Positions 1-29,539 of a DNA stretch of 29,539 bases are shown in pieces (positions within the stretch are counted from its first letter, which is position 1; each line of letters starts with the position of its first letter). The translations under genes were made by a program, and so were the position numbers. Source of the stretch: a virus; IMG/VR virus record IMGVR_UViG_3300042868_004804, positions 1 to 29,539 of that record. One strand, written 5' to 3'. The notes beneath the pieces are model-generated. The model had not been told where the DNA came from. It did not search any database and was given only the letters and a program-made list of their open reading frames with translations.

Positions 1-4
1 GAGC

Positions 5-1945
5 TTAGCTTGTAATGTCTACAATTTCACAGGCTCCAGCAACACAAGAAAGTTCTTGACTTCCAGTTGTTCCGTCTGTTGTTTCATATAACGAAAGCAT
101 TTCCCATCGAATTGAGTCAGGCATTTTACTTAACCATGACTCATATTCTTCTTTAGAAATTTCCTGATATGGAGCTTGCTTATAAGAGTGCTCTACTGAT
201 GGCAAGAACGATACTCCACCAATTGAATCAAAGTTATCAAACACCCAAGCACCAACACGCATCCACTCATCTTCTTCAACATTTACAGTAACACTTGGAT
301 TATGCTCTGTCCAATGAGTTCTGTATGTTTTCCACATTTCAAGGTGGTCAATTGCAGTAAGATCTTTTGTAAGAACTGCATTCTTTGGAGCCTTGATTGG
401 GAAGTAGAATACAGTTGTTGCTTCAGGCTTCATGACATCTGGTTCAAATGGAATTCCAGAGTCTTTCAAGAATTGTGTAAGAGGATCTTTATTGTCTGCT
501 CTAACACTTCTTACATAGTATTCTGAATACCATGGGTGGATGCCAGAAGATACTCCTGTAAGCTGTGAGACCGTTCCTGACGGCTTTACACAAGTAATTG
601 ATACTGACGGATTAATATTTAAAGACTTAGCCTCTTTATTGTTTACTAAAACAGATAGATCTCTCATTTCATCAAGAAGAGCCTCAAGAGCCTTTCCATT
701 TGTAGCAGTAATTTTATTTCCATAAATGCCCGTTAAAGATACACCAAGAAGTCTTTCTTCTTCACAATTATCTCTCCAAGTTTTTCTAATATACTTAAAG
801 TTTGTCAAAGTTGATTGCCATGTACCAAGGATGGTAGCAAGGCGAACTTTTTCAAGAAGTGTTTCTTTTGTATCAGTTGCATCAATTACAACCTCTGTTA
901 AATTACAAAATTCATTTGGACGAAGAAGAATTTCTCCACAAGGATTTGTTCCTCCAACTAGACTAGAATCTCTACGACCAAACTTATCAATATGCTTACG
1001 AACAGAATCCATATTATAGATGCCACGCTCACCTGATTTTGACTCATAAAGGTTTCTCCATTCACGAAGAAACTGAGCAGTATTTGGCTTTGAATTATAA
1101 ACAGCAGAGTTATTTGCTAAAGCTCTTTGTCCATTACCTTCCCACCACTGTCCACTCTTTGCCTTTGCCATTTCAAAGTCGTCAAGATTAGAAAGAGAAA
1201 TCAAAGCACTTCTGCGAACTCCACCAACAACAACAACTTCTCCAACCTTACACATTAGGTCGTGTGCTTCAATTGACTTTAGCTTTCTTCCTGCAGCAAG
1301 TCTAAAAGTTTCAATAGTAAATTTAAACAAGTCAACAAGTGGATCTGGTCCAGAAGCTCTTCCACCAAATACCTTTAGTCTTGCTCCTGATGGACGAACT
1401 TTTGAAACATCCCAGTTTGGAATCTGACCCTGATAAAGAAGTGCAATTAGTTCTTTAAAGGCTTTTGCCCATCCAAGCTTGGAATCATCAACAACAATAG
1501 TTGTATCTGTTTGAAAGAATGACTCAGAAATTACTGGAAGTTGATTAATGTATTTTTGCTCAACACTAAAGCCAACACCAGTTCCGTTCATCAAAATGTA
1601 CATTGCCTCATCAAAGGCTCTAGGGCTATCTACAGAGATAAAGGAACAATTGTAGGCTGCAATATGGTCTCTTTCTAAAGCAGGTCCAGCGGTCATTAGT
1701 GCCCTCATAGAAGGCATTATGTGATGATTTAAAATTGCTTCTCTAACTTCACTAAATACTTTTGCATTTGGGCTATACCCGTGATTAAGAACAAGATGAT
1801 CTCTCATAAAGTTACAGTATCTGTCAACAGTCTCCTGCCACGTTTCTCTACGGTTTTCGCTTTCAATCCAGCGAGCATACCTTGAGATATGAATAAAATT
1901 GCGGTAAGGATCTGTAATAGATCCATTGGAGTCAATAAATGACAT
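5..1945 (-). CDS. nrdJ: Adenosylcobalamin-dependent (class II) ribonucleoside-triphosphate reductase, monomeric RTPR type
   Basis: Reduces ribonucleotides to deoxyribonucleotides with a B12-generated thiyl radical, supplying dNTPs for phage replication in the cytoplasm. Numbering from the ATG at 1945 (646 aa), the AYNCSF motif gives C100, and NPCGEI gives N334, C336 and E338, with C347 eleven residues further on. This spacing matches C408/C419 of the Lactobacillus RTPR. A phosphate-binding PSGT lies at about 455-458. The C-terminal pair C634/C639 has the CxxxxC spacing of the RTPR redox shuttle. No key residue is missing, so it should be active. Start choice: an in-frame ATG exists at 1984, but AGAAGGA lies about 9 nt before the ATG at 1945. 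It is the last leftward gene seen and is transcribed divergently from the small gene at 2012. No B12 riboswitch fits in the short upstream gap. The family assignment is secure. Confidence 0.95.
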   Translation of the reverse strand: MSFIDSNGSITDPYRNFIHISRYARWIESENRRETWQETVDRYCNFMRDHLVLNHGYSPNAKVFSEVREAILNHHIMPSMRALMTAGPALERDHIAAYNCSFISVDSPRAFDEAMYILMNGTGVGFSVEQKYINQLPVISESFFQTDTTIVVDDSKLGWAKAFKELIALLYQGQIPNWDVSKVRPSGARLKVFGGRASGPDPLVDLFKFTIETFRLAAGRKLKSIEAHDLMCKVGEVVVVGGVRRSALISLSNLDDFEMAKAKSGQWWEGNGQRALANNSAVYNSKPNTAQFLREWRNLYESKSGERGIYNMDSVRKHIDKFGRRDSSLVGGTNPCGEILLRPNEFCNLTEVVIDATDTKETLLEKVRLATILGTWQSTLTNFKYIRKTWRDNCEEERLLGVSLTGIYGNKITATNGKALEALLDEMRDLSVLVNNKEAKSLNINPSVSITCVKPSGTVSQLTGVSSGIHPWYSEYYVRSVRADNKDPLTQFLKDSGIPFEPDVMKPEATTVFYFPIKAPKNAVLTKDLTAIDHLEMWKTYRTHWTEHNPSVTVNVEEDEWMRVGAWVFDNFDSIGGVSFLPSVEHSYKQAPYQEISKEEYESWLSKMPDSIRWEMLSLYETTDGTTGSQELSCVAGACEIVDITS

Positions 1946-2011
1946 TGTGTAACACGTCCTTCTGATAAAATGTAATAGATACATTCTACACGACTATTCA
2001 AGGAGAAGCAA

Positions 2012-2233
2012 ATGGACTTAACTATTCAAGAGGTAAATCACTATAACGATCTTGTAAAAAATAATAAAGCATTAAAAATAGAATGCCAATTTGATCCACA
2101 AGATACTGTTATTTCTAGAGTTGACAGCAGTGATAAAGTTTTCTTTTACTGTCTTGGATGTAGATCATCTTTTTATCCAGGAATTAATTTGATACAAAGA
2201 ATTAAAGGATATATTTCTTTATCTACTTCTTAA
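2012..2233 (+). CDS. Small CxxC protein of unknown function, plus-strand gene in a leftward block
   Basis: 73 aa, not recognised. The first half is charged and hydrophilic; a single YCLGC (CxxC) motif sits near residues 47-51, followed by a hydrophobic C-terminus. One CxxC could be half of a zinc site or a thiol pair. AAGGAG lies 7 nt before the ATG, which supports translation. The 3' end overlaps the convergent gene at 2223 by 11 nt, and the gene is divergent from the ribonucleotide reductase. TGATAAAAT in the 66-nt divergent gap is a possible extended -10. It is one of two isolated plus-strand genes inside the leftward structural/late block. Confidence 0.7.
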   Translation: MDLTIQEVNHYNDLVKNNKALKIECQFDPQDTVISRVDSSDKVFFYCLGCRSSFYPGINLIQRIKGYISLSTS

Positions 2234-2753
2234 ATAATATTTTAGAGTTGTTTGTTGACTCTTGAATATATTTTCTATTGACAAAACTTTTATCCCCTGG
2301 TTTTTTAATCTTGTCTTTTACTGAGAATGTATTAAAGACAGTTCCAGGAGAAAAGTAAGAAACAATTCCTTGACCAATTACCAATGCATAAACCTCTTCA
2401 TCTATTTCTTTTGAATCATTTGTTAGATTAATAATAAGTGTTGGACACTTAAAATTTAGTTCATACTCATCTCTTGGCATAGATCTTTTTACAAGTGATG
2501 TAGTTTTAATTTCAGCCTTTGAACATTGATAGTAAATTCTATCCGCAAGCTCTTCAATACTTTTGTCATTGTTATAAAGATAAGCATTGAATAGTTCTTC
2601 TGCTGGATATTCTGGAATAAGAAGAGTAATGCATATGTCAGCATTTTGTTCATGAACTGCTAGGTTATGAGGAGTGTTTTGTCTAATATATTTCTTTAAA
2701 AAAGTTTTAACTGGTTCTGAGTATTCATCACTTTTTATATATATTTTAGCCAT
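2223..2753 (-). CDS. Amidase_3-like protein lacking recognisable catalytic residues (tentative)
   Basis: 176 aa from the ATG at 2753, which lies 8 nt after the stop of the upstream glycosyltransferase; an upstream in-frame ATG would overlap that gene. The second half, running from ELADRIYYQ through KCPTLIINLTNDSKEIDEE to GQGIVSYF, follows the order of the C-terminal half of N-acetylmuramoyl-L-alanine amidases (Amidase_3: a helix, then P-x-hydrophobic-E-x-G-F, then A-x-A-I-x-x-G-I-x-x-Y-F). The zinc-binding His of the SIHA-like strand and the catalytic Glu of the VLVE-like strand are not present in the aligned places (TLLI and IINL). If homologous it is probably a binding rather than cleaving protein. 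It sits downstream of holin-like and glycosyltransferase genes, so a cell-envelope role is plausible. The similarity was judged by eye only. Confidence 0.6.
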   Translation of the reverse strand: MAKIYIKSDEYSEPVKTFLKKYIRQNTPHNLAVHEQNADICITLLIPEYPAEELFNAYLYNNDKSIEELADRIYYQCSKAEIKTTSLVKRSMPRDEYELNFKCPTLIINLTNDSKEIDEEVYALVIGQGIVSYFSPGTVFNTFSVKDKIKKPGDKSFVNRKYIQESTNNSKILFKK

Positions 2754-2760
2754 ACCTATA

Positions 2761-3852
2761 TTATAACGCAAGAATTTTTTTACAAGCTTCTTCCCAGTCA
2801 TATCCTCTTTGCTTCATTGAAAACTTTTCGGATATAATTTCAAAGTTTTTTTCTCTTTCCTGAAGTCTTATTTTTGGATCTAACAATTCTTCCATATGCC
2901 CCAACCACTCATCTGGAGTAGATGCAACTCTTCCAACTCCAGAATCAGCAAGTAGTTGATACTCTGGTAATGCTTGTGCAATAAAAGGTATTCCAGAGGC
3001 TCCGTATTCAAGACCCTTCAAATATGACTTTGCATGATTAAATTCAACATCTCTTAATGGAACAATTCCAACATCCATTTTTCTATATAATTCTGGAACA
3101 TTCATCATTGTCTTCATTGGCTCAAACGTACAATATCTTTTATCAATTCCAATTTGTTGTGCTGCGGTTGGAGCATTAATAATATTTCCTGCATGATGAA
3201 ACTTTAAATGTTTTTGTTTTAGAAATTCTCCAAAGAAAGGATTAAGAGTTTCTAGATCTCCAGATCTCCAAGGAGTTGCCCCTACCCATCCAAACTTTGG
3301 AAGAAGACCAGCATAGTCTTTTCTCTTTATTCCCCATCTTTCAATATCAATACCATTTCTTATTAAAAATATTGGCTTGTCTGGATATTTTTTTTGATAA
3401 AAATCTTTTAAGAATGGGGTAGATGTTATTAAGGCATCTGCTTGTTCAATAATTGCAATATAGTGATCTCTATTATTATCTGGATTTGAATCTGGATGAG
3501 TTGTTTTATATGCAAGATTAGTCTCTTCAAGACCTTCCATATGATCATCAATATCAACAACAATTTTTTGACCAAGCTCTCTTGCTTTTTTAACATGGTC
3601 AACAAATCTTTTAAGCATAACTAGTTTTAGAACAACTATGTCCCATCCATGTATTGCTCTTTCATCTGGAATTAAAATACCAAAAGCATGTTCTTCGCTA
3701 AACCCTGGTAGACCAATTCCACTTTCCCAGCCATGCTCCTTCAATTGCTTCATTGGAAGGTATGCTCTGTACCAGCCACATCCATTTGGTTGTAAAGGTT
3801 TTACACCAAAAGACCAGTCGTAAGTTAAAAAAGCAATTGTCGGAGTTGGCAT
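2761..3852 (-). CDS. GT-B fold glycosyltransferase (GT4-like)
   Basis: 363 aa. Probably transfers a sugar from an activated donor to a virion or host target; the acceptor is unknown. The N-terminal half has the Rossmann-like pattern KIVVDIDDHMEG at about 96-107 and ADALITSTPFLKDF before the linker, then IRNGIDIERW, which is typical of the start of the second domain in group-1 glycosyltransferases. Near the C-terminus, KSYLKGLEYGASGIPFIA matches the donor-binding EX7E-type region. The length is normal for the family. It starts 6 nt after the stop of the holin-like gene and is followed 8 nt later by the amidase-like gene, so all three are probably cotranscribed from the strong promoter at 4169-4197. 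It may modify the tail fibres or the host surface. Confidence 0.85.
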   Translation of the reverse strand: MPTPTIAFLTYDWSFGVKPLQPNGCGWYRAYLPMKQLKEHGWESGIGLPGFSEEHAFGILIPDERAIHGWDIVVLKLVMLKRFVDHVKKARELGQKIVVDIDDHMEGLEETNLAYKTTHPDSNPDNNRDHYIAIIEQADALITSTPFLKDFYQKKYPDKPIFLIRNGIDIERWGIKRKDYAGLLPKFGWVGATPWRSGDLETLNPFFGEFLKQKHLKFHHAGNIINAPTAAQQIGIDKRYCTFEPMKTMMNVPELYRKMDVGIVPLRDVEFNHAKSYLKGLEYGASGIPFIAQALPEYQLLADSGVGRVASTPDEWLGHMEELLDPKIRLQEREKNFEIISEKFSMKQRGYDWEEACKKILAL

Positions 3853-3858
3853 AGGTTA

Positions 3859-4137
3859 CTACTTACTCTGCGTCTTTTTTGTAGCAGTCTTTTTTACTGC
3901 TTTAACAACTTCTGCAGCAACTTCTTCGGAAGTTGAGTTACCAGAAATTTTTCCAAAAGCAATATCATTCTTATTAAAGAATCTAATAGCAACTGGTGCA
4001 AATGCAGCAACTAGAGCATATAGGTATGTATATGGATCTGTATTACCTGCCATATATAGTGCAAGAGCTGCACCTAAAAATGAGCGACCATAAGATTGCA
4101 CCATTTCTTTTTGTGATTTTGTTAACTTGAGTACCAT
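3859..4137 (-). CDS. Holin-like small membrane protein
   Basis: 92 aa. Two hydrophobic helices are visible at about residues 17-30 (FLGAALALYMAG) and 35-53 (YTYLYALVAAFAPVAIRFF), joined by a short NTDP turn and followed by a lysine-rich tail. This two-helix plan and the APVAIRFFNKND exit motif resemble class II actinophage holins, which form inner-membrane lesions at lysis. AGGAGA precedes the ATG at good distance. It is the first gene after a near-consensus promoter at 4169-4197. No complete endolysin is visible next to it, so the lysis role is inferred from topology. It could instead be a small structural membrane protein. Confidence 0.65.
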   Translation of the reverse strand: MVLKLTKSQKEMVQSYGRSFLGAALALYMAGNTDPYTYLYALVAAFAPVAIRFFNKNDIAFGKISGNSTSEEVAAEVVKAVKKTATKKTQSK

Positions 4138-4168
4138 TTTATTTCTCCTGTCTATAGTACTTAGTAAG

Positions 4169-4197
4169 ATTATATCTTAAAGTTATAAAGTTGTCAA
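4169..4197 (-). promoter_or_regulatory. Consensus sigma-70/SigA-type promoter for holin-like operon
   Basis: On the minus strand this reads TTGACA, a 17-nt spacer, then TATAAT: both hexamers are perfect. It lies about 30 nt upstream of the holin-like start codon, in the 64-nt gap after the fibronectin-domain gene. It would drive the holin-like, glycosyltransferase, amidase-like and possibly reductase genes. It has no TGTCA-N11 element, so it is a different promoter class from those of the right arm. Confidence 0.85.
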
Positions 4198-4201
4198 ATA
4201 T

Positions 4202-5059
4202 TTAAATTCCATAGCTCCATTGAGATCCATTCCAAACTCTTGCTTGAGAATCTACCCAAGATGTACCATTCCAAACTTTAGGGAAAGCCACTACCCAGGC
4301 AGAGCCATTCCATACTTTAAAAATTCCACCAATGGTTTTGGCGGTTAAAGATGCAGCAGTTCCTTCTCCAGCTGAATTAACGGCAGTAACTGTATAGGAG
4401 TAATCTGCATATGGAGATAGCCCCGTATGCGTGTAAGATGTTGCTGCAGTATTTTGAAGCAGTGTTGTACCATTTCTAAGTGCATAACTAGTTACAGTAG
4501 CCCCACCATTACTAGCTGGTGCTGCCCAAGATAGACCAATTTGTCCAACTGTTGAAGTATTTGCAGCAAATGACTGAGGTGCAGATGGAACAGTTACTGT
4601 TGGAGGAGTTGGAGGTGGAGGAGTTGGAGGTGGAGGAGCTGGAGGTGGAGGAGTTGGAGGTGGGGGAGGAGGTGGGGGTGGAGGAGATGGTCTAGTTGGA
4701 GTTGTACTTGAAACGCTAACAGATGGAGTTATTCCAAGATAGTGTCCAGAAATTGATGCTGTAAAAGTAAATGATGCTGGATTTGCTCCATATACATGTG
4801 TGTATCCTTTATTTGCACGAAAAGTTTGGGCTCCGCCCTGTGTATTATTATAGCTTGTAGTTCCAGATATTGATCCGCCATAGTTTAAAACTTGTTGATC
4901 GTTATGTGTATATTGGTTTTCAGTATAAACACCAATTGTTGCAGTTGTACTAGTTGAGCTAGAATCTACACCTGACCAAGATACATCTAAGCCAACACGC
5001 ATTCCATTTGCACTAGATCCACTTCCACCATATCTCCAAGAACCCCAGACTATTGCCAT
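4202..5059 (-). CDS. Tail/virion adhesin with proline-rich linker, fibronectin type III domain and VWNG repeats
   Basis: 285 aa. Residues 1-120 form a Ser/Thr/Gly-rich beta-type domain of unknown family. Residues 123-153 are almost entirely proline, broken by T and A, and form a rigid spacer. Residues 156-243 match a fibronectin type III domain (SAPQSFAANTS, then SYALRNG, then SYTHTGLSPYADYSYTVTAVNSAG). The last 40 residues carry three copies of a VWNGxxW motif, a repeat found at the ends of actinophage structural proteins. It is probably displayed on the tail and binds host surface carbohydrate or protein. The proline segment is coded by a repetitive CCA/CCT tract (about 4600-4690), prone to length change. 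It follows the gene ending at 5068 with an 8-nt gap. Confidence 0.8.
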   Translation of the reverse strand: MAIVWGSWRYGGSGSSANGMRVGLDVSWSGVDSSSTSTTATIGVYTENQYTHNDQQVLNYGGSISGTTSYNNTQGGAQTFRANKGYTHVYGANPASFTFTASISGHYLGITPSVSVSSTTPTRPSPPPPPPPPPPTPPPPAPPPPTPPPPTPPTVTVPSAPQSFAANTSTVGQIGLSWAAPASNGGATVTSYALRNGTTLLQNTAATSYTHTGLSPYADYSYTVTAVNSAGEGTAASLTAKTIGGIFKVWNGSAWVVAFPKVWNGTSWVDSQARVWNGSQWSYGI

Positions 5060-5067
5060 AATAGGTC

Positions 5068-5613
5068 CTAGAAATCAATCCAGATATCGCCAATATTTAC
5101 TGCTGTAGGTTGTGCTGCTTGAACAAAAATATTTCTATTTAGAATAGTTCCTTCATATCTAAGAGTTGGTTTTAAATTAATTTGTGTTTGAATTGCAGAA
5201 GTCACACCATCAACATAGTTAAGTTCAGCAGTAGATGCAGTAATACCATCAAGAACATTAAGCTCAGTTGATGTAGCAGTAAGAGTGACATCTTCATTAA
5301 TTTTTGGTGTAGTCAATGTTTTATTAGTAAGATTTTGTTCATTAGTTGTTCCAACAACAGCACCAGTAGCACCATGAGCAGCAGTTGCATTAACATGAGT
5401 AGAAGTATCAATTGCATTAATTCTATTATTAAAATCTACAAGGTTTGCATAAATGCTATCAGTTCCATCAATTGTATTTCCATTTGTAGAATTTCCATAA
5501 TAAAATAGTTCTAATGCATCTTGAATATTTGCACTCTCTCCTAGAGCTGGAACATATGTATCAAAAGCTGGAGTAAATAAAAGACCTTTTGTTTCACTAA
5601 TTGGTTGTGGCAT
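5068..5613 (-). CDS. Tail fibre protein with ELNxLDG repeats
   Basis: 181 aa from the ATG at 5613; an in-frame GTG lies 9 nt upstream, but GGAGCGGG is better spaced for the ATG. The centre carries two copies of a TxELNxLDGxT motif (STELNVLDGIT and TAELNYVDGVT), followed by AIQTQIN. The same module occurs in the tail-collar protein at 6654 (RELQFLDGAT, then NIQTQLN). These repeats are common in phage fibre shafts. The C-terminus GDIWIDF matches a motif also seen in the middle of the protein at 16186. It is probably a virion tail accessory or fibre segment. The start overlaps the end of the preceding gene closely, which suggests translational coupling. Confidence 0.75.
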   Translation of the reverse strand: MPQPISETKGLLFTPAFDTYVPALGESANIQDALELFYYGNSTNGNTIDGTDSIYANLVDFNNRINAIDTSTHVNATAAHGATGAVVGTTNEQNLTNKTLTTPKINEDVTLTATSTELNVLDGITASTAELNYVDGVTSAIQTQINLKPTLRYEGTILNRNIFVQAAQPTAVNIGDIWIDF

Positions 5614-5614
5614 T

Positions 5615-6214
5615 TTAAGCACCCGCTCCAGCAGTTATATAGAAATTTATAGGAACTGCAGATGCTGATATTAAAGATACAGATCCTGAAGATAGTTGTG
5701 CACTTTTTAATTCTGCAACAAAGGTTTTTACACCTGAAATTGTTTGAATGCTTTTATTTGAAATAGATATAAAAGCTGGATTATTTAATTCTGCAGTTGC
5801 TTGAACAAGAATTGTATCTGAATCTAAATCTTCTGGAGCATTTGGATAAAATCCAACACTTCCTGTTAATGGAATAAATACCGATCCACTTCCAGCTGTA
5901 AAATCAACTGGCTTTTTAACACTATGCGATAATGGTTGAAATTTTAATATTCCTTGCCAAGCAGTACCACCAGGAATTGTATTTAATTTATAGACCGTTC
6001 CATAATTTCCACCGAGTTCATTATTTATATACAAGTCGCTAACTTTTGCATCTACAAGAGTTGCTACATTTGCTGCTGCTGTAGGAAGACCAAATCCATA
6101 ATAGAATTGAGATCCTCTTTCTCCTTGTGGACCAACATCAACACTTACAGATACTGAGGCAGGTGGTCCAACTACAACTAATTCATCACTAGAAATAATA
6201 GTATCTATTGCCAT
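5615..6214 (-). CDS. Tail protein with short collagen-like GPQGERG segment
   Basis: 199 aa. The N-terminal strand (DELVVVGPPASVSVSVDVG) runs into GPQGERG, a collagen-like neck, and then into a beta-rich body with no family I can name. It forms a pair with the 121-aa protein encoded just upstream. The same order, a BppU-like protein followed by a protein with an N-terminal strand ending in GPQGPRG, recurs at 14506-13689. The pair probably forms a tail or baseplate attachment unit. The start codon is one nucleotide after the upstream stop. There is only a weak GGCGGT upstream, so coupling is likely. Confidence 0.75.
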   Translation of the reverse strand: MAIDTIISSDELVVVGPPASVSVSVDVGPQGERGSQFYYGFGLPTAAANVATLVDAKVSDLYINNELGGNYGTVYKLNTIPGGTAWQGILKFQPLSHSVKKPVDFTAGSGSVFIPLTGSVGFYPNAPEDLDSDTILVQATAELNNPAFISISNKSIQTISGVKTFVAELKSAQLSSGSVSLISASAVPINFYITAGAGA

Positions 6215-6215
6215 G

Positions 6216-6581
6216 CTACGTTACCGCCACATCTTGTGTAACACTTATTGTTCCAGTCAAAAGTGTAAATATTTTTCCACTGGCATTATTTTGAATTTGC
6301 AAATCATATAAGTATGATGGATTTATTAACTTCCTACCGCCAGCTGGTTTGATGGTGCAGGAAACATGGTCTCCATCTAGAACAGTTGCTGAAGCGTCTG
6401 TTGAAGCAGTAATAGAGTTTATAACAGATGCAGATGCACCTCTAGACTCACCAACTACAAATAATGCACTGTAGCTAGAAAGGTTATCAAAGACTCCACC
6501 AGTTGAATTTTTGGGGTAAACAAAAAACTCAAAAGTATCACCTGCATAGTAGTTAAAATTATATGTACCTGGAAATGCCAT
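6216..6581 (-). CDS. BppU N-terminal-like baseplate/tail protein
   Basis: 121 aa. The opening (YNFNYYAGDTFEFFVYPKN) and the later pattern L-x-x-Y-x-A-x-x-V, then a short immunoglobulin-like beta region ending in LLTGTISVTQDVA, match the small N-terminal domain of baseplate upper proteins and related phage tail proteins. It probably anchors the following fibre-like protein to the tail. AAGGTG sits 7-8 nt before the ATG. An extended -10 (TGGTATAAT) 18 nt upstream could start transcription of this gene and the genes to 4202. It is paralogous in size and order to the 14162-14506 gene. Confidence 0.7.
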   Translation of the reverse strand: MAFPGTYNFNYYAGDTFEFFVYPKNSTGGVFDNLSSYSALFVVGESRGASASVINSITASTDASATVLDGDHVSCTIKPAGGRKLINPSYLYDLQIQNNASGKIFTLLTGTISVTQDVAVT

Positions 6582-6599
6582 AGTTAATCACCTTAAATT

Positions 6600-6617
6600 A
6601 TTATACCATGAGGTATA
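6600..6617 (-). promoter_or_regulatory. Extended -10 promoter overlapped by an inverted repeat
   Basis: Minus-strand TGGTATAAT is a perfect extended -10 box. It lies inside a perfect 6-bp dyad TATACC-N4-GGTATA (plus strand 6602-6617). No -35 hexamer is visible at 17 nt. Transcription would start about 11 nt before the ATG at 6581, leaving a short leader with the AAGGTG ribosome site. The dyad over the -10 recalls those of the right-arm promoters. Confidence 0.5.
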
Positions 6618-6653
6618 TCTTAAATAAAAAACCTTTCATATTATAGTATTTTT

Positions 6654-7406
6654 TTATGTTTTTATAATAAAGTTTACTACTAAAGATGGTTGCATATTAT
6701 TGTGTGCCTCATTACTACCAGTTGAACCAGTGGTTGGTTGAGCCTGTGGGTTGTTTCCCGAAGGAACAACAGCACTACTTCCACCACCACCAGAACCAAA
6801 TACAATTTGACCTGGATGACTATGACTTGCAAGCTGTGCTATTGTAAGAACATGTGTTTGTGCACCACCCCATGTTCCAAGTGTTCTTGCATCTAGGGCT
6901 GTTCCAGTTGGAGCACCAGTTGTAAACGCTCCAGTACTTGATCCAGCACCAGTTCCAGCACCAATTGGTGCACGTCCTCTAAAATCTGGTAAATTAAATG
7001 TGCTAGATCCATCTCCACCTCCATAAGTTGACCCAACTATTCCAAAAAGTGTTGAATAAGTAGCCCTAGATACCGAAGCTCCGTTACACAATAGCCACCC
7101 ACTTGGGGCTGTTGCTCCAGCATACATAGTAAGAGATCCAGCTGGAACACCTCCAACTCCAGACAAAGCATTTAACTGTGTTTGAATATTTGAAGTAGCA
7201 CCATCTAAAAATTGAAGTTCTCTATTTGAAACATTTCCAATATCTGCAGAAGTTGCTGTAAAAGTAGATGCATTCAATGCTGAAACACTTGCAGAAGCTA
7301 AAGTTGCTGCTTGAACTAATAAATTATTTACATTTGCATACTTTGAAGTAAATCCAATAACATTAAGAGGCTGGTTATAATTATGGTTTAATTTATTTAG
7401 ACCCAT
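6654..7406 (-). CDS. Tail-collar domain fibre protein
   Basis: 250 aa. The N-terminal part is a shaft with an ELQFLDGATSNIQTQLN repeat. From about residue 90 it has the Phage Tail Collar signature: GSLTMYAG, then APSGWLLCNGASVSRATYSTLF, then YGGGDGSSTFNLPDFRGRAPIG. The C-terminal part has LASHSHPG and NNMQPSLVVNFIIKT, matching the metal-binding HxH segment and the terminal strand of short-tail-fibre-like and microcystin-dependent-protein-like receptor-binding proteins. It probably contacts the host surface. TAGGAA lies before the ATG. It follows the 1000-aa structural gene after 8 nt. A second collar protein is encoded at 16186. Confidence 0.88.
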   Translation of the reverse strand: MGLNKLNHNYNQPLNVIGFTSKYANVNNLLVQAATLASASVSALNASTFTATSADIGNVSNRELQFLDGATSNIQTQLNALSGVGGVPAGSLTMYAGATAPSGWLLCNGASVSRATYSTLFGIVGSTYGGGDGSSTFNLPDFRGRAPIGAGTGAGSSTGAFTTGAPTGTALDARTLGTWGGAQTHVLTIAQLASHSHPGQIVFGSGGGGSSAVVPSGNNPQAQPTTGSTGSNEAHNNMQPSLVVNFIIKT

Positions 7407-7414
7407 TTTTATTC

Positions 7415-10400
7415 CTACGCCTGTGCTTCAGTCCAGGAAAGCCTTCCAAGTACGTCTACTGCCGAACCACCAAGATTTGTTACAGTAATTGTAAGAATAT
7501 CTGGACCGTCTGGGTAGATTCCCGTGTTAGCAACAGCAGTTCCACCGCCATTTATTGCGTTACCAAGATCTCGTACATTTTCAAGGGAAATACTTGTGGT
7601 TGAGTTAACGAAGAATCCACCAGTAATTTCTCCACCAGCTACCGTTACAGCACCAGTTCCGTGATCTGCAATTTGTGCAAGTGAAGAGTTTGTAATATTT
7701 GAAGCATTTCCTACTGCATTTGTCCAAGTTGTTGATGCAGAAACTGTTCCATTTAGAATAGCACGAACAAGAAGGTTTGCACTAGCAGTTTTAGTTGTAA
7801 CGTCTAGTGCTCTCAAAACTAATTGCATACGGTTAACAATGTCTCTTTGTCCAAAACCTGCGGCTCCACCATTATCTGCGGATGGTGCTACACGAATTGA
7901 GAACAGTCCCTTTGTTGCTCCAGCTAAAATATTAGCAAAGTTAGTTTGTCCATATGTGAACAATAGAGATTTGTCATCATCAAATCTTCCGTCCATAATT
8001 ACAGAAGTACCCCAATGTGACAAGGTAGATCCAAATGTAGGATAAGCAGACTCTACAATAACTGGAGCAGTTTCTGCGTATGTAAAAGTCTGACCAGATG
8101 TTGCACCCATTGGTGGGAATAAAACATCTGTTGGATTTGCTGCAGTAGCTGCTTGGCTAAAAGTTAAAGTATTTCCACTTATATTTGTTATAAATGTTCC
8201 TTCTGGGATAGAGGCACTAACAACTCTCATACCAACCTGCAAAGCAGCAGCAGATGCAATAGTTGCACTATTTGACCCAATTGCTACAGTTAGTGTCTGT
8301 GCTGATACCAAACCTGCTTTTCCTCTAATTAATCCAGTAAAGGTTGTATTTGTTTTTCCTGTATAGTTTATATACTCATATGCTGATCCACTTCTTAAGC
8401 AAAGAGTTCCAGATGATGGGAATTCTGAAGTTGACGTTACGTTCATAACTGTATCTGAAGCACCTACGGTTGCAGTTAACGCAGCAATTCTTGGGAACGT
8501 TGAAACTTCATATCTAGCTGGTAAGTTACCAGAACGCATGTAGGCTTCTTGGTTTACATTGTTATTTGGCATCTTATGAACATAAATTATATCTCCGTCA
8601 GTACCTCTTACTCCCCATCTTACAGCTCCTGCACCGTACCAGGTATAGTCTATATAAAACATTTGCATTTTTGCAAGATCAATGTTATATCCTGAAGGTC
8701 CAGTTCCGTTTAACTTATCAATATTAAATGCTGATTGAGGAATTACAGTATCTACTGTTTTTGAAACAGTAACCATTGTAGTTGTTGCACCTCTGTATGC
8801 TGGTGTAATTGTCATTGATGTATTACTTGCAATGTCTTGAATCTTATAAGACTGTCCACGAATTACAATAAAATCGCCAGGAGTTGCTTGCTGTGCAAAT
8901 ATTGTTGGGAATGATGCAGATGTTTGAGTAACTGTACTTGATCCGTTTGTTACAGAAACTCTTCCTGAAAGTTGGAACGTTGAATTTCTTCTAACGGCAC
9001 TTAAAGTTTGTCCGTCATACTGCCAAAATAGTCCGTTTTGTTGATCAAAAATTCCCATTCTATTTATAGATCCGTACCAATTATTAACTGAACAGTAGTA
9101 AGGTCCAGTTCCTGTACTACCAGCTGGGGTAGCACTCATTGTATACTGGAATTGATTAAAACTAGTTACTGAGCTTACAGTAAAATTTCCATTATATGTA
9201 GCATCTGTTGCTCCTGCAATAGTTATTGAAGCTCCAGGTTGTAGGTTATGCTTTTCTCTAGTTTGTACAGTTGCTATTGGACCAACTGATGTAATTGAAT
9301 CAAGCTGTAGATTTGGCTTTAAAATTGTTCCAGTAGATGACTGAATTGATTTTCCTGACTGGTATCTAAAATATCTACGAGTTTGTCTAATTGACTGCTC
9401 GTAATTTGAGTTAGCATTATTAGAAAAAATTACGCCACCATCAAATGGTCTATGAAAAAAGCCTCCTTGTGGAAGATTGTAAATTATTCCACCAGCTATC
9501 GTTCCTGTTGGAGCAACTGGAATATAAATTTTAAATTGTGTTGGAGTATCAACTGTTGTAACAATAAATGTTCCATTTGGTGGATTAGTAGATGCTGTAG
9601 TTCCAGTAATTGCTATTTCATTTCCAATTGACAGTCCGTGTGGAACAGTTGTTGTTATAGTAACCTGCTGACCAGAATAAGCCCAAGTTGGAGTTCCACC
9701 AATTGCAGCACCAGTATATAGTGCACCAACATTAACTGTTGTTTTAAATGCATCAAATATTGCTGTAATTGATGTTGTATTTGCTGATCTTGCAGTATAA
9801 GTAAAAGTTGTACTTGCAGATGTTTCAACAATAAAGTTTCCATTTGCAAAAGAAAGGTAAGTGTCTTGAACATATATTGGAGTTCCTACAGCTATACCAT
9901 GTGAAGATGAAGTTGTAATAGTTACTGTTTTAGAACCTGTGCTCATTGCTATACCAGTTATATTAGGCACTGCTACTGCTGTAGGGTAAGCAAATGGTCT
10001 ATTATTAATCATTGTAAGGCTTTCCCACTTTGATGATTGTAGACCATATTCAAAGTCAGTATCAATTAGTGACTGTGGTGTTGTAACTCTAAATTTATTT
10101 GCTCCATCTTGTTGTGCTTCTGATGGAACAAATTTTTGTTCAGCTTCATCGTAGACAACTTGAATCTTGTCTGTTGAATTCATTGCTGCTGTATTATAAT
10201 CTAATACAATTGTTGTTTTTCCAGTTCCATCTGGATTTATTGATGGAGTAAATGATGTAAACTTTAAACTACTATCGGAGAAATTAAACATTACCTGATT
10301 AGTTGTGACGTTTGTAATTAAAACAAGTCTTTCTTGTAAGATATTCTGATTTAAAACAATCGTCCTTGTTGATGGTGTAAAAGTGTAATCAGTTTCTGAT

Positions 10401-10417
10401 AAAATTCTTCTAGCCAT
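7415..10417 (-). CDS. Large tail/baseplate structural protein (1000 aa)
   Basis: The N-terminus (DYTFTPSTRTIVLNQNIL, then ERLVLITNVTTNQVMFNF, then VLDYNTAAMNSTDKIQVVYDE) is a module I recognise from large structural proteins of aquatic myophages. Three related beta modules follow at roughly residues 150-215, 240-300 and 370-425, each with the plan VTITT-x-x-PHGL-x-x-G-x-x-I, then NGTFIV, then F-x-Y/I. The middle part is aromatic-rich (RQTRRYFRYQSGKS, NNWYGSINRMGIFDQQNGLFWQYDG) and the C-terminal third is beta-rich with no named domain. It is by far the largest protein in the window and probably forms part of the tail tip or baseplate to which the small fibres attach. AGGAGA for translation lies inside the end of the upstream gene. 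Confidence 0.8.
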   Translation of the reverse strand: MARRILSETDYTFTPSTRTIVLNQNILQERLVLITNVTTNQVMFNFSDSSLKFTSFTPSINPDGTGKTTIVLDYNTAAMNSTDKIQVVYDEAEQKFVPSEAQQDGANKFRVTTPQSLIDTDFEYGLQSSKWESLTMINNRPFAYPTAVAVPNITGIAMSTGSKTVTITTSSSHGIAVGTPIYVQDTYLSFANGNFIVETSASTTFTYTARSANTTSITAIFDAFKTTVNVGALYTGAAIGGTPTWAYSGQQVTITTTVPHGLSIGNEIAITGTTASTNPPNGTFIVTTVDTPTQFKIYIPVAPTGTIAGGIIYNLPQGGFFHRPFDGGVIFSNNANSNYEQSIRQTRRYFRYQSGKSIQSSTGTILKPNLQLDSITSVGPIATVQTREKHNLQPGASITIAGATDATYNGNFTVSSVTSFNQFQYTMSATPAGSTGTGPYYCSVNNWYGSINRMGIFDQQNGLFWQYDGQTLSAVRRNSTFQLSGRVSVTNGSSTVTQTSASFPTIFAQQATPGDFIVIRGQSYKIQDIASNTSMTITPAYRGATTTMVTVSKTVDTVIPQSAFNIDKLNGTGPSGYNIDLAKMQMFYIDYTWYGAGAVRWGVRGTDGDIIYVHKMPNNNVNQEAYMRSGNLPARYEVSTFPRIAALTATVGASDTVMNVTSTSEFPSSGTLCLRSGSAYEYINYTGKTNTTFTGLIRGKAGLVSAQTLTVAIGSNSATIASAAALQVGMRVVSASIPEGTFITNISGNTLTFSQAATAANPTDVLFPPMGATSGQTFTYAETAPVIVESAYPTFGSTLSHWGTSVIMDGRFDDDKSLLFTYGQTNFANILAGATKGLFSIRVAPSADNGGAAGFGQRDIVNRMQLVLRALDVTTKTASANLLVRAILNGTVSASTTWTNAVGNASNITNSSLAQIADHGTGAVTVAGGEITGGFFVNSTTSISLENVRDLGNAINGGGTAVANTGIYPDGPDILTITVTNLGGSAVDVLGRLSWTEAQA

Positions 10418-10420
10418 TTT

Positions 10421-12157
10421 TTATTCTCCTAATAAAATGTCTGCCGCTTCAAAGGGATAAAGCAACTTCGTCTTTGTTGTAGTTGTTGAACCAGCCATCA
10501 TTCTTGCGTCAAATGTTGATCCAGGTAGTGGAGCCTCCGAAAATACTATGTAGCCATCATCATCAATCCAAAAACCTTGTCTTGGTAATGGTGATCCCCA
10601 TATTAATTCTGGATACTCTACCACTTGTATTATACCATTAATATTTAAAAAGAGTCTGTATGGATTTGTAATTGCAACAGTATTTCCTAAATATGTTGGT
10701 AAAAATCTTGTTTGGAATCCATCAAATCTGCTTTTAATATTGTCAAGTGGGGTAATATCTGTTACTTCAAAAACTTCTGCTTTTGTAGCATAAGTAGTTG
10801 ATGCAGCTACTTGTGTAACATATTCAGCAAGATCTATATTGTCTAAATCAGCTTGCGTTGCATAAGTTGCAGAAGCAGATGATATTGTAAGATATGTTGT
10901 TGATGCAGAAGCTTGGGTAAGATAGGCATTTAAGTTCAAACTTAGTAAAATTTTATTATTTACATCGTCATAGGTTGCTATAACATTTGAATGATTGTTA
11001 TGTGTAAATAGTGTAGATGCATAGTCTTGTACTTGATCTTCAGTTAAACCATCAATAATTCCATTTACTTCTACCCAATAATTACCGTCATAAATAAAGA
11101 ATGATCCATTTGATTGCTTATACCAAGTGTCTCCAACAGATGGTGATGCTGGATCAGTTTCAGAAATTGTAGTTGTGGCTCCACCACCACCAGAAACTAA
11201 CTGGTTCATCCAAAGACCTGATGCTGAGTTCCAAACTAAGGACTCTCCATTTTGAACAGATCCAGAAATTAAAACATCGTGCATCCATTCTAAATGATTA
11301 TTTCCTGGAACAATTCTTACTGCAATTTGTCCAGTGGATGCGTGACGAACGGTAATAAAGGCAACAGCCAGGTCGTGCTGTGGTCTTACCTTAGTAAGTT
11401 TTCCAGCAACAGTTGGATGAGCAAAAAGAATATCTCCTGCAGCCCATGTTTCATCGCCAACAGCTATACCACTAGCAACGTCACCTCTAGTATCTAATCC
11501 AGTCAAAGTTCCAAAACTTATTACTTCTCCATTAACACCGTTAGAAATATTTGCAGTAGCCATTCCCATAACAGTTAGTTCTGAGTTAATTCCACCAACT
11601 GCTGCAAAAGGCTCTACGTCTATTCTTCCGCTAGGTTCTGCCCCTGAAGCAGAAACCAAGGTTCCTTTTAATATTGTTGAACCAGTATTGTTTCTAACTA
11701 AATAAACAGAACTAGTTGACTTAGAATCAGCATTGATAGTAATAGAATCATTGGTAGAATTTGTTGTAATAGATACGTTTGTACCTGCTATAAGACTTAA
11801 AGTATCTGTAGATGAGTCTGCCACAACATCAGATTGACCAGATACAGATATTGTTTTGAATGAGTTTGTGCCCTCAATTACACCATTTACTTCTACCCAA
11901 TAAGATCCGTCATATACATAAAATTCACCAGTATCATTTTTATACCAAGAATCCCCAATTTCTGGAGATGCTGGTTCTGTTGTACTAACAGTGGTACTAC
12001 CACCGCCACCACCTGCACCAAGGACTGACCAAGCTCCTGCTTGGTAAATCTTTGCAACGGATGCTGAAGTATTAAAGTATAGCTCTCCCTCGGATCCAGC
12101 TGTAGGATCTGAAGGTAGATTAACTATCTTTAAAGTACTTAAAAATTTCTTTGCCAT
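10421..12157 (-). CDS. Tail fibre protein with duplicated WYK...YDG modules
   Basis: 578 aa. The N-terminus (LYFNTSASVAKIYQAGAWSVLG) is typical of phage fibre attachment domains. A module containing EPASPEIGDSWYK, then FYVYDGSYWVEVNG occurs at about residues 60-95 and again at about 325-365, so it has been duplicated. The region between resembles phage proteins with a DUF2190-like beta body (NTGSTILKGTLVSASG, then VMGMATANI); that reading is tentative. After residue 405 it carries the ASASTTYLT repeats shared with other fibre genes here. The C-terminal part (RLFLNINGIIQVVEYPELI, then GYIVFSEAPLPGSTFDARM) is a fibre-tip module also known from cyanophages. AGAAGGA precedes the ATG. It is a host-range candidate. 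Confidence 0.82.
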   Translation of the reverse strand: MAKKFLSTLKIVNLPSDPTAGSEGELYFNTSASVAKIYQAGAWSVLGAGGGGGSTTVSTTEPASPEIGDSWYKNDTGEFYVYDGSYWVEVNGVIEGTNSFKTISVSGQSDVVADSSTDTLSLIAGTNVSITTNSTNDSITINADSKSTSSVYLVRNNTGSTILKGTLVSASGAEPSGRIDVEPFAAVGGINSELTVMGMATANISNGVNGEVISFGTLTGLDTRGDVASGIAVGDETWAAGDILFAHPTVAGKLTKVRPQHDLAVAFITVRHASTGQIAVRIVPGNNHLEWMHDVLISGSVQNGESLVWNSASGLWMNQLVSGGGGATTTISETDPASPSVGDTWYKQSNGSFFIYDGNYWVEVNGIIDGLTEDQVQDYASTLFTHNNHSNVIATYDDVNNKILLSLNLNAYLTQASASTTYLTISSASATYATQADLDNIDLAEYVTQVAASTTYATKAEVFEVTDITPLDNIKSRFDGFQTRFLPTYLGNTVAITNPYRLFLNINGIIQVVEYPELIWGSPLPRQGFWIDDDGYIVFSEAPLPGSTFDARMMAGSTTTTKTKLLYPFEAADILLGE

Positions 12158-12167
12158 TTTTTCCTTC

Positions 12168-12209
12168 TAATATGAGGGGCTAGGGTTTAATCTAGCCCCC
12201 CACATATTA
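12168..12209. terminator. Long intergenic hairpin between two fibre genes
   Basis: Arms TAATATG plus GGGGCTAG pair with CTAGCCCC plus CATATTA across an 8-nt loop, with only a small internal bulge, giving about 15 paired bases. It fills most of the 61-nt gap between the fibre genes at 12219 and 10421. There is no clear U-run on the minus strand, so it may be a partial terminator, an RNA-processing site or a stability element that sets the ratio of the two fibres. Confidence 0.6.
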
Positions 12210-12218
12210 TATTATATT

Positions 12219-13670
12219 TTAGCCAATTACTACAACACGGTAAGTGTCAGCAGTGATTGTTGTTGCACTATTGATTTTAATAGTTATAGCAGATGTTGAT
12301 GTATGTTGTACATCTACTTCTACCTGTGCATAATCAGCAGCAACTTCATATACTTGAACTGTTACATCCTTGGTTCCAAGGTTGTGTGTTACAGTCCATG
12401 TGCATACTCCACTAGTTGATGTTAATGATGTGTTTCCAACTGCATACTTCTTTGGGAATCCGTCAGTTACTAACTTTGATTCTACAGAAGAAATATCAAC
12501 AGCAAGACCACTACCAGTTGTCAAATAGCTTGTTGAAGCTGTAATGATACCAGCGGTAAGTGTTCCAACGCTTGCAGAATTATCTGAATATGTGAAATCA
12601 ATTGTTGAAGAGTCTGTTAGCATTGTGCCAACTGTATCTTCAACATACTCCTGTAATCCAGTTATATCAGATGTTGCGTGTTGATGACCTTCAAGAGAGA
12701 TAGCAGTTTCACTACCAATCAGTCCAGCCGACCACTTATCTGATGATTCATTCCAAATTAAAGAAGCATTTGTAGAGTCTCCACGTTCAACTTCAAGACC
12801 TGCATTTGCTGCAGGAGTTCCAGTTACGTTACTATTAAGGGTAATTTGATTATCCTCAACTAGTAAAGTTTCTGTATTTAAAGTTGTTACACTTCCACTT
12901 ACAGTTAGATTTCCATCTACTGTAAGATTTCCATCAATAGTTACATCATCTGGAAGACCAATTGTAATTGCTCCAGCAGATGCTGAAATTGCTATTTGAT
13001 TAGCTGTTCCTGAAAGAGATGTAACACCAGTGTTAGCAATAACTAGACTTGAACCTTCACCACCTGAACCAGTTACACTGATACCTGCACCAGATGCACT
13101 TGCACCTGCTACATAGTCACCAGTTGTATCTGCACCAAGAGCGACTGAATCTGCTACAATATCTGCTGTAATTGTTACGTTCTGACTTCCATCAAAACTA
13201 ACACTACCACTCAAAGAGCCACCAAGACCAATAGATCTAGCTGTCTGTAAAGTGGAAGCAGTACTTGCATTACCAGTTAAAGCACCAGTTACATCTACGT
13301 TAATAGAGTTTGGTAAACTAACTATAACTGATCCAGCAGAACCTGAAACAGTTACTTCATTAGGTGTTCCAGCAATGCTGGTTACACCAGTGTTAGCAAT
13401 TGTAAGAGAATTACCAGCATCATCATAGTTTAAAGAAATTCCAGTTCCACTATCAAGTAAATCATTTACTGCATCTCCAATAAATTCAGCAGAACCAACG
13501 GCTTCCCATTGACTAGTTGTACCATTGTAGATTTTTAGTGTTTGCAAAACAGTATTAAAATAAAGTTGACCAGCAACTCCAGTACCTGGATCTGTAGCCA
13601 AATTATGGATAACACCGTTTTGTAATTCATTAAGATTTAAGTCAATACTTGTTAAAAATTTTCTAGACAT
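12219..13670 (-). CDS. Long tail fibre protein, cyanophage-like shaft
   Basis: 483 aa. It starts with a fibre attachment domain (QLYFNTVLQTLKIYNGTTSQWEAVG). The shaft is built from repeats such as LTIANTGVTSIAGTPNEVTVSGSAGSV, each broken by short glycines, with two clear copies (about 90-115 and 210-235), and DVTIDGNLTVDGNLTVSGSVTTLNTETLLVEDNQITLN, a module widespread in fibres of marine and freshwater phages. The C-terminal domain (VCTWTVTHNLGTKDVTVQVYE, ending in TADTYRVVVIG) is a small beta domain often found at fibre ends. AAGGGGG lies before the ATG. It is probably a trimeric host-binding fibre. Confidence 0.83.
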   Translation of the reverse strand: MSRKFLTSIDLNLNELQNGVIHNLATDPGTGVAGQLYFNTVLQTLKIYNGTTSQWEAVGSAEFIGDAVNDLLDSGTGISLNYDDAGNSLTIANTGVTSIAGTPNEVTVSGSAGSVIVSLPNSINVDVTGALTGNASTASTLQTARSIGLGGSLSGSVSFDGSQNVTITADIVADSVALGADTTGDYVAGASASGAGISVTGSGGEGSSLVIANTGVTSLSGTANQIAISASAGAITIGLPDDVTIDGNLTVDGNLTVSGSVTTLNTETLLVEDNQITLNSNVTGTPAANAGLEVERGDSTNASLIWNESSDKWSAGLIGSETAISLEGHQHATSDITGLQEYVEDTVGTMLTDSSTIDFTYSDNSASVGTLTAGIITASTSYLTTGSGLAVDISSVESKLVTDGFPKKYAVGNTSLTSTSGVCTWTVTHNLGTKDVTVQVYEVAADYAQVEVDVQHTSTSAITIKINSATTITADTYRVVVIG

Positions 13671-13688
13671 ATATTTTCACCCCCTTCA

Positions 13689-14162
13689 TTACGATAAATA
13701 AGCCCTTCCCGAAAATCCTCCGATAAAGGTTAAAACTACAGTATTTGAATTTGGATAGTTATATGACCCCTCAACAACTGTTCCTGCTGTATCAACTACT
13801 GTAATATTAGGGGTAAACCCTAATCCATGTGTTACATTCCATACCGAAGATGGTACTGATTGAATATGAACGTAACCAAGCTCTTGACTTCCAACTAAAT
13901 CTGTTGGAGTTCCCCAACCTGAATCTGTCTTTGGACCATACAAATTCATGTTTAATGTATTTAAATAAAAATCTCCATTTATACCAAGGGATTCAGATGG
14001 TGCACCAACACCATTAAGAAGACCAGTTCCTCTGGGTCCTTGTGGACCAGAAGTTCCTAAATCTACATTTACTATTTGTTCTGTTAAATTAATATCAACA
14101 TTTGTTTCATTTACAGAAACATTATTGTTTATTTGACTAAGCTCTACTTTAACTTCAGACAT
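13689..14162 (-). CDS. Tail protein with GPQGPRG neck and fibre-tip domain
   Basis: 157 aa. The N-terminal strand (VDINLTEQIVNVDLG) leads into GPQGPRGTG, then a linker (APSESLGINGDFYLNTLNMNLYGPK) common to collagen-like phage fibres, then a C-terminal module (VWNVTHGLGFTPNITVVDTAG, then VVLTFIGGFSGRAYLS) that resembles the C-terminal domain of the long fibre at 12219. Its ATG overlaps the upstream TAA (TAATG), and AGAGGT lies 9 nt upstream. With the upstream BppU-like gene it mirrors the pair at 6581-5615. Confidence 0.78.
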   Translation of the reverse strand: MSEVKVELSQINNNVSVNETNVDINLTEQIVNVDLGTSGPQGPRGTGLLNGVGAPSESLGINGDFYLNTLNMNLYGPKTDSGWGTPTDLVGSQELGYVHIQSVPSSVWNVTHGLGFTPNITVVDTAGTVVEGSYNYPNSNTVVLTFIGGFSGRAYLS

Positions 14163-14506
14163 TATCTAGTTACCTCTGGAGTTACATTGAATGTACCTTC
14201 AATTAATCTATCAACAATATTGGATGGACTAATTATTTCTAGATCATAAACATGCGTTCCAGTAGGAAATTGAGAAGTAACACTTGCTGAAATTAATATA
14301 TCAATTGTTCCAGCAGATCCACCCATAGTAATTCCACTACCAGAAACTAGTGATACTAATGGGTCTGTTGAATAATAGGCTTCTCTTACTTGAAGTCTTG
14401 AGGAATACCCAGATAAATTTACTGGAACTTCGTCCAGGGTGTATGTTAAAGTCCTTCTAAACGTGCTTCCTTGAGGACAAACAAAGTTTACAAGCCCTGG
14501 GGTCAT
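14162..14506 (-). CDS. BppU N-terminal-like baseplate/tail protein, second copy
   Basis: 114 aa from the ATG at 14506; AGGAG lies 8 nt before it, whereas an in-frame GTG 9 nt upstream is too close to that site. The pattern QGSTFRRTLTYTLDEVPVNLSGYSSRLQVRE, then SGITMGGSAGTIDILIS, then GTHVYDLEIIS and a final LIEGTFNVTPEV is the immunoglobulin-like plan of the BppU N-terminal domain. It probably anchors the following GPQG protein to the tail. It shares order and size with the 6216 gene but has diverged in sequence. Confidence 0.72.
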   Translation of the reverse strand: MTPGLVNFVCPQGSTFRRTLTYTLDEVPVNLSGYSSRLQVREAYYSTDPLVSLVSGSGITMGGSAGTIDILISASVTSQFPTGTHVYDLEIISPSNIVDRLIEGTFNVTPEVTR

Positions 14507-14558
14507 ATTGGGCACTCCTATTTAAATTTTCTTACTTTTCTTATTATACCAAACTATT

Positions 14559-14873
14559 TTATTTCTTATCTGCAATATATGCTACTAAGACATCGTGAAT
14601 TACTTTTACTTCTCCAGTTAATTGCTTAACATCTGCTTTAATTTCACCTTGATTATCTCCTAGACAGTTTACCTTGTCTGCAAGGCTTGAGCCACCATTT
14701 GGAAATATCTGATGCTCTACACGATCAAGACGATCTGCTATGGTTCTACCTTTTTCATCCTTACCAAGAATTCTTTCAAATTTTCTTACGGTTGCATAAC
14801 CAACGCCTAAAATAGCGGTAAGAGATAAAAACATTTGCCAGTTTTCAACAAACATAGATATTGAATTATTCAC
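14559..14873 (-). CDS. Membrane-anchored coiled-coil protein (DUF2746/holin-like, tentative)
   Basis: 104 aa from a GTG at 14873; a GGAG is about 14 nt upstream, and the alternative ATG at 14855 has no ribosome site. One transmembrane helix lies at about residues 12-27 (WQMFLSLTAILGVGYATV). It is followed by a charged linker, a DRLDRVEHQIFPNGGSSLADKV segment and a likely coiled coil to the end. This plan matches small phage proteins encoded near lysis or tail genes in actinophages. Possible roles are accessory holin, spanin-like protein or membrane sensor. It lies just upstream of the BppU-like gene and shares a divergent promoter region with the plus-strand gene at 14944. Confidence 0.6.
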   Translation of the reverse strand: MNNSISMFVENWQMFLSLTAILGVGYATVRKFERILGKDEKGRTIADRLDRVEHQIFPNGGSSLADKVNCLGDNQGEIKADVKQLTGEVKVIHDVLVAYIADKK

Positions 14874-14889
14874 GATTTTATGGTATACT
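14861..14889 (+). promoter_or_regulatory. Promoter for the DUF7455 gene
   Basis: TTGAAT, then exactly 17 nt, then TATACT preceded by TGG (extended -10). It gives a leader of about 48 nt containing TAGGAG before the start at 14944. It overlaps the start of the leftward gene at 14873. Confidence 0.55.
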
Positions 14890-14910
14890 CCAAAGTAAGA
14901 CTTAATGACA

Positions 14911-14919
14911 ATTATAACA
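14911..14919 (-). promoter_or_regulatory. Extended -10 box for leftward transcription
   Basis: Minus-strand TGTTATAAT, a perfect extended -10, about 40 nt upstream of the start at 14873. No -35 is visible. It faces the plus-strand promoter at 14861-14889, so the two transcripts would overlap at their 5' ends. Confidence 0.4.
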
Positions 14920-14943
14920 TATGAATAACATAGGAGTTAAAAA

Positions 14944-15171
14944 ATGCCTGAAACTAAAGTAAAAAAACAAGAAGAAAAAGTATTAAAAATTGCAGATCGT
15001 TGTGATAGATGTGGTGCTCAAGCATTCGTACTTGCTACTGGAGTTTCAGGGGAATTAATGTTTTGTGGTCATCATTATCACAAATATGAATATGCAATTA
15101 CTCAATGGGCTTATAAGATTGTTAATGAATTAGATACTATTAATGAAAAGTCTGCAAGTAGTAATATTTAG
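14944..15171 (+). CDS. DUF7455-like zinc-ribbon protein
   Basis: 75 aa. After a lysine-rich start, DRCDRCGAQAFVLATGVSGEL, then MFCGHHYHKYE gives a CxxC plus CGHHxxK zinc-ribbon plan. I recognise this as the small DUF7455 family of Actinobacteria, whose function is unknown. All likely zinc ligands (two Cys, one Cys, two His) are present. TAGGAG precedes the ATG, and a good promoter lies at 14861-14889. The gene is alone on the plus strand inside the leftward fibre block and ends 4 nt from the convergent S74 fibre gene. It looks like a host-derived moron and may act on host transcription or translation; that role is inference. Confidence 0.82.
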   Translation: MPETKVKKQEEKVLKIADRCDRCGAQAFVLATGVSGELMFCGHHYHKYEYAITQWAYKIVNELDTINEKSASSNI

Positions 15172-15175
15172 TATA

Positions 15176-16183
15176 TTATAAATTTGCTAATCTATTTTCT
15201 AAATACTCTATACGTTGCTCAAGCTCATTTGAGCGAGCCTTTTCACGCTTAACGACATCAAGAAGATAAACAGAAAGTTCAGCATACTTGACACCTTCTG
15301 GCTCAGGTGATTCAAATTCTAACATCTCTGGCGTTCCGTCTTCGTTAAACTTTTGATTTCCAAATTCATCGTAAACAATTTCTGCTTTTTTGAATAAAGC
15401 AAGACGAGGTTCTACCTGAGCAACTTCTTCAGCAATAAGACCTACATAAGACCATTCTTCTGGATTATCTATGTTAGTTTCATTAGCCTTAAACCATACT
15501 GGTCTTAGATTTAATACTCTATCTGCAACATCATGGTCTAAATCTTCAATGCTGTTTTTGTACTTTGAAGATGAAGATGTTCTACGAAGTTGACCATCAG
15601 ATGTAACAACTACTGCCTGACCAGCGACTGTATTGGTTTGAATACATCCCCAAAAAGCAGTAGTGCTATTCATAGAAAGTTGCCCTCCAGCACCAGCAGT
15701 AATTGATGCCAACTGAGCATTTACAGGATTGTTGGTAAATTGAATAATTGCATTATTAACATTTGAAGAAGACTGACGAACTAGTAGTCCACGACCTGCC
15801 CCATCATTTGTCACACCACCAACCCATCCACCACCACTTATATCACTAGTTGTATTAATAATTCCAGCACTAACTGTTCCAGTAAAAGTTGGGTCAGCAG
15901 TTGGAGCCTTTGCATTTAAAGCAGTCTGAGTAGCAGTAGACACTGGTTTGTTTGAGTCAGAAGTGTTATCTACGTTTCCAAGCCCAACCATTGATTTTGT
16001 TATACCAGAGACTGTTCCAGTAAAAGTTGGAGATGATATTGTTGAGTATGTATTAGAAGCAGAACTCTGTGTTAAATATGTAGAACTTGCGGTAGATTCT
16101 AATAAATATCCAGATAGATCGGTATTAGAAGAAGCTAGTTCTACCCAATCATTTCCATCATTTACATATGCTTTTTTAGCCAT
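15176..16183 (-). CDS. Tail fibre with C-terminal peptidase S74 (intramolecular chaperone) domain
   Basis: 335 aa from the ATG at 16183; an ATG 6 nt upstream overlaps the preceding TGA. The N-terminus carries TASSTYLTQSSASNTYST repeats shared with other fibres here, then TFTGTVSG modules. The S74 domain begins at about residue 205: SSSSKYKNSIEDLDHDVADRV, then LRPVWFKANE, then WSYVGLIAEEVAQVEPRL, then GVKYAELSVYLLDVVK, ending in a coiled coil. The Ser...Lys pair of the SSSSKYK start fits the self-cleavage dyad. The domain folds the trimeric fibre and is then released. AAGGG lies about 10 nt before this ATG. It is a strong receptor-binding candidate. Confidence 0.88.
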   Translation of the reverse strand: MAKKAYVNDGNDWVELASSNTDLSGYLLESTASSTYLTQSSASNTYSTISSPTFTGTVSGITKSMVGLGNVDNTSDSNKPVSTATQTALNAKAPTADPTFTGTVSAGIINTTSDISGGGWVGGVTNDGAGRGLLVRQSSSNVNNAIIQFTNNPVNAQLASITAGAGGQLSMNSTTAFWGCIQTNTVAGQAVVVTSDGQLRRTSSSSKYKNSIEDLDHDVADRVLNLRPVWFKANETNIDNPEEWSYVGLIAEEVAQVEPRLALFKKAEIVYDEFGNQKFNEDGTPEMLEFESPEPEGVKYAELSVYLLDVVKREKARSNELEQRIEYLENRLANL

Positions 16184-16185
16184 TA

Positions 16186-17130
16186 TCATACCGCCCTTAT
16201 AATATAATTCATAACTATATATGGTTGAAGATTAGTGTGAGCAGAGGCAGCGTTGGCTGCAGTATTATTACTTATAGAAATACCAGTTACTTGTGATCCA
16301 GTAGCAGTAAATCCAATTCCATCTGGATTAACCAAACCTGCTCTAGAACCATTGGCTGCAAGTCCAATTCCAGACTGGTAGTGTATGTGACCAGGGTCTG
16401 ATATGCCGTGAGGGTGTGCTGGTAGTCCAGATTGTGCTGAGGTAAGAGTAACTTCTTTAACACCACCAGTTTCACCACGAGTATCAAATTCTGTCTGAGC
16501 AGAATCTAAACCAACTGGCATTCTTCCTTTAAGATTTGGAACAGCAAATGTTGTAGTTCCATTTCCTCCATAAGTTGACCCTAAACCAACGCTAAGTGTT
16601 GGATATGCTGAAGCACTATAAACAGATCCATCGCAAAGCAACCATCCTGCTGGTGGTGTAGCTAAAGCATAAGCTGTGACAGAACCAATGGGAGAAAGAG
16701 CATTTGTAATAGTGGTTGCAAAATTAGCATCATCTCCAAGAGCTGCTGCGAGTTCATTAAGAGTATTTAGCGTGGATGGAGCAGCGTCAACAAGTGCTGC
16801 TGCTGCAACTGAAGAAGAATTGTCTGCATATGCTTTTGTAGCATAATTTGCAGAAGCATTTGACTGAGATAAATATGTGGTAGAAGCAGAATTTTGAGTT
16901 AAATATAAAGCACTTGCAGCATTTATAGTTAATATAGTTTCAGGAGATATAGATGGTACATCTGTAGATGAATCTATCCAAATATCCCCTGCTTTTGCAC
17001 CTGATGGCTCTGTTCCAGAATAAACTGTTGGATTATATTCTTGTCCAATAATATCCCAAGATGTGCCATTAAAGCGGTATCCATCAAATTCTTGATTTAC
17101 AGAAGCGGATAATGGAAATATTGTAGACAT
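16186..17130 (-). CDS. Tail-collar domain fibre protein, second copy
   Basis: 314 aa. The N-terminus (QEFDGYRFNGTSWDIIG, then SGTEPSGAKAGDIWIDSS) is a fibre attachment region. LTQNSASTTYLSQSNASANYATKAYAD is the shared shaft repeat, followed by a TLNTLNELAAALGDDANFATT helix seen in many T4-like fibre shafts. The collar domain (YALATPPAGWLLCDGSVYSASAYPTLS, then STYGGNGTTTFAVPNLKGRMPVG) and the C-terminal PAHPHG, HIHYQ and NLQPYIVMNYIIRAV complete a short-tail-fibre-like binding protein. It ends in an ATGA overlap with the next fibre gene. TATAAT lies 9 nt before the ATG, and no Shine-Dalgarno is visible. Confidence 0.87.
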   Translation of the reverse strand: MSTIFPLSASVNQEFDGYRFNGTSWDIIGQEYNPTVYSGTEPSGAKAGDIWIDSSTDVPSISPETILTINAASALYLTQNSASTTYLSQSNASANYATKAYADNSSSVAAAALVDAAPSTLNTLNELAAALGDDANFATTITNALSPIGSVTAYALATPPAGWLLCDGSVYSASAYPTLSVGLGSTYGGNGTTTFAVPNLKGRMPVGLDSAQTEFDTRGETGGVKEVTLTSAQSGLPAHPHGISDPGHIHYQSGIGLAANGSRAGLVNPDGIGFTATGSQVTGISISNNTAANAASAHTNLQPYIVMNYIIRAV

Positions 17131-17139
17131 AGTATTTTA

Positions 17140-17148
17140 ATTATATCA
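17140..17148 (-). promoter_or_regulatory. Extended -10 close to a start codon (leaderless candidate)
   Basis: Minus-strand TGATATAAT, with 9 nt between the hexamer and the ATG at 17130. It overlaps the stop codon of the upstream gene. A transcript starting 6-8 nt after the box would have almost no leader. Confidence 0.5.
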
Positions 17149-17401
17149 TTTCATTAGTAATACTATCTTGTCTTTCTTTTGCAGATTGAATATTTGCTGC
17201 TAATACTACCACTTCTCTATCTGCAGGAATTTCAGTAATTGTTGGATCTGCTAACATTCTAGCTACTTCTAATTGAAAAATTTCTTCCATTGCAATTCTT
17301 GCACGTTCTGAAGCGGCATTTTGAATCCATTCTTTTGTATCATAGGCTACATAAGACAATGCTTTTACTTGTGCATCATTTAATTCAATTTCATACTTCA
17401 T
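17141..17401 (-). CDS. Small tail-associated protein of unknown function
   Basis: 86 aa, mostly helical. MKYEIELNDAQVKALSYVAYD, then KEWIQNAASERARIAMEEI is a pattern I have seen in small proteins encoded beside fibre genes of aquatic phages, with a conserved WIQNA segment. The function is unknown; a fibre-assembly or chaperone role is possible from position. TATAAT lies 6 nt before the ATG (17408-17413) and there is no Shine-Dalgarno, so the mRNA may be leaderless. The C-terminus (NEMI) overlaps the promoter of the next gene. Confidence 0.72.
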   Translation of the reverse strand: MKYEIELNDAQVKALSYVAYDTKEWIQNAASERARIAMEEIFQLEVARMLADPTITEIPADREVVVLAANIQSAKERQDSITNEMI

Positions 17402-17407
17402 TTGTAT

Positions 17408-17413
17408 ATTATA
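17408..17413 (-). promoter_or_regulatory. TATAAT box 6 nt from start codon (leaderless candidate)
   Basis: Minus-strand TATAAT preceded by GGG, with exactly 6 nt before the ATG at 17401, which would place the A of ATG at about +1. This is the geometry of leaderless actinobacterial genes. Confidence 0.5.
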
Positions 17414-17415
17414 CC

Positions 17416-18075
17416 CTATCCTACCAAATATCCTGAGAACTGCAAAAATTGCCCACCCCAGCTTTGTATTGTATTTTGTGCATAAACATCAATGTAATCA
17501 TTAGCATTTAAATAAATTGTAGTGCTTAAGGACTGACCACCATCTGAACCCTGTGCTCCATGGTTTGTTGTTACTGTTGCTCCACCATTTACCCTAAATC
17601 CCCAATATGTATTTGATGGATTTGTATAAGAAGTATATTTGAAAAAGTGAACATCAAAATGATAGTGTCCAGCTACTGGTGCTGTAAATCTTCCCGTTGA
17701 GGTAGAATAGTGACTTCCAACATTGGTTCTAGCAGAATTAAATACTACAACTCCAGCACTAAAAGTTACTGAGCCATCTGTATAAGTTGCATTAAATGCT
17801 GGCTGAAAAGTTGCCGTTATTCTTCCAGTAGTAGAAATATTTCCAGTAAATGCAGCACCAGAAAGTGCAGCGTATGTGCTGGATGCTGATGACTGAGTTA
17901 AATAGGTTGTTGATCCTGAGCTTTTAGTAAGATAGGTTGTTGAAGCAGATAATTGTGTAAGATATGTATTTGATGCAGAAGCCTGTGTCAGGTACGTTGT
18001 TGATGCAGAAGCCTGGGTAAGCAAGGAATTTATTTGAGAGGATGAAGCTGTTCTAACAATTGTTACGTTTGCCAT
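17416..18075 (-). CDS. Fibre protein with repeat shaft and C-terminal C1q-like domain
   Basis: 219 aa. Residues about 18-70 are five tandem copies of a ten-residue unit close to ASASTTYLTQ. From about residue 85 to the end the sequence fits a C1q/TNF-like jelly roll: TFQPAFNATYT, then VVFNSARTNVGSHYSTSTGRFTAPVAGHYHFDVHFFKY, then LNANDYIDVYAQN, ending in FLQFSGYLVG. Such domains trimerise and bind varied ligands, so this is a likely receptor-binding tip. TATAAT lies 8 nt before the ATG, with no Shine-Dalgarno. Confidence 0.85.
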   Translation of the reverse strand: MANVTIVRTASSSQINSLLTQASASTTYLTQASASNTYLTQLSASTTYLTKSSGSTTYLTQSSASSTYAALSGAAFTGNISTTGRITATFQPAFNATYTDGSVTFSAGVVVFNSARTNVGSHYSTSTGRFTAPVAGHYHFDVHFFKYTSYTNPSNTYWGFRVNGGATVTTNHGAQGSDGGQSLSTTIYLNANDYIDVYAQNTIQSWGGQFLQFSGYLVG

Positions 18076-18083
18076 AATATTTA

Positions 18084-18092
18084 ATTATATCA
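18084..18092 (-). promoter_or_regulatory. Extended -10 close to a start codon (leaderless candidate)
   Basis: Minus-strand TGATATAAT, 8 nt from the ATG at 18075. The sequence from the box to the ATG is nearly the same as that before 17130, so the element itself seems duplicated. Confidence 0.5.
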
Positions 18093-18130
18093 TTTTAATT
18101 AGGATGTCTTAGAAGTGAGGACAATAGACA

Positions 18131-18619
18131 TTATGCAGCACCACCCACACCATAACTGTAGAAATTGGCATTATAGCTTCTTGATGATGGATATATTATT
18201 TGCCCTGAATTTTCTCCATTAAACTGTACAGCAAAATTGGCAACTGATCCATCGTCACCATTATTATTCCATCCTGATAAAGTAAAAACTGCTTGTCCAC
18301 TAGAGTTAGTAGTTGTCGCTATAGGAACTCCAGATACTCCATTTAAAGAAAATGTAAGATATACAGGCTTTCCTGAAAGGTTTATGCTATAACCTGCTCC
18401 AGATTCTGGTACTCCAGATAGTGTTGCTGTTACAGTAAGTGGACTATTAATATATTGTATATCTGTATGTATAGCAGTAAAAGGACCTGATCCAGTATAA
18501 GAAAATCCTTGAGTTCCACTTACTTGGGAAGAATAAGATCCAGATATTCCAAGAGATAAAGAAGATATTATTGGGATTATTGAATTAGAACTTGCTACAA
18601 TTCCATAATTACTAGGCAT
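18131..18619 (-). CDS. Small adhesin with bacterial Ig-like domain
   Basis: 162 aa. After a serine-rich N-terminal part, residues about 60-132 fit a bacterial Ig-like (Big/invasin type) domain: SPLTVTATLSG, then SGKPVYLTFSLNGVSGVPIATTTNSSGQAVFTLSGW. The C-terminal YSYGVGGAA is short and glycine-rich. Ig-like domains on virions commonly bind host-surface or environmental glycans. The start is one nucleotide after the stop of the collagen-like gene, so it is translationally coupled. A 55-nt gap with its own promoter for the next gene follows. Confidence 0.75.
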   Translation of the reverse strand: MPSNYGIVASSNSIIPIISSLSLGISGSYSSQVSGTQGFSYTGSGPFTAIHTDIQYINSPLTVTATLSGVPESGAGYSINLSGKPVYLTFSLNGVSGVPIATTTNSSGQAVFTLSGWNNNGDDGSVANFAVQFNGENSGQIIYPSSRSYNANFYSYGVGGAA

Positions 18620-18620
18620 A

Positions 18621-19358
18621 TTATGCTGCCGTATCCGTCAAATCTCCCACAAGAGACCAGGTATCTGTTGCAATTTTAATCAAAGTTGCACCTGAGTATT
18701 GTGCTCTTGTATATAGTCCAGAAGATGAATATATTATTACTGATCCTGAAGCAGGATTTACTAAAATTTGACCCGTTCCTTTTTGTAAAATATCAAACCT
18801 TGTTCCAACTGGTATTGGATCTGAGGCGTTTGTTGGAACGGTTACTGTGATAGTGGTAGCTCTATTAAAAATTAATAATTTTCCTGCATCTGATGTTGAT
18901 ATTGTATAGGTAGCTGCAGTTATGTCAGAACTAATTGTTTGTGCTGTTGCAAATGTTCCAGGTGGTCCTTCTGCTCCAGCTGCTCCAGGTGGTCCTTCTG
19001 CTCCAGCTGGTCCAGGTGGTCCTTCTGCTCCAGCTGCTCCAGGTGCTCCATTTTCTCCAGCTACACCATTAAGTCCAGGTGCTCCAGGTGCTCCAGGTGC
19101 TCCAGGTGGTCCTTCTGCTCCCGTTGCTCCAACTTCTCCAACTGGTCCAACTGCACCTTCTGGTCCTGTTGGTCCTGCAACTTGAGCATAAGAAAGGTTG
19201 TTCCAGTTAAGTCCATCTGGTGCAGTTTGTGGAAGTGCTCGTCCTATTTTAAATAAACCTGTATCTGTTTCAAATCCAATTTCACCTTCTGCAAGGGTGG
19301 GATCATTTTCTGTCCAATTTGCAGCAGTATCTCTTCTAACTTGGATTCTTGTTGCCAT
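18621..19358 (-). CDS. Collagen-like tail fibre with Mtd-type N-terminal domain
   Basis: 245 aa. Residues 1-40 ([37 protein letters not shown]) match the N-terminal domain shared by Mtd-like tropism determinants and phage fibres. Residues 62-134 are about 24 uninterrupted Gly-x-y triplets. The C-terminal 110 residues form a beta domain ([19 protein letters not shown], then [20 protein letters not shown]) seen in many fibre tips. It is probably a trimeric rod. A TATAAT box lies 9 nt before the ATG, with no Shine-Dalgarno. It is the first gene of the leftward fibre block. No reverse transcriptase or template repeat is present, so the Mtd likeness does not imply a diversity-generating system. 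Confidence 0.85.
18961..19041 (-). repeat. Three tandem 27-bp units in the collagen coding region
   Basis: Three consecutive 27-nt units, differing at one base, each coding three Gly-x-y triplets. Slippage or recombination here would change rod length in steps of nine residues without frameshift. Confidence 0.85.
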
Positions 19359-19367
19359 AATAAAACA

Positions 19368-19376
19368 ATTATATCA
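19368..19376 (-). promoter_or_regulatory. Extended -10 promoter at the head of the fibre block (leaderless candidate)
   Basis: Minus-strand TGATATAAT with 9 nt to the ATG at 19358. No -35 hexamer and no ribosome site are visible. It probably starts transcription of the leftward structural operon. Confidence 0.5.
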
Positions 19377-19637
19377 TAATCTTTACTATATCTTTACCAT
19401 TTAAAAATTCCGCAAAAAATAAAAACGCAAAAAATTCGGCGAAATAGTATACCAATCAACACTCTATAACTCCGTTATATATGTAGGATTTTTGGGGGAT
19501 TTATAAATATGCAGATATTCCCCTATATGAAGATATATATGATAATGTCAATATGTTAATAAAGATAATAATGGATGCTAACGCATATGACCAGAAATGA
19601 ATTTAATTAACCCCGAAATTATACAAAAATAGTTTTA

Positions 19638-19718
19638 TTAACTGTTTGTTAATGTAGACAATAAAATTACTGTTAATACAATCCAGAAGATGTATCTAAT
19701 GTAGTCTTGATTATTCAT
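19638..19718 (-). CDS. Candidate 26-aa membrane micropeptide
   Basis: Encodes MNNQDYIRYIFWIVLTVIL and then a short polar tail: a single hydrophobic helix with a charged N-terminus. An AGAGAAAG leader immediately before the ATG resembles the GA-rich leaders of the right-arm genes. Other single-helix micropeptides exist nearby (22528, 23960). Length alone makes it uncertain; no clear promoter is visible, though a TAGAAT lies about 28 nt upstream. Confidence 0.4.
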   Translation of the reverse strand: MNNQDYIRYIFWIVLTVILLSTLTNS

Positions 19719-19921
19719 ATCTTTCTCTCTTTGTTTTTTAATAATTCTATCCCCCTGCCCCCGAATTTTCTGAAACTTTTTTTGATTCGCTGCACTCATA
19801 GTGTAATTGCATTTTTAATGCTTGTCAAATCAGCTTGCCAGAAACATTGAACTATTAAATTATTTGTAACACAATTGTAACATAAAATCTCACATATTGA
19901 GATATATATTCACTTACCCGC

Positions 19922-19982
19922 AAAATCTGAATATTTTTATATTTGCAGCTAGATCCCATTTTGAAGAAAATCTGAATATTTT
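19922..19982. repeat. Direct repeat AAAATCTGAATATTTT, two copies
   Basis: Identical 16-mers at 19922-19937 and 19967-19982, 45 nt apart start to start, in the non-coding boundary region. They could be protein-binding sites such as initiator iterons, but only two copies are seen. Confidence 0.8.
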
Positions 19983-20082
19983 GTTAATGTGTATGATGCA
20001 TGATTTTAGAATAGACTCACCACTTTATTAGTGAGCCCATATCTATTTATTTTAGTTTTGACAAGTGCAAAGATTTTAGATT

Positions 20083-20223
20083 TTAGAAGTCATCATCAAA
20101 AAAGTTTTCTATTTCTTGGTCACTCTCGCACATAATGCAGTAATTAATTTCCCAAGCCGTTAGTTTATCATCACAGGTGATGCACTTATTCTTGGTGATG
20201 TTTTCAAATGCTAATTCAGTCAT
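20083..20223 (-). CDS. 46-aa double-CxxC (zinc-binding) protein
   Basis: Two motifs, CITC at residues 14-17 and CIMC at residues 29-32, eleven residues apart, form a compact zinc-knuckle or ribbon, followed by a strongly acidic tail (EIENFFDDDF). A small protein of this kind may bind RNA polymerase or another host protein; the function is unknown. It has its own TGTCA-N11 promoter (20254-20276) and the usual CTAC/AAGAAAGAG leader, which supports expression with the right-arm regulon although it is on the opposite strand. Confidence 0.75.
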   Translation of the reverse strand: MTELAFENITKNKCITCDDKLTAWEINYCIMCESDQEIENFFDDDF

Positions 20224-20253
20224 TATTATTTCTCTTTCTTAGTAGGTAGTTTT

Positions 20254-20276
20254 AATCTAGCAGGGAGGTCTGACAA
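20254..20276 (-). promoter_or_regulatory. TGTCA-N11 promoter, minus-strand copy 1
   Basis: Reading leftward: TTGTCA, GACCTCCCTGC (11 nt), TAGATT, with TGC as extended -10. The leader contains CCTAC and AAGAAAGAG. No clear dyad over the -10. Drives the 46-aa CxxC gene. Confidence 0.8.
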
Positions 20277-20278
20277 TT

Positions 20279-20467
20279 TTATAGGTCTAGTTCTTCAATG
20301 ACTACCGCACCAATTGCAGATACAGCACCGATAAAGGCAGTGGCAATCATAACGTTGCCAGTCATACCATTTAGACCAATGACTAGCAGTTGTAGTTCAA
20401 GTAGTAGGGCAGGTAGTGAGAAGATAGCAACGAAGGTTAGAACATCTCTTAGGTGGAAGAAGAACAT
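20279..20467 (-). CDS. Small two-helix membrane protein
   Basis: 62 aa. Two hydrophobic helices at about residues 9-30 (LTFVAIFSLPALLLELQLLVI) and 37-57 (NVMIATAFIGAVSAIGAVVI), with a short GLNGMTG turn and an acidic C-terminus. The plan is holin-like, but any small membrane effector would look the same. A GAAAGAG leader precedes the ATG. Its promoter is the TGTCA-N11 site at 20557-20585, and its 90-nt leader contains a 16-bp direct repeat. It is not recognised as a known family. Confidence 0.7.
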   Translation of the reverse strand: MFFFHLRDVLTFVAIFSLPALLLELQLLVIGLNGMTGNVMIATAFIGAVSAIGAVVIEELDL

Positions 20468-20495
20468 TTTTTTCTCTTTCTGTTAGTGTTGAGAT

Positions 20496-20539
20496 TTATT
20501 TGCTAGGCTCATCCCGTTAGGGCTTATTTGCTAGGCTCA
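20496..20539 (-). repeat. 16-bp direct repeat in the leader of the membrane-protein gene
   Basis: TTATTTGCTAGGCTCA occurs at 20496-20511 and 20524-20539, with TCCCGTTAGGGC between, which itself can pair CCC with GGG. It lies in the 5' leader of the leftward gene at 20467, a position where a protein- or RNA-based control element could act. Confidence 0.75.
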
Positions 20540-20556
20540 CTCTCAACCTTTCTTAT

Positions 20557-20585
20557 AGTTCTAACTTACACTATACCCCTGACAA
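20557..20585 (-). promoter_or_regulatory. TGTCA-N11 promoter, minus-strand copy 2
   Basis: Reading leftward: TTGTCA, GGGGTATAGTG (11 nt), TAAGTT. The GACC part of the box is changed, yet the 11-nt distance is kept. A 4-bp dyad AGTT-AG-AACT covers the -10. Drives the membrane-protein gene at 20279. Confidence 0.75.
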
Positions 20586-20621
20586 TTTCAACCCCAATCT
20601 CACTATTTGAGACAATATTTT

Positions 20622-20637
20622 TGTGATGTACATCATA
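20622..20637. promoter_or_regulatory. Crp/GlxR-like operator
   Basis: TGTGATGTACATCATA fits the TGTGA-N6-TCACA operator of Crp-family regulators with one mismatch and contains the central TA of the actinobacterial GlxR consensus. It lies between the two divergent promoters of the boundary region. Confidence 0.4.
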
Positions 20638-20651
20638 GAACAGATGTTCGA
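20636..20651. promoter_or_regulatory. SOS-box-like palindrome, imperfect
   Basis: TAGAACAGATGTTCGA matches the actinobacterial LexA box TCGAAC-N4-GTTCGA at 11 of 12 fixed positions. It abuts the Crp-like site and lies about 100 nt upstream of the first rightward promoter. Confidence 0.45.
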
Positions 20652-20656
20652 ACGTG

Positions 20657-20753
20657 CCGCGCCCCTGTGGATAACCTGTGTATAAGATGGCTATGAAATG
20701 CCCCTGAAATTGTGACGCACTTCACACCAAACACACCCCCAAACGTCCCAAAA
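20657..20753 (+). repeat. Composite intergenic module A
   Basis: CCGCGCCCC (20657-20665) is joined directly to TGTGGATAA (20666-20674), a perfect DnaA-box 9-mer in reverse orientation. CCCCTGAAA follows at 20702, then an insert with a Crp-like site, then promoter 1. The TTTAAGAA pair of other copies is not recognisable here. Confidence 0.8.
20711..20726. promoter_or_regulatory. Crp-like operator, perfect half-sites
   Basis: TGTGACGCACTTCACA has both TGTGA and TCACA half-sites intact with a 6-nt spacer. It lies about 45 nt upstream of the promoter-1 box, a usual activator distance. Confidence 0.45.
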
Positions 20754-20785
20754 TTGTCAGACCCCTAGTGTATAGTGAAACTATA
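20754..20785 (+). promoter_or_regulatory. TGTCA-N11 promoter 1
   Basis: TTGTCA, GACCCCTAGTG (11 nt), TATAGT. A perfect 6-bp dyad TATAGT-GAA-ACTATA covers the -10. Drives 20808 and 20994. Confidence 0.85.
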
Positions 20786-20807
20786 AGACAAAAAGAAAGA
20801 GGTCAAA

Positions 20808-20993
20808 ATGACTTACTTAGTAACAAACAAGAGAGACGGTATCTCTAACGAATACCTCTCTATTCACTCTGCCTTGCAAATGGTTGCAAGTTGCTATGAC
20901 GGTGCAGGTATCACTTGCGAAATCGTAGACACCCAAACGGGTGAACAGGTAGAAATCTACCGTAATCCTCTAACAGGTTGGAAGGTGGCTTAA
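20808..20993 (+). CDS. Small protein of unknown function
   Basis: 61 aa, not recognised. MTYLVTNKRDGISNEYLSIHSA is followed by a beta-type segment (ITCEIVDTQTGEQVEIYRN), suggesting a small alpha/beta fold; two cysteines at about 29 and 37 are not a CxxC. GAGGT precedes the ATG. It is first in a two-gene operon under promoter 1, ending immediately before the next ATG. Confidence 0.7.
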   Translation: MTYLVTNKRDGISNEYLSIHSALQMVASCYDGAGITCEIVDTQTGEQVEIYRNPLTGWKVA

Positions 20994-21143
20994 ATGGCTT
21001 ACACTAAAATCAAAAATGCAAGACTGCTAGTAGATGCAGTCAATGACCTAGAGCGTACTCTAAAGTATGACCCAACCAATCAACGAATGATTGACTACTA
21101 CAATCTACAAATCCAACTCTTGACTAGGCGTGTCTACAGGTAA
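20994..21143 (+). CDS. 49-aa helical basic protein of unknown function
   Basis: Starts directly after the upstream stop (TAA then ATG), so translation is coupled. The product is almost all helix: KIKNARLLVDAVNDLERTL, then NQRMIDYYNLQIQLLTRRVYR, with heptad-like leucines and a basic C-terminus. Promoter 2 begins 2 nt after its stop. Confidence 0.65.
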   Translation: MAYTKIKNARLLVDAVNDLERTLKYDPTNQRMIDYYNLQIQLLTRRVYR

Positions 21144-21145
21144 AA

Positions 21146-21168
21146 CTGTCAGACCTCTAGTGTAAGAT
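21146..21168 (+). promoter_or_regulatory. TGTCA-N11 promoter 2
   Basis: CTGTCA, GACCTCTAGTG (11 nt), TAAGAT. No composite module before it and no clear dyad over the -10. Drives 21202, 21369 and 21536. Confidence 0.8.
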
Positions 21169-21201
21169 AAAACTAACAAACAAACGAAAGGAAGTCACAC
21201 A

Positions 21202-21369
21202 ATGACTGAACTAATCTTAATCGCACTAATCGCAGGTAGTAGTTTCGGCTTACTGTTTGCATACATTCAACAGATGATGAATAAGGATAACTACATAGCA
21301 GAATTGCAATCTGCTCTAGTAGATGCATACACAGAATTAGAATTTGCAAAGTTAGGAATAAATAAATAA
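21202..21369 (+). CDS. 55-aa single-helix membrane protein
   Basis: An N-terminal hydrophobic helix (LILIALIAGSSFGLLFAYI) is followed by a polar, helical tail (NYIAELQSALVDAYTELEFAKLG). The GAAAGGAAG leader gives ribosome binding. First gene of a three-gene operon with TAATG overlaps. Function unknown. Confidence 0.65.
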   Translation: MTELILIALIAGSSFGLLFAYIQQMMNKDNYIAELQSALVDAYTELEFAKLGINK

Positions 21370-21536
21370 TGATGACTAGAAAAGACTATGTAAAAATTGC
21401 AGAGATTCTAAACTCATACCACTTGGACATTGACTCACAAGTGTTTGAGGATTTGATTTCAGACTTTCAAACATTTTTCAAAAGAGATAATTCTAATTTC
21501 GACTTAACACGATTCAGAGATGCGGTAATCAAATAA
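21369..21536 (+). CDS. Small helical protein of unknown function
   Basis: 55 aa from the ATG in TAATG (a second ATG follows at once). Helical and charged: KDYVKIAEILNSY, then FEDLISDFQTFFKRDN, then FDLTRFRDAVIK. This resembles many small phage proteins with no known role. Overlaps its neighbours by one base at each end, indicating coupled translation. Confidence 0.65.
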   Translation: MMTRKDYVKIAEILNSYHLDIDSQVFEDLISDFQTFFKRDNSNFDLTRFRDAVIK

Positions 21537-21688
21537 TGAAATTCGTACATAACAAAATTGACGGAACTTTCGTAATTGGAATTAGTTTTTCAAATTACTT
21601 TAGCAAAAACCTTGGTCGCAAAAATACTTCCCTGATTTTTGACTTAGGAAAACATTCGTTTGCATTTGTGTTGAGAGGTGAATACTAA
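21536..21688 (+). CDS. 50-aa basic beta-type protein of unknown function
   Basis: Starts in a TAATG overlap. Alternating hydrophobic strands (GTFVIGISFSNYF, then TSLIFDLGKHSFAFVLRG) and a positive charge suggest a small beta-sheet. Last gene of its operon; it is followed within a few bases by composite module B. Confidence 0.6.
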   Translation: MKFVHNKIDGTFVIGISFSNYFSKNLGRKNTSLIFDLGKHSFAFVLRGEY

Positions 21689-21694
21689 AAGCAG

Positions 21695-21811
21695 AGCTGA
21701 TCGAACACCTGTTCGAGAAGCCCGCGCCCCGTTTTCCACAGCCTGTTAAGAAGTTGTGGATAATCCCCCTGGAAAATTTCGTTATCTTTTTGTTATCAAA
21801 ATAGGTAGAAA
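21695..21811 (+). repeat. Composite intergenic module B, with an inserted SOS box
   Basis: AGCT at 21695, then the SOS palindrome, then CCGCGCCCC (21722-21730). TTTTCCACA (21732-21740) faces a perfect DnaA-box 9-mer TGTGGATAA (21755-21763), forming an inverted repeat TCCACA/TGTGGA around GTTAAGAAG. CCCCCTGGAAAA follows. Leads into promoter 3. Confidence 0.8.
21701..21716. promoter_or_regulatory. LexA/SOS box, perfect palindrome
   Basis: TCGAACACCTGTTCGA is a perfect 6-4-6 palindrome that fits the actinobacterial and Gram-positive SOS operator. It lies about 110 nt upstream of promoter 3. Confidence 0.6.
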
Positions 21812-21840
21812 TTGTCAGACCCTTGTGGTAAGTTATAACT
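21812..21840 (+). promoter_or_regulatory. TGTCA-N11 promoter 3
   Basis: TTGTCA, GACCCTTGTGG (11 nt), TAAGTT, with TGG as extended -10. Dyad AGTT-AT-AACT over the -10. Drives only the IF-2-like gene at 21860. Confidence 0.85.
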
Positions 21841-21859
21841 ATAACGAAAGAGGTTAAAA

Positions 21860-22051
21860 ATGAGAGTCTATGAAATTGCTAAGCAGTTAGACATTCCTTC
21901 AAAAGATGTAAAGATGTATTTAGAATACATTGGTCAGCCCGTCAAGTCTGCATCGTCAGGCGTTGAACCAATGTTTGCTGAAATAGTTATCAAAAGAATA
22001 AACAAGACCTATGAGGAATTTGTGCCTTGTTGGTCATTCCCACCATTCTAA
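21860..22051 (+). CDS. Free-standing IF-2 N-terminal domain (IF2_N-like) protein
   Basis: 63 aa. MRVYEIAKQLDIPSKDVKMYL, then GQPVKSASSGVEP is the IF2_N signature found at the start of bacterial translation initiation factor IF-2 (R-V-x-E-L-A-K-x-L, S-K-x-V, VKSASSxVE). Only this domain is present, followed by one helix (EIVIKRINKTYEEF) and an aromatic, proline-rich end; the GTPase and later domains are absent. It might compete with host IF-2 for the 30S ribosome or another partner, adjusting initiation during infection. GAGGT precedes the ATG. It is alone under promoter 3, and promoter 4 starts 2 nt after its stop. The domain call is firm; the role is inference. Confidence 0.85.
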   Translation: MRVYEIAKQLDIPSKDVKMYLEYIGQPVKSASSGVEPMFAEIVIKRINKTYEEFVPCWSFPPF

Positions 22052-22052
22052 A

Positions 22053-22075
22053 ATGTCAGACCTATCTGATAGAAT
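22053..22075 (+). promoter_or_regulatory. TGTCA-N11 promoter 4
   Basis: ATGTCA, GACCTATCTGA (11 nt), TAGAAT, extended -10 TGA. The leader has CCTACAAGAAA. No clear dyad. Drives 22108, 22389 and 22528. Confidence 0.8.
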
Positions 22076-22107
22076 AAATACCCTACCTACAAGAAATGAG
22101 AAATAAA

Positions 22108-22392
22108 ATGGGACTAAACTTCGCAAATGAATTATCCACTATGGATACAATGCCACTTGAGGCACAGATTAACCTACACTTGCAATACAATTGCTATCCT
22201 CCAGTACCGTCCTCAATGGTACAGCCTTGCATAGATGCTATTAACGCAATTTGGAATGAGGACTACTTTGCAGAAATTGAATTGCCTCAAGGAATTTCGT
22301 GGCGTGGTAGTAACTATGCACCTGCCTCTGCAATTGTTGAGGGTCATCGTTTAGATGCTTGGGTATCTGAACCTGAATGGGAGGAAGAATGA
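22108..22392 (+). CDS. 94-aa phage protein of unknown function
   Basis: Starts at the ATG at 22108, chosen because other operons of this arm place the ATG about 10-15 nt after the CCTAC/AAAGAAA leader; an upstream ATG at 22096 would lie inside that leader. The product begins MGLNFANELSTMDTMPLEAQI, has a tryptophan-rich middle (AINAIWNEDYF, then GISWRGSNYAPASAI) and an acidic end (EPEWEEE). Not recognised. Its stop overlaps the next ATG (ATGA). Confidence 0.65.
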   Translation: MGLNFANELSTMDTMPLEAQINLHLQYNCYPPVPSSMVQPCIDAINAIWNEDYFAEIELPQGISWRGSNYAPASAIVEGHRLDAWVSEPEWEEE

Positions 22393-22526
22393 AATTTATA
22401 GCAACACCTGAACAACTTAGGGCTAGGCTTGAGTTGCGTAGGAGCAACGCTTCTGCCAAGCACGTTAATAAAAAGAAATACACACGCAAGAAAAAACACG
22501 TTGGCAAATCTACCTTTTGGGATTAG
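22389..22526 (+). CDS. 45-aa highly basic protein
   Basis: MKFIATPEQLRARLELRRSN is followed by a lysine/arginine-rich stretch (KHVNKKKYTRKKKHVGK), suggesting binding to RNA or DNA. Translation is coupled to the upstream gene through ATGA. Not a recognised family. Confidence 0.6.
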   Translation: MKFIATPEQLRARLELRRSNASAKHVNKKKYTRKKKHVGKSTFWD

Positions 22527-22527
22527 T

Positions 22528-22659
22528 ATGAAATTTCTATTTGCACTATTTGTAATTGCACTTCTTGTATTGCCTGTCATTGGTTTTGTTGATGGACTTG
22601 GTTATAAAAAAAATGATAATGAGTATTTAGATTCTGCAAGGTGGAGTGACGGAAAGTAG
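22528..22659 (+). CDS. 43-aa single-helix membrane protein
   Basis: A strongly hydrophobic N-terminal helix (FLFALFVIALLVLPVIGFV) with a short polar tail ending in RWSDGK. It could be membrane-anchored or a secreted peptide; no lipobox is seen. It starts one base after the upstream stop. Last gene before composite module C. Confidence 0.6.
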   Translation: MKFLFALFVIALLVLPVIGFVDGLGYKKNDNEYLDSARWSDGK

Positions 22660-22663
22660 GAGC

Positions 22664-22738
22664 AGCTCGAAAGAGCCGCGCCCTGTGGATAACTTTTATT
22701 TAAGAAGTTTAAGAAAAGATCCTGGATTATCCTGAAAA
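22664..22738 (+). repeat. Composite intergenic module C
   Basis: AGCTC-GAAA-GAG can form a short GNRA-capped hairpin (GCTC/GAGC), followed by CCGCGCCC, a perfect DnaA-box 9-mer TGTGGATAA (22684-22692), the direct repeat TTTAAGAAGTTTAAGAA (22699-22715) and CCTGAAAAA running into promoter 5. It is one of the two most complete copies. Confidence 0.85.
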
Positions 22739-22770
22739 ATGTCAGACCCTTATGCTATGATGAAATCATA
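22739..22770 (+). promoter_or_regulatory. TGTCA-N11 promoter 5
   Basis: ATGTCA, GACCCTTATGC (11 nt), TATGAT, extended -10 TGC. Perfect dyad TATGAT-GAA-ATCATA. Drives 22791. Confidence 0.85.
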
Positions 22771-22790
22771 CCTACAAAGAAAGATGAAAA

Positions 22791-23021
22791 ATGTTTACCC
22801 TTAACAATATTCGTAAAACTGATGACTTAAGTGGATACTATGTAGATTCTCATTCATGCCCTATATGTAGCGATACCCTAACAATCTATGTGTCTTCTGA
22901 TGAATTGTATCGTTATAATCAAGGGGCTTATGCACAAGATGTAATATCAAGAGTGCCACCATCTTGGCGTGAACGTTTTATTAGTGGTATTTGTGAAGAC
23001 TGTTGGGATCTTGAAGATTAA
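22791..23021 (+). CDS. Double-CxxC zinc-finger-like protein
   Basis: 76 aa. CPIC near residue 23 and CEDC near residue 68 enclose a helical, aromatic insert (DELYRYNQGAYAQDVISRVPPSWRERF). The spacing suggests one zinc site holding two ends of a small fold. It ends acidic. The CCTACAAAGAAAG leader lies before the ATG. Single-gene operon between promoters 5 and 6. Function unknown; a protein- or nucleic-acid-binding role is possible. Confidence 0.72.
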   Translation: MFTLNNIRKTDDLSGYYVDSHSCPICSDTLTIYVSSDELYRYNQGAYAQDVISRVPPSWRERFISGICEDCWDLED

Positions 23022-23025
23022 TAAA

Positions 23026-23054
23026 ATGTCAGACCCTTGTGATAAGATAAATCT
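23026..23054 (+). promoter_or_regulatory. TGTCA-N11 promoter 6
   Basis: ATGTCA, GACCCTTGTGA (11 nt), TAAGAT, extended -10 TGA. Dyad AGAT-AA-ATCT. Drives the six-gene run 23079-24046. Confidence 0.85.
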
Positions 23055-23078
23055 ATACCTACTAAAGAAAGAAACACT

Positions 23079-23201
23079 ATGTCAGATACAGAACTAATCA
23101 AGAATTTATTCGAGGGTGTCATAGATGACAATGCCCTTGCAAAATTGTCTAAAGAAGAATTAGATGCTATTAACAAAATGCTAACGGAAGCAGGTTACTA
23201 A
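23079..23201 (+). CDS. 40-aa acidic helical protein
   Basis: MSDTELIKNLFEGVIDDNAL, then a helix KLSKEELDAINKMLTEAGY. Small and acidic, not recognised. The AAAGAAAGAAAC leader precedes the ATG. First gene in the longest operon of this arm, separated by one base from the next. Confidence 0.6.
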   Translation: MSDTELIKNLFEGVIDDNALAKLSKEELDAINKMLTEAGY

Positions 23202-23202
23202 A

Positions 23203-23517
23203 ATGGGTGCTAGAGTAAATTACATCTTTGACGATGGAACAGATTCATTAGTTGTATTGTATTCCCATTGGGGTGCAGATAGTATTGCTGAAGATTTAGA
23301 CATGGCTTTCACTCATGCTATTTCTCGTCAAGGTGATTATTCATACTGGACAAGAATGGTTATTAGTTATTTAATTAAAGACCAATTACTAGACCCAACA
23401 GGATTTGGTATCTTTGCAATTTCCCGTCAAGAAATGGATACGCTTGACAACTGGGGTGACAATGTGATAGTATCTTGTAAAACAGCCACGCACGATTATC
23501 AAGGAGTGTTCGTATAA
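23203..23517 (+). CDS. 104-aa phage protein of unknown function
   Basis: MGARVNYIFDDGTDSLVVLYS, then HWGADSIAEDLDMAFTHAISR, then YWTRMVISYLIKDQLL, with GFGIFAISRQEMD near the end. It is a compact alpha/beta protein of a type often seen in phage small-gene arms; no named family. Its stop overlaps the next ATG (TAATG). Confidence 0.68.
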   Translation: MGARVNYIFDDGTDSLVVLYSHWGADSIAEDLDMAFTHAISRQGDYSYWTRMVISYLIKDQLLDPTGFGIFAISRQEMDTLDNWGDNVIVSCKTATHDYQGVFV

Positions 23518-23666
23518 TGGGACAAATGAAAACAATAGAAATGATTCTAATGGAAAACCACCCCAATGGAATCTTTAATGAAGACGATGTGTGGGAAGCC
23601 ATTGCAGAAGCAACTGGAATGGATTATTCAGAAATAGCAGACGGAGATCTAGCAGAATGGTTATAA
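23517..23666 (+). CDS. 49-aa acidic protein of unknown function
   Basis: Starts in a TAATG overlap. MGQMKTIEMILMENHPNGIF is followed by DDVWEAIAEATGMDYSEIAD and an acidic end, a pattern that could be a small helical fold. Function unknown. Confidence 0.6.
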   Translation: MGQMKTIEMILMENHPNGIFNEDDVWEAIAEATGMDYSEIADGDLAEWL

Positions 23667-23668
23667 AA

Positions 23669-23845
23669 ATGAAAACTCAAACAGAACTAGCAGAAGAAAT
23701 GGCAAATGAATTTGCTGCTTGTGGAAGTGAAGACATTACAGTATTTGCAATCCTAGATGTATTAGCATCAACAGGTATTTCACTTATTGAAAAATCTTTA
23801 AGTTCCCCTGTACAAGAATTGTATGCGTTGTATGAAACTATTTAA
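23669..23845 (+). CDS. 58-aa helical protein of unknown function
   Basis: ATG at 23669, two bases after the upstream stop; an upstream in-frame extension lies wholly within the preceding gene and is not needed. Helical and acidic: KTQTELAEEMANEFAACGSE, then ITVFAILDVLASTGISLIEK. The next gene starts inside its last codons. Confidence 0.6.
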   Translation: MKTQTELAEEMANEFAACGSEDITVFAILDVLASTGISLIEKSLSSPVQELYALYETI

Positions 23846-23960
23846 TCGCAAACCAGAATTAACAGAAGATGAAATATATTCTAAGTTAGATAAACTAATG
23901 GGAGAAATGTCTTCTATTGATATTTATCTTGAATACCTCGAACTAAGGGAAGGGATGTAA
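23832..23960 (+). CDS. 42-aa charged helical protein
   Basis: Overlaps the upstream gene by 14 nt in another frame. MKLFNRKPELTEDEIYSKLD, then LMGEMSSIDIYLEYLELREG is helical with alternating charge. Ends in TAATG. Function unknown. Confidence 0.55.
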   Translation: MKLFNRKPELTEDEIYSKLDKLMGEMSSIDIYLEYLELREGM

Positions 23961-24046
23961 TGGTCCTTGGATTCTTGCTAGTGTTTTTTATATATTCAAT
24001 TACTATAATGACAAGTATTTATTTTAGTAATGAAATTAAAACCTAG
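23960..24046 (+). CDS. 28-aa membrane micropeptide
   Basis: A single hydrophobic helix (VLGFLLVFFIYSITIMTSIYF) with a short polar end. It begins in a TAATG overlap, and its stop TAG overlaps the AGCT that begins composite module D. Short, but coupling and position support it. Confidence 0.5.
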   Translation: MVLGFLLVFFIYSITIMTSIYFSNEIKT

Positions 24047-24136
24047 CTCGAAGGATCCGCGCCCCAAGACCTGGCATTTGTCAAGTCTTTAAGATGTGAT
24101 CTAAATCACCCCTGAATTACCTGAATGGATTTGATT
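24045..24136 (+). repeat. Composite intergenic module D
   Basis: AGCTCGAAGGAT leads into CCGCGCCCC (24057-24065). Instead of a DnaA box there are two hairpins, AAGAC/GTCTT (24066-24089) and GTGAT-CTAA-ATCAC (24096-24109), then CCCCTGAATTACCTGAA. Leads into promoter 7. Confidence 0.75.
24095..24110. promoter_or_regulatory. Crp/GlxR-like operator
   Basis: TGTGATCTAAATCACC fits TGTGA-N6-TCACA with one mismatch and has the central TA of the GlxR consensus. It lies about 27 nt before the promoter-7 box and also forms the second hairpin of module D, so it may simply be a hairpin. Confidence 0.4.
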
Positions 24137-24168
24137 TTGTCAGACCTTTCTGGTATAGTAATACTATA
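24137..24168 (+). promoter_or_regulatory. TGTCA-N11 promoter 7
   Basis: TTGTCA, GACCTTTCTGG (11 nt), TATAGT, extended -10 TGG. Perfect dyad TATAGT-AAT-ACTATA. The leader contains a hairpin GGGAA-ACAA-TTCCC (24177-24190) before the ribosome site. Confidence 0.85.
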
Positions 24169-24209
24169 ACAACAACGGGAAACAATTCCCCAAAAGAAAA
24201 GAGAAGCAA

Positions 24210-24365
24210 ATGGCAAAGACAATCGCCCCAACTGTTGGCTCACAGTTCGTAACGGCAAAGAGCAAAGTAACTGGTATCGTTCAGGAAGTAGTAAAGAACG
24301 CTAACGGCTCAATGCGTATCCGTCTTGACGTAAATGGTCAAGACCGTTGGACTACTGCTAAGTAG
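24210..24365 (+). CDS. 51-aa small beta-type protein in its own transcription unit
   Basis: MAKTIAPTVGSQFVTAKSKV, then TGIVQEVVKN, then SMRIRLDVNGQDRWTTAK: short alternating strands and a basic charge suggest a small SH3- or KOW-like barrel that may bind nucleic acid. I recall similar short proteins in actinophages but cannot name a family. Codon use is richer in C-ending codons than in its neighbours, as in highly expressed genes. It has a dedicated promoter (7), a 5' leader hairpin, a GAGAAG ribosome site and a strong terminator directly after it. Confidence 0.72.
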   Translation: MAKTIAPTVGSQFVTAKSKVTGIVQEVVKNANGSMRIRLDVNGQDRWTTAK

Positions 24366-24378
24366 TTAAGACAAGTTT

Positions 24379-24412
24379 GGGTGGGGTGTTTATCTTCGTT
24401 TTCGCCCCACCC
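24379..24412 (+). terminator. Strong hairpin terminator after the 51-aa gene
   Basis: GGGTGGGG (24379-24386) pairs perfectly with CCCCACCC (24405-24412) around an 18-nt loop; outer bases AGTTT and AAACT can extend the stem across a TT bulge. The U-run is short. The promoter-8 box overlaps the outer stem at 24418, so ending one unit and starting the next share sequence. Confidence 0.8.
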
Positions 24413-24417
24413 TTAAA

Positions 24418-24446
24418 CTGTCAGACCTCTATGATAAGATAAATCT
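24418..24446 (+). promoter_or_regulatory. TGTCA-N11 promoter 8
   Basis: CTGTCA, GACCTCTATGA (11 nt), TAAGAT, extended -10 TGA. Dyad AGAT-AA-ATCT. The leader has CCTACAAAAGAAAGA. Drives 24471 and perhaps the tRNA. Confidence 0.82.
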
Positions 24447-24470
24447 ACCTACAAAAGAAAGAAGAACACT

Positions 24471-24947
24471 ATGGGACTAGATATGTACCTTCGTGCAAGC
24501 GAATACGTTTACCGTCACAACTTTAATCGTCAAGAAGATGAAGACACGATTAACCCAATCTTTAATGAAATTGTTAGTCGTCTTGAATTAGAAGATGTAA
24601 TTGACAAGAGTGGCTTTGCTGGTATTACTGTTGATGTACCAATGGGCTACTGGCGTAAATCAAATATGATTCATCATTGGTTTGTAAATAACTTAGCAGA
24701 TGGTGTTGATGAATGTCAGCCAATCTATGTTCGTAGAGAAAATCTAGAACAGTTAAAAGAACTTTGCATTGAAGTAATTGCTAATCCAGAAAGTGCAGAA
24801 GAATTATTACCAACAGGTAGTGGATTCTTTTTTGGCTCTACTGACTATGATGAATACTACTTTGGAGATTTGAACGATACTATTGGCATTATTAACAGAT
24901 GCCTTGAAAGTAAGTTCGATAGTTTTGAGTATCAAGCCTCTTGGTAA
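24471..24947 (+). CDS. Conserved MGLDMYL-type phage protein of unknown function
   Basis: 158 aa. It belongs to a widespread phage family that starts MGLDMYL and contains GYWRKSNMIHHWFVNN, then DECQPIYVRRENLEQLKELC, then LLPTGSGFFFGSTDYDEYYF. All these blocks are complete here, and the length is usual. The conserved His, Cys and aromatic residues suggest a binding or catalytic site, but no activity is known to me. The GAAAGAAGAAC leader precedes the ATG. It is followed by an 84-nt gap and the tRNA-Asp gene. Confidence 0.8.
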   Translation: MGLDMYLRASEYVYRHNFNRQEDEDTINPIFNEIVSRLELEDVIDKSGFAGITVDVPMGYWRKSNMIHHWFVNNLADGVDECQPIYVRRENLEQLKELCIEVIANPESAEELLPTGSGFFFGSTDYDEYYFGDLNDTIGIINRCLESKFDSFEYQASW

Positions 24948-25031
24948 GATAACTCAATTAATTAAAAGGTAGCCAATACCGCCAGGTTGTTGGTGATTGA
25001 ATGATAGAGATCTAAATCCTGGCACACACTT
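24948..25031 (+). other. Gap between the MGLDMYL-type gene and the tRNA
   Basis: No gene is seen. GCCAGG (24981-24986) can pair with CCTGGC (25018-25023) just upstream of the tRNA across a long loop, which may mark a processing site or be chance. Confidence 0.35.
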
Positions 25032-25105
25032 GGTCTGGTGGCTCAGTTGGTTAGAGCACCGCCCTGTCACGGCGGAGGTCGTGGGTTCAAGTCCCATCCA
25101 GATCG
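25032..25105 (+). tRNA. tRNA-Asp (anticodon GTC)
   Basis: A complete 74-nt cloverleaf: acceptor GGTCTGG with CCAGATC (one G-T pair), D-stem GCTC/GAGC, anticodon stem CCGCC/GGCGG with loop CTGTCAC (anticodon GTC), variable loop AGGTC, T-stem GTGGG/CCCAT with loop TTCAAGT, and discriminator G. CCA is not encoded. It is the only tRNA in the window. The AGCT that begins composite module E follows 4 nt after its end. Confidence 0.95.
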
Positions 25106-25108
25106 CAG

Positions 25109-25167
25109 AGCTGAGCCGCGCCCCCTGTGGATAACTTATTTAAGAAGTTTAAGAAATCTCCCTGAAA
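25109..25167 (+). repeat. Composite intergenic module E
   Basis: AGCTGAG, CCGCGCCCC (25116-25124), a perfect DnaA-box 9-mer TGTGGATAA (25126-25134), TTTAAGAAGTTTAAGAA (25139-25155), then CCCTGAAA directly into promoter 9. It is the most compact complete copy and serves as the reference for the module. Confidence 0.88.
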
Positions 25168-25199
25168 ATGTCAGACCCTTGTGGTATGATTTCATCATA
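25168..25199 (+). promoter_or_regulatory. TGTCA-N11 promoter 9
   Basis: ATGTCA, GACCCTTGTGG (11 nt), TATGAT, extended -10 TGG. Perfect dyad TATGAT-TTC-ATCATA. Drives 25221. Confidence 0.85.
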
Positions 25200-25220
25200 A
25201 CCTACTAGAAAGAAGTAACA

Positions 25221-26018
25221 ATGCCAAACTGGGTATTCAATTCACTTGTTGTATCAGGTGAGCAATCAGAATTAGATAAGATGGTTGCACAACTTAACCA
25301 GCCATTCGTAAAGCATTTCCCTGAGCATAAATTTGAGAACGGTGAAATTGTTTGGGTTGCAGATGAACAGCACTATGACAATCCTGTCTTTGCTTTTTGG
25401 AACATTGTAAAGCCAACAGACCTTGAAGCATACTATGAAACAGATGTGCACAAGGGTAACAAGAACATCAAGAAAGATGATGATGGTAAATTTGATGGTG
25501 AATCTTTTATGCAAGAGTTTGTTCGCTCTATGAAAGAAGACCAAGACTGGTATCATTGGAACTGCCGTAACTGGGGAACTAAGTGGGACGTAGCAGTAGA
25601 TAATAAGTCTGAGTATCCTAACACTATTAAAACTGTTAATGATGATGGTTCTGTTATGTACCATTTCCAAACCGCTTGGAGTCCTGTTGGCGAGGTTCTA
25701 ATGAAACTATCAGAACAATACCCAACTCTTGAGTTTGACTATGAGTATGAGGAAGAGCAGGGTTGGGGTGGAAGATGCACATTTGAAGGTGGAGAAGACA
25801 TAGCCTGTGAACAATGGGACATTCCAGAATCCCACGCTGACCACAAAGCACTAGATAGAGAGTGCCAATGTGAGTATGACGACACACCAGAGTATTGGTA
25901 TCAAGATTGCCCTGTGGATACCACTAAATTCAAGTGGGATTCAGAACTAGAGGAATGGGTAGAATTGTCAGACCTCTCTGATACACTAGTTTCAACAAAC
26001 AACCTACAAGGAGAATAA
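25221..26018 (+). CDS. DUF1281/YubB ferredoxin-like (Api92-like) protein
   Basis: 265 aa. MPNWVFNSLVVSGEQSELDKM at the start, then FWNIVKPTDLEAYY, then YHWNCRNWGTKWDVAVD, then FQTAWSPVGEVLMKLSEQYP matches the plan of the DUF1281/YubB-like ferredoxin-fold family found in phages and plasmids, whose function is unknown. The C-terminal 80 residues are acidic and rich in Cys and Trp (ECQCEYDDTPEYWYQDCPVD), possibly an added metal-binding tail. The CCTACTAGAAAGAAG leader precedes the ATG. The last 18 codons contain promoter 10 for the next gene. Confidence 0.8.
   Translation: MPNWVFNSLVVSGEQSELDKMVAQLNQPFVKHFPEHKFENGEIVWVADEQHYDNPVFAFWNIVKPTDLEAYYETDVHKGNKNIKKDDDGKFDGESFMQEFVRSMKEDQDWYHWNCRNWGTKWDVAVDNKSEYPNTIKTVNDDGSVMYHFQTAWSPVGEVLMKLSEQYPTLEFDYEYEEEQGWGGRCTFEGGEDIACEQWDIPESHADHKALDRECQCEYDDTPEYWYQDCPVDTTKFKWDSELEEWVELSDLSDTLVSTNNLQGE
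25965..25987 (+). promoter_or_regulatory. TGTCA-N11 promoter 10, inside a coding region
   Basis: TTGTCA, GACCTCTCTGA (11 nt), TACACT, extended -10 TGA, within the last codons of the 25221 gene, where it encodes LSDLSDTL. A CCTACAAGGAG leader follows. The -10 is the weakest of the set and the dyad is absent. Confidence 0.7.
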
Positions 26019-26020
26019 TC

Positions 26021-26530
26021 GTGGAATTCACAACAAGTGAGCCAACATTCGGAATACCAGCAACTATAACACCAATGTCAGAGCAAGTAGCAGTAACACC
26101 AGCGTATGACCCAAAGGCAACTATCTTAGTACGCAAGGGTTACTACTATGGCACACCTTCAGATTCAAAGTTTGACTTAGAAAATGCAGACGACATTTCC
26201 AGAACTTACTGGAGGCTAGATGCACTACAAGAAACTAACAACCGTAACTCACGAGCACAAGACAAGTTAAAAGATTATCTTGTTGAGAACTTTGATGAGA
26301 TTGGTGAAGAACACGCAACTGAAATTGCAAACATCTTTGGCATTGACTTGTCCAAGGAAGTTGAAGTTGAATTCAATGTAACAATCAAAGCAACTGTTTC
26401 TATTCCTGTCAATGAAGATGCTTCTGATTTAAGTGTCTATGACTTTGACATCACAATCGAATCAAATGAGTCTAAGTATGAGATTCAAGAATTTGATGCA
26501 GACATTGATTCAATAGACGAAAGATACTAG
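26021..26530 (+). CDS. 169-aa phage protein of unknown function
   Basis: Starts at a GTG with AAGGAG 7 nt upstream, the best ribosome site of this arm. The N-terminus is low-complexity (TTSEPTFGIPATITPMSEQVA), then KATILVRKGYYYG, a helical block (YLVENFDEIGEEHATEIANIF) and beta strands (EVEVEFNVTIKATVSIPV), ending strongly acidic. I have seen similar proteins in actinophages but know no function. It follows the YubB-like gene by 2 nt and has the intragenic promoter 10. Confidence 0.7.
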   Translation: MEFTTSEPTFGIPATITPMSEQVAVTPAYDPKATILVRKGYYYGTPSDSKFDLENADDISRTYWRLDALQETNNRNSRAQDKLKDYLVENFDEIGEEHATEIANIFGIDLSKEVEVEFNVTIKATVSIPVNEDASDLSVYDFDITIESNESKYEIQEFDADIDSIDERY

Positions 26531-26553
26531 AATTCTCTTCTGGTAGGTAGAGA

Positions 26554-26580
26554 GGTCCTGGGCATGACAATAAACTGCCC
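26554..26580 (+). other. Possible structured RNA element, copy 1
   Basis: GGTCCTGGGCATGAC followed by AATAAACTGCCC. GGGC pairs with GCCC around a 13-nt loop, and flanking GAGAG (26550-26554) pairs with CTCTC. GTC before and GAC inside could form a second, pseudoknotted stem. A near-identical copy lies at 27777-27804 with a compensatory change in the stem. It sits after the 26021 gene and just before module F. Confidence 0.55.
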
Positions 26581-26587
26581 CTCTCAA

Positions 26588-26667
26588 AGCTTGATCCGCG
26601 CCCCGTTATCAAATCGTTATTTAAGAGGTTAAGAAAATGCCCCTGAAATGTCTGATTAGATTAGGAA
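26588..26667 (+). repeat. Composite intergenic module F
   Basis: AGCTTGAT, CCGCGCCCC (26596-26604), no DnaA box (GTTATCAAATCGTTAT instead), TTTAAGAGGTTAAGAA (26620-26635), CCCCTGAAATGTCTGA, then promoter 11. The CCCTGAAATGTCTGATTAGAT stretch looks like a degenerate extra promoter box. Confidence 0.8.
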
Positions 26668-26699
26668 ATGTCAGACCTCTGTGTTATAGTAAGACTATT
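26668..26699 (+). promoter_or_regulatory. TGTCA-N11 promoter 11
   Basis: ATGTCA, GACCTCTGTGT (11 nt), TATAGT, extended -10 TGT. Dyad ATAGT-AAG-ACTAT (5 bp). The leader carries AGGAG. Drives 26727. Confidence 0.85.
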
Positions 26700-26726
26700 A
26701 AACAAACTACCTCCTAGGAGAAAAAA

Positions 26727-27716
26727 ATGGCTGATGCAGTCGAAGTTATAAATGGTGTTGGTTCTATGTATTCATTTCGTGAACCAGCGTGGCATGGTTT
26801 GGGAACTGTTGTTACAGAAGAACATACCACTCGTGAGGTTATGGACATAGCCCACTTATCAAATTGGAATGTACGTCTTGAAGATGTGCAACTACCTGAA
26901 GATTACACATCAAGTAAATCTAACTTTCTTGTTGTTCGTGACCACCCAGAAGACGGACACCCAGATGTTCTAGCAGTTGTTGGTGAGCGTTACCAGACTT
27001 TGCAGAATGAAGAACTGTTTGCTTTTGCGGATAATCTTCTTGACGGTGCTCGTTGGGAAACAGCAGGTTCATTAAAGAATGGTCGTGTCGTGTTTGGTTC
27101 TCTTGCTCTTGAGCGTGAAACTGTACTTGACCCCAATGGCGTTGCAGATGTTGTTAAGTCATACTTACTTGTAAACACATCACATGACGGTTCGATTGCT
27201 GTTCAAGCGTCAATCACTCCTGTTCGTGTTGTGTGTGCAAATACCCTTAACATGGCTCTTCGAGGTGTCAAGCAGTCTTTCAAGATGCGTCACACATCAA
27301 CACTTGAGGGTCGTATCATGGTTGCAAGAGAAGCACTTGGCTTGGCTAACACTTACATGGACGAGTTTGACAAAATGGCTCAAGAACTTATTGAGAAAGA
27401 AATCACCAAGTCTACTTTTGCAAAGATTGTTGAGACTGCATACCCAATGCCAAAGAAAGATGCAAAGGGTGCAATGACCAAGTGGGAAACCAAGATTGAA
27501 TTGCTTGATGAGATTTTTGCATCAGATACTAATTCAATGATTAACAATACTGCTTGGGGTGCTTTCAACACATTGACTGAAAGACTTGACTGGTATCGTT
27601 CTGCCCGTAATGGCAACAACGAAGGAATCCTTGCAAGTGCATCAGGCTTTGACCCAGTTATCACAGCAGAGAAAAACAAACTACTTTCCATTGTGAAAGA
27701 GGTTGCCTTCGCCTAG
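26727..27716 (+). CDS. DUF932 protein (phage/plasmid-like TIGR03299 type)
   Basis: 329 aa. The family start is clear: FREPAWHGLGTVV, then NWNVRLEDVQLPE, then LAVVGERYQTLQNEELFAFAD, then GSLKNGRVVFGSLAL, with SYLLVNTSHDGSIAVQASITPVRVVCANTLNMAL and FKMRHTSTLEGRIMVAREALG in the centre. This is the full-length DUF932 family common in actinophages and plasmids; its function is unknown, though it is often encoded near replication or small-gene regions. AGGAG lies before the ATG. It is the largest gene of this arm and has its own promoter (11) and a structured element after its end. Confidence 0.9.
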   Translation: MADAVEVINGVGSMYSFREPAWHGLGTVVTEEHTTREVMDIAHLSNWNVRLEDVQLPEDYTSSKSNFLVVRDHPEDGHPDVLAVVGERYQTLQNEELFAFADNLLDGARWETAGSLKNGRVVFGSLALERETVLDPNGVADVVKSYLLVNTSHDGSIAVQASITPVRVVCANTLNMALRGVKQSFKMRHTSTLEGRIMVAREALGLANTYMDEFDKMAQELIEKEITKSTFAKIVETAYPMPKKDAKGAMTKWETKIELLDEIFASDTNSMINNTAWGAFNTLTERLDWYRSARNGNNEGILASASGFDPVITAEKNKLLSIVKEVAFA

Positions 27717-27776
27717 TAGGATAAAATCTGAACGGAAGAGACTCTCAGTTACACAGAGTATAAATAAGGGTAGCAC

Positions 27777-27804
27777 GGTCCTGAGCATGACCACTAAACT
27801 GCTC
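27777..27804 (+). other. Possible structured RNA element, copy 2
   Basis: GGTCCTGAGCATGACC followed by ACTAAACTGCTC. The stem GAGC/GCTC replaces GGGC/GCCC of copy 1, a compensatory base change. GGTC and GACC can pair as a pseudoknot. It lies between the end of the DUF932 gene and module G. ACTCT/AGAGT (27741-27759) forms another small hairpin before it. Confidence 0.55.
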
Positions 27805-27814
27805 ACCATCTATG

Positions 27815-27897
27815 AGCTGCAAAGCCCGCGCCCCCTAATTATTTTATTAATCATTTTATGACGCATTAAGAAATCGCCTGGAATAACCTGGGCAAAA
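27815..27897 (+). repeat. Composite intergenic module G
   Basis: AGCTGCAAAGC can form a GCAA-capped mini-hairpin, then CCGCGCCCC (27826-27834). No DnaA box; an AT-rich insert, CATTAAGAAA, CCTGG twice and GGCAAAAATG lead into promoter 12. Confidence 0.75.
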
Positions 27898-27930
27898 ATG
27901 TCAGACCCTTATGATAGGATACAAAGTATC
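27898..27930 (+). promoter_or_regulatory. TGTCA-N11 promoter 12
   Basis: ATGTCA, GACCCTTATGA (11 nt), TAGGAT, extended -10 TGA. Dyad GATAC-AAA-GTATC (5 bp), different in sequence from all others. Drives the run from 27950 to the window end. Confidence 0.85.
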
Positions 27931-27949
27931 AGCCTACAAAAGGAACAAA

Positions 27950-28114
27950 ATGGATTATAAAAATCTTGCTAGTCAATTAGCAGATGATCTAGTAGAACTA
28001 CATAATGTTGGTGGCATTGAATTAGAACAATGGCAAACTGCTTATGAATTTGTAAAGATTTATTACAATACAGAAGAAATGGTACAAATAGTAATTAGGG
28101 AGAAAAAGGTATGA
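27950..28114 (+). CDS. 54-aa helical acidic protein
   Basis: ATG at 27950 after AAAGGAAC; a longer in-frame reading would begin inside the promoter and is rejected. MDYKNLASQLADDLVELHNV, then LEQWQTAYEFVKIYYNTEEM is helical. Function unknown. Coupled to the next gene by ATGA. Confidence 0.65.
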   Translation: MDYKNLASQLADDLVELHNVGGIELEQWQTAYEFVKIYYNTEEMVQIVIREKKV

Positions 28115-28368
28115 CTTATTTAGTAGCAACAACAGAGATTATTTATTCAGAAGAGGCATTAATTAAAATGATGTTAGATACAGGTGAGTATGGTATTCAT
28201 GGACACCCTATTTCACATGAGGCTATGGTAGAGTTTGTTAAAGATCAAGAATGGCAGATAGAACATAATTTATTCCTTGACAAATTTGATGTACCCGCAC
28301 AGATTTCAATTAAAGATGAAGACGGCACAGACCTATTCTTTGCCAAGAACAGACTGGAGATAGTGTAA
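28111..28368 (+). CDS. 85-aa phage protein of unknown function
   Basis: MTYLVATTEIIYSEEALIKM starts like the protein at 20808 (MTYLV), though the rest differs. A helical region with a His-rich turn (GIHGHPISHEAMVEFVKDQEW) precedes two strands (PAQISIKDEDG, LFFAKNRLEIV). ATGA overlap before and TAATG after. Confidence 0.65.
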   Translation: MTYLVATTEIIYSEEALIKMMLDTGEYGIHGHPISHEAMVEFVKDQEWQIEHNLFLDKFDVPAQISIKDEDGTDLFFAKNRLEIV

Positions 28369-28595
28369 TGTATTTGACAGGAACCTTTCAAGGAACTTTT
28401 GAATCACAATGGTCAATGAAGATAGATCAAAAAGACTGGGAAGCGTATGTAGCAGAGAACCCAGAATTTGACAATGATGATGCTTGGAATCATTTTAAGA
28501 ACCTTGGCTACTATGATGAGTGTGACGACTCTGCTGACTTAGAACAGACAATGATTTCTTTAGAGTATCACGGATTAGAAGTGGAGATTAACTAA
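28368..28595 (+). CDS. 75-aa acidic phage protein
   Basis: MYLTGTFQGTFESQWSMKID, then WEAYVAENPEFDNDDAWNHF, then many Asp and Glu residues. The aromatic-acidic pattern could mimic nucleic acid, but this is only a compositional remark. TAATG overlaps on both sides. Confidence 0.62.
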   Translation: MYLTGTFQGTFESQWSMKIDQKDWEAYVAENPEFDNDDAWNHFKNLGYYDECDDSADLEQTMISLEYHGLEVEIN

Positions 28596-28777
28596 TGTAT
28601 AACTATAATGTAGAGTTTGTATTAGAAGCAATGGTAATTATTACAAGTGTTTCTTTTAATACCCCAGATTTATCTGATGAGTTTATTATTGAAGAAGCGA
28701 GGCAGTCTTTAATAAATAACTATAAGATTGACCCAGAAGTTTTGTATCTACAAGACGTAATTGTACACGAGGTATAG
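28595..28777 (+). CDS. 60-aa phage protein of unknown function
   Basis: A beta-rich start (MYNYNVEFVLEAMVIITSVS) is followed by an acidic helix (DEFIIEEARQSLINNY) and a final strand (LYLQDVIVHEV). Starts in a TAATG overlap. Not recognised. Confidence 0.62.
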   Translation: MYNYNVEFVLEAMVIITSVSFNTPDLSDEFIIEEARQSLINNYKIDPEVLYLQDVIVHEV

Positions 28778-28778
28778 T

Positions 28779-28910
28779 ATGTTGATGAACAAGGTTAAGT
28801 GTTGTATGTGTGACGCTACATTTCTAGAGTATGAAGATGAAATGGTATTTAGTTGCATTGAGTGTGGCAAGGAAGATTATCTAATGGATTTAGGAGAAGT
28901 AGAAGTATGA
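28779..28910 (+). CDS. 43-aa zinc-ribbon-like protein
   Basis: KCCMC near residue 7 and CIEC near residue 27, separated by a strand-rich loop (TFLEYEDEMVFS), form a four-cysteine ribbon, followed by an acidic end. It starts one base after the upstream stop and overlaps the next ATG (ATGA). Fourth small CxxC protein of the right half (with 20083, 22791 and the tail of 25221). Confidence 0.68.
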   Translation: MLMNKVKCCMCDATFLEYEDEMVFSCIECGKEDYLMDLGEVEV

Positions 28911-29131
28911 GTAAGCAATACCATTGGGTGGTTGTATATGATGAAGACTGGGGAGCCTTTATGGTAGATGCAGAGGGAGAACTGCTTGACCGTGATAGAT
29001 TACTTTATAACAAGGAATCAGGTAAATGGGAGTATCTAGAAGAAGATTCAGTAGAAGAAGCTGAATATTACAGGCTAGAAGAAATCCTTGCTTATAACAT
29101 AACAAGACTTGACTTAACAAAGAAAGTGTAG
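28907..29131 (+). CDS. 74-aa acidic phage protein
   Basis: ATG at 28907 in an ATGA overlap; an upstream in-frame extension would lie within the zinc-ribbon gene. MSKQYHWVVVYDEDWGAFMV, then DRDRLLYNKESGKWEYLEED, then a helix. Strongly acidic and aromatic. Function unknown. Confidence 0.65.
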   Translation: MSKQYHWVVVYDEDWGAFMVDAEGELLDRDRLLYNKESGKWEYLEEDSVEEAEYYRLEEILAYNITRLDLTKKV

Positions 29132-29144
29132 TAGGATACGAACT

Positions 29145-29539
29145 ATGAAAACATTAGAAGGCGTTACAGTAGAATACACACAGACAATCCCTACAAGTAA
29201 GCAGATGCCAGAGTTTTATGTGTGGCAAGAGGGCTATGAGTCTTATGCAACCATTACATACCTTGACCGTGTGGTGGAGATTGAACGTGGTGGTGAGATG
29301 CACCTAACAATACCAAACTTAGTTAATGGTGAACTAACAGATGAGTATGGAGTTATTGTTAGATACTCTGACGACTTAGAGGCTGCAGGTATCAACGATG
29401 ACATTCAGTTGCTGCAGTTTATTAAAACTATTAGTAATGCAGGATTTGAAGTGTATCGTATGAATCCGTGGTGGGAACTATTTGCTCACAACGATGACAT
29501 GGGAGAAGTCTATGACACATTCTATGAAGCCGTAGATGC
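29145..29539 (+). CDS. Partial acidic protein of unknown function, runs off the window
   Basis: Begins MKTLEGVTVEYTQTIPTSKQ and continues for 131 codons without a stop to the window edge. It contains FYVWQEGYESYATITYLDRV, IQLLQFIKTISNAGFEVYRM and a Trp-rich NPWWELFAHND. The sequence is acidic with alternating strands and helices; no family is recognised. It follows the 28907 gene after 13 nt without a new promoter, so it is in the promoter-12 operon. The 3' end is missing. Confidence 0.6.
   Translation, partial: MKTLEGVTVEYTQTIPTSKQMPEFYVWQEGYESYATITYLDRVVEIERGGEMHLTIPNLVNGELTDEYGVIVRYSDDLEAAGINDDIQLLQFIKTISNAGFEVYRMNPWWELFAHNDDMGEVYDTFYEAVD

Follow-up and report, generated by a model that had tools for sequence, protein, structure and literature searches.

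The viral DNA analysed here, a window of 29,539 nucleotides (positions 1 to 29,539 of IMG/VR record IMGVR_UViG_3300042868_004804), contains two short sequences that resemble each other, copy 1 (GGTCCTGGGCATGACAATAAACTGCCC) and copy 2 (GGTCCTGAGCATGACCACTAAACTGCTC), and the question raised by this locus is what structure they form and which role it plays at the end of a gene. The initial annotation regarded them as a pair of small structured RNA elements conserved almost base for base, with a stem changed from GGGC/GCCC to GAGC/GCTC and a possible H-type pseudoknot, each downstream of a gene and upstream of a module with a promoter. The features of the locus are the following:

26021 to 26530, plus strand: ORF of 169 aa without a Pfam match, its stop 24 nt upstream of the first S1 base of copy 1
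26550 to 26585, plus strand: candidate outer stem GAGAG/CTCTC around copy 1, paired in some relatives and with an A.C mismatch in others
26554 to 26580, plus strand: copy 1
26555 to 26580, plus strand: pseudoknot of copy 1, S1 GTC 26555-26557 with GAC 26566-26568, S2 GGGC 26560-26563 with GCCC 26577-26580
26558 to 26559, 26564 to 26565 and 26569 to 26576, plus strand: loops of copy 1, CT, AT and AATAAACT
26596 to 26604, plus strand: CCGCGCCCC repeat between copy 1 and the promoter-like repeat, one of the seven GCGCCC sites of the window
26669 to 26697, plus strand: promoter-like repeat TGTCAGACC, 3' of copy 1, opening the DUF932 unit
26727 to 27716, plus strand: DUF932 gene, its stop 60 nt upstream of copy 2
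27741 to 27759, plus strand: hairpin ACTCT/AGAGT between the DUF932 stop and copy 2, seen by eye and present in most copy-2 relatives too
27777 to 27804, plus strand: copy 2 and its pseudoknot, S1 GGTC 27777-27780 with GACC 27789-27792, S2 GAGC 27783-27786 with GCTC 27801-27804
27781 to 27782, 27787 to 27788 and 27793 to 27800, plus strand: loops of copy 2, CT, AT and ACTAAACT
27826 to 27834, plus strand: CCGCGCCCC repeat between copy 2 and the promoter-like repeat
27899 to 27921, plus strand: promoter-like repeat TGTCAGACC, 3' of copy 2

Copy 1 is thus laid out as GTC-CT-GGGC-AT-GAC-AATAAACT-GCCC and copy 2 as GGTC-CT-GAGC-AT-GACC-ACTAAACT-GCTC, with an S1 of 3 bp in the former and 4 bp in the latter. 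Their near-identity holds with one correction, the loop before TAAACTG being one base shorter in copy 1, which places one gap in the alignment. Both the stem change in S2 and the cross-pairing of GTC with GAC are present, and the position between a gene and a promoter-bearing module is confirmed, each copy preceding a TGTCAGACC repeat (at 26669 and 27899). In relatives copy 1 is found as the same element with a 3-nt junction loop, ATT or ATA. The outer stem around copy 1 is partly compensatory (GAGAG/CTCTC, GAAAG/CTTTC) and mismatched in several relatives, and its conservation is not claimed. The chance expectation of the copy-2 pattern with at most three mismatches is 0.00 (100 shuffles of the window), and in a relaxed scan of the window the two copies score 9.0 and 8.5, everything else reaching 6.5, the level of the shuffles. 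A recent duplication, raised in the initial annotation, is rejected, as each copy has its own orthologues and is conserved at its own place in relatives.

Taken over its homologues, the element follows the formula S1, CT, S2, AH, S1', (N)nAAACT, S2'; it is ca. 27 nt long and its A-rich loop ends with AAACU. Judged from the pairing and covariation described below, it is almost certainly a compact H-type RNA pseudoknot of the sense strand, with strong covariation. A scanner run on all fetched loci and the window gave 372 matches in 230 of 243 records and none on the reversed sequence; many of these loci had been fetched by the pattern itself, therefore the independent tests are the loops in the DUF932 set, the covariation in S1, and the free pairs of S2. 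The DUF932 set comprises 68 IMG/VR loci fetched by the DUF932 protein, the element not being used to find them, and in these the loop letters, matched with no pairing requirement, gave 177 distinct matches. At least three of the four pairs of each helix could form in 65 of the 122 sense matches and in 0 of the 55 antisense ones, which, together with the S1 covariation, bears out the H-type pseudoknot proposed for the window. In alignment A1 (48 elements of 27 nt out of 67 with at least one perfect helix) compensatory double changes occur at all four S1 pairs and 93.2% of the S1 cells are paired. Over the whole structure, 85 cells in A1 are changed on both sides vs. 20.8 in shuffles, and the covariation score is 0.668 vs. 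0.208 (reached in 0 of 500 shuffles); when the partners are slid, the score stays at or below 0.120 and pairing reaches 47% at most. Taken by itself, the number of further pair types in A1 is no higher than in shuffles (128 of 500). Strong covariation among further homologues was thus found, which the initial annotation had made the measure of its proposal.

The pairing of S2 in A1 results from selection of the sequences, and S2 was tested by a pattern scan with its two inner pairs left free; these formed standard pairs in 81 of 83 distinct contexts. Among all loci collected up to that stage, a perfect S1 was accompanied by at least three S2 pairs in 185 of 189 elements, and a perfect S2 by at least three S1 pairs in 257 of 272, 11 of the remaining 15 being, by eye, a version whose junction loop is longer. 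On the sense strand the terminal pairs of S2 are G.T 14 times vs. 3 for A.C at one end and 7 times vs. 0 at the other; G.T being tolerated and A.C rare is as expected for a transcribed RNA. The loop letters CT, A, and AAACT are strictly kept; they were search anchors too.

The element is spread over phages of cyanobacteria, mycobacteria, Lactobacillus, Paracoccus, and gut Firmicutes, over Crassvirales, and over scattered bacterial chromosomes. In IMG/VR, 7 stretches matched the copy-2 pattern and at least 119 a looser one. Whole-record search of 18 virus records found up to five copies in each of 16, with 0 control matches; since the records had been chosen for holding the element or DUF932, these figures do not measure its prevalence. 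Within a record the copies share one strand in 15 of the 16; the exception, G001, has three on one and one on the other. Named phages with the element comprise Paracoccus phages ParMal1 and ParKuw1, Mycobacterium phage Labelle, Lactobacillus phage phi jlb1 (with relatives among the BLAST matches listed), D6E, Synechococcus phages S-EIVl (one S2 mismatch), S-H35, and S-RIM4, Lentibacter phage ICBM2, cr7_1 and cr124_1 of Crassvirales, and three Ca. Heliusvirales gut phages. When the first 12 named phages were searched over the whole record, the pattern was found in 10, with one control match, in cr7_1; S-EIVl, with one S2 pair mismatched, and Mwe-JY13, whose loop differs, were missed. Among sampled genomes it was found in 17 of 247 in the phylum of G019 and in 6 of 246 in that of G021, each number including the centre genome, a known match; control matches were 0. 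Set aside as chance or unclear were 17-base tail-fibre and Listeria matches, Flavobacterium and Prevotella rows, and one Pseudomonas plasmid row, and as weak, cr56_1 and Mwe-JY13. Escherichia phage Mangalitsa has a degenerate copy (L256, 797-826) with an S1 of 2 bp, shortly 3' of the stop of a superinfection immunity gene. BLAST with one S1 variant, a weak search, gave no match in 20,395 E. coli records. A restriction to RNase J hosts was considered and rejected because of the weakness of that search and the degenerate element in Mangalitsa. Tandem pairs were found five times, 3 nt apart in L201 and L227 (Anaerolineales contigs) and 34-69 nt apart in the viral L033, L081, and L188.

On bacterial chromosomes the element was found in 52 contigs (L191-L242), where a conserved short ORF of ca. 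16 codons, with a consensus, by eye, of roughly MKRFMIPRVAHC-x-E-G-C, ends before or within the pseudoknot. In a simple test a peptide frame of the (A/T)(H/R)C type ended at or in the element in 43 of the 52 contigs, and by eye also in L193 and L196. Silent third-position changes suggest that the ORF codes for a translated peptide. The short ORF is sometimes situated near arsR-, merR-, or metal-ATPase-like ORFs, as seen by eye.

The placement of the element is tied to the upstream stop codon. For 61% of the 103 viral elements and 59% of the 110 elements of the DUF932 set, the end of an ORF of 60 or more codons lies 0-20 nt upstream, the respective values being 6% and 5% for random positions and 12% and 2% for the opposite-strand reading. 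In phages the stop-to-element distance peaks at 4-7, 13-14, and 19 nt, and phage ORFs of at least 100 codons are co-directional with the element by 124 to 3 upstream and 103 to 6 downstream. In the deposited annotation a stop lies 4-10 nt upstream in 6 of 18 fetched records (ParMal1, Labelle, S-EIVl, S-H35, S-RIM4, and NatCom_3357) and ca. 24-46 nt upstream in D6E, phi jlb1, ParKuw1, and ICBM2, in the last of which the element is also within the annotated start of the next CDS; the remaining records have no co-directional gene annotated so close upstream (except Mangalitsa) or a weak element. In the bacterial set an ORF of at least 60 codons ends within 20 nt in 6%, which equals random, and upstream ORFs are co-directional by 16 to 10; this signal is missing since the upstream ORF has only ca. 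16 codons. TGA is rarer beside the element (18 of 140 stops, compared with 345 of 1162 for ORFs of 150 codons or more). A readthrough or frameshift signal was rejected, as the stop distance ranges between 3 nt and more than 60 and the choice of stop bears no sign of recoding.

What follows the element is more varied. A tRNA-Asp gene starts 4-8 nt downstream of 21 of the 110 DUF932-set elements, so that in those copies the element cannot be a terminator, and a pseudoknot with a tRNA within 130 nt is present at 18 of 41 distinct DUF932 gene ends; in the crAss-like phage cr124_1 an annotated tRNA-Val starts ca. 5 nt downstream. A ribosome-binding site with a start codon lies within 50 nt downstream of 35 of 103 viral, 18 of 110 DUF932-set, and 13 of 50 bacterial copies. 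The phage sequence after S2' is T-rich and G-poor (35-59% T at +3 to +7 in the protein-fetched set), and 19 of 90 and 24 of 80 distinct phage tails contain a TTTT at +1 to +14, as opposed to 7 and 5 at +41 to +54. Some tails, such as those of L012, L139, and L184, contain textbook U tracts; a U-rich tail is present in only some phage copies, most tails having no TTTT, and T runs are not enriched in bacteria (8 vs. 8 of 48). In two gut phages (L252 and L253, 1501-1685) the DUF2800 RNA (RF02960) starts 1 nt after the pseudoknot, being its neighbour and not the same element, and in a third (L260) the downstream sequence is similar by eye; the published DUF2800 motif may be a part of a larger unit.

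For the flanking genes the longest ORF ending within 120 nt was taken as the upstream one, and 73 of 77 distinct upstream and 56 of 65 distinct downstream ORFs were scanned. Among the first 25 of 33 upstream PHROGs families, Hsp20 (5), phrog_871 (5), and a Gp2.5-like ssDNA-binding protein (4) lead, with SSB, cold-shock protein, helicase, clamp loader, and ATPases occurring singly; among the first 25 of 46 downstream families helicases and nucleases are prominent, with two members or one each. Pfam agrees with PHROGs, and a UvrD helicase is among the upstream proteins. Hsp20, Gp2.5-like protein, SSB, and cold-shock protein are usually abundant, and from these few named families and general knowledge we infer that upstream genes tend to encode abundant proteins and downstream ones scarce enzymes. 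No toxin of the ToxN, AbiQ, or CptN type was found among the 22 upstream and 25 downstream Pfam families (E up to 0.001; 73 and 56 proteins), and a type III toxin-antitoxin RNA was rejected, there being no toxin family beside the element. One upstream gene, of an A2 member, codes for a TROVE/Ro60-type protein, of a family working with small structured RNAs and exonucleases.

The pseudoknot can be replaced. If long junction loops and a single unpaired position in S2 are tolerated, it is present at 37 of the 41 distinct DUF932 gene ends, and at each of the other four (L168, L180, L182, and L190) a strong hairpin occupies the same place (-24.8 to -34.5 kcal/mol, z -5.0 to -6.2); the nested folding of the 37 pseudoknot ends has a median z of -0.2. 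In L168 a 12-bp hairpin with no U tract lies directly before the same tRNA-Asp gene. This swap, L168 included, indicates conservation of a stable structure between the stop codon and the following feature, rather than of one particular sequence. In L123/L132 and in L126/L127 the DUF932 end with the pseudoknot is near-identical and the sequences diverge right after S2', as if modules had been exchanged at the 3' end of the pseudoknot.

The reading we favour, at a little short of even chances, is that the element is a 3'-terminal cap protecting mRNA against 3'-to-5' exonucleases. The 3' end would arise downstream, by termination at a U-rich tail, by RNase P cutting at the adjacent tRNA, or by an intergenic endonuclease; the pseudoknot would then halt exonucleases (of the PNPase, RNase R or II class) within a few bases of the stop codon; the upstream coding region would survive and be expressed more highly than its downstream neighbour. 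Where a tRNA adjoins, RNase P cutting would create a new 3' end a few bases beyond the pseudoknot. Stacked on each other and clamped by the A-rich loop, the two helices would form a firm obstacle out of a very short sequence. The cap is favoured because it accounts for the link to the upstream stop codon, the sense orientation, the hairpin swap, the neighbouring tRNA, the tandems, and the U-rich tails; the divergence of L123 and L132 right after S2' and the usually abundant proteins named upstream speak for it too. Of the functions proposed in the initial annotation, a 3'-end or processing element fits best, and a ligand-binding element fits poorly, given a junction loop of mostly 2 nt, flanking genes that have nothing in common, and the substitution by a plain hairpin. 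Against the cap counts the strictness with which the loop letters are kept, beyond the needs of a generic block. The stop codon and the pseudoknot are separated by a hairpin with a T run in D6E (-16.8 kcal/mol) and in phi jlb1 (-12.3 kcal/mol), where the pseudoknot would not cap the main 3' end, and 14 of 51 bacterial copies are followed within 80 nt by a terminator-like hairpin, which should already protect the end and so also counts against the cap. Further points against it are the short ORF that precedes the bacterial copies in place of a long gene, the lack of T-run enrichment in bacteria, the restriction of U-rich tails to some phage copies, and, as regards abundant upstream proteins, the small number of named families and the presence of a UvrD helicase, a clamp loader, and ATPases among them.

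The main rival is an intrinsic terminator or pause signal of a pseudoknot type, in which the pseudoknot would take the place of the terminator hairpin and, with the U-rich tail, stop or pause the polymerase, lowering expression of the next gene. The T-rich, G-poor phage tails with their early TTTT excess and occasional textbook U tracts agree with it, as do the position of the window copies before promoters and the lack of a following tRNA at three of the four substitute hairpins, the one in L180 carrying a T-rich sequence; yet the tRNA genes 4-8 nt downstream need readthrough, many copies have a ribosome-binding site and start codon within 50 nt, TTTT is missing from most tails and not enriched in bacteria, and the L168 hairpin has no U tract, which makes a terminator unlikely, if deserving serious attention. 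Placement directly before tRNAs, ribosome-binding sites, and the DUF2800 RNA (with a 1-nt gap) would suit a block working in the other direction, an analogue of xrRNAs in bacteria, at which RNase J coming from upstream would halt, sparing the downstream cistron, tRNA, or structured RNA. The tandem copies, two pairs of them 3 nt apart, the negative one-variant BLAST of E. coli, and the named hosts, which we take to belong mostly to groups having RNase J, speak for such a roadblock. It is nevertheless improbable, as the distance is short to the upstream stop and widely varying to the next gene, a promoter intervenes between element and next gene in the window, and the E. coli phage Mangalitsa has a degenerate version.

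A role in translation, with the pseudoknot barring post-termination ribosomes from drifting into the next ribosome-binding site or insulating that site, would account for the tight post-stop placement with its distance peaks and for the many copies filling the gap between the stop codon and the next ribosome-binding site; we consider it decidedly improbable, as the stop distance is not fixed, many copies have no start nearby downstream, and the lower share of TGA beside the element carries no sign of readthrough. A riboswitch regulating translation was rejected in view of the unrelated downstream genes and the junction loop of mostly 2 nt. There is, finally, a very slight chance that the element is a protein or small-molecule binding site regulating the upstream gene, or a boundary element for ssDNA or recombination. 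The strictly kept loop letters, although also search anchors, and the module breakpoints right at the 3' end would fit, but the genes and hosts are unrelated, the junction loop is mostly of 2 nt, plain hairpins substitute, and the tolerance of G.T over A.C with the fixed sense orientation is that of a transcribed RNA.

Extended beyond single genes, the 3' cap reading becomes a more tentative proposal, namely that a portable exonuclease-resistant pseudoknot of ca. 27 nt, a prokaryotic counterpart of viral xrRNAs, may serve as a standard gene-end part in phages of several host phyla and in some bacteria, and that it may determine, singly, as tandem copies, or together with RNase P cleavage at a neighbouring tRNA, which cistrons of a phage transcript persist. 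If the exonuclease block is true, it explains unequal expression of neighbours in dense phage operons with no extra promoters, and it provides a gene-end marker for annotation and a 27-nt stabilizing part for expression constructs. Phages available by name, such as Lactobacillus phage phi jlb1 and Mycobacterium phage Labelle, carry the element, which makes the proposal testable now.

Structures stabilizing gene ends of bacterial mRNA are already known. REP elements and intercistronic or 3' stabilizing stem-loops are situated after the coding region, make the upstream message last longer, and are not bound to a particular partner gene. The element is likewise placed after the coding region, and plain hairpins replace it at 4 of 41 DUF932 gene ends; it differs in being a conserved pseudoknot with fixed loop letters found across phages of several host phyla, whereas theirs is a long hairpin. 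In a 2010 comparative genomics study, regulation by 3' UTR structure is termed "highly unusual" in bacteria (PMC2864571), while the present small motif is found repeatedly at the ends of genes in phages whose hosts are unrelated. The same study describes the L17 downstream element (RF01708), a structured RNA in a possible 3' UTR, tied to one ribosomal protein gene, and the STAXI motif (RF01728), a simple pseudoknot near genes for ssDNA-binding proteins in Enterobacteriales, repeated at least twice, sometimes in tandem, and often with UUCG loops (PMC2864571). With the former the element shares its nature as a structured RNA in a possible 3' UTR, but it follows many unrelated genes, and RF01708 does not match it; with STAXI it shares the simple pseudoknot, occasional tandems, and ssDNA-binding protein neighbours, with no cmscan match to RF01728. 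The PreQ1-I riboswitch and the luteovirus frameshift pseudoknots are small H-type pseudoknots with an A-rich third loop. The element is alike in these respects but lies after a stop codon and has a junction loop mostly of 2 nt.

The initial annotation could name no RNA family for the pair, and none of Rfam 15 fits: cmscan of the window placed no family on the element (one scan with E up to 10), and the sole match of one scan near copy 1 is a chance one of 7.3 bits (cut-off 70) on the other strand at its edge. In the named phages only GP20-b (RF03003) fell on the element, below threshold, in phi jlb1 (20.5 bits vs. a cut-off of 36.2), and its cmscan consensus differs from the element in loops and stems. 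Literature searches, covering open-licence papers, gave no description of the element among the matches listed, and a search with the sequence string gave one unrelated paper; a conserved pseudoknot stabilizing gene ends across phages would thus be new as far as the open-licence literature searched shows.

In the window the TGTCAGACC units end in the two pseudoknots, one tRNA gene, and one strong hairpin (24379-24412, z -4.1); folding of three further unit ends gave z -2.2 for one and no notable structure for the other two. The promoter-like repeats, each consisting of TGTCAGACC followed shortly by a TATAAT-like box, number 13 (at 20755-27899 and 20275; 12 on the plus strand and one on the minus) and open many small units of the early region, the one at 25966 lying within an ORF. 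The seven GCGCCC sites of the plus strand (20659, 21724, 22678, 24059, 25118, 26598, and 27828) are all located between gene ends and promoters, and three of them run into TGTGGATAA, which we take to be DnaA-box-like. Two palindromes, TCGAACACCTGTTCGA at 21701-21716 and TAGAACAGATGTTCGA at 20636-20651, resemble the actinobacterial SOS box consensus, and some early units may be LexA-controlled.
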